A stretch of 56,198 nucleotides of DNA from assembly GCA_014859345.1 (NCBI GenBank), contig JACUUL010000008.1:1-56198 (forward strand), in the 5' to 3' direction. The DNA is from Thermoleophilia bacterium (lineage in GTDB: Bacteria; Actinomycetota; Thermoleophilia; BMS3ABIN01). Under the pieces are notes generated by a model that searched no databases, was not told where the DNA came from, and saw nothing but the letters and a program-made list of their open reading frames with translations. Position numbers and translations under genes: made by a program. Shown piece after piece: positions 1 to 56,198 of this stretch (its first letter is position 1; the number at the start of each line of letters is the position of its first letter).

Positions 1-74
1 GTTTAAGGCGTTAAGTCTTTCCTTTTCCTTTTTCAATCCACAACCCGGCATATTTAGTAAGACAACTTTTTGAA

Positions 75-416
75 TTATCTCGGGCTCGCCAAGGATTCGG
101 CCAGGCTGGAAATCCCGATAAACCTGAGAGCCAGACCGTTTTCGAGATAATTGGCAACGGTTCTTCTGTTGATCTCACAGGGCTTGGCATACGAGGTAGC
201 TTCGAATATACCGCCGCTGTTCTTCAAACAGAAGCTCCATAAATCTTTGAAATGACCAGCGCTTCTCCAGCCGGAATAACTACTGTTCTTTCTTCCAGGC
301 GTATTTAATTTTGTTGAGCCAGAATTTTCGTGTGTACATTTTGCGATGATATTCGCGTATGGTGCTACCGAATGCAAATTATAATCGCGGATAGTACATG
401 TACATGTTCTATACAT
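75..416 (-). pseudogene. Remnant resembling the C-terminal part of a DUF4143 ATPase
   Basis: An open frame of 113 codons. Its middle part (bases 141-251) resembles the segment of AAA+ ATPases with a DUF4143 domain where a winged-helix-like stretch reads roughly 'F..L...LLA...G.L.n.s.LA...GIS..TV..YLE'. Here one sees FKDLW, CLKNSGG and NRRTVANYLE in the right order and spacing. The N-terminal third shows no likeness to the family, no Walker motifs are present, and the frame stops soon after YLE, where the family would continue. No Shine-Dalgarno is seen. I read it as a decayed fragment at the AT-rich left edge of the window; it could also be a chance reading frame. The rest of 1-578 shows nothing else I recognise. 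Confidence 0.35.
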
Positions 417-578
417 TTTGAAGAAGAGATAGCTCGCGGGCAGGCGCAGGAAAAGTCGCCGTCTTAAATCTTCCGCTGAAGTGCTGTCATTTCCTGAAGT
501 TTTTTTGTAATCTTTTTGGATTTATATATCAATTTTTCATAGAATCCAGTATATTTATTTGACCCGTTTCGAAGAGGT

Positions 579-2150
579 GTGTTTTCTACCCTGGCGATTC
601 ACCAAATGTTTGATAAATATAAAAATATTATTATCCTGGTATTGATTCTTCTGGTCGGAGCCGGGCTTCGGATATGGCGTCTCGGTAAAGAAAGTTTATG
701 GTACGACGAGCTTTATGCCGTCTGGAGCAGCAGGTTTCCGCTGACTGAGATATTAGTCGAGCAGGCTTCTGCCATGCACCCTCCGGTCTATTTTTACCTC
801 GGGCATTTTTGGTTTTCTCTTTTTACCGGCGATGCCGGCGTAAGATCATTTTCAGTCATCTGGGGCATGGCCACAATCGTGGTAGTTTTTCTCATCGGTA
901 GCCTGATGTTTAATAATAGAGCCGCTTTGTGGGCCAGTGCCCTGGCAAGCATTTCTCCCTTCCTGATTTGGTATTCCCGGGAGGCCACCTATTATTCTTG
1001 GGTAGCCTTCATAAGCATGCTTTCATTTTATTGCCTCTTGAGGGGAATCAAGCTGGGTGGCCGGCCAAACTGGATTTTTTATTACGCCTCAACCACCATT
1101 GCTGTTTTTTCTCACTTTTTTACTCCTGTCCTGCTGCTCGCTCAGTTGATTACGTTCTTCCTCTTAAGAAGACAGTGGTATCTCAGAGGTTGGTCTTTGG
1201 TCGGGGGTTTGGCGCTGGCAGCCCAAAGCGCATTACTTGTCGGCATGTCTATGAATTACACACGCAGAGCAGCGGATGCAGGCTCCTTGATGGAGGCATC
1301 GACATTTTCAATTTTTATTTCAAAATTTTTTAACGGCATTATGGCCTCCCCAGTTGTCCTTATCGGAGGGCCCTTGCGAGCTAACGTATATGCGCGGCAT
1401 ATTTTACTGTTCTTATCGTTATCATTTGTTCTGGTTCTGCTTTTCATCGCGTCACGAAAGGTCAGAGAGGTTATTTGGGAAAAGAATTTTATGGCCCTTT
1501 CAATATCCGTTCTTTTGCTTGTCACCGGGCCGGTATTCCTGTTTGCATTGCTTCCCTATGGCGCCGGCGTCTTCCGTTTCTATTCCTGGGCAACCCCCCT
1601 CTTCCTGATCATTCTTGGCCGCCTCATTGCAGCTTCGCCACGTAAGCTCGGCCTGCTGCTGGGTTTTGCTGCAATATTCCTGATTACCGTTTATGGGACA
1701 CTTCCAGCGGTAAAGAAACCTAACTGGGATATCAGATCCATGATGACCGTGGTTTCCCAAAATCAAAAATATAACGATAGACTGCTTTGCTTTCCGGTGC
1801 ACCATTGCGTCGTTGCTGAATCGCAGTACCCAAATGATGTGGTGACCCTGGGAGGCTTAAATGACCAGAAGAACCGGTTCTTCCTTCTGGATCGAGGACA
1901 GGCATGGTCAGGTTATCAGAACTTCTACGGCGACCTCAGTGAGGATAATTGGATTTCCGGAGAAGATCTGAGGCCGGTGATTTCAAGCCTGTTGCTTGAT
2001 GCTGAAAGAGTCTGGATACTGGCCGGTGACGGCACATCCGATTCATATCACATTGCTGATGGTTTATACCAGGGGTTGAACAGTGATTGGTACGAAGTGG
2101 ACAAATGGATAAAATCACCTTATCGCCTGTCATTATATGAAAGACGATAA
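579..2150 (+). CDS. Membrane glycosyltransferase, GT39/ArnT-like (PMT_2 family)
   Basis: 523 residues with many hydrophobic helices, first one at about 17-32. The first extracytoplasmic loop has the family hallmark: acidic D43-E44 in a WYDELYA motif, followed by a HPP motif and LGHFW. Members move a sugar from a polyprenyl-phosphate donor to a lipid or protein on the outer membrane face; the acceptor here is unknown. The C-terminal 130 residues form a soluble domain without a recognised fold. Start is uncertain: GTG at 579 gives the longest frame, ATG at 606 is an alternative, and neither has a convincing ribosome site. Base composition is clearly AT-richer than in the rest of the window, which with the neighbouring decayed genes suggests acquisition by transfer. 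Confidence 0.8.
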   Translation: MFSTLAIHQMFDKYKNIIILVLILLVGAGLRIWRLGKESLWYDELYAVWSSRFPLTEILVEQASAMHPPVYFYLGHFWFSLFTGDAGVRSFSVIWGMATIVVVFLIGSLMFNNRAALWASALASISPFLIWYSREATYYSWVAFISMLSFYCLLRGIKLGGRPNWIFYYASTTIAVFSHFFTPVLLLAQLITFFLLRRQWYLRGWSLVGGLALAAQSALLVGMSMNYTRRAADAGSLMEASTFSIFISKFFNGIMASPVVLIGGPLRANVYARHILLFLSLSFVLVLLFIASRKVREVIWEKNFMALSISVLLLVTGPVFLFALLPYGAGVFRFYSWATPLFLIILGRLIAASPRKLGLLLGFAAIFLITVYGTLPAVKKPNWDIRSMMTVVSQNQKYNDRLLCFPVHHCVVAESQYPNDVVTLGGLNDQKNRFFLLDRGQAWSGYQNFYGDLSEDNWISGEDLRPVISSLLLDAERVWILAGDGTSDSYHIADGLYQGLNSDWYEVDKWIKSPYRLSLYERR

Positions 2151-2163
2151 GAGCGATAAAACC

Positions 2164-2263
2164 TGCGGGAAGGCGTAGTAAGAGAACCTGCCAACGACGC
2201 AGGGGTTTAACTATGCTTCCGCCGCCTACCGGTTTTGAAGTTCGGTACGGGTCTTACCTTCCG
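2164..2263 (-). pseudogene. Decayed second copy of the selenocysteine tRNA gene
   Basis: Aligns over the whole length with selC at 2551-2646. A 22-bp block (2219-2240) matches 2594-2615 exactly and covers the anticodon loop and the start of the variable arm; a 14-bp block at 2165-2178 and the segment at 2191-2199 also match. The loop still reads CTTCAAA with anticodon UCA, but the anticodon stem is broken (CCGAA against ACCGG) and the acceptor stem has mismatches at its 5' side. The CCA end has become CA. It is therefore unlikely to be a working tRNA. It lies at the border between AT-rich DNA to the left and normal DNA to the right. Confidence 0.75.
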
Positions 2264-2394
2264 TTACCTCCTGGCCCCGTTTAGTGCTTTCGTTTAAGCG
2301 GAAAGGCGTTTAATTTGTCGCTCCACACGGCGCCGGGGATGGATGTGAAGTCCAGAAAATTACCTCAAGAAATCTTCAGATTAAGATCAGTTCT

Positions 2395-2534
2395 CATCCT
2401 ATTAGCTCAGGAAGCTTGTCATCCTGAGCAGCGAAGCGACGAAAGGATCTGCTTTTCCCCTTAACAAGCAGATTCCTCAGTCGCTACGCTCTTTCGGAAT
2501 GACAATTTTGGGTATAACCTGAGCTAATAGGATG
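2395..2534. mobile_element. MITE-like palindromic element between the two tRNA-Sec copies
   Basis: The ends are perfect 17-bp inverted repeats: 2395-2411 (CATCCTATTAGCTCAGG) and 2518-2534. Inside lies a second, imperfect pair reading TGTCATCC...AAGCAGATTC outward, the widespread 'TGTCATTCTGAGCGAAGCGAAGAATC' type of bacterial repeat. A 7-bp ATCAGTT occurs on both sides (2386-2392 and 2535-2541), possibly a target-site duplication, although two bases separate the left copy from the arm. No transposase gene is present, so it would move only in trans. As RNA it would fold into one long hairpin. Confidence 0.7.
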
Positions 2535-2550
2535 ATCAGTTTAAGATAAA

Positions 2551-2646
2551 TGGCGGGAAGGCGTAGGAATCGAACCTACCAACGACGGGGTTACCGCCGC
2601 CTACCGGTTTTGAAGACCGGCTGGGCCACCAGACCCCTGCCTTCCC
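2551..2646 (-). tRNA. selC: tRNA-Sec (anticodon UCA)
   Basis: Ninety-six bases including an encoded CCA. The acceptor stem is 8 bp (GGGAAGGC with GCCTTCCC) with discriminator G, longer than in ordinary tRNAs, as expected for selenocysteine tRNA. The anticodon stem is CCGGT/ACCGG around loop CTTCAAA, anticodon UCA. A long variable arm follows, and the T arm is GTAGG-TTCGATT-CCTAC. It supplies Ser-tRNA(Sec) to SelA, whose product is carried to recoded UGA codons by SelB; both genes lie just downstream on the same strand. Sequence and structure leave little doubt. Confidence 0.96.
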
Positions 2647-2668
2647 GTGCGGTGATGGCGCCGCCAGA

Positions 2669-2722
2669 AGCAGATTCTTCGCTTCGCTGAACCACATTCC
2701 TGAGGTCGCTCCAGAATGACAG
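2669..2722. repeat. Second, diverged copy of the TGTCATTC-type palindromic repeat
   Basis: This stretch, immediately upstream of selC on the minus strand, shares AAGCAGATTC at its left end, a TTCGCTTCGCTGA core and AGAATGACAG at its right end with the inner repeat of the element at 2395-2534. It lacks the outer 17-bp arms, so it is a shorter or partly deleted relative. Two copies of the family therefore flank selC. Confidence 0.55.
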
Positions 2723-2817
2723 TCGCCGCCGGCGCCTGAGAAGCGACCAGGTGATCGTTGCTTGTGCCGTCACCTAGTGAATCTTAGCATACCCCCAAGG
2801 CGGGGGACTTCATCGGC

Positions 2818-3057
2818 TCACCTGATGCTGAACGGTTTGGTGACCGGCTCGCTATTGTCGCTTGAAAGCGTCAATGTCACCTCATATTCTCCCGTAGGCC
2901 AATCCATCTCCGGTTTTGTCAGCGATCAATAGAAGGGCATCGAGCCGCTCTCCTCGGTCTCGTCGGAGACGGTATCGGTATTTTCTTCACAACATGTCTC
3001 CTTTCCAAAAAGAATGTTGCTGACATGTACGAAGAGCTGATTTTCGGTCTCTGCGCT
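2818..3057 (-). pseudogene. Decayed 3' end of a beta-sandwich domain gene, with in-frame UGA
   Basis: Reading the minus strand from about 3057 to the stop at 2818-2820 gives some 79 codons interrupted once by TGA at 2926-2928. The last 35 residues contain SLTKPEMDWPTGEYEVTLTL, the pattern of a common C-terminal Ig-like module of secreted bacterial proteins (fxfsL..P...WP.G.Y.V.ly). The part before the UGA (LFVHVSNI, then two adjacent cysteines and an acidic stretch) fits the same module. There is no start codon in frame and no upstream domain, because selB ends just upstream. The UGA stands where relatives carry an aromatic residue, so TGG to TGA decay is the simplest reading. Confidence 0.5.
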
Positions 3058-3096
3058 CCCTCGGCAGACCGGGGAGTATTACCCATGACACCGGCA

Positions 3097-5013
3097 TCAA
3101 ATTGCCTTCTTTCTCAGGGCCCGGTAGTCGCCTTCGCGCCTGGTTATTCCCGTGCGGTCAAAATATTCCAGCAGCGCCTGGGCAAACTTGCGGCTGATGC
3201 CCAGGATGTCGCGGAACTCCGCCAGGGTGATCCGGCCGTCCCTCCGGCATTTTTCAATGACGGCCCGCCGGGCCTTTTCCATCGGTTCCGGAGCAAAATA
3301 CAGATCGGGCTTGACCTTCACAGCCTTGCCGCCGTCGACCAGCAGCTTCATCAGCAGCTTCACCTCCTGAGGCTGGGCGCCGGCGGTCTTGCCCAGTTCC
3401 GGGAGCGCGGGCGGCGCCAGTCCAGCCTCGGCCAGGATCCGCTCGATTGACTCTATTGCTTTTTTCTGGCTCTTTGACAGCTTCGCCTCGGCACTTGCCA
3501 GAGAGTAGCGGCTGTCCTTGAATGCGACCTCGCCTCTTTCCACCAGGCCTGCCATGAGCTCCTGGTAATCCCGGCTGGAAGCTGTCATGCCCGTGGCTCT
3601 GGCGATTGCCTCCGCCGTCATACTGGGATCCGCGGGCGAATCCTTCTGCCGCCGGGTCAGCGCTTCCAGGGCCATCCTGCTGAATTCAGCCAACCATTCC
3701 GGGGAAAAGTAGATGTCCGCGCCGGCAGATCCCCTGGCGCCGACGGTCTCATCGCCCAGGGCAGTTCCCACTACTTCAGGAGTCAGCTGGCTGCGGGCCA
3801 CCAGCTCTGCCGCTGTCAGGCCGCCGGGGACGGCTTCCTGTAAAAACAAAGCGACTATCTCGGCCGGGCTGCCGCCCTGAAGAGTCTCCAGCCGGAGGAC
3901 GTGCTCCTCCCCCTGGCCATGCTTGCGCGGCATGGGATCAACCACCACGCCGCCGCCAATGGTAGTGACGGGGCTTAAGGACCGCAGGATGAACCGGTCA
4001 CCCCGCGCCGGCACGATCAGGGTCTTCAGACGCACCTGGGCGAAACAGCTCTCCCCCGGGGCCAGCCGGTCGCGGTCGGCGAACATCAGCTTGGCGGTGG
4101 CGTCGGCGGTGCCGTGGTGAAAGCGGGCCTGGGCCCCGTACTTGAGCGGGCCGGGCGCCGACTCGATCAGGCTGATTCGGGCGTCCACCATGTAAGTGGG
4201 CGTGAGCTCATCACCCGTGACGATCATCTGCCCCCGGGACAGCTTCTCTTTGTCAATTCCGGAGATGTTGATGGCCACCCTCTGGCCGGCCTCGGCGCAT
4301 TCGACGGCACGGTCATGCACCTGTACGCCGCGGGCGCGGGCGGCCAGATGGTCGGGCAGCAGCCAAAGCGCGTCCTCGGCGCAAATCTGTCCCGCCCAGA
4401 GCGTGCCGGTCACGACCGTGCCAATGCCTTTCAGGGAAAAGACACGGTCAACCGGCAGCCTGGTGGCGGGAGATGCCTGGCGCGCCTGTGCCTTTGCCGC
4501 AGCTTCCTCCAGCATCCCCAGGAGCTGCGGCAGGCCAGCGCCGGTCTTGGAGCTGACCGCGGCAACAGGGGAACCGGCATATGGCGTGGCGGAGAGAAAA
4601 TCTTCTATGTCGGCTTTCACCAGCTCGACCATCTCCTCATCCACGAGGTCGGTCTTGGTGATGGCGACCAGCCCCTGGGGGATGCCGAGCAGCTCGATGA
4701 TGGCCATGTGCTCGCGGGTCTGGGGCATGACGCCATCGTCGGCGGCCACCACCAGAAGGAAGATGTCGATGCCGCTGGCTCCGGCCACCATGTTTCGCAC
4801 AAAGCGCTCATGGCCGGGGACGTCCACCACGCTCATGCGGGTGCCCGAGGGCAGCTCCAGCTGCGCGTAGCCCAGTTCGATGGAGATGCCGCGCTCTTTC
4901 TCCTCCTTGAGCCGGTCCGTGTCGATGCCGGTCATCGCCTTGATCAACGCCGTCTTGCCGTGATCGATATGGCCGGCCGTGCCCAGGACAAGATGTTGCC
5001 GAGCCAGTTTCGT
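3097..5013 (-). CDS. selB: Selenocysteine-specific elongation factor SelB, apparent ACG start
   Basis: SelB is the EF-Tu-like GTPase that brings Sec-tRNA(Sec) to UGA codons marked by a SECIS hairpin. Counting from ACG at 5011-5013, the 638 residues show G1 GHIDHGKT (14-21), DVPGHE (64-69), TKTD (119-122), the translation-factor beta-barrels, and C-terminal winged-helix repeats ending in [23 protein letters not shown], which bind SECIS. Length is normal for the family. Between the selA stop (TAA 5017-5019) and G1 there is no ATG, GTG or TTG in frame; the first TTG (4947) falls after G1 and would remove the P-loop. The ACG lies 8 bases after a GGAGG and gives the typical start (M)K-L-A-R. Three bases separate it from selA, so translation is probably coupled. 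Confidence 0.93.
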
Positions 5014-5016
5014 GGC

Positions 5017-6468
5017 TTAGGCCTCCTCCGGTCTTTCCGTGACTGGACCGCCGAGAGCCTCGCCGATCGCCACCGCCAGCGCCGCCCCCTGCCCCGGCAG
5101 GATCGTGCGCACGTCCAGCAGCAGCTTCTCCCTGTGGATGCGGCCGATGGCCGGCGGGTCGGCTTGCCTGATTTTGGCGGCCAGCTCGTCAACAGTGATG
5201 TTGAACGGAGTCACGGCGCATACGTGCGATTCGATCTCAAGCAGCGGCAGCGAGCCGCCTCCCACCTTGGAGGCTGCCTTCTCCACGTCTACCTCGGCGA
5301 GATCCGGAGTGACGGCGCGGATCTGCCCGGCCAGCTTCTCGGCCCGTGTCAGCAGCGATCCATCGCTCTCGTTGAGCATCCGCAGCGTGGGGATACGCCT
5401 GATGGCCTCCTCCGGCTTCAGATAGACAGCCAGGGTCGCCTGCAGCGCAGCCAGGGTCATCTTGTCCACCCTCATGGCCCGGGCCATGGGATGCTTCTTC
5501 ATCTTCTCGATATGTTCGCTCTTTCCCACGACGATGCCCGCCTGGGGCCCGCCCAGCAGCTTGTCGCCGCTGAATGTGACGATATCCGCTCCCGATGCCA
5601 GGCTCTGGTGAACCGACGGCTCATCAGCCAGCACCGGCATATCCGCTAGCACGCCGCTGCCCAGGTCGTGCGCCACGATCAGGCCCCGCTCGTGGCCCAG
5701 CCGGGCCAGGTCGCCGATATCGACTTCCGCGGTGAAGCCCACCACTTTGTAATTGCTGGTGTGCACGTGCAGCAGCATGGCTGTGTCCGGTCCAATCGCG
5801 TTTTCGTAGTCGCTCAGCTTTGTCTTGTTGGTGGTGCCCACCTCCACCATGCGCGCCGAGCTGGAAGCCATGATGTCCGGGATGCGGAATGAGCCGCCGA
5901 TTTCGATAAGCTCGCCGCGCGATACAACCACCTCGCGGCCGCTGCCGAAAACCGTAAGGGCCAGCAGCACCGCCGCCGCGTTGTTGTTTACCACCAGGGC
6001 GTTCCCGGCTCCCGTCAGCGCCACGATCAGCCTGGTTATATGGTCATGGCGTGAGCCTCGACGGCCGGCCTCAAGGTCGTACTCGAGGTTCGAGTAGGCG
6101 GAAGCGATCTCGCCGACGGCCTCGATGGCTTCCGGGGCCATGACCGCCCGGCCCAGGTTTGTGTGCAGGACGACACCGGTGGCGTTTATTAGCGGTCTCA
6201 GATGTGGCAGGGCCACCCGTCGGGCTTCCACGGCAGCGGCATCGGCAACCCCGGCCGGTTCGGCCTCAGCGGGCGCGACATCCTCTCCGGCCATGATTCT
6301 TTTACGCAGCCGCTCGAGCGCTGTCCGCACCGACTCCACCACCAGTTCCCGCCCGTAATCCGCAAGCGCGTCCGTCAGCAGAGGAGCCTCCAGCACCTCT
6401 TCCACGGCAGGAAGGCTTCTCAGCAGAGCGGCCTGGGCGGGAGAGACCTCTTTTTTCGCGGCGCTCAA
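5017..6468 (-). CDS. selA: L-seryl-tRNA(Sec) selenium transferase SelA
   Basis: SelA converts Ser-tRNA(Sec) to Sec-tRNA(Sec) using selenophosphate and PLP. The 483-residue protein has the expected features: N-terminal helical domain (SLPAVEEVL), INATGVVLHTNLGRA (104-118), a NNNAAAVLLAL segment at 161-171, and the PLP lysine K303 in SGDKLLGGPQAG. Length is close to the 460-470 usual in the family. It sits 28 bases downstream of orf71 and three bases upstream of selB, with selC beyond, so this is a complete decoding locus apart from selD, which is not in the window. Confidence 0.97.
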   Translation of the reverse strand: MSAAKKEVSPAQAALLRSLPAVEEVLEAPLLTDALADYGRELVVESVRTALERLRKRIMAGEDVAPAEAEPAGVADAAAVEARRVALPHLRPLINATGVVLHTNLGRAVMAPEAIEAVGEIASAYSNLEYDLEAGRRGSRHDHITRLIVALTGAGNALVVNNNAAAVLLALTVFGSGREVVVSRGELIEIGGSFRIPDIMASSSARMVEVGTTNKTKLSDYENAIGPDTAMLLHVHTSNYKVVGFTAEVDIGDLARLGHERGLIVAHDLGSGVLADMPVLADEPSVHQSLASGADIVTFSGDKLLGGPQAGIVVGKSEHIEKMKKHPMARAMRVDKMTLAALQATLAVYLKPEEAIRRIPTLRMLNESDGSLLTRAEKLAGQIRAVTPDLAEVDVEKAASKVGGGSLPLLEIESHVCAVTPFNITVDELAAKIRQADPPAIGRIHREKLLLDVRTILPGQGAALAVAIGEALGGPVTERPEEA

Positions 6469-6496
6469 GGAGCTTCAGCCTCGTTATTGCCGGTTT

Positions 6497-6712
6497 TCAC
6501 CGGGCGCTGCCCTTAAGGAGCTTTTCAAAAGCGCCGGCGTCGGTTTCAATTTTGTGCACCGCCTGATTGAGAGAGCTGAGCGTGCTTCGATCCAGATTGC
6601 CGATGCGGAACTCCTCTTCCACGTCGTGGAACCTGTTCCGGAGATCGCAGGCGTGCAGGATCAGCTTCTCCATTTGCTCGCGAATGGCTTCCAGGACTTC
6701 ATAATTGCACAT
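6497..6712 (-). CDS. Small helical protein at the head of the selA-selB operon
   Basis: 71 residues starting ATG-TGC-AAT, preceded by AAGGAGAG with a normal spacing, so it is very likely translated. The composition suggests an alpha-helical hairpin or coiled coil: a helix with LEAIREQMEKLILHA, a turn, then a second helix with LSSLNQAVHKIETDAGAFEKLL. There are cysteines at 2 and 22. I do not recognise a family. It is followed by selA at 28 bases on the same strand, so the three genes are probably co-transcribed. A possible promoter upstream is TTTACA, 17 bases, TAAAGT. A role in selenium metabolism is only suggested by position. Confidence 0.6.
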   Translation of the reverse strand: MCNYEVLEAIREQMEKLILHACDLRNRFHDVEEEFRIGNLDRSTLSSLNQAVHKIETDAGAFEKLLKGSAR

Positions 6713-6908
6713 GTATGACTCTCCTTCCGTGCTTGATTCCGACCTACTTTAACCACACCACGGCGATGTGTAAAGATTTTACCGCTGCGGAAGGGGATTG
6801 CCGCCGGGCGGCAGCTCCTCATTTGCATCTCTAATAGAATCACCGCAAAGCGCCATCCATAAACTGTGATGATGTTTCTGCGCAGCGGTCATTGCCGAAT
6901 TTGTAGCG

Positions 6909-6930
6909 TGTTTCGCACTTTCGCGAAACA
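6909..6930 (-). terminator. Hairpin downstream of otsB
   Basis: TGTTTCGC (6909-6916) pairs with GCGAAACA (6923-6930) around a 6-base loop. It lies about 70 bases past the end of otsB on the minus strand. No clear T-run follows, so its role as terminator is uncertain. The rest of 6713-6998 holds only the presumed promoter of orf71-selA-selB. Confidence 0.35.
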
Positions 6931-6998
6931 GCGGACCGTCAAGGCTGCCGGTCGAAGGGATTTTAAAGAGGATGAATCAGGCGGGTGTAAACCCGGAA

Positions 6999-7901
6999 TT
7001 AAAGCTCTTCCCCCGCCAGCAACTGCAGCAGCATCTCCACGCCGCTGCTCCGCTTGACCAGCAGGTCGGCGTACTTGGGCAGGTCGGCCGGCATCTCATC
7101 CGATATCACTCCCACGCCAACCATGACCACGTTCTTGCGGCGCTTGCGTTTGCGTAATTCCTTGAGGGCGTCGATATCGGTTGTGTCATCTCCGATATAG
7201 ATTGCCTGCTTCGCCTCCAGGAGGTCAAGCAGTTTGCCGACCGCGACGCCCTTGTTGATGTCGACCGGCGGTTTGATCTCGATCACCCTGCGTCCCTCGT
7301 TGGGGGCCAGCTCAAGCTGCCGGACCTTGGGCATTATCCTGTCGTCGATGAACCTTTTTGCTTCCCGCGGATCGGGCGCGCGCCGGTAATGAAGCGACAT
7401 GGTTGTCGTCTTGTCTTCGACCCAGACTCCGGCTTCCAGCGCTTCTTCAAGGGAGCGGCAGAAATCAACCAGCTCACGTATCCGCGGCAGGTAAGGCTGC
7501 ACCTCCTCGCTGACTACCACGGCTCTTCCCGGAAGCATGGTTTCAAGTCCGTGGTTTCCGATATAGGCCATTTCCGATATTCCCAGAATCCGTTTGGCTT
7601 CCGTGGCGGGGCGGCCGCTGACAACGGTGACGGCCAGATAAATGCGGGAAAGGGCACGCACCAGTTTGCTGATGGGCGCGGGGACAGCGACGGCTTCCGG
7701 CCGCGATACGATCGGCGCCAGGGTACCGTCGAGGTCGAGGAAAATCGCAGTAGCCTGGGGCGCCGCCATCAAGGGTGCCAGAGCCTTTTCGATCTCTTCA
7801 AGCTCGCTGGATGGAGGTTTGCCTGTATGCAAGGATTTGCCGGTCATCTGATCGAAAGTAACTTCAGGATATTTGCCCCCGGCTGCGATATCCGATATCA
7901 A
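6999..7901 (-). CDS. otsB: Trehalose-6-phosphate phosphatase
   Basis: HAD-superfamily phosphatase that removes phosphate from trehalose 6-phosphate, making the compatible solute trehalose. Motif I is FLDLDGTLAP with the nucleophile D56 and D58; VSGRP gives motif II; GNHGLE and RKVIEIKPP-like segments (seen as RRVIEIKPPVDINKG) follow; motif IV is GDDTTDIDAL. Length 300 is slightly long, the extra being N-terminal. The TTG at 7901 lacks a ribosome site; the ATG 19 codons in (MTGKSLHTG) is an alternative start. No otsA lies nearby, so the substrate must come from elsewhere. A TATGAT box just upstream may be its -10. Confidence 0.9.
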   Translation of the reverse strand: MISDIAAGGKYPEVTFDQMTGKSLHTGKPPSSELEEIEKALAPLMAAPQATAIFLDLDGTLAPIVSRPEAVAVPAPISKLVRALSRIYLAVTVVSGRPATEAKRILGISEMAYIGNHGLETMLPGRAVVVSEEVQPYLPRIRELVDFCRSLEEALEAGVWVEDKTTTMSLHYRRAPDPREAKRFIDDRIMPKVRQLELAPNEGRRVIEIKPPVDINKGVAVGKLLDLLEAKQAIYIGDDTTDIDALKELRKRKRRKNVVMVGVGVISDEMPADLPKYADLLVKRSSGVEMLLQLLAGEEL

Positions 7902-7994
7902 TGTCAGGCGCTATGCTATCATACGCTCGTGGACAGAAAGCAAGCAGCATGAGACAGGCCGGGGGGCAGCGATCAACCACGATCAGGGTCCTGC

Positions 7995-10025
7995 TTGAAT
8001 AAACCCGCCGACAATATATCTCTCCGCCGGTCAAAAAAGCTGACCGTATGTCTCACTCTTGGCGTTATCCTGCTGTTGTTCCTGATTGTTCAGTCGGCCG
8101 TTATCAAGAGCGGCGCCCTGGCGGGCGACGCGGGCATTTTCGTAACTACCGATAAACTCGTTTATGGACCCGGCGATAAAATCGGCTTGAATATCAACGT
8201 GGATTCCGGAGAGGAAAGCCTGTCCGGTAATCTCATTATCAGCGTATACCCGCCCGCTTCCCCGCGGGCCCCGGAAAGGTTATCGGGCGAGCCGGTTTCC
8301 CAGGCCGTCATCGATCAGGAATTCAGGGTATCGGGCCAGAACGGCCTGCTTTACGAGACCGACGTCGCGAAACTGAGCGCGGGTACAGGAGGTTTTCCGG
8401 TCAAGATCAGCCTGGTGGGAGAGCAGGGAGAGATGCTTTCCGGAACCACCTGGCTGGCGGTAGTCGAACCCGGCGCCCGGGGGCCCATCGACCTGGTGCT
8501 GCTCTGGACTGCCGGCTCTCCGCCGGAGCGCGGCCCCCAGGGGGTGTTCGAGACGATCCGGTTGCTGGAACGCTGCCGGGATGAGCCCCGCACACCGGAC
8601 AGCCTCCTGCAGCATCATGAGATGGCGGCCAGATACCCCAACATCCGTACCACGTATGCCTTCGAGGGATCACTCCTTGATCAGATTTCTGATATGTCGG
8701 ATGGGTTCGCGCTGGCGGCGGAGAACGGCGATATTCCCGGCGCGGGTGAAGACGCGCCGCTGGAAGCCGCGCAGCTGGCGGCCAGCTGCCTGGAGTCGCT
8801 CAGGGACCTGGCAGAAACCGGCAATGCCGAAATCATCGCGACGCCATACCAGTTTGCCAGCCTCCCGCTCCTGGCCCGGGAAGGTTGGGCCGACGGCAGT
8901 GGTCAATACCGTATCGGCCATGACGTGCTAACCAGCGCCCTTGCCCTGCCGGCGGTGCCCAAAGGAGCCTACGTACCCAACCTGGACCTCACGACAGATT
9001 CTCTCCGATACGTGGCCGCCACCGGCGGCGAGTACGCAGTGCTGGCAGGTTCCATCCGGCAGTCGGTCGCGGGCCGAATCCAGCCCGGCGAGCTTCTTTT
9101 CCGGCTGCGGGACCTGGGCGGGGAGCGCATCACGGCGATCTTTGCCGATGATGACGCCTCCGCGGTTCTTCTGGGCGAGGCGCCCGATCCCAATGCATTC
9201 TTCGCTGTCCTTGCCAATGCCTACAGGTCGACAGAGTCCCCGCTGGTAGTGGCGGCTTCGCCGGTATCCAATCCGGCGCTCACGGCCGATGACCGGGCCC
9301 GGGTTTACGCCGAGCTCAGTCTCCAGCCCTGGATTCAGACCCTGACACTGGGCCAGGCAAAGAACAAATACCGGCCCGGCACTGAACCGGTCACATTGCA
9401 GAGGTATGTCGATCCGCTGGAGGAGGGATATATCACCCGGACATATTATCAGGAACTGGCCCGGGTCCATGAGCTGTTTGAGGCCTACCGTGTGGCGGTC
9501 GATACCGATGAACCAAAGTTGCTTGAATTGGTTAAAAACATGTACACGGCCGAAAGCGGGTATTTCCTGAGACCCAATGCTTCGCCTGAGGAGGCCAACC
9601 TGGGTCTCGCCTATCTGGAACATGTCAACAGTTTTGTGGAGGGTGAACTCGCGGGGATCGAAGTGAAAGTGAAAACCCCGTGGCTGCAGCGAAACGCCGA
9701 GGGTGAGGCTCTCGTAACCATTCAAAACGGGAATCATTATCCGTTCAACATGCGGCTGGTGCTGGCGGGAGAGGCCGTCGAGTTCCCGGGTGAAGGGAGT
9801 CAGGATATCCGGCTCCAGCCTGGAAGCATGGAGATCCGCGTGCCCTATCGCTCTGAGGGCTGGTCGGGCATAACGGCGAGCCTGGAATCGCGGGGCAATT
9901 CACTGGTAGCGGACAGCGCCGGCATCCGGCCGGTGACTTCCAGGGTCTGGATAGTCCTGATTGCCGGGCTGCTTGCCACTGCCGGGGGCGCCTCTTATTA
10001 TCTGTTTGTTATGCGAAGAAGGTAA
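7995..10025 (+). CDS. Membrane-anchored extracytoplasmic protein, barrel-like domain
   Basis: 676 residues. One membrane segment at about 16-36 (LTVCLTLGVILLLFLIVQSA) and a second at the C-terminus (VWIVLIAGLLATAGGASYYLF) followed by MRRR. Between them come an Ig-like domain of about 120 residues (VTTDKLVYGPGDKIGL, the usual opening of such domains), then about 300 residues starting IDLVLLWTAGSP and containing ATPYQFASLPLLAREGW, which recalls the GH57/polysaccharide-deacetylase barrel of cell-surface proteins, and another beta domain. No catalytic acid pair can be named. The start is a TTG with a weak AGGG upstream; no ATG is in frame nearby. Function unknown; extracellular polysaccharide work is a guess. 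Confidence 0.65.
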   Translation: MNKPADNISLRRSKKLTVCLTLGVILLLFLIVQSAVIKSGALAGDAGIFVTTDKLVYGPGDKIGLNINVDSGEESLSGNLIISVYPPASPRAPERLSGEPVSQAVIDQEFRVSGQNGLLYETDVAKLSAGTGGFPVKISLVGEQGEMLSGTTWLAVVEPGARGPIDLVLLWTAGSPPERGPQGVFETIRLLERCRDEPRTPDSLLQHHEMAARYPNIRTTYAFEGSLLDQISDMSDGFALAAENGDIPGAGEDAPLEAAQLAASCLESLRDLAETGNAEIIATPYQFASLPLLAREGWADGSGQYRIGHDVLTSALALPAVPKGAYVPNLDLTTDSLRYVAATGGEYAVLAGSIRQSVAGRIQPGELLFRLRDLGGERITAIFADDDASAVLLGEAPDPNAFFAVLANAYRSTESPLVVAASPVSNPALTADDRARVYAELSLQPWIQTLTLGQAKNKYRPGTEPVTLQRYVDPLEEGYITRTYYQELARVHELFEAYRVAVDTDEPKLLELVKNMYTAESGYFLRPNASPEEANLGLAYLEHVNSFVEGELAGIEVKVKTPWLQRNAEGEALVTIQNGNHYPFNMRLVLAGEAVEFPGEGSQDIRLQPGSMEIRVPYRSEGWSGITASLESRGNSLVADSAGIRPVTSRVWIVLIAGLLATAGGASYYLFVMRRR

Positions 10026-10100
10026 AGTTTTTAACGGGTTCATGCCGAATATTATTACGGCAATATTATAATTTTATGACACTTGCTGACTGAGGCTCCT

Positions 10101-10514
10101 TTGCGTATACCAAAGAAAATCCGGGAACTGTGTAGGAACGAGGAGGGCAGCTTCCTCGGAACCGCTATCTTTTTGGGAATAATCATCGCTGTCATGGCGG
10201 TGACCATCATCGACGGCACCGCCGTCTACTACGCTTACAAGGCGGCAACCGAAGTCACGAAAGAAGCTGCCGGCTCTGCCCGGCAGGAATACCGGCTTCA
10301 CCGGAACGAGTTTCGTTCCGGACAGGTGGCGGTCGACCATTGTGAGGGAAAGGGCCTGGAGTTCATCGAGGTCCGGAAGTTGCCTGAGCTGTCCGGCGAC
10401 GCCTTCGAGGTCACCTGCGGGGCGGACGCGGAGACTATCGCCTTCAAGCATTTGCCCTGGCTGAACGGGCTTGTGCATCAGCGCGTCTCCAGCTCCGATT
10501 TCAGCAGCACCTGA
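10101..10514 (+). CDS. TadE-like pilus-assembly/pseudopilin-type protein
   Basis: The N-terminus reads basic residues, then NEEGSFLGTAIFLGIIIAVMAVT, one membrane helix beginning after an E-E-G-S turn, the layout of TadE/TadG-like and related Flp-system proteins. The helix is followed by AVYYAYKAATEVTKEAA, again typical. The remaining 80 residues form a small extracytoplasmic domain with two cysteines (in DHCEGKG and VTCGAD) that may pair. I chose TTG at 10101 because TGAGG lies five bases before it; TTG at 10083 adds six residues. An AT-rich stretch upstream (10040-10080) includes TATAAT and probably the promoter. No other tad genes are in the window. Confidence 0.55.
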   Translation: MRIPKKIRELCRNEEGSFLGTAIFLGIIIAVMAVTIIDGTAVYYAYKAATEVTKEAAGSARQEYRLHRNEFRSGQVAVDHCEGKGLEFIEVRKLPELSGDAFEVTCGADAETIAFKHLPWLNGLVHQRVSSSDFSST

Positions 10515-10673
10515 ACCCAGTTTCCCCGCCGCAATTTTTTCTTCCAGCCGGATTCGCGCTTTAACCTGATTAACCTTATAATCTTCCTTGATTCCCGCGG
10601 TTTTCATCTATGTGCGAGAATTGGCAGTGCGACGCACCATGTTCATTTGCCGGCTCAAAAAATGGGAGGAAAG

Positions 10674-12032
10674 ATGTTCATCAAGACGTTGCTCAACGAA
10701 GACAGAATGCCGACCAGTTGGTACAACATAGTGCCGGACATGCCCGAGGGCAGCCTGAAGCCGCCGCTGCATCCCGCCACCGGTGAGCCGGTGGGACCGG
10801 ACGCCCTCGAGCCCCTTTTTCCGATGTCGATCATCATGCAGGAAGTGAGCCCCGAACGGCACATCGATATTCCGGAAGAGGTGCAGGAAATCTACAAGCT
10901 GTGGCGGCCCACGCCGCTGATCAGAGCCATGAGGCTGGAGAGGGCGCTGGACACTCCCGCGAAAATATATTTCAAGTACGAGGGGGTCAGCCCGGCCGGT
11001 TCGCACAAACCCAACACCGCCATCGCCCAGGCATATTTCAATCGCGAAGCGGGCATCAAGCGTATCGCCACCGAGACCGGCGCCGGCCAGTGGGGGAGCT
11101 CCATGGCTCTGGCCACGGAAATGTTCGGTCTGGAGTGCACTGTATATATGGTGAAGGTCAGCTATGACCAGAAGCCCTACCGGCGCATCATGATGGAGGT
11201 GTGGGGGGCCGAAGTGCTGGCCAGTCCTACCGACCGCACCAACTCCGGCCGCAAGATCCTGGAGGATGACCCCGAGTCGCCAGGCAGCCTGGGGATAGCC
11301 ATCAGCGAGGCAAGCGAAGACGCCGCCACTCATGACGATTGCAACTACTCACTCGGCAGCGTGCTCAACCACGTGCTGCTGCACCAGACGGTGGTGGGCG
11401 AGGAATGCCGGCTGCAGATGGAGATGGCGGGAGAATACCCGGACATCGTTATCGGCTGCATCGGCGGCGGCAGCAACTACGCCGGCCTGGCGTTTCCCTT
11501 CATGCGGGATAAGCTTTCCGGAGAGAAGGAGATAGAGTTTCTGGCGGCAGAGCCCAGCTCCTGCCCCACAGTCACAAAGGGCGCCTACACTTATGACTTC
11601 GGCGACACCCTCTGCTCGACGCCGCTGTTTTTGATGCACACGCTGGGCCATGATTTCATTCCGCCCGGTATACACGCGGGCGGCCTCAGGTATCATGCCA
11701 TGGCGCCATTGATCAGCGCTGTGGTGAACCAGGGTCTGATGGACGCGGTCGCCTATAATCAGACGGAAGTATTCGAAGCCGGGGTGTCCTTCGCCCGGGC
11801 CGAGGGCATTATCCCTGCCCCGGAGTCCAGCCATGCCATAAAGGCGACGATCGACAAGGCGCTTCAGTGCAAGGAGAAGGGCGAGGAAAAAATCATCCTG
11901 TTCAACCTGAGTGGCCATGGCCACTTCGATATGAGCGCCTACGACCAGTTCCTGAGCGGCAACCTGGTCGACTATGCCTATCCCGAGGAAAAGATCAGGG
12001 AATCCATGGCCAAAATCCCAAAAATGGGATAA
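10674..12032 (+). CDS. trpB: Tryptophan synthase beta chain, TrpB2 type
   Basis: PLP enzyme that joins indole with serine to form tryptophan. The 452-residue length and the N-terminal extension (WYNIVPDMP...[11 protein letters not shown]) are those of the TrpB2 subgroup, which works without or with loose binding to TrpA. The PLP lysine is K112 in [11 protein letters not shown]; the glycine-rich phosphate loop is [11 protein letters not shown] start at ATG 10674, which follows GGGAGGAAAG, rather than the longer frame from 10647. It stands alone with no trpA or other trp genes nearby, which is usual for TrpB2 and points to indole salvage. It converges on the mannosyltransferase gene, 15 bases away. 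Confidence 0.92.
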
Positions 12033-12047
12033 AAACAGACTCGAGTT

Positions 12048-13307
12048 TCAGGCCACCCAGGTCCAGGTAACGAATTTGGCGGTGAACAGACCCAGGAAAA
12101 CAAGGGATATCACAATGACGGTCAGGTCAATCCACCTGCGCCGCTCGCTCCAGAGCGCGAGCAGCATAAACACCGGGAAAGCCGCAAGCACGAATCGGGG
12201 CATGGAGAGCAGAGGCACGTAAGCGGAAGGGAAAGAAAGTGGCAGCAGCACCGCCGCCAGAGCATAAGCCGCGTAGGCTTTCGGCAGTCTCCAGAACGAC
12301 GCGATGGCCAGCGCCAGAAATGACAGGGCGAACCCCAGGTTAAGAATATCGTAAGTCGCCCACAGGCGCGGATCGCGATCGGCGACCGGCAGGTAAAATT
12401 CCCGGTCTCCGGCGGCCAGAATCGTCCCCATCCCGTTCCAGGCCGCTTTTACTCCCTGCCTGAGGCCTTCCAGCGGGCCAAACGGCAGGGCAAACCCCCG
12501 CAGCCAGTTATCCTGCGCCGATGAAAAAAGCCACGGGTCGCCGAAACGGATATACAGGTAAAGCATCCATGCTCCCAGCCCCATAGGAACCAGCAGCAGA
12601 AACAGCAAATCCCATCTCGTCCGGCGCCAGCTCCAGCCCCGTTTCTGGAAATACATGATTACCAGGGGGATTACCAGAAGCAGACCCGCGCTTCTGGTTA
12701 GCACGGCCAGGGCGCCGCAGAGTCCGGCGATGAGAAAATCCTGCCGCCTGGCCGCGTACAGGCAGCCAATCGTCAGGAACAGAAATAGCGACTCGCTGTA
12801 GATTGACTGGAGGAAAAAGGAAGTGGGGAAGATCGCCAGGTACAAAACCGCCCGGCGGGCCACCGAGTCCCCGAAGTCAATCTCGACAAACCGGTAGAAG
12901 AGGTAAAACGCTCCCAGGCAGGCGGCCAGGGAGATAAACAGTCCCGCGAGCACGCCGTTTCCCAAAAACAAAGGACGCGCCACCGCGATCAGCAGGGGGT
13001 ATAACGGAAAGAAGGCAGTGGAGTTATCCGTGGGGGAATACCCGAAGCCGGCGATAAGCAGGTACCAGACAGAATCCCATCGCACCCAGATGTCAAAGAG
13101 GTAGTGACCGGCTCCCGAGAAGGCGTCGGTGAGTTGATGGCTGACGAAGGGCGGGAAATCTTGTGCCCCCGGGTCGATCTTGGGAAGCGTCAGATAAGCA
13201 AGCGGAGCCAGCAGGAACAGCGCCCCCCGGGTGATAAGAAAGATGAGTCCGACCTGGCGCCAGGAATCCGGAATATCCCGCAGGAGCCGCGGGCCACGCC
13301 CAGGCAC
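12048..13307 (-). CDS. PIG-V-like membrane mannosyltransferase
   Basis: 419 residues, about ten hydrophobic helices. The first periplasmic loop has DIWVRWDSVWYLLIAGFGY, the motif of the PIG-V (GPI mannosyltransferase II) superfamily also found in bacteria, with the conserved RWD. Further hallmarks: AFFPLYPLLI and a helix with LAIFPTSFFLQSIYSESLFL (F-P-x-S-F-F...Y-S-E-S). Bacterial members use polyprenyl-phosphate-mannose and act in surface glycan synthesis. GTG start at 13307 lies nine bases after GGAGG, which overlaps the stop of the upstream yhaM-like gene, so the two are translationally coupled. Confidence 0.85.
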   Translation of the reverse strand: MPGRGPRLLRDIPDSWRQVGLIFLITRGALFLLAPLAYLTLPKIDPGAQDFPPFVSHQLTDAFSGAGHYLFDIWVRWDSVWYLLIAGFGYSPTDNSTAFFPLYPLLIAVARPLFLGNGVLAGLFISLAACLGAFYLFYRFVEIDFGDSVARRAVLYLAIFPTSFFLQSIYSESLFLFLTIGCLYAARRQDFLIAGLCGALAVLTRSAGLLLVIPLVIMYFQKRGWSWRRTRWDLLFLLLVPMGLGAWMLYLYIRFGDPWLFSSAQDNWLRGFALPFGPLEGLRQGVKAAWNGMGTILAAGDREFYLPVADRDPRLWATYDILNLGFALSFLALAIASFWRLPKAYAAYALAAVLLPLSFPSAYVPLLSMPRFVLAAFPVFMLLALWSERRRWIDLTVIVISLVFLGLFTAKFVTWTWVA

Positions 13308-13311
13308 CTTT

Positions 13312-14274
13312 CTATTCCTCCGTTTTCCTCAGGTACAGGAAACGGTCCAGGACCCGATGGAACTGGCTCCATGCCGTGCCGCTTTCCACGGACTCCGCGC
13401 GCAGCCGGGTAAAGATATTGGCTTTGGCGTCCACGTCATCGGCGTGATTGAGGATGAACCCTTCCAGCGTCTTGGGCCTGACCGGCGAGCCGTATTCCTT
13501 CTCGCCATGATGAGCCAGGACGAGATGCAGCAGTTGCAACCTGAGCTCCTCGGGGAAGGAATCCAGCCGGCCGATGGCGTCGCTGACTATCTTCTCGCCG
13601 ATGATGATATGCCCCAGCAGCCGGCCCTGATCGGAATAATCGATTGCCACGGTGTAATCAAACTCGCTGATCTTGCCGATGTCGTGCAGCAGCGCGGCCG
13701 CCACCAGCAGATCGCGGTTGACGTCTCCGGGATACTGAGCGGCAATGGCGTCCGCCACCCTGCAGACCGAGACCGTATGCTCGAGCAGCCCGTGGATGTA
13801 ATTATGATGGACGCCCTTGGCCGCGGGCGCTTCGCAGAACTGGCGGTAGATGATTTCATCGTTAAAGATCTCGTCCAGGAGAACAGCCAGATCCGGGCTG
13901 GCGATACTCTCCCGGATAGCGGCCAACTCGGCCTCCATTTCCTGCAGGTCACGGGCGCTCGAAGGGAGCAGCTCGGCAAGATCGAAGTCGTCGCCGGCGG
14001 TGGCTGCCCTGATCTTGTCCAGTTTTACCTGGGTCTGTCCGCGATGGTCGCTGGTGACGGCGCCCTGGATCTTGACCACCTGTCCCTGCTGGAAGCATTC
14101 CGCCACTGCGTCGCTGACTTCCCACATGACCGCGCCAATATTGCCGCTGGCGTCGGTCAGCCTCAAATGCAGGAACCTGTTGCCATTTTTGTCTACCCTC
14201 ACGTTCTTGCTGGCGCAGACGAAGAAATCAGTGATCTTCCTGCCCGGTGCCAGTTCTTTCAGCATGGTTTTCAT
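13312..14274 (-). CDS. yhaM: 3'-5' exoribonuclease YhaM-like (OB fold + HD domain)
   Basis: 320 residues. The N-terminal 110 form an OB-fold nucleic-acid-binding domain (FLHLRLTDASGNIGAVMWEV). Then comes an HD phosphohydrolase domain: HHNYIHGLLEHTVSV, LLHDIGKI (metal H-D), HIIIGEKIV and LVLAHHG. This is the domain order of Bacillus YhaM, which trims RNA and single-stranded DNA from the 3' end. I start at ATG 14274, preceded by GGAG at six bases, not at the longer frame from 14316. It forms a coupled pair with the mannosyltransferase gene (four-base gap). A TATGAT box at the divergent gap to 14451 may be its -10. Confidence 0.88.
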   Translation of the reverse strand: MKTMLKELAPGRKITDFFVCASKNVRVDKNGNRFLHLRLTDASGNIGAVMWEVSDAVAECFQQGQVVKIQGAVTSDHRGQTQVKLDKIRAATAGDDFDLAELLPSSARDLQEMEAELAAIRESIASPDLAVLLDEIFNDEIIYRQFCEAPAAKGVHHNYIHGLLEHTVSVCRVADAIAAQYPGDVNRDLLVAAALLHDIGKISEFDYTVAIDYSDQGRLLGHIIIGEKIVSDAIGRLDSFPEELRLQLLHLVLAHHGEKEYGSPVRPKTLEGFILNHADDVDAKANIFTRLRAESVESGTAWSQFHRVLDRFLYLRKTEE

Positions 14275-14450
14275 GAAAGTCTCCGCTTCTCGTATATCCC
14301 GGCTGCGTGACTGCACGGCCGCTGTCTATTCTATATCATAGTCTGTATGCCAGACAGGAAACGAACTGACCGACGGCCAGCCGCTGGCTCCATGACCGGC
14401 TTGAAAGGAGAACAGGCTGCCCGTATGGGCTCAAACCAGAGAGGTATGCG

Positions 14451-15254
14451 ATGAACGCAAAGTTTTCTCTGCTTGGCACCGGCGGCTGGATTCCCACTCC
14501 CGGGCGCGAGACCACCTGCGCCATCCTCAGCCGGCCGGAGGCCCTCTTCATTTTTGATGCCGGCACCGGCCTGTCCCGTCTGCTGGAGGAGCGGTTCCGG
14601 CCCGAGCTGGAACCCGGGCGCGAGGTGCATCTGTTCCTGACCCACTACCATCTCGATCACGTGGCCGGGCTGGTCTATCTGCCGGCAATGTTCAAGGGAA
14701 GGAAGGTGAGCCTGCACGCGCCGGCGGCGGCCATCACCGGAGTCGAGCCTCTTCAGGTCATTTCCTCGATCGTTAGCAGGCCTTTCAATCCGCAACCGCT
14801 CAGCGACTTTCCGGTTGACCTGAGTATTGAGCCGCTCGGCGAGGGCGAGCACCTGATAGCGGGGACATCGGTCAGGGTCAGGAAACAGATCCACCCGGAT
14901 CCATCAGTTGCCTATCGCGTTGATGGCATGCTGGCTTTCGTCACCGATACCGCCAGTGATCCGGGCACGGTTGAGTTCTCCCGGGGAGTCAGCCTGCTGG
15001 TCCATGAGGCCTGGATCGATGGGATCGAGGAGGAGGACCCGGCCACCGAGCAGATTGCCAGGGAAGCATATACGGCTCACGCCTCGGCGCGCCAGTGCGC
15101 GGATATGGCCGCGGCCGCGGGGGTCGGGGAACTGATCCTCTGCCATCTGATTCCACTCAGGCCGGCCTCGTATCACGAGCAGATGCTGGCTTCAGCCCGG
15201 GCGATCTTTCCGAGGACGAGAATTCTCGAAGATGGAGAAGTTATCGAGATCTGA
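14451..15254 (+). CDS. Metallo-beta-lactamase-fold hydrolase, RNase Z-like
   Basis: 267 residues with the MBL fold: opening FSLLGTGGWIPTPGRETTC, metal motif HYHLDH at 65-70, VTDTA (D in the second site), and a late histidine in LILCHLIP. The start ATG follows AGAGAGGTATGCG. The overall plan is that of the RNase Z/arylsulfatase-like branch, but the exosite arm of true RNase Z is not seen, so the substrate is unknown (tRNA, cyclic nucleotide or another phosphoester are all possible). It stands alone, divergent from yhaM and convergent with dedA. Confidence 0.82.
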   Translation: MNAKFSLLGTGGWIPTPGRETTCAILSRPEALFIFDAGTGLSRLLEERFRPELEPGREVHLFLTHYHLDHVAGLVYLPAMFKGRKVSLHAPAAAITGVEPLQVISSIVSRPFNPQPLSDFPVDLSIEPLGEGEHLIAGTSVRVRKQIHPDPSVAYRVDGMLAFVTDTASDPGTVEFSRGVSLLVHEAWIDGIEEEDPATEQIAREAYTAHASARQCADMAAAAGVGELILCHLIPLRPASYHEQMLASARAIFPRTRILEDGEVIEI

Positions 15255-15325
15255 GAATATCCTGGTTAATCGCCATTCCGTGGCGGCGTGAGCGGCGGGG
15301 CGCGAAGAACCGGCTTCTCCGGCTG

Positions 15326-15973
15326 TCAGCCTGTCGCTGAATCGGGGGGAGCAGCATTTTCCTCCTTGAGGCGCCGCCGGCGGCGAACAAACCACACCAC
15401 GAAAGCGATGACAACCAGAAGGGTGAAGGCGGCGCCGCCGCCCCGGCCGGCCCAATCGCTGATCACTCTCCAGCTGGCGCCAAAGAAATAGCCTAGCGTG
15501 AGGAAGAAGGACACGCTGAGTATGCCGCCAAAGGCGTTATAAAACAGGAACGTCGGGTAGGGCATGTGCCCGATTCCGGCGGCAACCGGACCCAATGCCT
15601 TGATTACAGCTATAAAGCGGCCGAAAAATACTGTTTTGCCGCCATGGATGTCGAAATACTTCTGCGTTTTCCGCAGGTGTGATTCCCTGAAGAAGAAATA
15701 GCGCCCGAAGCGGCGGATGAACTTAATGCCGCCGTAGCGGCCGATAGCATAGCCCACGCTGTCTCCGGCTATGGCGGCAATGGACGCGATCACGATCAGC
15801 AGCCACAGGTTCAGCCTTCCCTGCGAAGCCAGCAGTCCCGCTACCAGCAAAGTTATGTCCCCAGGCATGACCAGGCCTAAAAAAGCCGAGTTCTCCAGGA
15901 AAGTTACGAGAAGGACTATCAGGTAGCCCCAGGTTTCCAGCTGCGAAAGTATGAATTCGGGAATGTTTTCCAT
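15326..15973 (-). CDS. DedA/SNARE-associated family membrane protein
   Basis: 215 residues. The family signature is clear: FLENSAFLGLVMPGDITLLVAGLLA near the N-terminus, GDSVGYAIGRYGG in the middle, FFGRFIAVIKALGPVAAGIGHM with the conserved F-x-R...R-P-like segment, then two membrane helices and a basic tail. DedA proteins are thought to move undecaprenyl phosphate or other phospholipids across the inner membrane. Single gene; nothing around it suggests a partner. Confidence 0.92.
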   Translation of the reverse strand: MENIPEFILSQLETWGYLIVLLVTFLENSAFLGLVMPGDITLLVAGLLASQGRLNLWLLIVIASIAAIAGDSVGYAIGRYGGIKFIRRFGRYFFFRESHLRKTQKYFDIHGGKTVFFGRFIAVIKALGPVAAGIGHMPYPTFLFYNAFGGILSVSFFLTLGYFFGASWRVISDWAGRGGGAAFTLLVVIAFVVWFVRRRRRLKEENAAPPDSATG

Positions 15974-16138
15974 ATGCGTTACTGCCGGGCCGCCGAGCAG
16001 GTTCTGGCATCAGCCCGATACCGCCAAAGGATATCAGAAGCATGGGTCAAGTTCCCGGGATGGGGTTACGCGGCTTTTTTGGGAATGGGGCTCACGATGC
16101 AACATCACAAGAAGAAAAAATTGGGCCGGGGAGAAACT

Positions 16139-16492
16139 CTATTCGGTGCCCGTGGCGCCTTCGCTGTAGGCCTCATGCAACTCGTGTTCTTTGGCCAGCT
16201 GCTCCGCCATTACTTCCCGGAGCAGGTCGAAGGCCCGGATCACTTTCTGGTTCGCGATCCGGTAGAAGACGTTCACTCCGTGACGCCGGGAATAGACCAG
16301 CCCGCGCTGTCTCAGGATGGCCAGGTGCTGCGACACCGTCGCCTGGGGAAACTCCAGCGATGCGGCCAGATCCCCGACGGTCATCTCCCCCTCGCGAAGC
16401 TCGTTCAGGATTAAAAGGCGTTTGGCGTCCGCCAGTGCCTTGCATATCTGCGCGTGCATGCGGTAGATATCTTCTCTGACTTGCTGATCCAT
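16139..16492 (-). CDS. ArsR-family winged-helix regulator
   Basis: 117 residues: a helix (QICKALADAKRLLILNELREG), then MTVGDLAASLEFPQATVSQHLAILRQRGLVYSRRHG as helix-turn-helix and wing. The cysteine in helix 1 (C17) is the only Cys, so the classical two-cysteine metal site of ArsR is absent; a sulfur-redox or ligand-sensing type is possible. Start ATG 16492 lies five bases after GGAGG; a longer frame from 16537 is not needed. It is divergent from the rhodanese gene, with which it shares a 12-bp promoter motif, so it probably controls itself and the rhodanese. Confidence 0.88.
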   Translation of the reverse strand: MDQQVREDIYRMHAQICKALADAKRLLILNELREGEMTVGDLAASLEFPQATVSQHLAILRQRGLVYSRRHGVNVFYRIANQKVIRAFDLLREVMAEQLAKEHELHEAYSEGATGTE

Positions 16493-16794
16493 CTGCCCCT
16501 CCGTTGCGCGGTTTTCCGCCGATAAGAAATCCTGCAAACTTAATCATTATATTATTACACAATTATAACCCGTTCAATTGTGATTCCGCGATTGACCGCA
16601 TATGCCACCTTAGTGGCAACCTCACCTGATGTAGAATGCTCATTTTTTTCCTAAAATTGTATCATTGTAATAAATTCAATCAATTATATTATTAAATCTT
16701 AATAAACATATAAAGCTCGCCGTGGACTGGAGGTGAAGGCGGATTGACGGCGGAGGGGGGGCGCTATGCCCTTTTTTTTACACTGGAGGTTGGG
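16493..16794. promoter_or_regulatory. Divergent arsR/rhodanese control region with shared 12-bp motif
   Basis: The AT-rich gap contains ATTATATTATTA twice in direct orientation, at 16546-16557 near arsR and at 16683-16694 near the rhodanese gene. Between them a 7-bp inverted repeat CACAATT...AATTGTG spans 16558-16582 with an 11-base spacer. The layout fits two operators for the ArsR protein plus an AT-rich promoter on each side. The rhodanese start has GGAGG at 16785-16789. Binding is inferred from position only. Confidence 0.5.
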
Positions 16795-18207
16795 ATGAAG
16801 TTATTTGGGATTAGCGCCATGCGGACCCGGACTATCCTGGTTATGGCTCCGCTGTTTCTTATGGTGATCTTGATGCTGGCATCGGACAGCGGCCTCAACG
16901 GCAGCGCGGCCGCTTCCTCGTATTCGCTCCCGCTGCCGCCGCCGCCCGTGCCGGGATTCTTTCCGGCCCCGGAGCCTGGTCCGGGCAGCTACGCCCAGCT
17001 TGTGACCGTCTACGATGTTGACGCCCTCCTTGCCGATAACGGCAACAAGGGCAGGGTGCACATGATTGACGTGCGTTCTTCTTTTGAGTATCTCGCAGAT
17101 GTATGCCCGATGCAGATAGCTCTGGGGCTGCCTCTCTATACCGAGACCAATGTCGGCCATCCTGTGTGGAACTGGCCGGACGGCACCTATGAAGAGGCTT
17201 ACTCCAACCCTTACTGGATTGGATTTCACTGGGCCGGTGTTCCCTATGCTTCGCTGTGGAACATCAGGATGCAGGAGAACCCGAACTTTCACGGCTACAT
17301 GCAGGCTCTCGTGGCAGACGGCAGCATCGATTACGATGACACACTGATATTACTCTGCCAGACCGGTTACCGCGCCGCCTGGGCGGGCAAGGAAGCCGCC
17401 ATGATGGGCTTCACCGACGTCAGGGTGCTGCACGGGGGCATGCTGGCATGGTCGGATGACTGGTTCGACCAGGACTTCGTCTTCCGGCCCTCACAGGATC
17501 CCGAGAACGATCCTTCTCCAGGGGACTGTTCGCCTGATCTGCAGGCCCAGGGGTATGATAACTGCGACCCGGACAACGTCCCGGGTTCCGACGCCAGGCC
17601 CAAAACTACCGTCCTGACGGATCCCTGGAAGTACAGCCTTGACAGGCTTACCGCGGCCGGCTTCACCCCCTACTGGAATGGCGCCGAGCCCCATGTAGGC
17701 GTCAAGCCGCAATGGCTTCCGGGCGACTTCAACCTGTCGTTAAGCAAGACAGACGTCTACTGGGCCAGTTACGCCGATTATCTGGACCGGATGCTCTCCG
17801 TGGAACTGATGCTAAAAAACAACGCTCCCGATGAGCCCGGGCCGCTCAATTACCCGGCGGCCTGCGGCGGCGCTCCGCCTCCGGAAGGCACTTGTGAGCA
17901 GGTGAACCAGGCTGCCCACGGGACCGCGTACAACGCTATGTTCGTAGCCGCGGCAGCCGGCAATGGCGTGACCGCTGCCACCCTGCCGGCCATGGTCGGC
18001 GACCTGGCGCCTAATGCCTCGGGCTCAGCCGTCATCAAGTTCAACGTGCCGACGGGCGTGTCTTTCTTCACGCTTAATCCCTACGCCGTTGCCACTGACG
18101 TGCCCGATCCGGGCATCTATAATGACGGTTTCCACGATGTCGTCTATGACCAGGATATCTCATGGTACGGAACCTACGCGTATCCCGGTCCCCCACCGAC
18201 GTTCTAG
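16795..18207 (+). CDS. Secreted rhodanese-domain protein
   Basis: 470 residues. An N-terminal hydrophobic segment at about 13-30 acts as signal peptide, followed by a Pro-rich linker (PLPPPPVPGFFPAPEPGPG). The rhodanese domain spans about 70-225: VHMIDVRSSFEY, then an active-site loop C188-QTGY-R193, of the usual six-residue C-x4-R size, and VLHGGMLAW. Such enzymes carry a persulfide on the cysteine and pass sulfur to acceptors. The C-terminal 240 residues have no match I know, contain several cysteines (PGDCSPD, YDNCDPD, AACGG, GTCEQ) and look like a beta-rich secreted domain. Divergent arsR controls it by inference; the 44-residue peptide gene follows after 13 bases. Confidence 0.85.
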   Translation: MKLFGISAMRTRTILVMAPLFLMVILMLASDSGLNGSAAASSYSLPLPPPPVPGFFPAPEPGPGSYAQLVTVYDVDALLADNGNKGRVHMIDVRSSFEYLADVCPMQIALGLPLYTETNVGHPVWNWPDGTYEEAYSNPYWIGFHWAGVPYASLWNIRMQENPNFHGYMQALVADGSIDYDDTLILLCQTGYRAAWAGKEAAMMGFTDVRVLHGGMLAWSDDWFDQDFVFRPSQDPENDPSPGDCSPDLQAQGYDNCDPDNVPGSDARPKTTVLTDPWKYSLDRLTAAGFTPYWNGAEPHVGVKPQWLPGDFNLSLSKTDVYWASYADYLDRMLSVELMLKNNAPDEPGPLNYPAACGGAPPPEGTCEQVNQAAHGTAYNAMFVAAAAGNGVTAATLPAMVGDLAPNASGSAVIKFNVPTGVSFFTLNPYAVATDVPDPGIYNDGFHDVVYDQDISWYGTYAYPGPPPTF

Positions 18208-18220
18208 AAAGGATTCAGGC

Positions 18221-18355
18221 GTGAATGAACCCAAAAAGGAAAGAAAGAGCTACCAAAAACCGGAACTGAAGAGGCATCCGAATCTGAAAGAGGTAACCTT
18301 CGAGTGCCCGGACTGGCAGTGTAGTGTGACGGTGCCGGCTGCGCCTTCTGAATAG
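18221..18355 (+). CDS. 44-residue peptide with RiPP-leader-like pattern
   Basis: GTG start at 18221 with AAAGGA seven bases before it; stop TAG at 18353. It begins 13 bases after the rhodanese stop, on the same strand, so it is probably co-transcribed. The N-terminal half has Y11, P14, L16 and T26 at precisely the spacing of the lasso-peptide leader consensus YxxPxLxxxGxxxxxT, with P20 in place of the glycine. After T26 the tail is FECPDWQCSVTVPAAPSE, with cysteines at 29 and 34. No lasso cyclase, RRE protein, protease or radical SAM enzyme is in the window, and a lasso ring acceptor (D/E at core position 7-9) is lacking if cleavage follows F27. Function unknown; a peptide substrate of some other modifying system is my reading. 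Confidence 0.6.
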   Translation: MNEPKKERKSYQKPELKRHPNLKEVTFECPDWQCSVTVPAAPSE

Positions 18356-18378
18356 GCGAGGGCCAGCAAAAGCCGTTG

Positions 18379-18411
18379 AGTGCGCGGCGCGGGGAACCCG
18401 CGCCGCGCACT
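18379..18411 (+). terminator. Strong hairpin after the rhodanese-peptide operon
   Basis: Perfect 15-bp GC-rich stem (18379-18393 with 18397-18411) and a GAA loop, 23 bases after the peptide stop. No T-run follows, so it may protect the mRNA end or terminate with help. Confidence 0.7.
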
Positions 18412-18754
18412 TCTGCGGTCTGTGAAAAAACCCCGCGGGAGGAAACCGCGCCAGTGGCGCACTTGCTGCGGCCAGGCACGGGTTGTCCCGGTTAAAGATG
18501 ACAAAGATAGTAATTCATACTTGACTTATCAGATTATTTATCGTTGCATAGTATTTACTCCGCTGATAAGGTAGCCGCATCGACGACGACTGGCTCAAAT
18601 TAACTCGGTCTGGGTCCAATTCGCACGGCGATCATCATCCTTCCCGGAGGGCTGCCGGATCGATCCGGCCGCCCTCACCTTGCCATGAACAAGAATCCTT
18701 TTCTGTTAGAATCCTTCAAAATCGAGGTAATAGTAGCAGCAGTAAAGGAGTGAG
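18412..18754 (+). other. Leader region before trxB, with a hairpin at 18647-18676
   Basis: No gene is seen in these 343 bases. An AT-rich patch has TTGACT at about 18521-18526 followed by 17 bases and TTGCAT, a possible promoter. Closer to trxB a hairpin of GAGGGC-T-GCCGGAT against ATCCGGC-C-GCCCTC (18647-18676) has 13 paired bases and one mismatch. If the promoter is right, trxB has a leader of about 200 bases in which this hairpin could act; no known riboswitch was recognised. Confidence 0.35.
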
Positions 18755-19693
18755 ATGACCCGGGATCAGCAAACAAATGACGTTATCATCATCGGCGGCG
18801 GCCCGGCCGGGCTGACAGCAGCCCTTTACTGCGGGCGGGCCCGCTTGAATACCCTGCTTCTGGAGAAGGCGGCCGCCGGCGGCCAGGCGGCCACCACCGA
18901 CATAATTGAGAACTATCCGGGCTTCCCGGAGGGTGTGGGCGGTTACGAGCTCACCGAGAAGATGAAGCAGCAGGCGGTCCAGTTCGGAGCCCGGCTTCAG
19001 GAGATCAGCACGGTAACCACCATCGAAGCCGATGGAGACATCCGCGTAGTGAAAACCGAGGACGAATCGTCTTACCGCGCCCGGGCTGTCATCATCGCCA
19101 GCGGGGTGGAGGCCCGCACTCTGGGCGTGCCCGGCGAATCCGAATTCAGAGGCAAGGGAGTGTCCTACTGCGCTACCTGCGACGGAGCCTTTTACCGGGA
19201 CAAGGACGTTGCGGTCATCGGCGGCGGCAACGCGGCGGTGGAGGAGGCAATCTTCCTCACCAAGTTCGCCAGCAAGGTTTATGTCATCCACAGGCGGGCC
19301 GAACTGCGCGCCGACAAGATTTTGCAGGAGCGAGCCTTCGAGAATTCCAGGATCGAAATCGTGTGGGACTCCCATCTGAAAAAGATTCTCGGCAACAGCA
19401 AGGTCGAGGAGATAGTCATCGAGAACAAGAATACCCATGAGCGGACCGAGCTCAGCGTGGATGGCGTCTTCTTCTACATCGGTTCGGTGCCAAACACCAC
19501 CTTCTGCACGGGAGTCATCGACCTTGACGATCGCGATTTCATCCTCACCGACGCCAAACTGATGACCAGCATGAAGGGGGTGTTCGCCTGTGGCGATTGC
19601 CGCGCAAATCTGCTCAAGCAGGTGGCGGTGGCTGTGGGAGAGGGCGCCCTGGCGGCGGTGGAGGCGGACAGATACGTGGAAGACAATTTCTAG
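18755..19693 (+). CDS. trxB: Thioredoxin reductase
   Basis: 312-residue flavoprotein that reduces thioredoxin with NAD(P)H. FAD motif GGGPAGLTAA (14-23), active-site C139-A-T-C142, second dinucleotide motif VIGGGNAAVEEA, and the C-terminal FAD contact VFACGDCRANLLKQV. The NAD(P)H-binding helix reads HRRAELRADK, with the R residues typical of NADPH use. ATG follows AAAGGAG at a good distance. trxA is 71 bases downstream; together they form a complete disulfide reductase pair. Confidence 0.97.
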   Translation: MTRDQQTNDVIIIGGGPAGLTAALYCGRARLNTLLLEKAAAGGQAATTDIIENYPGFPEGVGGYELTEKMKQQAVQFGARLQEISTVTTIEADGDIRVVKTEDESSYRARAVIIASGVEARTLGVPGESEFRGKGVSYCATCDGAFYRDKDVAVIGGGNAAVEEAIFLTKFASKVYVIHRRAELRADKILQERAFENSRIEIVWDSHLKKILGNSKVEEIVIENKNTHERTELSVDGVFFYIGSVPNTTFCTGVIDLDDRDFILTDAKLMTSMKGVFACGDCRANLLKQVAVAVGEGALAAVEADRYVEDNF

Positions 19694-19764
19694 TTTTCAG
19701 TTGTTTCCGGTTGTTCTATAATAGTTCATCCGTTTTTGATGGTCCCCAAATCCAAGGAGGAAGT

Positions 19765-20097
19765 GTGAGCGACAAGGTTTCCGAAACCTCCGATGCCAGT
19801 TTCGAAGCCGATGTGTTAAAGGCCGACTCCCCGGTGCTGGTGGATTTCTGGGCTCCCTGGTGCGGCCCCTGCCGGACCATGGCTCCGATCCTCGAGGAGA
19901 TTGCTGATGAGCAGGAGGCCAGGATCAAGGTAATGAAGCTGAACGTGGACGACAACCAGGCAAGCGCTTCCAAATATGAGGTGCTAAGCATACCCACCAT
20001 GATCCTGTTCGTAAGCGGCGAAATGAAAAAAAGGCTGATCGGTGCTATCCCCAAAAAAAAGCTGCTGGAGGAGATTGAGCCTTGGATAAGCGACTAA
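19765..20097 (+). CDS. trxA: Thioredoxin
   Basis: 110 residues with the classical WCGPC site (C33, C36) in VDFWAPWCGPCRTMAPIL and the cis-Pro segment SIPTMILF. The start is GTG at 19765 (VSDKVSET), preceded by AAGGAGGAAGT; longer frames run back into trxB and are not real. It is the partner of the upstream thioredoxin reductase and may also serve the secreted rhodanese indirectly, though that is only a guess from position. Confidence 0.97.
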   Translation: MSDKVSETSDASFEADVLKADSPVLVDFWAPWCGPCRTMAPILEEIADEQEARIKVMKLNVDDNQASASKYEVLSIPTMILFVSGEMKKRLIGAIPKKKLLEEIEPWISD

Positions 20098-20148
20098 ACG
20101 CCCCTGCCCGCCATGTGCACAAACCGGACTCAGAAGCAGGAATAAGCC

Positions 20149-20328
20149 ATGCCTTTTGTTGAAGTGAAACTCTACGAGGGCCGCAGCCGCGAGCAGAAGC
20201 AGGAGCTGGCTGATCGCATCACTGAGGCTTTCGTGGAAGTCGCCGGCTCCTCCAGGGAGCATGTCTGGATCGTTTTCCGCGATGTGCCCAGGGACCAGTG
20301 GGCCATGGGTGGAGAGTTGCAGGGATAG
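20149..20328 (+). CDS. 4-oxalocrotonate tautomerase family protein
   Basis: 59 residues, starting M-P-F-V-E-V-K-L. Proline 2 becomes the N-terminal catalytic base once Met is removed, as in all members. The helix KQELADRITEAFVEVAG and the strand HVWIVFRDVPRDQWAMGG complete the family pattern. Members tautomerise or isomerise small keto acids as hexamers; the natural substrate is unknown. It starts 51 bases after trxA with a weak AGGAA ahead, so it may be the last gene of the trx operon. It converges on capA. Confidence 0.88.
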   Translation: MPFVEVKLYEGRSREQKQELADRITEAFVEVAGSSREHVWIVFRDVPRDQWAMGGELQG

Positions 20329-20341
20329 GCCCAGGCGGCGC

Positions 20342-21352
20342 TTATTCTCCGGCTCCGTGCATCAACTCCCCGGGGCCCGGTACGATCTCCAGCGTCTCCT
20401 GTTTCGGCAGCCAGCGGGCCAGGCTGCCGAACTCGCCGCACAGCTCGCTCATCTTGCCCACTATCTGCCCCTGCCGGGAACCCGTGGCCCGGATCGCCTG
20501 GAACTCGCTGATTATCGTGGGGTAGAGTCTCAGGCGCTCGATTGCCCCGTTCCTCTCTTCTGCCGCGAATATGAACGATTCGTCGTTTCTTTCAAGTTCG
20601 TTTACGGCGTAATCGTCGATAAAATTACCGGCGCAGTAGATGACCGGCCTGCCCTTATAAAACTCCACTCCCCGAAAGACGTGGCCCGAGTGTCCGAAGA
20701 CCATGCCGGCGCCTGCGTCCACCAGGGCGCGGGCGAAGGCGGGCTGTTCCGGAGGCGGGTGATACCCCCAGTTGGGTCCCCAATGGGCTGAAACCACCAG
20801 CAGGTCCACGCGCTTGCTGGTTACGGCCACCAGATCGAGAAGCACCTGGGCCCGTTCGTCTTCCAGATCAACCGGAACGTAAAAAACCCCCGGACTGTCG
20901 GGACCGGCGGCCCAATCCGGCTCGTTGTCCGTAAAGGCGATAAACCCGATTCGCAGCTCCTCGGCTTCCCGGACATACGGAGAAGACGCCGCCACCAGGT
21001 CGCTGCCGGCGCCGGCGAAAGCGATGCCATTGTCATGGAGAATGCCGAAAGTGTCTTCAAGCGCTTCATATTCGTAATCGAGCGCGTGGTTGTTGGCCAG
21101 CGAGACCATGTCGATGCCCGCTGCCTTGAGCACCTCGACGTTTTTGGCGTCGCTGCGGAAATGGAAGATCTTGGGAGTCATTGACCAGGGACGCCCCCGG
21201 TCGGAGATCACGCACTCGAGGTTGCAGATGTTCAGGTCGGCGTCCTCGAATAGCGGCAGGGTATCGCCCCACGGATATTCCGGGGGCTGTCGCTTCAGGA
21301 TCTCGTTCAGCAGCCTGCCCAGCATGACGTCGCCAACAAAAACAAGCTTCAT
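20342..21352 (-). CDS. CapA/PgsA-like metallophosphatase family protein
   Basis: 336 residues of the PGA_cap family (CapA of poly-gamma-glutamate capsule synthesis, a calcineurin-like fold). Seen: FVGDVMLGR at the N-terminus (metal D), NLECVISDRG, SLANNHALDY (N-N-H), VVSAHWGPNWGY, VFGHSGHVFRGVE and VIYCAGNFIDDY. No signal peptide or membrane helix is present, so it is probably cytoplasmic, unlike capsule-linked CapA. No capBC genes are near. Many genomes carry such solitary copies with unknown function. It lies downstream of lysC-asd with a gap of 129 bases. Confidence 0.85.
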   Translation of the reverse strand: MKLVFVGDVMLGRLLNEILKRQPPEYPWGDTLPLFEDADLNICNLECVISDRGRPWSMTPKIFHFRSDAKNVEVLKAAGIDMVSLANNHALDYEYEALEDTFGILHDNGIAFAGAGSDLVAASSPYVREAEELRIGFIAFTDNEPDWAAGPDSPGVFYVPVDLEDERAQVLLDLVAVTSKRVDLLVVSAHWGPNWGYHPPPEQPAFARALVDAGAGMVFGHSGHVFRGVEFYKGRPVIYCAGNFIDDYAVNELERNDESFIFAAEERNGAIERLRLYPTIISEFQAIRATGSRQGQIVGKMSELCGEFGSLARWLPKQETLEIVPGPGELMHGAGE

Positions 21353-21481
21353 CGCTCTCGCTTTCGCTTATTCTGTGGATAGATGGTTCTTTCCACACGG
21401 GCGGAAAACTAATCAGTCAGGGGAATTAGATATTTCCTGCCCAAGCGAGGGATTTCAGGGAGCCGGTTCCGGAGATGGGGA

Positions 21482-22501
21482 CTACTCCAGAAGCTCATGC
21501 TCCACCAGGTACTCGGCGATCTGCACCGCGTTGGCCGCTGCCCCCTTGCGCAGGTTGTCGCTGACCACCCACAGGTTAAGAGCGTTATCGGCAGACTCGT
21601 CGGCGCGGATGCGGCCCACGAAGACGTCATCCGTGCCCTCGGCCATGAGAGGCATGGGATAAGAGTTGGTGGTGGGGTCATCCACCACCTTTATGCCGGG
21701 GGCGTCCAGCATCAGGCGGCGCACCTCTTCCGCGCTGACGGGCCTGATTGTCTGGACGTTCACGGATTCGCTGTGGGAATTGAACACCGGCACGCGCACG
21801 CAGGTGGCGGTGACTCCCATGTCGGGGACGCCGAAGATCTTCCGGGTCTCCTTGATAAGCTTCACTTCCTCGTTGGTGTAGCCATTATCATGGAAGTAAT
21901 CGATGTGGGGCAGGATGTTAAAGGCGATCTGATGGGGATAGATCTCGACCTTCACTTCGCCCGATTCCAGCATTGCTTCCGACTGAGCGAAAAGCTCCTC
22001 AATTGCCGGGTTGCCGGTACCGGACACCGACTGGAAGGTGGTTACCACGATGCGGCGGATGCCCACGGCATCCAGAATCGGCTTGAGCGCCACCACCATC
22101 TGGATGGTGGAGCAGTTGGGATTGGCGATCAGGCCTTCGTGCCATTTCAGATCCTCGGGATTGACCTCCGGAACAACCAGGGGCACCCCGGGGTCCATGC
22201 GGAAAGCGCTGGAATTATCGATGACCACCGCGCCGGCGTTTACAGCCGCGGGCGCGAATTCCTTGCTGCGGGCGGCGCCGGCGGAAAAGAGCGCGATATC
22301 GATGCCCTCGAAACTCTCTGCCGTCAATTCCTCCACCTCAATTTCGCCGCCGGCAAACGGCACCTTCTGGCCCGCGGAACGCTCCGATGCCAACGCCCTG
22401 ACTTTCCCGACTGGAAATCCACGCTGCTCCAGAAGCGTCAGCATCACCGTGCCCACCGCGCCGGTGGCTCCCGCCACAGCTATGTTATAGGTGTCTGCCA
22501 T
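21482..22501 (-). CDS. asd: Aspartate-semialdehyde dehydrogenase
   Basis: 339 residues. NADP motif VAGATGAVG at 9-17, active-site C130 in ANPNCSTIQMV, and a later R-VPV segment (TCVRVPVFNSHSE) with catalytic His. Reduces aspartyl phosphate to the semialdehyde, feeding lysine, diaminopimelate, threonine and methionine synthesis. It begins 20 bases after the stop of lysC on the same strand, so the two consecutive enzymes of the pathway form an operon. Confidence 0.97.
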   Translation of the reverse strand: MADTYNIAVAGATGAVGTVMLTLLEQRGFPVGKVRALASERSAGQKVPFAGGEIEVEELTAESFEGIDIALFSAGAARSKEFAPAAVNAGAVVIDNSSAFRMDPGVPLVVPEVNPEDLKWHEGLIANPNCSTIQMVVALKPILDAVGIRRIVVTTFQSVSGTGNPAIEELFAQSEAMLESGEVKVEIYPHQIAFNILPHIDYFHDNGYTNEEVKLIKETRKIFGVPDMGVTATCVRVPVFNSHSESVNVQTIRPVSAEEVRRLMLDAPGIKVVDDPTTNSYPMPLMAEGTDDVFVGRIRADESADNALNLWVVSDNLRKGAAANAVQIAEYLVEHELLE

Positions 22502-22521
22502 TTAAGATGCGGGGCAAATTC

Positions 22522-23736
22522 CTAACTGCTCTCAAGCCTGAACGCCTCGTGCAATGACCTCACGGCCTTCTCGATCTGGCCGCGCTCTATGACGCATGAG
22601 ACCTTGATGGAGGAGGTGCTTATCATCTCGATGTTTATGCCCGCGTCTGCCAGGGTCTTGAACATCTTGGCGGCCACGCCGGGATAGCTCCTCATGCCGG
22701 CGCCGACAATCGAGACTTTGCCCATCTGCTCGCCCACTATGTATGAAACGCCCATCTCGGCGGAGATCTTGTCCAGAGCATGTTTTGCCGCTGCCAGTTC
22801 GGACTGGGAAACCGTGAACGAGATGTCCGTGGTGCCCTGTTCGCTCACGTTCTGGATGATCATGTCGACGTTGACGTTCTCTTCCGCCAGGGCGCCGAAG
22901 ATTGTGGCTGCGATGCCGGGCCGGTCGGGCACCCTGAGCAGCGTAAGTTTTGATTCGTCGCCGGTATGCGTCACCGCGCTTACGACGGCTTTTTCCATTT
23001 CGTCCTTTTCCTCTCTGACCCAGGTGCCCGGCTGGCCGGTGAAACTGCTTCTCACCTGCAGAGGCACGCCGTATTTCTGGGCATATTCCACGGAGCGCAG
23101 CATCAGCACTTCCGCCCCGGTGGCCGCCATCTCCAGCATCTCCTCATAGGAGACTTCATCGAGCTTGCGGGCGCCGGGCACTATGTTCGGATCGGCGGTG
23201 TAAACCCCGTCCACATCCGTGTAGATGTCGCACCGGTCGGCCTCAAGCGCGGCCGCCAGCGCCACAGCGGTCGTGTCGGATCCCCCCCGGCCCAGGGTAG
23301 TCACATCCTCATCCGGCGACATCCCCTGGAAGCCCGCGACGAGAACGATTTTACCACTTTTGAGCTCTTCACCCATGCGCCTGGTGTCAATGCCAGTGAT
23401 GCGCGCCTTGGTGTGCATTGTGTTGGTACGGATACCGGCCTGGGTGCCGCTCAGCGACACCGCCTTGCATCCCAGCTCGTGGATGGCCATGGCCAGCAGG
23501 GCCACGCTGATGCGCTCGCCGGTCGACAGCAGCATGTCCAGTTCGCGATCCGGGGGCTCGGGCGAGATATCGTGAGCCATCCTGAGCAGCTCATCGGTGG
23601 TGTGGCCCATGGCGCTCACTACGGCCACCACCTCATTGCCGGCACGCTGGATGTCACACAGCCGCCGGGCCACTTTCTTGATGCGGTCCGTATCTCCCAC
23701 TGATGTGCCGCCGTATTTGTGGACGATGACAGGCAT
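22522..23736 (-). CDS. lysC: Aspartate kinase with two ACT domains
   Basis: 404 residues. Catalytic domain opens with [11 protein letters not shown] (K7), has [12 protein letters not shown] and GFQG...[16 protein letters not shown]; from about 265 two ACT domains follow ([21 protein letters not shown] and [23 protein letters not shown]), which bind the feedback amino acid. This is the monofunctional LysC type of Gram-positives, and the second ACT half could also be made separately from an internal start. It precedes asd in a two-gene operon. No lysine riboswitch is visible in the 214 bases upstream. Confidence 0.97.
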
Positions 23737-23848
23737 GCTGAAGATTCTAGAACATTGACGGCCCGGTCGCTATGTCGGGGCTGGTGCTTTCTCTTCGCCC
23801 CGCGCCCGTGAAAAATCCGCCCGCTGCGCCCCCTCGTTTTAAGAAGGA

Positions 23849-23870
23849 GAGGCGGCCGATTGGCCGCCTC
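23849..23870 (-). terminator. Rho-independent terminator of the por operon
   Basis: Nine-base perfect stem GAGGCGGCC/GGCCGCCTC with a 4-base loop, followed on the minus strand by TCCTTCTTAAAA. It lies 80 bases beyond the porB stop and separates it from lysC. Confidence 0.65.
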
Positions 23871-23950
23871 TGTTAAATGACACCTTGTTATCCTTATCGT
23901 TAAAGATTCAGGTTTATCAAATGTCCAACATCCGTCAATCGGCCTCCATC

Positions 23951-24880
23951 CTACAGGCACTCCTCCTTCTTAAGGAGCTCCTCCCACTTCCGGTCGATGT
24001 AATCCTGAATATCCTCAAGCAGCTGCTCGTTGCCCGGCTTGAACAGGTGGGCAAAGCGGCCCTGCTTCTTCATCCAGTCCGCCACCGGCGTCTTCTTGCC
24101 CTCCCGGGGCTTGTAGTTGATCTTGTACTTGCCGTACTCGACCTCGTAGAGCGGCCAGTAACAGGACTGCACCGCCTCCTTGGCCAGCGCCACGGACTGG
24201 TCCGAGGGCGTCCGCCAGCCGCGGGGGCAGGGGGAGATGACGTTCAGGAACGCGGGACCCGGCGTCGTGAAGGCTTTTTCCGCCTTGTTCATCATGTCTT
24301 TGAAGTTGTGCGGGGAAGCCGTGGCCACGTAGGGAATGTCGTGCGCTACCAGGATCTGGGCCAGGTCCTTGCGGTTTTGCTGCTTGCCGGCCGCCTCCTT
24401 GCCCACCGGGCTGGTGGTGGTCCAGGCTCCGCAGGGGGTGGCGCTCGACCGCTGGAAGCCGGTGTTCATGTAGGCGCCGTTGTCGTAGCAGACGTAGACG
24501 AAATTATGGCCGCGCTCCACCGCCCCCGACAGGGCCTGCAGGCCAATGTCGTAGGTGCCGCCGTCGCCGCCGAAGGCCACGAAGTACATGTCCTCCCTGA
24601 TCTTGCCTTGCTTGTGCAGGGACCGGTAGGCGGTCTCGACACCGCTGATGGTGGCTGCGGCGTTCTCGAATGCTGAATGGATCATGGAATCGCGCCAGGC
24701 CGAGTAAGGGTAGATTGTGGTCGAAACTTCCAGGCAGCCGGTGGCCACGCTGACCACGGCCGGGCCCGGACATACCGACATGATCTGCCTGACGGCTATG
24801 GGCGCGCCGCAACCGGCGCAGAGCCGGTGACCGCCGGTAAGGCGTTCCGGTCTTTCCGCTATTTCCTTTGGTTTAGCCAA
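23951..24880 (-). CDS. porB: 2-oxoacid:ferredoxin oxidoreductase beta subunit
   Basis: 309 residues. This subunit binds thiamine diphosphate and the proximal iron-sulfur cluster. Seen: HRLCAGCGAP (C-x2-C), a CLEVS segment, the ThDP/Mg signature FGGDGGTYDIGLQAL...N (GDG...), and a later Cys in VISPCPRGW. This matches the PorB of four-subunit pyruvate:ferredoxin oxidoreductases. TTG start at 24880, six bases after the porA stop. Last gene of porG-porD-porA-porB. Pyruvate is the likely substrate, but related 2-ketoisovalerate enzymes cannot be excluded by eye. Confidence 0.92.
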   Translation of the reverse strand: MAKPKEIAERPERLTGGHRLCAGCGAPIAVRQIMSVCPGPAVVSVATGCLEVSTTIYPYSAWRDSMIHSAFENAAATISGVETAYRSLHKQGKIREDMYFVAFGGDGGTYDIGLQALSGAVERGHNFVYVCYDNGAYMNTGFQRSSATPCGAWTTTSPVGKEAAGKQQNRKDLAQILVAHDIPYVATASPHNFKDMMNKAEKAFTTPGPAFLNVISPCPRGWRTPSDQSVALAKEAVQSCYWPLYEVEYGKYKINYKPREGKKTPVADWMKKQGRFAHLFKPGNEQLLEDIQDYIDRKWEELLKKEECL

Positions 24881-24886
24881 CCCGGA

Positions 24887-26071
24887 TCACCCCTCTCTCA
24901 CATTTAGATAGTGTCTGGTCGGGGACACCTTCTCGCCGGCGGCCGCCCTCTCGAGTGTCTCGACTGCTGACTCGATATCGTTGGGGAAGATGTCCCTGCC
25001 GCCGAGCCCGTAGATGAAGTTGAATATCTGCGGGCGGCTTTGCGCCTCCAGCATCGCCGAACGCACCTCCAGGTACAGCGGCCCGCCCTGGGCGCCGAAG
25101 GAGTCGGCCCGGTCCATGACGCCTATTGCCCTGGCTCCTGAGAGCGCCTCGGCTATCTGCAGGTACGGGAAGGGCCTGAGGGTCCTCACCTTCATCATGC
25201 CTACCTTCTTGCCGTTTGCCCGCAACTGGTCCACGACGGACTTGACGTTGCCGGCCGCCGAGCCGATGGCGATCAGCACCACTTCGGCATCCTCGATCTC
25301 GTGGGTCTTGAAGTGGGCGTAATCACGGCCGGTCAGCACTCCATATTCGGCTCCCACTTCCTCGATCACCCCCATGGCATTTTCCATGGCCCGGTTCTGG
25401 GCCACCTTGTGCTCGAAATACCAGCCGCCCAGGCTGTCAAAAGCGCCGACGGTGACCGGCTGCTCGACATTGAGCAGGGGGTTGAGGGCCTGGTACTCGC
25501 CGACAAAGTTCTTCACATCCTCATCCGCGACTGTTTCCAGCGGCCCGATGGCGCCGCTGATAATGAAGCCGTCGATCATGGTCATGACCGGCAGCCGCAC
25601 ATCCATGTGCTCGGCGATGCGGAAGGCCTGGATGGCGTTGTCGTACCCTTCCTGGGCGTCCTCGCCGTAGAGCTGGATCCAGCCGCTGTCACGGCCGCCC
25701 ATGGAATCGGAATGGTCGCAGTGGATGTTGATGGGCCCGGAAAGCGCCCGGGTGATCACCGGCATTGTTATGGGCAGCCGCAGCGAAGCGGCGATGTAAA
25801 GCATCTCCCACATGAGGGCAAAGCCCTGCGACGAGGTGGCGGTGACAGTGCGGGCGCCTGCCGCGGCAGCGCCGATGGCGGAGCTCATGGCGCTGTGCTC
25901 GCTCTCCACGGCGATGTATTCGGTTTTGACCGCGCCGTCGGCCACGTACTGGGCGTAGTTCTGGGCGATCTCGGTCTGGGGAGTGATCGGATAGGCGGCC
26001 ATGACATCGGGCTCTACCTGCTTGAGCGCCAGCGCCACGGCGCCGTTCCCTGTTAAGGCAACGCGTGTCAT
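24887..26071 (-). CDS. porA: 2-oxoacid:ferredoxin oxidoreductase alpha subunit
   Basis: 394 residues from ATG 26071 (MTRVALTGNGAVA), which follows AGGAGGAAGT and overlaps the porD stop as ATGA; a longer frame is not needed. Contains AAYPITPQTEIAQ, ESEHSAMSSAIGAAAAGARTVTATSSQG and the receiver-type domain VLIAIGSAAGNVKSVVDQLRANGKKVGMMKVRTLRPFP, the usual order of PorA domains I and II. With PorB it forms the ThDP-binding catalytic core that oxidises pyruvate to acetyl-CoA with ferredoxin, or runs in reverse to fix CO2. Confidence 0.93.
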   Translation of the reverse strand: MTRVALTGNGAVALALKQVEPDVMAAYPITPQTEIAQNYAQYVADGAVKTEYIAVESEHSAMSSAIGAAAAGARTVTATSSQGFALMWEMLYIAASLRLPITMPVITRALSGPINIHCDHSDSMGGRDSGWIQLYGEDAQEGYDNAIQAFRIAEHMDVRLPVMTMIDGFIISGAIGPLETVADEDVKNFVGEYQALNPLLNVEQPVTVGAFDSLGGWYFEHKVAQNRAMENAMGVIEEVGAEYGVLTGRDYAHFKTHEIEDAEVVLIAIGSAAGNVKSVVDQLRANGKKVGMMKVRTLRPFPYLQIAEALSGARAIGVMDRADSFGAQGGPLYLEVRSAMLEAQSRPQIFNFIYGLGGRDIFPNDIESAVETLERAAAGEKVSPTRHYLNVREG

Positions 26072-26469
26072 ACTTCCTCCTCCTTGCGGGCCTGGATCTC
26101 GTTTTCCATCTCGATTGCGTCCCTGGGGCAGACCTCGGCGCATATGCCGCAGCCCTTGCAGTGATTTAAATCGATCCCTACCATCTTGCCGTCCTTGACG
26201 ACGATCGAGGAGTCAGGGCAACCCCAGTAACAGATCATGCAGTCGTTGCACTTCTCTATGTCGCGTATGGGACGCTCGGTCCGCCAGCCGCCGGTCTCAT
26301 ACTGATCCGCGGTTCCGGACTCGGGGATGACAGCGCCGGGCTCATGCTTCTCCGGCCCCCAGGTGGCGATGTCCCTGAAATCCCATTTCTTTTTCTTTTT
26401 TCCTGTGGCCGGACCGGCAGTCTTGACTCCAGCCCTCGACGACCTGGCCGCTTTTGAAGTCTTGCTCAT
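26068..26469 (-). CDS. porD: 2-oxoacid:ferredoxin oxidoreductase delta subunit (2x4Fe-4S)
   Basis: 133 residues. Two ferredoxin-type motifs: CNDCMICYWGCP and CKGCGICAEVCP, which relay electrons from the ThDP site. The N-terminal 35 residues are a Lys/Ala-rich extension (TGKKKKKWDFRD) not typical of short PorD proteins, and the sequence then resumes the family pattern GGWRTERPIRDIEKC. Start ATG overlaps the porG stop as ATGA and the gene overlaps porA likewise, so translation is coupled along the operon. Confidence 0.93.
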   Translation of the reverse strand: MSKTSKAARSSRAGVKTAGPATGKKKKKWDFRDIATWGPEKHEPGAVIPESGTADQYETGGWRTERPIRDIEKCNDCMICYWGCPDSSIVVKDGKMVGIDLNHCKGCGICAEVCPRDAIEMENEIQARKEEEV

Positions 26470-27038
26470 ATTCCGGAAACCTCCTCATAGCCGCGCTTGA
26501 CCGCCTCCAGGTTGGCATCCACCACTTCCTCCGGGAACTTCTTGGATAGGGAATCCCTGACCTCGTCCATGACGCCTTCCAGCGGGAAGAGGCCGCTTAC
26601 CCTGACCAGCGCTCCGATAAGAGGCGTGTTGGGGATGGCCCGCTTGATGGTCTCGAGCGCGATCCTGGTGGCAGGAACGGCATAGACGCGCTTGCCTGAC
26701 ATCTCCGGACGGGTGCCCACGTCAGCGGCATCTTCCTCTGAATTCACGATGACCACGGCGTTCTCACCTGTGCCGGCGGTCACGTCGACAACATCGAGCA
26801 GCGTCGGGTCCAGCACCAGCACGTAGTCGGGATGCTCGATGGCGCTATAGATCTGGATGGGCCCGTCCGAGAGCCGGGTAAAGGCCACGATCGGAGCTCC
26901 TGATCTTTCGGGTCCGTACTCGGGGAACGCCTGAAAATACTTGTTCTGGCTCAACGCTACCTCTGCTACCATTTTAGCGGCGGTGACTGCTCCCTGGCCA
27001 CCCCTGGCATGCCAGCGAATCTCGGTGATTTCCTGCAT
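26466..27038 (-). CDS. porG: 2-oxoacid:ferredoxin oxidoreductase gamma subunit
   Basis: 190 residues from ATG 27038, preceded by AGGGAGGTAAAA. Family features: RWHARGGQGAVTAAKMVAE at the N-terminus, FPEYGPERSGAPIVAFTRLSD (E-Y-G-x-E-R-x-G), and NTPLIGALVRVSG near the C-terminus. First gene of the por operon; the 146 bases upstream to the next start on the other strand contain the presumed promoter, no box of which I can fix. The separate gamma and delta genes mark the four-subunit, archaeal-like form used by many anaerobes. Confidence 0.93.
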   Translation of the reverse strand: MQEITEIRWHARGGQGAVTAAKMVAEVALSQNKYFQAFPEYGPERSGAPIVAFTRLSDGPIQIYSAIEHPDYVLVLDPTLLDVVDVTAGTGENAVVIVNSEEDAADVGTRPEMSGKRVYAVPATRIALETIKRAIPNTPLIGALVRVSGLFPLEGVMDEVRDSLSKKFPEEVVDANLEAVKRGYEEVSGI

Positions 27039-27284
27039 TTTTACCTCCCTGAAATTAAAAATCCGGCGTGGGGCGTTGGAGCGGGTTGACACTTGAATGC
27101 TAGCCGATCTCAGGCCAAGCCCTCCTCGCTTAGGATCAGGAAGAGCTTGTGAAATGACTCACCACATGGCGAATTATTCTATCAGGGAATTGCAGGGATT
27201 TGTAGCATCCGGCTCAAGAAATTAAACGAATAAAGGCCCATGACCGATGCAATACCGACAATTTGACAGCAATAAAAGGGAAGC

Positions 27285-28057
27285 ATGGCCTCAGGATCAG
27301 AAAATTTCCAGGCGGCTTCAAAAAGAGCCGGCGCCGCCGTGGCTTTTCTGTGAATCTCGATTGTCCTCCTGCTGATCGATACTTTGTCATCTGTCTTCCA
27401 GCTTTCCCTCTTTTCTCGGCTGGTGGAGGGGAAATATGTCAGCGAAACCGAGCTTGAGCGTGCCGACGGTATCGCCGCTCTGGTCGGAGCCACGGAATTC
27501 TTCCTGTACGCCGTCACGGCGATCGCCTTCATTGCCTGGTTTTACCGATCTTACAGGAACCTGCCGTCTCTGGGATGGATACCGAGGTTCTCGGCGAAGT
27601 GGACGGTCCTGGGTTTCCTGATTCCGGTGATCAGCTTGATCAGCCCTACCGGATCGCCTCCGAGATCTATGCCGGCAGCGATCCGGAGAGAAAGAGATTC
27701 GCCGGCAGCGCCAACCGGGGCAGGCCGCTTCTGGTTGTGTCGTGGTGGCTGTCTTTTCTGTTGGCCGGCATATTATGGCGGGCGTCGTCAGCCGGTGTCA
27801 TCTATCACGTCGATGAAGCCTGCGTCTCGGAAACGCAAATCCAGTACGTTTCGGCCATGCGCGGCGCGATCTTCTGGCAGAAAGGCGGAATTGCGGGAAA
27901 CATCATCGGCATTGCCGCTGCCGGGCTGGCCGTAACCATGATTCGCAGGGTCCGCCGTAATCAGCGGCAGAAAGTAAACGATCGTTCCCAGCCCGTCTTC
28001 CGGAACCTGAACGGGGAAGAGATCGAGGGGCCGGTCCGGTACGATCCAAAGTCATAG
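27285..28057 (+). pseudogene. DUF4328-like membrane protein gene, broken by UGA and a frameshift
   Basis: ATG 27285 follows AAGGGA. The reading begins MASGSENFQAASKRAGAAVAFL, meets TGA at 27351-27353, and continues in the same frame through ISIVLLLIDTLSSV to IAWFYRSYRNLPSLGW and KWTVLGFLIPVISLIS, the DUF4328 pattern (WfyRayrNLpaLG...W.v..f.vPi). At about 27645-27650 the frame is lost, and the rest (PYRIASEIYAGSDP, VVSWWLSFLLAG...) continues one frame over to the TAG at 28057. One more C in the CCC run at about 27650 would restore I-S-P-Y-R-I-A. With two lesions it is most likely a pseudogene; a sequencing error could explain the homopolymer one only. Confidence 0.75.
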
Positions 28058-28173
28058 CCGGGCAGCGAATTCCATTAAAACCTCTTTCAACGGCGCGCAG
28101 GATCGGCGATAGGCAGGACGCCCTGATGAAATTATGGCAGGAGCTCCGTCAGGCCGGTTTGCCGGCAGGACGG

Positions 28174-28614
28174 TCAGGCAGCCTTCGCCATCATCTGCTC
28201 GTGCTCCCGGTCATATTTCTCTCCCAGCTCCTGGGACATACTCCTACCTAGGACCTGGCTGGCTTTTTTGAATATCTGCTTTTCTTCCTCCTTGATGTGC
28301 ATCTGCACCAGCTCTTCCATGACGTGGAACTTCGCCATCCATTTTCCGGAATCATCGGTCCGGCTTATCTCCCTGAGGAGCTTCTTCACTATCTCATGCT
28401 CTTCATGCCCCTTGAGGGCCATGTCCTTTAATTCATCATGCTTCTGCATGTGAGCGTAAAGATGCTTCTCTTCGAGCTTGATGTGCGATGTGAGTTCCTT
28501 GTTGATCTTGTCCATGATTTTTTTCCGGGATGAAGGCTGCCTGGTCTGTGTCAGTTTCTCGAACATCTCCTTGACCTCATCGTGATCTTTTTTCAATTGC
28601 TTAAAGATGTCCAT
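28174..28614 (-). CDS. Hemerythrin-like (HHE) domain protein
   Basis: 146 residues, all helical. Di-iron ligands of the HHE cation-binding family are visible in order: KKDHDEV, SHIKLEEKHLY, GHEEHEIV, and QMHIKEEEKQIF. Such proteins bind O2 or NO, or act as stress repair or sensing proteins in anaerobes. I start at ATG 28614 (MDIFKQLKK), after GAGGGAG; the longer upstream frame has no family likeness. It stands alone, divergent from the DUF488 gene. Confidence 0.9.
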   Translation of the reverse strand: MDIFKQLKKDHDEVKEMFEKLTQTRQPSSRKKIMDKINKELTSHIKLEEKHLYAHMQKHDELKDMALKGHEEHEIVKKLLREISRTDDSGKWMAKFHVMEELVQMHIKEEEKQIFKKASQVLGRSMSQELGEKYDREHEQMMAKAA

Positions 28615-28730
28615 TGCTCCCTCACTTTTTTCCATGATTACAGATACAATGACTGTTACCCGGGGTGATTCAGAAACAATCATTTTTTTCGACCGGAATT
28701 CTGTCCGGTTGACGACATGCCGATGCCCGC

Positions 28731-29294
28731 ATGAATCCAGGCGCAGGAAGCCACCACAAGACATCCATATGGACAATCGGTCACTCCACCCATTCCTTTG
28801 AGGAGTTCGTGGCGCTGCTGGGGACCGGCGGCATAAGACTGGTTGCGGATGTGCGCTCCGTGCCCCGCTCCCGGCATGTGCCACAGTTCAACAGAGAAGA
28901 GCTGGCGGCGGCGCTGCCGGCGGCCGGTGTCGAATACCTCCACATGAAGGACCTGGGCGGCTGGCGCCGGCCGGTTCCGGATTCGGTAAATTCCGGCTGG
29001 CGGAGCCTGGGGTTCCGCGGTTACGCCGATTATATGCAGACGGACCCGTTCCGGCGCGCCGCCACGGAACTGATCTCGCATGCCGCCGGCAAACAAACCG
29101 CAGTCATGTGCGCCGAAGGGCCGCCGTTCCGCTGCCACCGCTTGATACTCTCTGACTATCTTGTGGCTCAGGGAGTCGAAGTCCGGCATATCTATCCCGA
29201 TGGCAGCGTCAAACCTCATCAGCTTACCCGCTTCGCGGTGATCGGGGACGGCCGGGTCACCTATCCGCCGGAGCAGGGGCAACTGGGCGAATAG
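28731..29294 (+). CDS. DUF488 family protein
   Basis: 187 residues. The family opening is clear: IWTIGHSTHSFEEFVALL, then LVADVRSVPRSRHVPQFN, VEYLHMKDLGGWR, and VMCAEGPPFRCHRLILSDYL with the conserved C-A-E...C-H-R. Biochemical role unknown; the two cysteines and histidine in the last motif suggest a metal or thiol site. No neighbouring gene points to a pathway. The start ATG lies in MNPGAGSHHK without a strong ribosome site; an internal start before TSIWTIGH is possible. Confidence 0.88.
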   Translation: MNPGAGSHHKTSIWTIGHSTHSFEEFVALLGTGGIRLVADVRSVPRSRHVPQFNREELAAALPAAGVEYLHMKDLGGWRRPVPDSVNSGWRSLGFRGYADYMQTDPFRRAATELISHAAGKQTAVMCAEGPPFRCHRLILSDYLVAQGVEVRHIYPDGSVKPHQLTRFAVIGDGRVTYPPEQGQLGE

Positions 29295-29368
29295 GCGGAC
29301 CAATCCACGGCCGCTGGTTTCGATGTGCCGCAGGGTTTTTTCGGGTGATTTCCGGGAAAGCTGGGAGA

Positions 29369-30973
29369 CTACATTTCCGGCGGGGGGTGAGGGACGAGGA
29401 ATGAACTGCCGCAGGCATCCTCATAACCGGCAAACAGGGTGGTTTTAAAGCTGCTGATGCCGGAGGCAAGCTTGTATACCAGAACTTCTTCCCTGCTGCT
29501 GCCGGCCGGTATGCTGCCAACAATCAATGGAGTTTCTGTCCACAATGTCACCCCGGTGCTGGCCTGGACCGCAATAACCTCGAATTCAATCGCGTCACTG
29601 GCTGACCTGTTCAACAGCTGGAAGCTCACGGAGAGTTCGCGAGCGCTGAAATCTCCATAAGAAGCCCAGAAGCTGTTCAGCAGCGAAAGGCTCAGCTCCG
29701 GTTTCTCGGTGCTGAATTCCCAGTCGACATTGGTCGTATTGCCTGATTTATCAGAAACGGTCAAGGTCACGCTGTGCGGCCCGTCGCTTACCGGGCCAGG
29801 CGGTTGATAGGAAATGCCTGCCTCACTTATCACCGCTCCGCCGGTTACATCCTCTCCATCCAGCTCCAGGGTTATGCCGCCGGGGTCGATACCCGCGCGG
29901 TTGTCGGAAAAAACGGCCGAAATAGTGGGCCGTGAGCACCCGGCATGTGAGCCGTCGGCAGGGGAAGTCTCCGTGACCTCGGGCGGAACCGTATCCGCTA
30001 TGTACGCCATCCATATGTCATAACTGATGGGGCTGGTCGCCTCCCAGACCACAGTCTCCCGGTCAATCGCGGGCAGAACCTGGGTGGAGGGCCCTGCCGC
30101 CACCGCGCCTGTCATGCCGCTGGTCAGATCCTTCATCATGATGTCCCACTGGCCGGCTCCATGGTCCCATTCCTCCCAGACGACGAGATCGCCGCTTATC
30201 CTGGGCGAGTTCTGAAAGTTGGCGTCGTCAGTGATTGCTTCTTCCGTGCCGCTGTCCAGGTCTTTCATCCAGATATTGGAAACTCCATCGTTTTCGCGCT
30301 GCCAGACCACACGGTCGCGGTCGATATCAGCCACCTTGTCATTGCCCGGATTGTCGGTCACCTGCTCTTCCACACCTGTGGATACGTCATGCATGTATAA
30401 ATCCCAGCGGCCGTTCCGGTCATCCTGCCAGACAATTTTCGTGCCGCTTATGCGCGGCTGCCACTGGTTGGCGGGGTTCGTTGATATGGGGATGATCTCT
30501 CGGCTGACCAGATCGATAGCGTAGATGTCGTTGCTGCCGCTGCTGTCGTCCACGTAGGTCACCAGGCTCCCGCTTACCGTCGGCAGGCCCTTATTGCCCG
30601 GTCCCCAAACCAGGGGCTGCTCCTCACCTCCGGACGCGTCTTTCATGTAAAGGTCCCAGTCACCGTTGCGGTTATCCTGCCAGATAATCGTGCTCCCGTT
30701 GGTGATCGGCATGTTTTGATAGGCGGGATGAGTTGAAATGGGTATCTCCGCGTGAACGGAAAGATCGTACATGTAGATATCCCAGTTGCCGTTGCGGAAG
30801 TCTTTCCAGACTATAATGTCTTCCTGAACATCCGGACGGCCCTGGTCGGCCGGGTCATTGGTAATCTGAACGGGGGAAACCAGTGCCAAGGCGAGACCGC
30901 CCAGAAACATCATGACGGTTGTGAAAGTAGCGACCATGAACAGAACAAGGCGTGCCATGCCCAGCATCCCCAA
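29369..30973 (-). CDS. Secreted seven-bladed beta-propeller protein with Ig-like domain
   Basis: 534 residues. Signal peptide or anchor at about 7-32. Then seven repeats of about 42 residues, each with a W/N-D-I/L-Y-M-x-D-like strand: DIYMYDL, DLYMKDA, DIYAIDL, DLYMHDV, NIWMKDL, DIMMKDL and DIWMAYI, preceded by VVWQD.RNG-type strands. This is a TolB/YVTN-like closed propeller. From about 335 follows an Ig-like domain (PPEVTETSPADGS...ISAVFSDNRAGIDPGGITLELDG) and a last beta domain of about 130 residues ending in Pro. It is exported and probably cell-associated through other means, since no sorting motif is seen. Ligand unknown. Confidence 0.82.
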   Translation of the reverse strand: MGMLGMARLVLFMVATFTTVMMFLGGLALALVSPVQITNDPADQGRPDVQEDIIVWKDFRNGNWDIYMYDLSVHAEIPISTHPAYQNMPITNGSTIIWQDNRNGDWDLYMKDASGGEEQPLVWGPGNKGLPTVSGSLVTYVDDSSGSNDIYAIDLVSREIIPISTNPANQWQPRISGTKIVWQDDRNGRWDLYMHDVSTGVEEQVTDNPGNDKVADIDRDRVVWQRENDGVSNIWMKDLDSGTEEAITDDANFQNSPRISGDLVVWEEWDHGAGQWDIMMKDLTSGMTGAVAAGPSTQVLPAIDRETVVWEATSPISYDIWMAYIADTVPPEVTETSPADGSHAGCSRPTISAVFSDNRAGIDPGGITLELDGEDVTGGAVISEAGISYQPPGPVSDGPHSVTLTVSDKSGNTTNVDWEFSTEKPELSLSLLNSFWASYGDFSARELSVSFQLLNRSASDAIEFEVIAVQASTGVTLWTETPLIVGSIPAGSSREEVLVYKLASGISSFKTTLFAGYEDACGSSFLVPHPPPEM

Positions 30974-31102
30974 TCATGAAGGCGAATACGTCTTCACCCT
31001 AGCGTGCCAACGGCTGATTAATTGGTTTGATTAACTGCCGCTTCTTTCCAAAACAAATAAAAAAAGTTCTCAACTGAGCTCATTGTACCCGAAAGCGGGT
31101 GA

Positions 31103-33262
31103 TTAAATATAATTTCGCGCCAGCCTGGCTGCGGCCGAGGCGATCTCGACGCGGAGCCCGGCGGGAGAGAGCAGCACCGCGTCGCCGCCGTATTTTAGAA
31201 TCTCTTTGACCATCCAGTGGTTGCTGAAGTAAGGGATGTTGCCGATCAGGGCGTTATCGTCCAGCACCGTGAAGCCCTCTTCCCTTTCCCGGACCCAGCG
31301 GGCCGGCCCCGGGGCGAACCATATCGTTGCCATATTCGGAGCCTGCCTGCCGGAGGGATGGCGGGGGTCGGCCGTGAAGGCGCCGAGATCGATTGATTCG
31401 GGGTGGCGGGGCCTGAACGGCCTGTCCAGAAGCCTGGCGCTTTTTATCATCTCGAACCGGAAGGTGCGGATGGCGTCCCGCTCGCGGCACCAGGCCACCA
31501 GATACGTCTGCCCCTTGGTGCGGTTTACCAGGTAAGGCTCGACGCGGCGGGCCACAGGCTCGCTGTCGCCGGCGGAAAGATACTCGATCCTGACCAGCCG
31601 GTGCTCAGTCAGCCCCCGGTTGATGACCCGGCAGATATGGAAATCCTCTTTCTCCGTGTCTCCGACGGCGATGGCCTCGCACTCCTCGAAATTGCCCGCG
31701 GCCTCGAGGATTTTCTGGCGAGCCGCCGAGAGCGATTCGAAGTGTCCGGCCAGAATCTGTCCGCCGACCAGATCAATGGCCAGCAGCATGGCCCGCGCCT
31801 CCCGCGGCGAGAGATGGACCGGTCTCTTCAGGGTCTCGCCCTCGGGCCAGCTTTTCACGAGCAGCTCGTCTCCGCGGACGTATGCTTCCACCAGGTAATC
31901 TCCGGCGCCGGTATTCACCAGTCTGAGCAGATCCATGGCCTGTCCCAGTTCTTTCCGGCTGGAAAATCCCAGGTCCGCAATCACCTCGGCCACCGGCAAG
32001 ATAACCTTTTCTTTCTGTCCCAGCCGGTCGATAAGGTAGGCGATTGTCTTGGCCATCTGGGAGAAGCGCTCCGGCGGCACCTGGGGGCCGTCACGGCCGG
32101 TTGTTCTCCTCCGGCTCCGGCCGGGGGGCGATCCGGCTTCAGCCCCGTCTCCCTTTCTGGACTCTTTCGCTTTGGCGGCGTCCCTCTCCGCCTTCTTTGC
32201 GGCGGCCGCCAGGTCCGGAGGCGGCTCATCCCGGTGGGTTTCTTCGATCCTCAGGAGCATCCGGGCCAACCGGTCCCGCGCGGCTGGCGGTCCCGAGAGG
32301 CGGGCGTCATCTCCCATTCCCAGTACCAGGGAGCATAGCGGGCCGGCGTCACTATAGGCGGTGGTAAGTGTCGCGGAACCTTCTTCACCCAGCACTATTT
32401 CTCCGCAGGCCTTCAGATTTTTTTTAGCCCACCAGCCCATGCGCGGCGAAAAATGAACCTCCGCGGTATCCTGTGCCTGTCCCAGCTGCCAGGGCTCCAG
32501 ATTGAGGTAATCGCCTATCCGGAAGTCATCCGGGCGGTCGAAGTCGTGTTCTTTCCTGGAGTACATACTGATCCGGCCCTGGATGCGCTGCAGCTTGAAG
32601 ATCCGGATGGAGCCCCGCTCACGGGCGTAACCGACCAGATACCAGCTGCCCCGGGTAAACATCATGTCGTAGGGATCTAACACGCGTTGCTCGACACAGT
32701 CGCTGCTGGCGGCGTAATAATCGAACCTGATTGTCTTCCTGCGGGAGATGGCTTTTTCGATCTCTTTCTGGCGCGCCGCGACGCTTTCGTCGAATCCGGA
32801 TGACAGGAGATCGACCGAGAAACCGCCAGCCACCGGATCCTCCAGCGGGTTGCCGGTGCCCAGCGCCAGCGCCTGGAGCGCCAGTCTGAGGACGCGGCTG
32901 TACGCGAACTGGCCGTCCAGGAGATGGAAACAGGTATTAAGCGCCGCCAGCTCAGTGCGCGAGAATTTTACCGGGGGTAAGAAGTAGTTTCCAGGCGGCA
33001 GCCTGTAGACCTCTCCCTCACCAAATTCGTCCTGCTCGTGCAGGATGTCGATACCCATCCACGAGAGCTCATCCCGGTCGGCGTAGAACCGGCGAATAAA
33101 GGAATCCCAGTTCTGGTAGTCGCAGTAAATCTCCACATTTCTGCGGATGGCCTCAGCGCTTACACGCCGTCCGTTCCGCGACATCAGATAGGCGACCAGC
33201 GACAACTGCCGGATCATCTTGTACATGTCGCCGGCGGGCGGCGGATTTGAATGGGCTGCCAT
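31103..33262 (-). CDS. pafBC: Fused PafB-PafC-like WYL regulator
   Basis: 719 residues: two complete HTH-WYL units in one chain. Unit 1 (about 10-345): helix-turn-helix, then FSRTELAALNTCFHLL and a WYL domain with GSWYLVGYARERGSIRIFKLQRI. A charged, Gly/Arg-rich linker follows (about 350-400). Unit 2 (about 400-719): ERFSQMAKTIAYLIDRLG, HLSPREARAMLLAIDL, and GQTYLVAWCRERDAIRTFRFEMI. Actinobacterial PafB and PafC usually form a pair of such proteins activating DNA-repair genes after damage; fused forms are known. Here it lies divergent from the small basic protein and addBA genes, which fits. No proteasome or pup genes are in the window. Confidence 0.83.
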   Translation of the reverse strand: MAAHSNPPPAGDMYKMIRQLSLVAYLMSRNGRRVSAEAIRRNVEIYCDYQNWDSFIRRFYADRDELSWMGIDILHEQDEFGEGEVYRLPPGNYFLPPVKFSRTELAALNTCFHLLDGQFAYSRVLRLALQALALGTGNPLEDPVAGGFSVDLLSSGFDESVAARQKEIEKAISRRKTIRFDYYAASSDCVEQRVLDPYDMMFTRGSWYLVGYARERGSIRIFKLQRIQGRISMYSRKEHDFDRPDDFRIGDYLNLEPWQLGQAQDTAEVHFSPRMGWWAKKNLKACGEIVLGEEGSATLTTAYSDAGPLCSLVLGMGDDARLSGPPAARDRLARMLLRIEETHRDEPPPDLAAAAKKAERDAAKAKESRKGDGAEAGSPPGRSRRRTTGRDGPQVPPERFSQMAKTIAYLIDRLGQKEKVILPVAEVIADLGFSSRKELGQAMDLLRLVNTGAGDYLVEAYVRGDELLVKSWPEGETLKRPVHLSPREARAMLLAIDLVGGQILAGHFESLSAARQKILEAAGNFEECEAIAVGDTEKEDFHICRVINRGLTEHRLVRIEYLSAGDSEPVARRVEPYLVNRTKGQTYLVAWCRERDAIRTFRFEMIKSARLLDRPFRPRHPESIDLGAFTADPRHPSGRQAPNMATIWFAPGPARWVREREEGFTVLDDNALIGNIPYFSNHWMVKEILKYGGDAVLLSPAGLRVEIASAAARLARNYI

Positions 33263-33458
33263 GACCTTGCCCTGGGTTTGGCCGGTCGTTCCTTGCCCTT
33301 GTGAATAATAAGCCGGTCAAGGGCGTGTCGCGAATGCACGTCCGGCGGGTAATTTATACTTAAAGATAATTTTATCGTGCAGGGCACGGCAGGGAAAGAC
33401 TATACTTAGGATCAGCGAACAGCCCCCTGCGGGCTGCCCAAATCGTCCTGGAGGCAAC

Positions 33459-33602
33459 ATGAAGCTCACATCGATACTGTACCGTGTGGCGCGGCTCTCC
33501 CGAGACGCCGAGGTCATCGCCTCCGGTGACCCGAAAAAAATGGCCCGCCGCGGAAAGAACAAATTGCTGGGACGCACCGTGGCGCGGCGGCTGTTCAAAT
33601 AG
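33459..33602 (+). CDS. Small basic protein of 47 residues
   Basis: ATG 33459 has GGAGG seven bases before it. The peptide starts MKLTSILYRVARLSRDAEV and is strongly basic (SGDPKKMARRGKNKLLGR). I have seen similar short proteins with this 'LYRaaR.SRD......GdPkr.aRRaKNk..GR' plan in actinobacteria, where they are annotated as hypothetical. It probably binds nucleic acid or membranes, but nothing shows which. The gene is 101 bases upstream of addB and divergent from pafBC. Confidence 0.7.
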   Translation: MKLTSILYRVARLSRDAEVIASGDPKKMARRGKNKLLGRTVARRLFK

Positions 33603-33703
33603 CTTACCTGGCATTAACCCTGTAAAGGCCGGATGACAGCCGGTTCGCTTGCGGAGCCGAACAGGCGGGCGGCCATGATGCGCTGCCGGAGGATGCAACC
33701 CTT

Positions 33704-36700
33704 ATGCCTCTCAAACTCATTTGTGGACCCATCGGATCAGGCAAGACGGCCCGCGCCATCGAGGCTTTTATTTTTGCGCTGGACGCCGGCAGGAATTCGG
33801 CCTTCATCGCGCCATCCGGTCCGGATGCCCGGCACTTCGAGCGGGAAATACTGAGGAAGCGGCGGGTGATAACCGGGGGCGGAGTGACTACTTTCGGCGG
33901 TCTCGTAAACAGCATCCTGGCTTCAGCTCGGTCCGGCTTCAGGATAATCGACGAAGGCTGCCGGCTGGCTCTGATCCGGGCTGTTATCGATGCAGCCAGG
34001 CTGCGCACGCTGATGGATGCCTCGGGTTTCGACGGGTTCGTCGCTGCCCTGGCCAGACTTTTTTCCGAAATCGAGCTGCTCGGGATGGAGCCGGGCGAGA
34101 TGCAGCTATCCTTCACTCCCTGGTCAAAAGATGACATCTGGCGCCAGGATCTGGTGCGGGATCTCTTTTCCCTGTATCAGGAATACCGGCAGGCTCTAAA
34201 ACAGATCGGAGCCCTGGATGGTGATGCCGCCCAGCGCCGGGCGCTGGAATACGCCCGGGAAGGAGTCTCCATCTCCCGATTTGACACCCTGATTATCGAC
34301 GGTTTTTGGGATTTTACGCCGTTTCAGCATCATTTCATCCGGGAGCTGGCCCGTGAGGCCGAGGTCCTGGTCACGGTTCCTTATGAGCCTGAAAACATGA
34401 TTTATAAAGCTCCGGCATTTCATCTCGCGAAGTTCCAGGATCTGGGAGAGCCGGAACATCTGCCACGCCGAAGCGACGAATCCAGGCGGCCGGGCCTTGT
34501 TCACCTGACAGACAATCTGTTTCAGCAGGGAACCGGCAAGGTCCAGGCCGGGGAGGACATTTTTATCCTCAAAGGATCGGGCTTGCGCGGCCAGGCTGAT
34601 CTGGTTGCGGCTGAAATACTGAAGCTATATCGCGCCGGCCGGCCTCTTGACGATATTGCCGTCATCTGCCGCGGCATGGACCAGGACCTGCTCAGCGTCG
34701 CTGCCGCCCTGGAAGAATGCGGCGTTCCTTACGAGTTGCCGGCGCCGGTGCCGTTGAAGCAAACACCGGTGGGAGCGGCAGCTCTGGCCGCCCTTGATTT
34801 TGCCTCCGGGATCCGGAGCCGGCAGAGTCTGCTCACCTTTCTCAGAAGCGGGCTTGCGAACGCGCCCGACGACCTTGTTGATGGTTTTGACCGCGAAACC
34901 AGGCTGGAAGGCGTCGAGGAGCGCGATGATCTCTTCATCCTCTGGAAAAAGCGCGCGGGAGGAATGTGGTCCGCTGACATGGAGAGGCTGCTTTTGGCAG
35001 CCGGAGAAAGTGTAGAGAGCCTGGGTGAAGCGCTCCTTGAGATGATTGGCGGCCTGGTGTGCAGGGAGTCATCGGCCGCGGGCGCGAAAATCGATTCCAT
35101 GAGTCTCGATCTCAAATCCCTGGAAGCCCTTAAGTCTGTCTGCGGCGCCGCGGCCGGCGCATCGCAGGCAATGGCCGGGAATGAAGCCGCTTCCACGAAG
35201 GGTGAGGCCGCCCGGACTGCCGGTGCGGAGCCGGCCGGACTCCTGAGACGCGGCGTCAACATGGCGGTTATCCGCCTGCCCGCGGGCCGGCGCCGGAGCT
35301 GCGTGCGGCTGCTCGACCCACACCGGGTGCTTAACCAGCGTTTTGATATCGTCTTTGTTTGCGGACTTCTGGAAAAACAGTTTCCCTCACTGGGGCGCGA
35401 GGACGCTTTCTTCTCCGACCAGGATCGCCGGGAACTGGCCGCCGGCTACGGCCTGGAACTGCGAAGCCGCGAACGCCGCCTGGACGAGGAGCGGTTCCTC
35501 TTTCATCGCGCCATAAGCAGGGCACGCCGGCGGCTTTATCTCTGCTATCCATATTGCGACAAGGAGGGCAGGCCCACCGTCCCTTCGCTCTTTATGGAGG
35601 ATGCGCTCGCCCTGTTCGAAGAGGGCTCGATTTTAGCCAACACCATCATGAAAGAGATCGGCGATGTCACGTATCCGGTGGAAGAGGCGCGCACGCCCGG
35701 CGACGCGGTCAAGTCGCTGGCGCTGGCGAGCTCAACCTTTGACGGACACGGCGCCGGCGCCGAGGCTGTGCTCGAGGTTGCGGAGCCAGCCGGTTTAAAG
35801 GAGCGGTTGCGCGCCTGCATCGATGCCGCAAAGACAAGGGAGCCAGAACTTACAGACAAGAAAATCATCGAATCTATAGCGGCTCAGGAGGATTTCTCAG
35901 TCACCGGGCTGCAGCGCTACCTGGGCTGTCCTTTCCGTTATTTCGTGGAGAAGATGCTTGATCCGGCTGACATGGATACGGTCTCTCATCGCCTCAGGCG
36001 GGGCACGGCTATCCACAGGATTCTCTGCCGGTTCGGGGAGATGCTCAGGCGCCTGAACCTCGCTCTGCCGGATGCCGATGAAGAGCAGGCGGCAGAGATA
36101 AGGCGCCAGATGAACGGCCTCATCGAGGAAGAGTTCGCGGGCGCGGCCTCCGGCCTCCAGACAGCGATTCTCAAAACAGAGCTGGTTTATCACCTGAACC
36201 GGTACATCGACCGGGAGAGGGACAGTGGCAGGCGCTTTCAGATTTATGATGTCGAAGTGAGCTTCGGAGGTTCCGCCGGCAGGAATAAATGCGGCGGCCG
36301 GAAGAGTTCCCCGGACATGCTTAACCTTGACGGCGTCAGGCTGCGCGGGCGGATAGACCGCATCGACTGGGCCGGAGACCAGGAGCGGGCAATGATTATC
36401 GATTACAAGGCGGCGAAGTCCGTGAGGTCCCAGAATGATTTCGATAAAGCAAGGGAGATCCAGATTCCGCTGTATATGCAGGCGCTTGAAATCTTCGGCC
36501 TGAAGCCCATTGCCGGCGAATACTGTTCCATCTGCGGAGAAGAACGGGCCGGCCTCTATCTGAATGACTACGGCGACGAGCTGGGCGCCGGTTCCGGCCA
36601 GATCAAGAACAGGGACTTTGTGGACTTCGAAGTCTTTCAGCAGAGGCTGGAAGATGCCCGGACGTTGGCGCTGGAGGCGGTGGAGGGGATCCGCCGCGGT

Positions 36701-36793
36701 GGGTTTCCACGTGAGCCTCTGGATAAAAATTACGACTGCCGGTTCTGTGAATTCGGGGGCATCTGCCGCCGGGAAACGTCGGCGCGAGACTAG
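33704..36793 (+). CDS. addB: AddB/AdnA-like helicase-nuclease subunit
   Basis: 1029 residues. Walker A ICGPIGSGKTARA (K14). The middle has degenerate helicase motifs such as DTLIIDGFWDFTPFQ, VICRGMD and ISRARRRLYLCYP. The C-terminus is a RecB-type PD-(D/E)XK nuclease: FSVTGLQRYLGCPFRYFVEKML, RLRGRIDRID, MIIDYKAAKS, and CRFCEFGGIC. The cysteine of LGC together with C-x2-C-x5-C forms the 4Fe-4S staple known in AddB. Together with AddA it processes double-strand breaks for recombination. addA follows after 8 bases. The start follows GGAGG at 11 bases. Confidence 0.88.
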   Translation: MPLKLICGPIGSGKTARAIEAFIFALDAGRNSAFIAPSGPDARHFEREILRKRRVITGGGVTTFGGLVNSILASARSGFRIIDEGCRLALIRAVIDAARLRTLMDASGFDGFVAALARLFSEIELLGMEPGEMQLSFTPWSKDDIWRQDLVRDLFSLYQEYRQALKQIGALDGDAAQRRALEYAREGVSISRFDTLIIDGFWDFTPFQHHFIRELAREAEVLVTVPYEPENMIYKAPAFHLAKFQDLGEPEHLPRRSDESRRPGLVHLTDNLFQQGTGKVQAGEDIFILKGSGLRGQADLVAAEILKLYRAGRPLDDIAVICRGMDQDLLSVAAALEECGVPYELPAPVPLKQTPVGAAALAALDFASGIRSRQSLLTFLRSGLANAPDDLVDGFDRETRLEGVEERDDLFILWKKRAGGMWSADMERLLLAAGESVESLGEALLEMIGGLVCRESSAAGAKIDSMSLDLKSLEALKSVCGAAAGASQAMAGNEAASTKGEAARTAGAEPAGLLRRGVNMAVIRLPAGRRRSCVRLLDPHRVLNQRFDIVFVCGLLEKQFPSLGREDAFFSDQDRRELAAGYGLELRSRERRLDEERFLFHRAISRARRRLYLCYPYCDKEGRPTVPSLFMEDALALFEEGSILANTIMKEIGDVTYPVEEARTPGDAVKSLALASSTFDGHGAGAEAVLEVAEPAGLKERLRACIDAAKTREPELTDKKIIESIAAQEDFSVTGLQRYLGCPFRYFVEKMLDPADMDTVSHRLRRGTAIHRILCRFGEMLRRLNLALPDADEEQAAEIRRQMNGLIEEEFAGAASGLQTAILKTELVYHLNRYIDRERDSGRRFQIYDVEVSFGGSAGRNKCGGRKSSPDMLNLDGVRLRGRIDRIDWAGDQERAMIIDYKAAKSVRSQNDFDKAREIQIPLYMQALEIFGLKPIAGEYCSICGEERAGLYLNDYGDELGAGSGQIKNRDFVDFEVFQQRLEDARTLALEAVEGIRRGGFPREPLDKNYDCRFCEFGGICRRETSARD

Positions 36794-36801
36794 GAGAGCC
36801 C

Positions 36802-39800
36802 ATGTCTGAAATCAGTCTGACCGACGAGCAGAAAGCCGCGATCACGACGCTGGATGGCTCCCTGTTCGTGGCGGCTGGAGCCGGCTCGGGGAAGACCGGC
36901 GTGGTCACCCGGCGTTTCGTGCACGCGATATGCTCGGGCAGGGCGGAGGTTGACCAGATTCTCACGATCACTTTCACAAAGAAAGCGGCGGCGGAGATGA
37001 TGAACCGCGTACGTGATCTGCTCCGGGAGCAGTGGGTCGTGAGCGGTTCCGCGGATCAGGAACAGTCCCGGAGGATGGCCGAGGCATACCGGCAGATAGA
37101 GAAGGCCCAGATCAGCACCATCGACAGCTTCTGCTCGTCGGTTCTGCGCGCCCATGTCCTGGCGGCCGGCATCGATCCTGAATTCAGGACGCTGGATGAG
37201 TCGCAGGCGCAAATCGTCATGGAAGAGGCTTTTGATACCTGCCTTCTGGGATTCGTTGAAGAGCACAAGGAAAGAGCCACGCATCTGATCTCGGCATACG
37301 ACGCAAATCTCGAAGGCGCGCTTTTTAACACGATATCTGAGACGTTCGATATACTTCGCAGCCAGGGGCATGAGCCGGTACTGCCGCTACCGGACAGCAA
37401 ACTGGCCGGCGCTGAAAAGCAGCTTCGCGAGGCCATAAAACAGGCCCGCGCGGCCGTGCAGGCCCTTGATAATCCGTCCCCCACGCAACTTGACAGCCTG
37501 GTGCAGACCGCCATGCTGGAGGAGGCACTCGACCGGCCGGATGATGCCGAGCGGTTCAGGCGGATAGCGGAGCAAGAACTTAAAGGACTAGGGAGGATCA
37601 GCGAGGAATTCACCCGCTTGAAAGAGGCCCGCGACCGCGTCGTCGTCGAGCTGCGGTCCCTTCACGCCAGGGGCACGCTGGAGCTCATGGGGGATCTGCT
37701 GGAAAGATTTGCGCGGCAGTACGAGGCAGACAAGCGCAGGCTGGGTGTCCTCGATTTCAACGACCTTTCTCTAAGGACCCGGAGCCTGCTCCAAAACGAG
37801 CGTGTCCGCAATTCGGTCGCTTCCCGCTACCGGCTCATCATGGTTGATGAGTTCCAGGACACCAACGGGCTCCAGCTCGATATCCTCCGGCTGATTTCCA
37901 GAAACAACCTCTGCCTCGTCGGCGACGAGAATCAGTCCATTTACCGGTTCCGCCATGCGGTCGTAGAGCTGTTCCAGGAACAGATGCGGGAGGCGGAAAA
38001 GGGCGGTTATCTGATCAGGCTCGATGTCAATTACCGCAGCCAGCCCGGGATCCTGGCCTTCGTGGACCATATCTTCGACCGTGACGAGATGCTGCGGCCC
38101 GGCTACCACAAACTGACGGCTGCCGCCGGTCCCGATGGACCCGATGAGGACAGGAGGGTGGAGATCTGCCTTGTGGACGAGCGCCGGAAATGCGCCGGGG
38201 AGGGACTGGAAAAGGTGCCGAAAGACGTGGCCAGAAAGGCCGAGGCCCGGCTCATAGCGGAACGCCTCGATGACCTGAGGAAAAAAAATGGGTACAAGGT
38301 CGGGGACATGGCGCTGCTTGTGCGCACGGCCAGGCGGGTGGACACCTATCGCGACGCCTTGAGCGGCGTGGGCATCGAGAGTTATCTGGCTGTGGGAAGG
38401 AGCTATTTCGAAAAACTCGAACTCGGGGATGTAGTCAACGTCTTCAGGCTGATTATCAATCCCCTGGACGATATCGCCATGTTTGCCGCTTTACGCTCTC
38501 CTATAGCGGATCTCAGCGATGACTCGCTCTACTGGCTCCGGCAGGCCGCGATTGATGGAAACGGGCGGGCTCAGCCTGTCTGGACCGCCATCCGCGAGGC
38601 CGGCTCCAGGATCGAGGGGCTGTTCCCGGAGGAACAGAAGAAGCTGGACAGGTTCTCCCGGGACCTGAAGCGGCTCAGGACACGGTCGCGCCGGATGTCT
38701 CTTGCTGATGTCAGCCGGCAGGTGATTGAATTCAACGACTATGCGGCCGCCACCGCCGCCAGGCCAAGCGGCAAAAGGAAGCTGGCTAATCTGATGAAGC
38801 TGCTTGATATGGCCGCTGACTTTGAGCGTTCCTGGGGAAACGAGCTTGCAGAGTTCACTAATTTTTTGGAAAGCCGGAAAAAGGTAAAGGCCAAGGAAGC
38901 GGAAGCCCCCACGGCAGAGGAAGGGGTGAAGGCGGTGCGCATCCTGACCATGCATGGCGCCAAAGGGCTGGAGTTCCCTTTGGTCGTTCTGCCGGACCTG
39001 GGTCAAAAAGGCGGCGGCGGCCGCGAGGCCCCGGTCATCCTGCTTGAGCGTCACGCCGAACGTGTGGGATTAAGGTTTAAATCCAACTCCGTGTACGATG
39101 GCAATGCTTTTGAATATGAGACGCTGAAGGAAGAGCGCCGTCTCGCGGATCTCCGTGAGGAAAAAAGGCTCGGTTACGTCGCCATGACCCGGGCCAGAAG
39201 GCACCTGATCCTGTCCGGCAAAGCTCCCGCGGACCGGTTGCCATCGCAAAAACAAAGCGATCCGCCGCTCGATTGGCTCCGGAACCGTTTGCAGCTTTGC
39301 TGGGAGCGGGATGAGTCTTTCGGAAAAATCGAATGCCTGAAAGACATCAACGGCACTGACGTCGGCGTGCACCTTTGCGTTGAACCGGAGGCGTTGGCGG
39401 AGAGATATGATTATGCCACGGCCGAAGCACCCGGCAAGGAGCTTAAGGGCGTAAGCTCTGAAATCTTCTCGATGTCGCCCGGGGCGCAATATGTTCCCGC
39501 GGCGATCTCTCCCACGGCAATCGATACATACGCCGCTTGCCCCCGCCGTTATTATCTGGAGCGGGAATTGCACGCGGGTGAATTCCTCAGCGCCGGTAGC
39601 AGCGGTCGCCCGCGTGTCAAAAAGGGGCAGCTTGGCGCCCAGCATCTCGGCTCCCTGGTGCACGCCCTGCTAGAGCATATCGATTGGCCCTTAAGCGCCC
39701 CGCCCGCGGATGAATTTCTGGATGAGATCGCTTCCCGGGTGCTGCCCGCGGGCATCGGCTTGGCCCCGGAGGACAGGCAGGCATCTTTGGCCTTGATGAT

Positions 39801-40308
39801 GAATCTTAAAAAAACCGAGGTCTTCACGGAGCTTCAGCTTGCCGCCGGCTCGGGCAATCTTAAGCGCGAATTGTCGTTTTCAACCATACTGGGACAAGAC
39901 CGGCATGAGACGATCCTCAAGGGGAAGATAGACGCGTTCGTAGAAAGAGAATCAGGCGCGCTGGTGGTTGATTACAAGACCGGCAAGCGCGAAGACGGCC
40001 ATAAGGCCCTTGAGATCGCGGAGGGCTATAAATACCAGACGGCGGCCTACGGCCTGGCCGCGTCCCGGTTAAAACCGGGGCCTGTGGATGTCGTGCTGGT
40101 ATTTCTCGAAGATCCGGTCGAGGAGGTTCGCATAACTTTCGGTCTGCGGCAGGCTGACGAGCTGGAAAAGATGCTGGCAGGTCAGCTGGCGGAGATGAGA
40201 GAAGGTGTGTTTGGCCCACTGCCCGCTTTCGATCCTCACGCCTGCAACCTTTGCCCGGCCAATCAGTCGGCCACCCCTCTATGTCCCACCGCCGCCGGGG
40301 CCAGATAG
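36802..40308 (+). CDS. addA: AddA/AdnB-like UvrD-type helicase-nuclease subunit
   Basis: 1168 residues. All SF1 helicase motifs are visible: AAGAGSGKTGVVTRRF (K31), TFTKKAAAEM, LDFNDLSL, VDEFQDTNGLQ, GDENQSIYRFR, NYRSQPGI, LTMHGAKGLEF and VAMTRARR. The C-terminal nuclease has SPTAIDTYAACPRRYYLE, LKGKIDAFVERE, LVVDYKTGKRED and a final CNLCPANQSATPLC, i.e. a second four-cysteine set. Ordinary AddA lacks this cluster; the mycobacterial AdnAB, in which both chains carry nucleases, is the closer parallel. ATG follows AGGAGA. Operon with addB. Confidence 0.92.
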   Translation: MSEISLTDEQKAAITTLDGSLFVAAGAGSGKTGVVTRRFVHAICSGRAEVDQILTITFTKKAAAEMMNRVRDLLREQWVVSGSADQEQSRRMAEAYRQIEKAQISTIDSFCSSVLRAHVLAAGIDPEFRTLDESQAQIVMEEAFDTCLLGFVEEHKERATHLISAYDANLEGALFNTISETFDILRSQGHEPVLPLPDSKLAGAEKQLREAIKQARAAVQALDNPSPTQLDSLVQTAMLEEALDRPDDAERFRRIAEQELKGLGRISEEFTRLKEARDRVVVELRSLHARGTLELMGDLLERFARQYEADKRRLGVLDFNDLSLRTRSLLQNERVRNSVASRYRLIMVDEFQDTNGLQLDILRLISRNNLCLVGDENQSIYRFRHAVVELFQEQMREAEKGGYLIRLDVNYRSQPGILAFVDHIFDRDEMLRPGYHKLTAAAGPDGPDEDRRVEICLVDERRKCAGEGLEKVPKDVARKAEARLIAERLDDLRKKNGYKVGDMALLVRTARRVDTYRDALSGVGIESYLAVGRSYFEKLELGDVVNVFRLIINPLDDIAMFAALRSPIADLSDDSLYWLRQAAIDGNGRAQPVWTAIREAGSRIEGLFPEEQKKLDRFSRDLKRLRTRSRRMSLADVSRQVIEFNDYAAATAARPSGKRKLANLMKLLDMAADFERSWGNELAEFTNFLESRKKVKAKEAEAPTAEEGVKAVRILTMHGAKGLEFPLVVLPDLGQKGGGGREAPVILLERHAERVGLRFKSNSVYDGNAFEYETLKEERRLADLREEKRLGYVAMTRARRHLILSGKAPADRLPSQKQSDPPLDWLRNRLQLCWERDESFGKIECLKDINGTDVGVHLCVEPEALAERYDYATAEAPGKELKGVSSEIFSMSPGAQYVPAAISPTAIDTYAACPRRYYLERELHAGEFLSAGSSGRPRVKKGQLGAQHLGSLVHALLEHIDWPLSAPPADEFLDEIASRVLPAGIGLAPEDRQASLALMMNLKKTEVFTELQLAAGSGNLKRELSFSTILGQDRHETILKGKIDAFVERESGALVVDYKTGKREDGHKALEIAEGYKYQTAAYGLAASRLKPGPVDVVLVFLEDPVEEVRITFGLRQADELEKMLAGQLAEMREGVFGPLPAFDPHACNLCPANQSATPLCPTAAGAR

Positions 40309-40343
40309 CGGACCAGGGAAGCTGGATGCCGCCGCGTCCCGCT

Positions 40344-40835
40344 CTAGTAAAATCCTTCCTTCCCTTCTTGTTCCTCTATTAAATCAGCCACGTGCGGCCG
40401 AACCAGCTTGAGGAAGTCCTCGCCCGACATCCTGATCGAGTCGCTATGGGTGCCGGCGGCAAACAGGATCTGGTCCGCCTGCTCAAGTTGCCGGTCCAGG
40501 ACCACCGTGTTCCCGACCAGCTCTCCGATCGGCGGCACCGCGCCCAGTTCATACTGGGAATAATCCCGCGCCATCTCGTCCTCGGTCGCCAGGCGGGCGT
40601 GGTTGTCGTTTAGAACGTCGCGAAGCTTGTGGATGTCGACGCGCTCCGAGGCCGGCGCCACTGCCAGCACGTCTCCGCTGCGCGTCCTGATCACCAGGGT
40701 CTTGGCCACGTGGCTGGGAGTCTCGCCTGTCACTCTTGCTTCCTCGTCGGAACTGAATACTTCCCGATGCGTGACGACCTCATAGCTAATGCCCTGGTCG
40801 TCCAGAAAATTCTTGATATCGCCAGGCACTGTCAT
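40344..40835 (-). CDS. YbaK/EbsC-type aminoacyl-tRNA deacylase
   Basis: 163 residues of the YbaK/ProX editing fold: FLDDQGISYEVVTHREVFSSDEEA, HVAKTLVIRT (conserved K), VLAVAPASERVD, and GAVPPIGEL...VVLDRQL. The family hydrolyses mischarged tRNAs, for example Cys-tRNA(Pro) or Ala-tRNA(Pro). This subgroup, with the later regulatory Asp, may serve other tRNAs. Start ATG has AAGGAG eight bases ahead. Single gene, convergent with addA. Confidence 0.88.
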   Translation of the reverse strand: MTVPGDIKNFLDDQGISYEVVTHREVFSSDEEARVTGETPSHVAKTLVIRTRSGDVLAVAPASERVDIHKLRDVLNDNHARLATEDEMARDYSQYELGAVPPIGELVGNTVVLDRQLEQADQILFAAGTHSDSIRMSGEDFLKLVRPHVADLIEEQEGKEGFY

Positions 40836-41250
40836 AGGAAATTCTCCTTTCGAATCTGCGTGACCCTTGCCGCGCGCGTGCGGGCTGGTTCCATCAGGAC
40901 TTTGTTTTACCCGGGCGGCGCGCGTTTAATCCCTCGACCGGCACGGAAAGTTCCGCATCCTGAGAAAACAAATTTATTACAATCGGCTACAGATGAATAG
41001 CTCATTCACGCGAAATCCGGCTAAAGTAATAAAAAACCGCCACCTTGCCCTTCTCCCTGGCGGCTTTGGCTTGCCCGCATCGCGGTTCTCAACGAGAGGG
41101 AAGAGGTGCTGCCTGGAAGTATTCCGGGTAGAAGACGTCGAGTGCCTTGGGTAAAGGCTTTAACGGGGAAGAAGTAGAATACATTCTGGGCGATGCGAAT
41201 CGTCTCGCGCCCCAATGCGGGTCGTCACGGTCTAAACGGAGGCTAGTTTT
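40836..41250. other. Gene-free stretch with a terminator-like hairpin on the minus strand
   Basis: No protein gene is supported here. On the minus strand CCGCCA (41058-41063 read in reverse) pairs with TGGCGG (41037-41042) over a 15-base loop and is followed by TTTTTTATT, a passable intrinsic terminator. There is no minus-strand gene upstream of it, so it would end either a small RNA from about 41040-41200 or read-through towards ybaK. The plus-strand promoter and ribosome site of the GT4 gene (CGGAGG at 41236-41241) are in the right end. Confidence 0.35.
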
Positions 41251-42357
41251 TTGCGAATCGGCTTCGACGCACGGATGATCAACTGGAAAGGCGTGGGGAC
41301 CTATTCCCGCAATCTGCTCAAGCAGTTCGCGCAGGTCCCCGGGTTGGAAGTGGTCTGTTTCTCCAACAAGGAAACCAACAGGTATTTGCCCGCCGGCGAC
41401 AACCTGATCAAGACGATGCTTAACGAGGAGGTCTTTTCCTCCCGCAATCTGGCGAGAATCGGGCAGGCCGTAAACCGGGAGAGGGTGGAATTATTTCATT
41501 CTCCTTATGTAGTGGCGCCAACGGGACTGGAATGTCCGCTGCTGGTGACTGCCCATGACATCATCCCGCTGCTTTTTCCCAAATCGATTCCCAGCTTCCG
41601 CCTGAGACGGACTTATAAAGGGCTGCTGGCCGACGCCGTCCACAAGGCTGATCACATAATCACCGTTTCTACCGTGTCGCAGTCATATCTGCTGGCTCAT
41701 TTTGGCCTGGCGCTGGGCAAGGTGTCGGTGATCCTGGACGGCGTCAGCCCAAAATTCACTCCCAGGAGCGAAGCCGAGATCGAAGAGGTGTGCGCAAAGT
41801 ACGGCATAGGCCGCCCTCACATCCTTTGGTTGGGAGAATTCGTGGCTCACAAGAATGTAACCGCCCTGGTGAAGGCCTTCGCGGCGCTGTCGGCCCGCAT
41901 CCGGTCGCACTACAAGCTGGTGCTGGCCGGCGAGAAGGGAGCCGACTGGCAGCAGGTAAGGAAGGAGACCGAAAGCGCCGGAGTGGGTAACCTGGTGAAC
42001 TTCCCGGGGTTCATTGCCGACAAGGACCTGCCGGCGCTTTACTCCAGCGCCGACCTGTTTGTTTATCCGAGCCTTTATGAGGGCTTTGGACTGCCTCCGC
42101 TTGAGGCCATGGCCTGTGGCACGCCGGTGGTATGCTCGAACACCTCCAGCCTGCCCGAGGTGGTAGGCGACGGCGGCCTGCTGGTCGCCCCCAGATCGGC
42201 GGCCTTGAGCGCCGCTATCACTGAAGTGATCACAAACGGAAGCCTGCGCCAGCGCCTGAAACGCCGCGGCCGCGAACGCGCCGCCCTGTTCAGCTGGCAT
42301 ACAGCCGCAGACAAGACACTGGACCTGTACCGCGAGCTGGCGGCAAAGGAGGCGTGA
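41251..42357 (+). CDS. GT4-family glycosyltransferase
   Basis: 368 residues, GT-B fold. The N-terminal half opens MRIGFDARMINWKGVGTYSRNLL and has a VTAHDIIPLLFPKS segment; the C-terminal half has the donor-binding motif: LFVYPSLYEGFGLPPLEAMACGTPVVCSNTSSLPEVVGDGG, with the E-x7-E pair. Members transfer mannose, glucose or similar from nucleotide sugars in the cytoplasm, often for surface polysaccharides. TTG start lies eight bases after CGGAGG. It is a single gene ahead of tRNA-Thr; acceptor unknown. Confidence 0.9.
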   Translation: MRIGFDARMINWKGVGTYSRNLLKQFAQVPGLEVVCFSNKETNRYLPAGDNLIKTMLNEEVFSSRNLARIGQAVNRERVELFHSPYVVAPTGLECPLLVTAHDIIPLLFPKSIPSFRLRRTYKGLLADAVHKADHIITVSTVSQSYLLAHFGLALGKVSVILDGVSPKFTPRSEAEIEEVCAKYGIGRPHILWLGEFVAHKNVTALVKAFAALSARIRSHYKLVLAGEKGADWQQVRKETESAGVGNLVNFPGFIADKDLPALYSSADLFVYPSLYEGFGLPPLEAMACGTPVVCSNTSSLPEVVGDGGLLVAPRSAALSAAITEVITNGSLRQRLKRRGRERAALFSWHTAADKTLDLYRELAAKEA

Positions 42358-42510
42358 CAAAGGGTCGCATTCTCCGCCGGTCCTGCTTCGGATGTGGTCC
42401 GGATTTCGGATACCCCTGTCACCGGCCCTTCGCTATAATTAAGGCCGCCGCGGGCAAAACACTCAGGAGGAATAGTCCAGGCCGTCCTTTGAAGAGAAGC
42501 GATCATCCAG

Positions 42511-42586
42511 GCCGACGTAGCTCAGTTGGTAGAGCGGCTCACTCGTAATGAGCAGGTCTGCGGTTCGATTCCGCACGTCGGCTCCA
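42511..42586 (+). tRNA. tRNA-Thr (anticodon CGU)
   Basis: Full cloverleaf with 7-bp acceptor GCCGACG/CGTCGGC, D arm with AGCTCAGTTGGTAGAGC, anticodon stem GCTCA/TGAGC with loop CTCGTAA (CGT), short variable loop, T arm with GGTTCGATTCC, discriminator T and encoded CCA at 42584-42586. A TATAAT box lies at about 42435-42440. It decodes ACG. Confidence 0.95.
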
Positions 42587-43174
42587 GAAAAAAGCCGTGC
42601 CTTTCTCTAACGCCTTTTTCGGAACAGGGAAAATGCCGGGATTGATGAAACAGGGGGCGCCGGCCGGGGATCCTGGGCACAGGCCAGGGCATCAGCTTGG
42701 TGGGCAGTATCCGTTTCCGATGCTAAAATTAACGGTTCCAGGGCGCGCCAGGTGCATCGCACGGCCCTTTTCCAATGCCATTGCCATAGGGCGGCCCTAT
42801 GCTGCATTGCCAGTCTGGAGCAGTACGGGTCAGGTCCCGGATGTTGCCAAGCTTGAATAGTGCCGGGGCGGCGTATATCATTGACCCTTTTTTATTGACG
42901 ATTTGGAGCCCCTCCTTGAAAATTGGCGTTCATTAACCCTCTGGTGCCGACTATCCTGCAAAATGCTGACAAATTTATTATGTAATGTAGTTTACGAGAA
43001 ATAACGAAAAATCACAATATAGTAAGAATTCCCGGGTTTCGGGGAATGCAATATGCACACAAAGATCGGCGGGATGCCTTGATGCCTTGATAGCTTGATG
43101 CGATGGGAACCGGTGTCCGGTTGTTTGGAATTTAAGCCACGCGGTATAAGACCTTCACATCCTCGAGGAGGGTC
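42587..43174. other. Long gene-free interval between tRNA-Thr and the Cys-rich miniprotein
   Basis: 588 bases with no supported gene. The first half is GC-rich without repeats; the second (about 42880-43020) is AT-rich with a CTGACA box at about 42966 and several AT runs, probably the promoter of 43175. I see no riboswitch, terminator or decayed gene. Confidence 0.3.
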
Positions 43175-43330
43175 ATGGATTGCTATCTTTGCACGCATTG
43201 CAAGACCATCGCCAATTTTCCCCTGACCGGTCATTGCGAGGAATCGCCCACCAGTGAGCATGAATGCGTCACCGGGGATGAAATGGAGGAGTATCTGCTC
43301 ACCGCCCGGGATCGCCATCTCCAGATCTGA
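43175..43330 (+). CDS. Cys-rich miniprotein, copy 1
   Basis: 51 residues, ATG 43175 with GAGGAGGG ahead. The sequence starts MDCYLCTHCKTIANFPLTGH and has Cys at 3, 6, 9, 21 and 31 and His at 20 and 29, enough for one or two metal sites. A paralogue lies at 54559-54732: identical in MDCYLC, CKT, ANF, LTG, ESPT and HECV. The conserved set C3-C6-C9-C21-H29-C31 suggests a zinc- or iron-binding knuckle. No family is recognised. A TMEM175-like gene follows after six bases and may be co-transcribed. Confidence 0.72.
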   Translation: MDCYLCTHCKTIANFPLTGHCEESPTSEHECVTGDEMEEYLLTARDRHLQI

Positions 43331-43336
43331 CCAACG

Positions 43337-43996
43337 TTGCCGGCTGAGAAAGAATCCCGCAGATTCTGGCTTAAAGTAAACCGTATCGAGTCGTTGGCCG
43401 ATGGCATCTTCGCCGTCGCGATGACGCTGCTGGTCCTGGGGCTGGAAATCCCTGACCTGCCTCAGGAAACCGCCGCCGCGGCGCTGCATGAAACCCTGGC
43501 CCTGGACTGGCCCAAGTTCCAGAATTACGTGCTCAGCTTCCTGCTTCTGGCCATTTTCTGGATCAACCACCACCGGCAATTCCATCATGTAAAAAGAGCC
43601 GACGAGCCTTTTCTCTGGCTCAATATCTTCGCGTTCATGCTGGTGGCCATCGTTCCTTTCTCGACCTCGCTGATGAGCAACTACGACGGCTTTCTCGCAA
43701 CGGAGTTGATATTCGAGGCCAACCTCTTGGGCCTGGGCCTGGTCTATTTCGCCATGTGGTTTTACGCATCAGGCAAATACAGGCTGATCGACCGGGCTGA
43801 CATCGATGAGGCCCGCATTAATTTCGCCTTAAGGATCAACCTGGTCGTGCCGGTTGTCTCGGTGATGGCCATGATGCTGGCTTTTATGACCGCCACCTGG
43901 AGCGAGACTTTATATGTGGCCTGCCCATTCATCATCCACTTCATGAAAAGAAGGTTCAACAAAAACCGCCGGGAAAATAAGCAAATTTCCGCCTGA
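43337..43996 (+). CDS. TMEM175/DUF1211 family potassium channel-like protein
   Basis: 219 residues, six predicted helices. Helix 1 carries the family signature RIESLADGIFAVAMTLLVLGLEIP, and the following HHRQFHHVKRADEPFLWLNIFAFMLVAIVPFST is also typical. Bacterial members are tetrameric, weakly K+-selective leak channels. In them a Phe-Ser-Asp motif sits where this protein has L-A-D-G. The TTG start at 43337 is six bases behind the Cys-rich miniprotein stop and has no clear ribosome site, so it may depend on the upstream gene. Confidence 0.85.
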   Translation: MPAEKESRRFWLKVNRIESLADGIFAVAMTLLVLGLEIPDLPQETAAAALHETLALDWPKFQNYVLSFLLLAIFWINHHRQFHHVKRADEPFLWLNIFAFMLVAIVPFSTSLMSNYDGFLATELIFEANLLGLGLVYFAMWFYASGKYRLIDRADIDEARINFALRINLVVPVVSVMAMMLAFMTATWSETLYVACPFIIHFMKRRFNKNRRENKQISA

Positions 43997-44137
43997 CTCA
44001 TAAAACCAGGCAATTTATAAAAAATGAGAGAATGATCTCGCGCCGCGGCTGCCGTTTACCCGGAAATTATGGATTCAGACGTGGCCGGCGCGCTAAAATA
44101 TGGGTTGAAGACCCGATAAAAGACCAGCCTCTCGATT

Positions 44138-44680
44138 ATGAAAAAGTTTCTGATTGCCACTGTCATCATTGTTCTGGTTCCGGGCCTGGGCGCCTGCAGC
44201 CAAGGCAGCGAGGATCCGTTTGCTGGCCCTGACGCCTCAACGGAGATTCCGGCGATAAAATCCGGCACCGGGGCTTACGAATACGCCCCCGTGATCGAGG
44301 TGGTGGACGGCGATACATTGAGAGCTATTGTTGGCGGCCGCCCGCAAAGCGTTCGTCTTATCGGCATTGACACGCCCGAGACCCTCCCTGGTGAACCCGC
44401 CGAATGCTATGGCCCGGAGGCCGCCGCGCGGCTGGCTGGCCTTGTGGAAGGCAAGACCGTTCGCCTGGAAGCCGATCCGTCGCAGGGCGACAGGGATAGA
44501 TACGGCCGCCTGCTGCGATATGTCTTCCTTGATGGCGTGGACATCAACAGGCTTCTTGTTGAGGAGGGGTTTGCCCGAGAGTTCACTTTCCGGACCGCGT
44601 ACAGGTATCAGACGGAGTTTAAGGAAGCTGAAGCCGCAGCCAGGGAAGACGGCCGCGGATTGTGGAGTGCCTGCGGGTAA
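44138..44680 (+). CDS. Thermonuclease (SNase)-like lipoprotein
   Basis: 180 residues. Lipoprotein signal: MKKFLIATVIIVLVPGLGAC, cysteine 20 as lipid site. The mature part is a staphylococcal-nuclease domain: VIEVVDGDTLRA, SVRLIGIDTPE (catalytic R and E), DRYGRLLRYVFLDGVDIN (second R) and GRGLWSACG. It should be anchored outside the membrane and cut DNA or RNA with Ca2+, for nutrient use or biofilm turnover. Single gene. Confidence 0.92.
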   Translation: MKKFLIATVIIVLVPGLGACSQGSEDPFAGPDASTEIPAIKSGTGAYEYAPVIEVVDGDTLRAIVGGRPQSVRLIGIDTPETLPGEPAECYGPEAAARLAGLVEGKTVRLEADPSQGDRDRYGRLLRYVFLDGVDINRLLVEEGFAREFTFRTAYRYQTEFKEAEAAAREDGRGLWSACG

Positions 44681-44752
44681 CTCAACCGGTCTTTATGAGC
44701 TTGATTCCCGCGCCTGCTGCCGGCCACCGGTTCGTGCGTCTCCAGGCTCCGG

Positions 44753-46003
44753 TCACAGCAGTCTCCCGGTTTTTTCGTTCCAGGTCATCACTGCCGCGTA
44801 AAGGCCCATCAGCGCCACAATGACTCCCACTGACCACTTGTAGGAAATGTAATCCGGCAGAAAAAGCGGGATGCCCATTGCCGATCTGACAGTCCCGGAC
44901 GCATTGATGGCCGCCTGAAAAAGTGAATTGGAGGCGGCCAGAAAGAAGAGCGCGACGGCCACCTTGAGGCTTCCCTCGGCAGTGCGCCAGCAACAGCCGC
45001 TGCCGCATCCTCCGGCGAAAGGCATGCCGAAGCCGAAGATCATTCCGCCCACGAGGCTTCCGGCCCAGAAGGTAGACGCCACATATTCCGGCTCCGGCCG
45101 CAGGCCGCCCGCCTTGATGGCGGCAAAACCCAGGACGCTGACGATAACGGCAATCGTCATGCCCCGGACCTGGCCGGCGCGGCCGGAGATGAAAGGTTCT
45201 CGAAAAGCCTGCAAAAAAGCAAACCGGCTGCGGTGCAGCACGATACCGAAAGCCACCGCTGCCAGCAGCAGGCCGCCGGTCAGCAAATAACTGTAGCCGG
45301 TCACCGCGTCCACGCCCAGTAGCATGTAAACAGCGGACATCACAACCAGCCCGAGCAGAGCTGCCGCCCCCAAAAAAGGCTGCGCGCGCTTGAAATCCAG
45401 GCGGCCCATCGCGGCCGCCAGCCTCGGGCCGCGATCAGGTTTGGCCCGCCGCGGCCTGCGCTCGCCGCGCTTGAATCGCAGGTGCTCGAGTTCCCAGTAG
45501 TAATAGCGGACCTCCAGAAAGACGCCTGCGATGAGCCCCGCCATCATGGCCAGGCCTCCTCCGGACAGGGCGCTGGTGGCGCTGAAAAAACCTCCCACGT
45601 TGCATCCGGCTGCCAAAGCCGCCCCGGCGCCCATGAGCACGCCACCCACGGCGGAGCGCAGGAGCTCAAATGGTGGCGGCACCTTGATCTCGAACTGCCG
45701 TGAAAGCAGCGCTGAGGCGAAAGCGCCGGCTATAAGCCCCAGAGTGAGAACAGAGCTGCTGCTCAGCAGCGGATTCAGTTCAGGCGAGGAGCTGTAGACC
45801 CCCGAAAGGTAAAGCAACCAATCCGCCCATTCCCTGGGTCCGGCGACTATCCCCCAGGGTCTCGCCCAGGCGAAGGTCGCAACACTCAGCATGCCCAGCA
45901 ACAGACCGCCGAGCCATACCGGCCAGGGACGGGTAAACGCAATGATGAAAACACGCAGGGGATATGTCAGAGTCAACCAGATTGTGGCAATCAGGCCATT
46001 CAT
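44753..46003 (-). CDS. YeeE/YedE-type sulfur or selenium transporter
   Basis: 416 residues with about ten helices in two related halves. Conserved cysteines typical of the family are C134 in AAGCNVGGFF and C333, C337, C338 in AGGCGSGCCWR. In the thiosulfate importer TsuA (YeeE) such cysteines pass thiosulfate through the membrane; a YedE subgroup occurs in organisms that use selenium. A cytoplasmic loop rich in Arg/Lys separates the halves (about 175-205). No TusA gene is adjacent. Whether the cargo is thiosulfate, another sulfur species or selenium cannot be told by eye, though the Sec locus makes the question real. Confidence 0.85.
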   Translation of the reverse strand: MNGLIATIWLTLTYPLRVFIIAFTRPWPVWLGGLLLGMLSVATFAWARPWGIVAGPREWADWLLYLSGVYSSSPELNPLLSSSSVLTLGLIAGAFASALLSRQFEIKVPPPFELLRSAVGGVLMGAGAALAAGCNVGGFFSATSALSGGGLAMMAGLIAGVFLEVRYYYWELEHLRFKRGERRPRRAKPDRGPRLAAAMGRLDFKRAQPFLGAAALLGLVVMSAVYMLLGVDAVTGYSYLLTGGLLLAAVAFGIVLHRSRFAFLQAFREPFISGRAGQVRGMTIAVIVSVLGFAAIKAGGLRPEPEYVASTFWAGSLVGGMIFGFGMPFAGGCGSGCCWRTAEGSLKVAVALFFLAASNSLFQAAINASGTVRSAMGIPLFLPDYISYKWSVGVIVALMGLYAAVMTWNEKTGRLL

Positions 46004-46208
46004 GGTGAATTTTTATCACAAAAAGCGGGAATGATTCTGAAGGATACCATATGGGCAAAACGCTGCCTGAATTATGCAGTTTTTCCATTAGCAAAAAAAG
46101 ACAGGGGAAAAAGGAATCGTGAAGCCTGTAATTAGCAAGCTTCAATCTTGAGTGATAAGGTTTGGCCGGGTTTGGTCTATTTGATGTCAACCTGAAGAAA
46201 GGGGAAAA

Positions 46209-46610
46209 ATGTACAGGCGAGTGCTGATTGGGATTGTGGTCGTTGCTGTTGTCGCGGTTATGTCAGTGGCTGCTTTGGGCTGTGGCAACGACAGCCCGTC
46301 GGCGGCGGTGGAGGAATTCCTGAAGGCGGCGGAGGACAAGGATTGCGAAAAGATGGTCGACCTCATCGATCTGGAAGGCGCGGCCGAACAGGGGCTTCCC
46401 CTGGACAGGGATGACCTGATCCAGTCCTGCGAAGCAGAATCGGGCCTGGGTGATGTCGTGGATTATCAGATTATCTCTGAAGAAATAGATGGCGACGAGG
46501 CTGAGGTCGCGGCTGAGGTAACTGTCAAGGAGGATGATGAAGAAGTGACCCAGACAGATACCCTCAAACTGGTAAAGAAGAACGGCGATTGGAAGATCTC
46601 CACCTTCTAA
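46209..46610 (+). CDS. DUF4878-like lipoprotein
   Basis: 133 residues. Signal with lipobox VAALGC (C25). The mature domain has the NTF2-like pattern of DUF4878: SPSAAVEEFLKAAEDKDCEKMVDLID...EVAAEVTVKEDDEEVTQTDTLKLVKKNGDWKIS. Such domains bind or present small ligands outside the cell; no function is established. ATG follows AAAGGGGAAAA. It is divergent from the YeeE/YedE gene and ends before a strong hairpin, so it is a single-gene unit. Confidence 0.82.
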   Translation: MYRRVLIGIVVVAVVAVMSVAALGCGNDSPSAAVEEFLKAAEDKDCEKMVDLIDLEGAAEQGLPLDRDDLIQSCEAESGLGDVVDYQIISEEIDGDEAEVAAEVTVKEDDEEVTQTDTLKLVKKNGDWKISTF

Positions 46611-46663
46611 AAAGCGCCGGCGCGTAGTGCCGCGCGTCGTGTCATATCGTGAAAAATGTCACC

Positions 46664-46690
46664 ATGAGCGGCCCGTAACGGGCCGCTCAT
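46664..46690 (+). terminator. Hairpin after the DUF4878-like gene
   Basis: Perfect 12-bp stem ATGAGCGGCCCG/CGGGCCGCTCAT with loop TAA, 53 bases past the stop. Being symmetrical, it could serve the convergent gene at 46760 too. The following bases are not a T-run. Confidence 0.65.
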
Positions 46691-46759
46691 CTCTCGGCCC
46701 GCCGCGCGCTTCCGACATCACTGACAGATCCTGTCTGCAGGGCGCGAGAGGGATTCGGC

Positions 46760-47659
46760 TCACGAGCCTTCGCGGACGCCGTCCAGGAGTTCGCGCAGTT
46801 CTTCCTTGATGACTTCAAATGATCGCGGGTTCACCCGTTTCACCGTTGCCCGGTACAGGCTGGAGACGGCATTTTCCTCTTCAAGCTCGGCTTTGAACTG
46901 GGAATTGAATCGCTCCCGTTCAACCGTCAAATTCAGGGATACTTCTGGTAGAGCCAGCTGTTGTGATAGCTCGAGCAGTTTTTGATCGACAAGAACAACC
47001 TTCTGCAATTCCTCCTCAAGGGAAGAGTCAACGTTTAAAGCCTGCCATTGCCCGGCCAGGGTTTGCCATTGGCTGATGGTTTCGCCATAGACCTGTGCCT
47101 GGATCCGGTTTGCTTCCTGTAATTCACTCAGCATGACTTCCTCGCCGATCTTTGGAACCTGATCGTCAAGCTTCTGGATCTGCTCTTCGCGGATTGCCAG
47201 AACCTGGCGGCCCATGACAATCGACTGCCTGATGTCCTCGATTTCTGCCAGCGCTCTTGAAATGCCCTGCTCAAATTCTTTTTTCTGGCCGGAGCACAGG
47301 TCGCAATCGCCGGGAGTATCAGGGAGCGGGAGATCGGCCTGCTCTTTCAGCCGGTCCCCGGCCCGACCCAGTTCAGACAAAAAGTCGTCTATCGCCGCAG
47401 GATCAGTCTCGGGCAGCCCGATCAAGATACCGCTCGAGATACCTCTCGGCTGGATGGAAGCGGCCAGCTCAAGAATACGGACGGATGCGTTTTTCGCCGT
47501 GTCGATTTCTCCAATTGCTGTGTCGATCCGGTCGCCAAGCTGCTGCTCGAAGTCCCGCTGTGCCTGACCGGATCCGTCGCCGCCGCAGGAGAGGGAAATC
47601 CCCGCGAGCAGCGGTATCAGAATCAGGAAAAGAAGAAACTTTAAGGGATGCAGTCTCAC
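46760..47659 (-). CDS. Coiled-coil lipoprotein of unknown function
   Basis: 299 residues. Signal with lipobox GISLSC (C25) and the mature start GGDGSGQ. Most of the rest is helical with heptad-like runs (for example EFEQGISRALAEIEDIRQ and ELQEANRIQAQVYGETI), and a CDLC motif at about 118-121. No family is recognised. It is exported and lipid-anchored; the coiled coil and the close C-x2-C suggest a structural or redox/metal role, but nothing decides it. Downstream it meets the hairpin at 46664. Confidence 0.68.
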   Translation of the reverse strand: MRLHPLKFLLFLILIPLLAGISLSCGGDGSGQAQRDFEQQLGDRIDTAIGEIDTAKNASVRILELAASIQPRGISSGILIGLPETDPAAIDDFLSELGRAGDRLKEQADLPLPDTPGDCDLCSGQKKEFEQGISRALAEIEDIRQSIVMGRQVLAIREEQIQKLDDQVPKIGEEVMLSELQEANRIQAQVYGETISQWQTLAGQWQALNVDSSLEEELQKVVLVDQKLLELSQQLALPEVSLNLTVERERFNSQFKAELEEENAVSSLYRATVKRVNPRSFEVIKEELRELLDGVREGS

Positions 47660-47904
47660 TGTTTCAGCTCACGATAAAGTACATGTCAAAAAGAATACTT
47701 TGATAATTATTAGTGATATGTGATTGTCATATATGGCTGGTAATTTTGCAATCATCCTCTTTGGCCTTCCGGGCGTTTTATTCGCACCTACTGTCATAGG
47801 ATTATGAACTCCGCAAGCAATCCACGACACAGAGTTTTACAAGTTCCGCAAGGGGTAGCCTAGGAAGTAATCCTTTACCGCAGGCAAGCCGAGGGGGTTG
47901 GCAA

Positions 47905-48813
47905 ATGACGGCGGAGATCCCCAGAAGAACTCTGGGCAGCACCGGGGAAGAAGTCTCCATAATCGGCATGGGCGGCGCCCACATCTCCCGCGCCGACGCC
48001 CGTTCTCATGCGATTAAGCTGGTGCGGGCCGGCATCGACAGGGGCATCACGTTTATGGACAACTGCTGGGACTACAGCCAGGGACGCAGTGAGGAATGGA
48101 TGGGGGACGCTCTCAAGGGCGGCTTCCGGGACCGGGTGTTCCTAATGACCAAGATCGACGGCCGCACCCGCGCGGTGGCGGCGAAACAGATCGATCAGAG
48201 CCTCCACCGCCTGCAGGTCGATTACGTGGACCTGATGCAGCTGCATGAAGTCATCCGCCGGGACGACCCCCGGCGGGCTTTCGCTCCCGGTGGCGCCATG
48301 GAGGCGCTTGTTGAGGCGCGTGAAAAAGGAAAAATCCGTTTTATCGGCTTTACCGGCCACAAGGATCCGGATATACATTTGAGGATGCTCGCCCAGGACT
48401 TTGCCTGGGACACTGTGCAGTTGCCGCTCAACCTGCTCGACGCGCATTACAACAGCTTCGAAAAAAAGGTGCTGCCTGTGCTTAACGAGCGGGGTATAGG
48501 CGTTCTGGCCATGAAGCCGCTGGCCGGCGGAGAACTCCTCCAGACCGGCGCGGTTAGCGCCGTCGACGCCCTCAGATATGTCATGAGCCTGCCGGTGGAT
48601 GTTGTCATCAACGGGATGGAATCGCTGGAGGATGTGGATCAGGCGCTGGAGGCGGCCGCCGGTTTTTCACCGCTCCCGGGCGCCGGCATTGAGGAACTGC
48701 TCCAGCGCACGGCGCCCTTCGCCGGGGAAGGAAAATACGAGGGGTACAAGACCACCCACGACTACGACGGCACTTACTGGCATCCCCAGTGGATGGAGAC
48801 AGCGCGGGTCTAA
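47905..48813 (+). CDS. Aldo/keto reductase
   Basis: 302 residues with the TIM-barrel pattern of the AKR superfamily: RTLGSTGEEVSIIGMGG, FMDNCWDYSQGRSEEWMGDAL (catalytic D and Y), FLMTKIDGR (K), YVDLMQLHEV (H), KIRFIGFTGH, and VLAMKPLAGGEL. The usual C-terminal ferredoxin domain of one large bacterial subgroup is lacking. NADPH-dependent reduction of an aldehyde or ketone is expected, but the substrate is unknown. ATG follows GAGGGGGTTGGCAA. Single gene with a 245-base upstream region that includes an ATATG/CATAT inverted repeat at about 47714-47730. Confidence 0.9.
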   Translation: MTAEIPRRTLGSTGEEVSIIGMGGAHISRADARSHAIKLVRAGIDRGITFMDNCWDYSQGRSEEWMGDALKGGFRDRVFLMTKIDGRTRAVAAKQIDQSLHRLQVDYVDLMQLHEVIRRDDPRRAFAPGGAMEALVEAREKGKIRFIGFTGHKDPDIHLRMLAQDFAWDTVQLPLNLLDAHYNSFEKKVLPVLNERGIGVLAMKPLAGGELLQTGAVSAVDALRYVMSLPVDVVINGMESLEDVDQALEAAAGFSPLPGAGIEELLQRTAPFAGEGKYEGYKTTHDYDGTYWHPQWMETARV

Positions 48814-48895
48814 AGGCAGCGGGGTGAAACGGCTTGCAATCGTTTCCAGATTGTTATGCTGTCGAAGTCAACCCGGGCGGCTGCTGCCGCAAGCG

Positions 48896-49936
48896 CTAAT
48901 TCGCTGGTACTCCGTTAACTGGCGGCTCCGCCGGCCCGGAGCTGTGTTGCCGTGGCTTATCCGGAGATGACGGCAGGGCCTGCGGTTGAGCATTTCCGGG
49001 ATCGCCTGCCTGTCCGGGCGGGCCAGCCGGCGGACTTTGGCCTGCAGGCGGACTTGCTTGGCTGGCGCCGGGCGTTGGCGCTCGGGGGGCGTCCGGAACC
49101 GCAGCCGGAGGGGCGACCGGCGCGGGCGCGCCAATGTTGCCGGCTCCGGCGGGGATGCTGTTTTCAGGCGCCTGAGATGCGGGGGCTTCTGGGACCGGTC
49201 CCGGCATGACGCCATCTTCCTGCCTGGCGATGGCATCGCGAATTTCGGCCGGAAGCTTATCTATTATTTCGTTCAACACGGTCAGACGCCGCGCCTGGGC
49301 TGAATCTATGAGCGCCAGGATTTCCTCGACAGGACTGCCCTGGGCAGCCGCCCTCTCCGCCAGGGTCTGCGCGGAGCCGATACGTCCGTCAAAATCGGCC
49401 AGCAGCTGTGAGACATATTCGGGTTTGCCGGCATCAACCATCTCGAGGAGCTCATCCAGACGGACGTTGGCGTGGCTCACTTCGACTCTGGCTTTGCTTC
49501 GGTCGTCCATCGCGGAAAAGTATCTGGCTTTCTCAAGCATCTGCTTGAGTGGATAGAGAAAGCTGTCCGGACCGGCGGTGGATGATGCTAATGCCGCGCC
49601 GGCAAGCAGCACGACCAGGATAGCCGCAATGCCCAACGGCCGCAGGATCCGGCCGCGCAAGAGCTTTCCCGAAAAGAGGCCGCCGCTTCGTTTCCGGCTG
49701 CCCGTGAAGTTTCTTGCCCGCTTAAGAATGTCTTCGCGGCCAGCAGCCGCCGCCTCCGGCGGCAGGGCAACCGCAAGAGTCCGGCGGCAGTCGCGCGCCA
49801 GGTCGAGAAGCCCTCTCAGTTCAGGGTCATCCGGTAAGCCGGTTTCACGGGACGCCATGCCTTCCTGCCCGAGGATCTCCCGGGTAAGGCAACTGTCCAG
49901 CACCTGTGACTGTATCTCTTCCGAGGAAGACACCAT
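48896..49936 (-). CDS. DUF5667 protein, likely anti-sigma partner of the ECF factor
   Basis: About 346 residues from ATG 49936 (MVSSSEEIQ), or 359 from 49975; no start has a fully convincing ribosome site. N-terminal cytoplasmic part of about 100 residues, one membrane helix (LGIAAILVVLLAGAALASS), then the DUF5667 domain (PDSFLYPLKQMLEKARYFSAMDDRSKARVEVSHANVRLDEL) and a long Pro/Ala-rich external tail. Its start overlaps or abuts the stop of the ECF sigma gene, and the topology fits a membrane anti-sigma factor whose outer domain senses the envelope. Pairing with sigma factors is known for this family; inhibition is inferred. Confidence 0.78.
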   Translation of the reverse strand: MVSSSEEIQSQVLDSCLTREILGQEGMASRETGLPDDPELRGLLDLARDCRRTLAVALPPEAAAAGREDILKRARNFTGSRKRSGGLFSGKLLRGRILRPLGIAAILVVLLAGAALASSTAGPDSFLYPLKQMLEKARYFSAMDDRSKARVEVSHANVRLDELLEMVDAGKPEYVSQLLADFDGRIGSAQTLAERAAAQGSPVEEILALIDSAQARRLTVLNEIIDKLPAEIRDAIARQEDGVMPGPVPEAPASQAPENSIPAGAGNIGAPAPVAPPAAVPDAPRAPTPGASQASPPAGQSPPAGPPGQAGDPGNAQPQALPSSPDKPRQHSSGPAEPPVNGVPAN

Positions 49937-49940
49937 TGCC

Positions 49941-50531
49941 CTATTTTTCTTTCTCGTATTTCTCATCATTCTCATGCTCCAGGATATCTCTCAGGTTCGT
50001 CAGAGCCCGGTACTGCAGCGCTTTTACAGCCCCTTCGCTCTTTTCCAATACTTCTCCGATCTGCCTGCTGCTCAGGTTGGCAACCAGTCTCAACAGCACC
50101 ACCTGGCGCTGCTCATCCGACAGGCGATCTATCGCCGCCAGCAGTTCCCTCTGCCTCCAGGCGGTTTCGGCCGCATCCTCGACCGTCTCGCCCGAGGCCC
50201 TTTCCTTGATCTCTTCACCCAGTCCGCTTTCCCGGGACCGTCCCACGCGGCGGAAGTGGTCTATGACGCTGTTTCGCGCGATCCGGAACAGCCATGGCTC
50301 CAGACCCGCGTCCTTCCAGTCGAACCTGTCCATGTTGCGCCAGGCCGACAGGAATATTTCCGCAACGATATCTTCCGCGTCTGTCCTTGACCTGACCTGT
50401 CTGAGCACGTACGCGTAAACCTGATTATGGAGCTGGTCGTATATCTGGCCAAAGGCTTCCGCGTTGCCCTTCTGAGCACGTTGCGCCAGTTTTTTTAGCT
50501 TGTGCTTTTCAGGCTTGCGCTTGAAAGTCAA
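49941..50531 (-). CDS. ECF-type RNA polymerase sigma factor
   Basis: 196 residues. Region 2 is visible in AFGQIYDQLHNQVYAYVLRQVRSRTDAEDIVAEIFLSAWRNMDRF, and region 4 in LSDEQRQVVLLRLVANLSSRQIGEVLEKSEGAVKALQYRALTNLRD, whose helix-turn-helix would read the -35 box. A TTG start at 50531 follows AGGAGA by eight bases. It is co-transcribed with the DUF5667 gene and faces the Pro-rich secreted protein at 50772, which is an obvious candidate target. Confidence 0.93.
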   Translation of the reverse strand: MTFKRKPEKHKLKKLAQRAQKGNAEAFGQIYDQLHNQVYAYVLRQVRSRTDAEDIVAEIFLSAWRNMDRFDWKDAGLEPWLFRIARNSVIDHFRRVGRSRESGLGEEIKERASGETVEDAAETAWRQRELLAAIDRLSDEQRQVVLLRLVANLSSRQIGEVLEKSEGAVKALQYRALTNLRDILEHENDEKYEKEK

Positions 50532-50771
50532 AGATTTGTTCTCCTGTTAAATTAAACAACGCTCGAAAAGCGAATTTGGGTACTGCTTGGCCGGGCCGCC
50601 TGAAAAGAATCCTGGGGCCGGCACTGGCTTTTTACCGCCCGAACCACATTTTTTCAAAATAGAATGACAGGGGACAGTAACCTTTTTGCCGATCCCATCG
50701 TTTTATTGGCAGGTGTACTGCAGGGAATTATGTTCTTTTGGGACTTTAAATCAGGGAAAGGTGGGGAAGGC

Positions 50772-51281
50772 ATGCTCAATTTAAAACTCATAAAACTCAT
50801 AGCAATAACGTTGGGCTTGTTGCTTGCCTCTGGAGGGGCAGTGCTCGCGGCCGGCCACCTCGATGGTCTGGAGGCCGAAGACCCGGATGCAGTAAATAGC
50901 CAGGTCGACGAGACAGGCAATGACGGAACCGGGGATGATAACGGCGAAGAAATCGCTGCTCAAAGCGAAAACCCGGTTTCCGAAATCGCCATGGACAAGA
51001 ATGCCAAGGGAACCATGACGCTTCCTAACGGCAAGGAAATCGAAAACCATGGCCTGGCCGTAAAAGAGGCAGCTAAACAGCTGGGTGGCAACGTGGTTGG
51101 CGGCACCCCGCGTGCGGGATACGTTCCGGAGCCGCCGGTTCCGGCAGGGCCGCCCGAGGTTCCGGCAGGGCCGCCCGAGGTTCCGGCAGGGCCGCCCGAA
51201 AGTTACGGGCCTCCTATGGAAATCCCTCCGGTCGAGTCACAAAGTGGCGGCGATTATCGGGGCGGCGCCGGTGGAAGATAG
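50772..51281 (+). CDS. Secreted protein with VPAGPPE repeats
   Basis: 169 residues from ATG 50772, preceded by GGGGAAGG. Signal peptide: LIKLIAITLGLLLASGGAVLA, cleavage near AAG. The mature protein is acidic and Gly/Asn-rich (TGNDGTGDDNGEE), has a segment MTLPNGKEIENHGLAVKEAA, and then three exact copies of VPAGPPE encoded by 21-bp repeats at 51138-51200, ending in a Gly-rich tail (GGDYRGGAGGR). No family is recognised. It is divergent from the ECF sigma factor gene and ends in a strong terminator, so it is a single-gene unit, possibly under that sigma factor. Confidence 0.75.
   Translation: MLNLKLIKLIAITLGLLLASGGAVLAAGHLDGLEAEDPDAVNSQVDETGNDGTGDDNGEEIAAQSENPVSEIAMDKNAKGTMTLPNGKEIENHGLAVKEAAKQLGGNVVGGTPRAGYVPEPPVPAGPPEVPAGPPEVPAGPPESYGPPMEIPPVESQSGGDYRGGAGGR
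51138..51200 (+). repeat. Three tandem 21-bp repeats inside the Pro-rich gene
   Basis: Units at 51138-51158, 51159-51179 and 51180-51200; the third differs only in its last base. Each encodes VPAGPPE in the same frame, so unit gain or loss would not break the gene. The near-identity at DNA level indicates recent slippage. Confidence 0.9.
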
Positions 51282-51336
51282 TTTGGTCTGATGCGTCCGG
51301 GCTTTCGGAGCCTGGATAATTGAAATTCGAAATCCC

Positions 51337-51378
51337 GCGCAGGGCGCCGGTTTCACCGGCGCCCTGCGCTTTGTCTTT
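51337..51378 (+). terminator. Rho-independent terminator
   Basis: 15-bp perfect GC-rich stem (51337-51351 with 51355-51369), loop TTC, followed by TTTGTCTTT. It lies 55 bases after the Pro-rich gene. This is the best intrinsic terminator in the window. Confidence 0.88.
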
Positions 51379-51522
51379 CGCCGGGATCCTTGGATATGAC
51401 CCCGCTTCTGAATGACTTTGTAGTTTCAAATGAAAGCTTGCGGGAAAAGATGGAATGTACAAATCTTCACTCTGGTGGAAAATTCCGGGTTTTTTTGCCA
51501 TTTACCCGGGTTCCCGTGACAC

Positions 51523-52464
51523 ATGACCGACATAATCGAACAGCTCGCGGTTGAGCTGTCGCGTCCCGGGATCCGCCTGGCCATATTCATTGGCGCCGCC
51601 GGCACTGGCAAGACGACGCTGATCGCCAGGCTTGCGGACCGGCTGGCCGCGGGAGCGACGGTGGGCATCGTCGACTCCGACATCGGCCAGTCACACATCG
51701 GTCCGCCTTCCACCGTGGCCTGGGGGAGAATATCGCCTCCCGGCCTGCACGAGGCCGGCGATGCGGGAGGCGGACACGAACCCGGCACCGGCTCCAAATC
51801 CGAGGCAGGGCCGGCCGGCGGCAGCCGCGGCTCTCAGGGATTGGAGAAAATCCCGGCCGAATCCTTCTATTTCACTGGCGCCATCTCTCCCACCGGCAAT
51901 CTCCTGCCTGTTGTGGCCGGCGCCGGCCTGATGGCCGCCCAGGCCCTGGCCGCCTGCGATACGGTGTTACTGGATACCACCGGGCTCGTTTCGGGCGCAC
52001 CCGGGAGGGCGCTCAAACAGATCAAGATCGACCTGCTCAAACCGGACCTGCTCGTCGCTTTGGAGAGAGAGGCCGAGACCGCGCATATCGTGGATCCGTT
52101 CCGGTTCCAGAAGCGGCCGCGGGTCATCGCGTCGTCACCTCTGCCGGGCGCTGTTACAGTCACTACGGCCGCCCGCGCCCGGTTTCGAAATCGGCGATTC
52201 CGCGCATACTTCTACGGCTCAGCCGTGCTGGAAATCCCACTGGAGCGCACCGGTCTGCGTTTCTCCCGAGGCGGCCCCCGTCCGCCAGACCGTATGCGTG
52301 GCTATCTGGTTTCACTGCGGGATGGCTTGAACACGGATCTCGCCCTGGGCGTGATCGAGGATGAACCCCGCGGTGGCATATTACCCGTCCGGGCCCCCTG
52401 TCCCCGTCACGAAGACGTCGCGTCCATCCTCGTGGGCAGCCTGAAGCCCGACTTGTTCTCCTAG
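51523..52464 (+). CDS. Clp1/Grc3-like P-loop polynucleotide kinase
   Basis: 313 residues. Walker A GAAGTGKTT at 24-32 and the DSDIGQSHIGPPSTV segment (51-65), the signature of the Clp1/Grc3 5'-OH polynucleotide kinase family. Further motifs: YFTGAISPTGNLLPVV and LLDTTGLVSGAPGRALKQIKIDLLKPDLLVAL. A Gly-rich insertion lies at about 75-100. The C-terminal domain (from about 195) has the short beta part of archaeal-type members. In eukaryotes and archaea these enzymes phosphorylate RNA or DNA ends; bacterial copies are less common and little studied. It stands alone, so the substrate is open. Confidence 0.82.
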   Translation: MTDIIEQLAVELSRPGIRLAIFIGAAGTGKTTLIARLADRLAAGATVGIVDSDIGQSHIGPPSTVAWGRISPPGLHEAGDAGGGHEPGTGSKSEAGPAGGSRGSQGLEKIPAESFYFTGAISPTGNLLPVVAGAGLMAAQALAACDTVLLDTTGLVSGAPGRALKQIKIDLLKPDLLVALEREAETAHIVDPFRFQKRPRVIASSPLPGAVTVTTAARARFRNRRFRAYFYGSAVLEIPLERTGLRFSRGGPRPPDRMRGYLVSLRDGLNTDLALGVIEDEPRGGILPVRAPCPRHEDVASILVGSLKPDLFS

Positions 52465-52719
52465 GAAACCAGTGCGGGGCATCCTCCTAGCCCTGCATTC
52501 CCGGCAAAAAACAGTCTTCGCCGGCCCAACCCCGCTTTTGTTCATCCACGAACCCGCATTTTGCGTCTTATCCAGCCGGTTAACTTCAAAGGTAGTGGGC
52601 GTGATAATCAAGATTAACCGCCTTCCAAGGGGGTATTAAAAAACTAAGGGCACTAAGAACCAAAGCAGTAAAGAAACAAAAGAAGACCGTCCGCTGGTCT
52701 GATAAAGGAGATGAGGGAA

Positions 52720-52980
52720 ATGCAAAGCGGATATCCCGGCCTGGATCTTGCCCAGGTAATTTTTGCCGTTGCGATGCTGATGGTTCTGATTGGATTCGCA
52801 TACTGGGGGTGGCAGGCTCATGGCCGGATCAAAAAGCTGGAGCGGCAGTTGCGAGATTTCAAAGAACTCGAGCCCGAGGGCTATGAGGAAGAGGAAGGCA
52901 CGGATGCTCTTTCCGAGGGTGCCAGGATTCAGGCCGATGAGGAGCAGGCCAGGCAGCGGGACATCCTGGAGCATGGATAG
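52720..52980 (+). CDS. Small single-pass membrane protein
   Basis: 86 residues from ATG 52720, nine bases after AAGGAG; an ATG at 52711 directly abuts that ribosome site and is less likely. One membrane helix (LAQVIFAVAMLMVLIGFAYWGW), then a cytoplasmic acidic helix (IKKLERQLRDFKELEPEGYEEEEG). No family is recognised. It precedes the tandem-domain gene at 53013 by 32 bases, so the two may be co-transcribed. Confidence 0.65.
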   Translation: MQSGYPGLDLAQVIFAVAMLMVLIGFAYWGWQAHGRIKKLERQLRDFKELEPEGYEEEEGTDALSEGARIQADEEQARQRDILEHG

Positions 52981-53012
52981 CAAATGACGATGGCTTCAAG
53001 GAGATGATCAAA

Positions 53013-53738
53013 ATGGAATCCACCGCGCTAATGTTTTATATCGAGCCGGGGATGACACCGGAATGTCTCAAGTTCGCCGAGGAGGCCATGGGCCCCAGGC
53101 GGGCCGAGCATGACGAATCCCGGCGACGGCTGGGAATCACGGCCGAGAAGGTCTGGATCGAGAACACCAACGAGGGCGATGTGATGATTTTCTACCTGGA
53201 AAGCAACGATATCGCCAAAAGTCTCGCCATGATCGGGGAATCCGACCATGTTTATGACCTGTGGTTTCGCGAGAAGATCTTCGAGCTGACCGGCATAGAC
53301 CTATGTGACTACCGGACTGTCTCCGGCACCGAGCTGGCCTATGAATCGCCGCGGCTTGAGCCGCGAGGCCCATCAAGCTCCGTAGCTGCGGTCTTTCCAC
53401 TTCTGCCAGGCATGAAGGAAGAATGGCTGGCCATGCTGGAGGTTCGCTCGGGTCCGCGCCGCGAAGAATATCTGGATTATCTTTCCCGGCACGGATTTAG
53501 CCTGGAAAAGCTGTATGTGCAGCCTACCAGGAAGGGCGAAAGGGTCATCCTGTATGTCGAGGGCGACGACCCGGCCGGCGCCATCGCGCGCTTTGCCCGG
53601 TCGAACCATCCCTTTGACGTCTGGATTCGAGAGGAGATGCTTCGGTTCAACGGCATCGACTTCATCCGCCGCGAGACCGCCCCGCCGCCACACTCCATAA
53701 TGGATTGGCACAGCGAGGCCAAGCCGATGGCGGCGTAA
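53013..53738 (+). CDS. Tandem-duplicated alpha-beta barrel-like protein
   Basis: 241 residues from ATG 53013, nine bases after GGAG. Two halves of about 95 residues align throughout: half 1 (about 4-97) has YIEPGM, GPRRAEHDESRRRLGIT, MIFYLESND, DLWFREKIFELTGIDL; half 2 (about 122-218) has PLLPGM, GPRREEYLDYLSRHGFS, VILYVEGDD, DVWIREEMLRFNGIDF. Each half resembles small ferredoxin-like dimeric barrels such as the DUF6176 group, so the protein may form a one-chain pseudo-dimer. No catalytic residue can be named. Function unknown. Confidence 0.72.
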   Translation: MESTALMFYIEPGMTPECLKFAEEAMGPRRAEHDESRRRLGITAEKVWIENTNEGDVMIFYLESNDIAKSLAMIGESDHVYDLWFREKIFELTGIDLCDYRTVSGTELAYESPRLEPRGPSSSVAAVFPLLPGMKEEWLAMLEVRSGPRREEYLDYLSRHGFSLEKLYVQPTRKGERVILYVEGDDPAGAIARFARSNHPFDVWIREEMLRFNGIDFIRRETAPPPHSIMDWHSEAKPMAA

Positions 53739-53849
53739 CGCCAGCACCGGCCGGGGCAAGACCTGGCCGCGCCCATAAGCGTGTCAGTCTCCAGCGTGGC
53801 CGCCGGCAGAGCCGGCGGCCCGAAAGCAGCGGGGAACGGACGATGCCAC

Positions 53850-54440
53850 ATGCTCCTGGCTCTTGACTGCCATTACCGCGCTGATGGCTCCGGACGGGTG
53901 GCAGGAGTAGCTTTCTGCCGCTGGGAAGATCCGGAACCGGTCGATGAATATGTGCTGGAAATCGGTGCGGCCGCTCCATACAGGCCCGGACTATTCTACC
54001 AGAGGGAGCTTCCCGGACTGCTGGCTCTGATCGAGTCAGTCAAGGAAAGGCCCGGCGTTCTGATGGTCGATGGATACGTGTGGCTGGGACCGCAGGGCAA
54101 TCAGGTATCCGCCGTCATGGCGCGCGATCCCGAATCGGCGGCAGCTTCGCCCGTTTCTGCTCGTCCTGTATCCGGGCAACGCCGCGGCATGGGCGCCCGC
54201 CTGTGGGAGGCGCAAAACAGGGAGGTTCCGGTTGTCGGGGTGGCCAAGAGCAGGTACCCGGGCGCGGAGGCTGTCCGGGTTTTTCGCCGTGCGTCGAAAC
54301 GTCCCCTTTATATCACCAGCGCTGGGCTCCCTCTTCCCCAGGCCGCTCTTGCGGTTGTCATAATGCATGGTGCCGGCCGTATTCCGCGTCTGATTCAGCG
54401 GGCGGACAGGTTGGCGCGCGGACACCGGCCGGCATCATGA
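53850..54440 (+). CDS. Divergent endonuclease V relative
   Basis: 196 residues from ATG 53850 (MLLALDCHYR). Endonuclease V cuts next to deaminated bases such as inosine. Motifs: LALDCHYR (catalytic D), YRPGLFYQRELPGLLALIE (catalytic E in RE-P), GVLMVDGYVW (catalytic D), VVGVAKSRYPG, and a C-terminal RIPRLIQRADRLAR as in Nfi. The stretch that normally reads DGxGxxHPRxxGxAxHxG is replaced by a longer, unlike segment (GPQGNQVSAVMARDPESAA), so the substrate pocket may differ. It overlaps no neighbour and lies 119 bases upstream of the second Cys-rich miniprotein. Confidence 0.72.
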   Translation: MLLALDCHYRADGSGRVAGVAFCRWEDPEPVDEYVLEIGAAAPYRPGLFYQRELPGLLALIESVKERPGVLMVDGYVWLGPQGNQVSAVMARDPESAAASPVSARPVSGQRRGMGARLWEAQNREVPVVGVAKSRYPGAEAVRVFRRASKRPLYITSAGLPLPQAALAVVIMHGAGRIPRLIQRADRLARGHRPAS

Positions 54441-54558
54441 GTATGTTGATAAAGTGACATAAATATATAGTTACAAAAAGCAGGAATAACAAAATTGATG
54501 TTTAAAAACTTCTGGCGATGTGATATAAATACAAATCGTAGGAATCGGGGGAGGCATC

Positions 54559-54732
54559 ATGGATTGCTATCTTTGCAAGTACTGCAAGACCGTAGCCAAC
54601 TTTGTGCTTACCGGTCCTTGTCTGGAATCACCAACCGGCCAGCATGAATGCGTCTCAGGCGAAGACGTCGCGGAGCGGGTCATGATGCTCTGGGACCGCA
54701 CTCCCGCTGAACCCACCAACTTGAACGCCTGA
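54559..54732 (+). CDS. Cys-rich miniprotein, copy 2
   Basis: 57 residues, ATG 54559 just after GGGGGAGG. Starts MDCYLCKYCKTVANFVLTGP; cysteines at 3, 6, 9, 21 and 31 and His 29 match copy 1 at 43175. The two paralogues share about two thirds of their first 33 residues and differ completely after position 36, where this copy has a Met/Arg-rich tail (VMMLWDRTPAEPTNLNA). The upstream region has a TTTAAA-17-TATAAA promoter-like pair, and the DNA of the first 20 bases of the gene is the same in both copies. Function unknown; metal binding is likely. Confidence 0.72.
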   Translation: MDCYLCKYCKTVANFVLTGPCLESPTGQHECVSGEDVAERVMMLWDRTPAEPTNLNA

Positions 54733-54832
54733 CCCCGGGCGCTTTTTTTCGCTTCCCCCTTCGAACGGGAAAGGCGCTCTTGACGATCCCGTCCAGTGAA
54801 TCTTTTCACACTCCCTGAAGTCTAAATGGCAG

Positions 54833-54862
54833 TTGTTTAATACCCCATGGGGTATGTATCGA
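54833..54862 (+). promoter_or_regulatory. SQR promoter with CsoR/CstR-type palindrome
   Basis: A perfect 16-bp palindrome ATACCCCATGGGGTAT lies at 54840-54855. It sits between a TTGTTT (-35, 54833-54838) and TATCGA (-10, 54857-54862) with 18 bases between, so a bound repressor would block RNA polymerase. The ATACCCC...GGGGTAT form is that of operators for CsoR-family repressors, including the persulfide sensor CstR. No csoR or cstR gene lies in the window. Confidence 0.7.
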
Positions 54863-54932
54863 ATCAGGATTGATCCCGCGATGCGCTACCCCCGGTAAAT
54901 GAAAGGAGAAGCCTCGCAGGGGGCAAGATGTT

Positions 54933-56144
54933 ATGTCAACTACAGTAGTCATAGGCGGAAGTTTTGCCGGTCTAACCGGCGCGCTGGAGGCCAAACGCAA
55001 GCTCGGCGATGGCCATGAGGTCATACTCATCTCCAGAACAGATCAATTTGTTTATATCCCCTCCCTGATCTGGGTGCCTTTCGGCTGGCGTCAGATCAGC
55101 GACATCAGCATGCCCATAAAGCCGGTACTGGACAAACACGGCGTCACTTTCATCCAGGCCGAGGTGAACAGGGTGGACCCTGAGGCAAACCGGGTTATCA
55201 CCAGCGACGGAGAATACAATTATGACTACCTGCTGGTAGCCTCAGGGGTCACCACCCGCTTCGATCTTGTGGAGGGCCTGGGACCGGACCGGAATACCTA
55301 CTCGGTTTGCACCCCCGGCCACGCCGAGCACGCAAGAGACGGCTGGGAGAAGCTCATCAAGGATCCGGGTCCGGTGGTGATAGGAGCTACCCAGGGCGCC
55401 AGCTGCATGGGCGCCGGCTACGAGTTTCTCTTCAACCTGGAGTACGCCGCCCGCAAGGCAGGGGTTCGTGACAGGGTCGATATCACCTGGATCACACCGG
55501 AACCGTTTCTGGGCCACTTCGGCATCGACGGCATGACCGGCGGGGAGCAGATGCTCAAGGGTTTCATGAAGGCGTTCAACATCAAATACGTACTCAACTC
55601 TGAAGTCGAGGAGATCACCGGTAACGAGATCGTTCTCAAGAAGGGGGGCAAGCGGTTGCCCTACAAGTACGCCATGATAATCCCGCCGTTCAACGGCGCC
55701 CGGTATGTCAGGGAATCAGGCGGCCTGGGTGACGAAAAGGGCTTCATCCCGGTCGACGACACGTACCGGCACCAGAAATATCCCAACATCTTCGCCGCGG
55801 GACTGGCTGTGGCGGTGCCGCCGCCGTTTGAGACTCCAGTGCCGCTGGGGGTGCCCAAGACCGGCTTTCCATCCGAGGAGAGCGCCAGAATCGCAGCACA
55901 TAACATAGCCAGGCTAATCAGGGGCGTACCCGATTCAGGCCTCAAGGCCAAGCCATGGGGCAAGATTCCCGGTCTCTGCGTCATGGACGCGGGCCGTAAG
56001 GAAGTGGTGATCATAAGCAGCAGCCTGCTCAAGCCGCGCCGTTTCGCCCTCATGCTGCCCAATCCGCTCGCTAATGTGGTCAAGAGGCTGCTGGAGAGGT
56101 ATTTTCTGTGGAAGACGCGTAAAGGCCTCTCGTATCTGGCCTAG
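54933..56144 (+). CDS. sqr: Sulfide:quinone oxidoreductase family flavoprotein
   Basis: 403 residues. FAD motif VVIGGSFAGLTGALEA (5-20), GASCMGAGYEFLFNLE with C158, C126 in TYSVCTPGH, and C349 near the C-terminus: three cysteines at the places used in type SQR for sulfide oxidation. The middle has FLGHFGIDGMTGG, the C-terminus a basic amphipathic tail (LLERYFLWKTRKGLSYLA) that may touch the membrane. It oxidises sulfide to polysulfide and reduces quinone; other SQR-like reductases cannot be excluded. ATG lies nine bases after AGGGGG. Its promoter carries a CsoR/CstR-type palindrome, which supports a role with sulfide. Confidence 0.88.
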   Translation: MSTTVVIGGSFAGLTGALEAKRKLGDGHEVILISRTDQFVYIPSLIWVPFGWRQISDISMPIKPVLDKHGVTFIQAEVNRVDPEANRVITSDGEYNYDYLLVASGVTTRFDLVEGLGPDRNTYSVCTPGHAEHARDGWEKLIKDPGPVVIGATQGASCMGAGYEFLFNLEYAARKAGVRDRVDITWITPEPFLGHFGIDGMTGGEQMLKGFMKAFNIKYVLNSEVEEITGNEIVLKKGGKRLPYKYAMIIPPFNGARYVRESGGLGDEKGFIPVDDTYRHQKYPNIFAAGLAVAVPPPFETPVPLGVPKTGFPSEESARIAAHNIARLIRGVPDSGLKAKPWGKIPGLCVMDAGRKEVVIISSSLLKPRRFALMLPNPLANVVKRLLERYFLWKTRKGLSYLA

Positions 56145-56198
56145 ATTCCGGGATTCCCGGCTCGATGACCGGCTAACGCTCAAGGCCGGGCGAGTCCG

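Follow-up and report, generated by a model that had tools for sequence, protein, structure and literature searches.

A putative family of dispersed, cyclase-less, lasso-related RiPP precursors beside secreted proteins with a shared Ig-like domain in Thermoleophilia

The 44-residue ORF at 18221-18355 of the window (the whole stretch of 56,198 nucleotides that was analyzed) appears to belong to a set of about eight dispersed genes for precursors of a lasso-related RiPP without a cyclase, and the products may take part in the docking or sorting of secreted proteins. This reading, drawn from comparative sequence analysis, is the one that we moderately favor as a whole. An enzyme kit like that of the linear polyphosphorylated peptides (LPPs) appears to act on precursors that are scattered over the genome, next to secreted proteins that have a domain in common. 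Cluster-limited RiPP mining misses such precursors, which are unlinked to their enzymes. The features of the window are given in Table 1.

TABLE 1 Positions of the precursor genes, the Ig-like-domain genes, and their predicted parts in the window
Feature	Position	Strand	Basis
Precursor peptide gene, 44 aa	18221..18355	+	Translation; homologues
Predicted leader, residues 1-27 (Y11 = -17, P14 = -14, L16 = -12, T26 = -2)	18221..18301	+	Register against PMC10368454; conservation
Predicted core ECPDWQCSVTVPAAPSE, residues 28-44	18302..18352	+	Putative cleavage one residue past T(-2); conserved FECPxWQCSVxVP
Ser35 (core +8), invariant within W-x-C-S; candidate phosphorylation site	18323..18325	+	Conservation
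Ribosome-binding site GAAAGGA	18207..18213	+	Sequence reading
Secreted rhodanese plus Ig-like protein, ATG start 16795	16795..18207	+	ORF reading, domain search
Rhodanese domain match PF00581	17314..17457	+	Domain search
Lineage-specific C-terminal Ig-like domain	17719..18204	+	Profile, AlphaFold; no Pfam family
WASYADYLDR loop of the Ig-like domain; variable positions matched within genomes	17761..17790	+	Column comparison
Second Ig-like-domain exoprotein, repeat N-terminus, without adjacent precursor	29369..30973	-	Sequence reading
Second precursor, MIYAAPALFKLGNIRDLTRTAPDWQCSIGPPYGNGIGKGPCDAPGAPWNR	42729..42881	-	E = 4.5e-9 with profile A1

Precursor gene and leader

The ORF translates as V(M)NEPKKERKSYQKPELKRHPNLKEVTFECPDWQCSVTVPAAPSE followed by a stop. 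Its GTG start lies 7 nt downstream of the GAAAGGA motif and at a distance of 13 nt from the stop of the upstream ORF at 18207, which agrees with the good ribosome site and the 13-base gap after a rhodanese gene described in an earlier note on this DNA. The rhodanese itself is borne out by a PF00581 match (E = 1e-9), and the same ORF has a catalytic-type CQTGYR loop and a signal-like N-terminus. The translation also contains the residues that the note had placed at lasso-leader spacing, namely, Y11, P14, L16, and T26, with P20 in place of G, as well as C29 and C34. In the lasso leader convention, the Y, P, L, and T stand at -17, -14, -12, and -2 (Duan 2023, PMC10368454), and applying this convention places the core start at E28.

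In the window, little weight attaches to the leader motif by itself, which is not beyond chance: the pattern Y..P.L.{9}T occurs twice in the six frames, against 0.42 expected, and the maximum in 60 Markov-1 windows is also 2. Both occurrences belong to true members of the precursor family. It is the existence of homologues that establishes the precursor gene, the motif alone being insufficient, and the peptide is very probably a precursor. No family for the 44-residue peptide was found in Pfam and NCBIfam, and the AlphaFold model of the peptide alone is without secondary structure.

Distribution and conservation of the precursor family

The source genome, that of a deep-subsurface bacterium, has seven strong precursor copies and one weak, divergent copy (E = 4.5e-9 with profile A1), all scattered. 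All 19 genomes analyzed from the same Thermoleophilia family gave between 4 and 12 matches each, while the remaining genomes of the class gave matches at E > 0.01 only, and a profile search over 396 genomes of the phylum yielded full-length matches confined to the same family. A search of 84,980 species genomes for the core pattern returned 67 loci; as far as they could be matched, all belong to this lineage, mostly to deep-subsurface MAGs with the labels Gaiellales, Thermoleophilia, or Actinomycetes, and also to BMS3Abin01. The source data are all metagenome-assembled genomes. No paper on the precursors of this lineage was found in the literature.

In 28 aligned members, P14, L16, T26, C29, W32, Q33, C34, S35, V36, V38, and P39 do not vary, position 33 being S or T as well in the wider peptide set. 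The homologue comparison proposed in the earlier note thus shows that the Y, P, L, and T positions and both cysteines are kept in the homologues, among which the spacing of YxxPxL and T(-2) is constant. The conserved core reads F-E-C-P-x-W-Q-C-S-V-x-V-P-P, with E1, C7, S8, and V9 as core residues, P, S, A, Q, or L as residue 3, and the invariant Ser at +8. A second precursor family has the leader in common and a different core, in which W-x-C-S is kept and C29 is lost, and the copy at 42729-42881 combines the leader of the second family with PDWQCS. The retention of W-x-C-S in both indicates that it is the shared core element.

Ig-like domain beside the precursors

The genes preceding nearly every precursor copy form one similarity cluster, united by a domain of ~107 residues that is usually C-terminal and has invariant or near-invariant W, D, and Y residues (P-x-L-S-L...Y-W-A-S-Y-A-D-Y...). 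Pfam has no family for this domain (CARDB matches at E = 0.09). AlphaFold models it as a confident beta sandwich (pLDDT 79), for which Foldseek found no PDB match below E = 1e-3 and remote Ig-like folds only. A profile of the domain detects 11 to 38 copies per family genome, including 28 in the source genome, and a single weak match over 41 other genomes. The passengers of the domain include rhodanese, beta-propellers, NosD beta-helix, cytochrome c3/c7, GH26, and GH99, among others.

Among 110 peptide ORFs, a regex-collected set with a few false members, 68 precursors lie directly 3' of an Ig protein. Another 7 immediately precede an Ig protein in which the domain is N-terminal or internal. 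In the source genome, seven of the eight precursors adjoin an Ig gene, against ~3% per gene expected from ~28 Ig domains among an assumed ~2000 genes. About 14 precursors, situated upstream of hemC and convergent to it, stand without an Ig neighbor (L059, L075, L085, L099, L104, and others). The majority of Ig proteins have no precursor beside them, and Ig proteins are also present in the enzyme loci described below. The constant neighbor of the precursors is the Ig-like domain and not rhodanese, which is one passenger of many; the sulfur-related setting envisaged in the earlier note is therefore unsupported. A sulfur carrier or redox peptide that is linked to rhodanese and acts through its two cysteines would accord with the conservation of C29 and C34 and with the rhodanese that precedes the copy at 18221-18355. 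However, most copies follow non-rhodanese proteins and the second precursor family is without C29, which largely contradicts this reading, and we reject it as extremely improbable.

Two further observations concern Ig-domain proteins. A propeller plus Ig-domain protein (L235 1156-3543, G000:C95) has two identical repeats, each with DCPDWECDIQVP, which resembles the core of the source genome with Asp at the place of Ser35; this is suggestive but a single case. By our own estimate, ~0.4 occurrences of its generic pattern would be expected by chance in the scanned sequence, and the segment was not found in other genomes. In addition, a second PqqD type lies beside a radical SAM gene in L142, L143, L144, and L145, with a weak SPASM match in L142, and Ig-domain proteins are present in L142 to L144.

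Maturation enzymes encoded elsewhere

A locus encoding a kinase, B1, and usually B2 is present in nearly every family genome and supports the view that the peptide resembles a RiPP precursor matured by enzymes from other loci. PqqD/RRE proteins occur in every family genome, with a strong match in nearly all. In the source genome, a lasso-type RRE (B1) lies between an HprK-like kinase (K) and a B2-type leader peptidase, surrounded by genes for a DUF2079 membrane protein, glycosyltransferases, a methyltransferase, a radical SAM protein, and an Ig-domain protein. A B2-type (PF13471) peptidase occupies the leader-peptidase place in the loci read. B2 exceeds the cut-off in 16 of 19 family genomes versus 3 of 41 others, and these three have an Asn synthase on the contig that carries their RRE. 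B2 was not found in G016, G018, or the very incomplete G008 and lies ~20 kb off in G012. The kinase motif H..G..G.GKS..DD (taken from PMC10368454) is intact in 12 of 12 and 12 of 14 copies, and the Cys, His, and Asp of B2 are present. The kinases score about 65 bits with HprK_rel_A (TIGR04352) against a curated cut-off of 200, which makes them related to that family and not equivalogs. A PF14907 nucleotidyltransferase (N) was confirmed in L141, and related ORFs occur in 6 of 20 loci. No exporter was identified, and no precursor was found in a K-B1-B2 locus.

A second HprK-like kinase belongs to a conserved gene arrangement (Ig protein-precursor-lipoprotein-kinase-Ig protein-precursor), and its position inside a precursor locus provides a physical link of the kinase to the precursors. 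The lipoprotein between the precursor and this kinase (L038 871-1443 and relatives) ends in IEIxVPPAP, like the core tail. The enzyme-substrate link is inferred from the leader register, the second kinase, and co-occurrence in a phylogenetically single clade, and this co-occurrence counts as one event because the whole family is one clade. Processing of the peptide by the K-B1-B2 kit is probable, and the enzymes most likely act on the precursors in trans.

The leader consensus and the B1 and B2 homologues would also fit an ordinary lasso peptide or antimicrobial RiPP. However, no Asn-synthase cyclase was found near K-B1-B2, and the core has neither Gly1 nor an acid (D/E) at +7 to +9 and is thus not a lasso peptide; it is also constant within a genome and not diversified. 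The lasso product suggested by the leader comparison in the earlier note is therefore unsupported, the lasso reading is rejected as already contradicted, and a product of this ordinary kind is highly improbable. Two long Asn synthases considered as the cyclase were also rejected; they belong to a flippase/B12-radical-SAM polysaccharide locus (L164).

Alternatively, the peptide may be a small partner protein that stays unmodified and acts with the Ig domain as, for instance, a beta strand or a metal-binding peptide, its lasso-like leader being coincidental or a relic. The strand-like VxVPPPP, the similar tail of the lipoprotein beside the second kinase, and a weak Ogr/Delta zinc-finger match in the domain search (E = 0.026) are in line with this. 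Against it, leader spacing is constant over families with different cores, and K, B1, and B2 are kept with intact catalytic residues and no other precursor beside them; we consider it unlikely.

Genome-wide matching of the core and the Ig loop

In a matching test of 58 peptides sorted into ten synteny groups, the variable core positions agree at 0.88 between peptides of the same genome, 0.59 between those of the same locus (orthologous), and 0.58 between those sharing neither, and 500 permutations shuffled within groups gave a mean of 0.62 and a maximum of 0.69; these and the following figures are descriptive and not exact probabilities, because the genomes of a genus are not independent. The variable leader positions show agreements of 0.57, 0.71, and 0.54, respectively. 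The peptide tail matches by genome, as the core does. Gene conversion or recent duplication, instead of selection by a partner, could produce such core matching in a multi-copy family, and contigs frequently break at the precursor copies. However, codon identity at conserved core residues is 0.619 within and 0.620 between genomes, and leaders follow the locus. The equal codon identities argue for parallel selection and against gene conversion, a reading that the codon test contradicts and that we reject, leaving it a very slight probability. Since the core follows the genome, the leader follows the locus, and synonymous codons follow neither, each core appears to be matched to one shared partner.

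Most columns of the Ig-like domain track orthology, whereas those around W-A-S-Y-A-D-Y-x-A-G track the genome, as illustrated by loop column 17, with an agreement of 0.72 within genomes versus 0.38 between orthologues. The core and the Ig loop are thus each matched per genome, as they should be if they interact directly or have a binding partner in common. With both bearing the evolutionary mark of a shared partner, the question of what LPPs and phosphorylated lasso peptides do becomes a binding test. A secreted signalling peptide (pheromone), in which one receptor reads the shared core and the Ig proteins are merely co-expressed neighbors, would also account for a short conserved product in several copies that are alike within a genome and different between genomes. 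Nonetheless, it does not explain why the precursors adjoin one particular domain, whichever gene comes first, or why the Ig loop is matched as well, and no receptor or regulator is found among the constant neighbors, which makes this explanation rather unlikely.

Proposed function

In the docking and sorting model that we favor, B1 would capture the leader via YxxPxL, a kinase would phosphorylate a core Ser, for which S35 is the best candidate, and B2 would remove the leader by cutting F27|E28. The resulting linear peptide of ~17 residues would be exported and serve as a docking, sorting, or anchoring element common to the Ig-domain exoproteins, perhaps together with surface glycan. Glu as the first core residue is unusual among B2 substrates, and Ser35 is at +8, while the known kinases act on +3 or on the final residue. 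Phosphorylation of the core has slightly better than even chances. The location of most precursors beside secreted proteins with one domain suggests that this peptide class helps surface display. An adaptor role for the Ig-domain exoproteins is a serious possibility that we hold tentatively, and the fuller proposal, in which a leader-processed, phosphorylated peptide acts as a genome-specific docking or anchoring adaptor in RiPP-based surface display, is a little more speculative still. If true, the adaptor reading would describe a new kind of system.

Comparison with known systems

The nearest known kind is the LPPs, published in May 2026 (Popov 2026, PMC13381572) and described as restricted to Bacillota, with a signal-peptidase-I-type leader peptidase, an MsbA-like exporter, and one to three precursors inside the cluster that have variable C-termini and a phosphorylated Ser3. 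The roles of LPPs and of phosphorylated lasso peptides (paeninodins) were stated to be unknown in 2026 (PMC13381572). The system described here has in common with LPPs an HprK-like kinase and a discrete RRE without a macrolactam cyclase, together with a YxxP leader and a location among polysaccharide genes; some of its loci may also encode an NTP transferase like that of LPPs. It differs in its occurrence in Thermoleophilia, its B2-type peptidase, its dispersed precursors with a constant core and no Ser3, and its Ig-domain partners.

Phosphorylated lasso peptides come next (paeninodin, pseudomycoidin, and Bsf; PMC8498205, PMC10368454), as they share K, B1, B2, and sometimes N, as well as YxxPxL at -17 to -12 and T(-2), identical to those of experimentally studied lasso precursors. 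In contrast to them, the present system has no cyclase C and no Gly1 or D/E acceptor, and its enzyme locus is without a precursor. PEP-CTERM and the type IX secretion CTD are C-terminal sorting-domain systems of secreted proteins, in which, as here, one C-terminal domain is found on many unrelated secreted proteins per genome. Unlike these, the system described here pairs an Ig-like domain with a neighboring peptide gene, without a recognized anchor or sorting enzyme.

A nearly identical leader, EYQKPELxEHENLxEVTKG, is also present in short ORFs of family f14 (L250 to L252), which are in tandem in some genomes and have cores of about 9 to 15 residues. The L250 copy adjoins a flippase gene and a radical SAM gene and comes from another actinomycetotal family.
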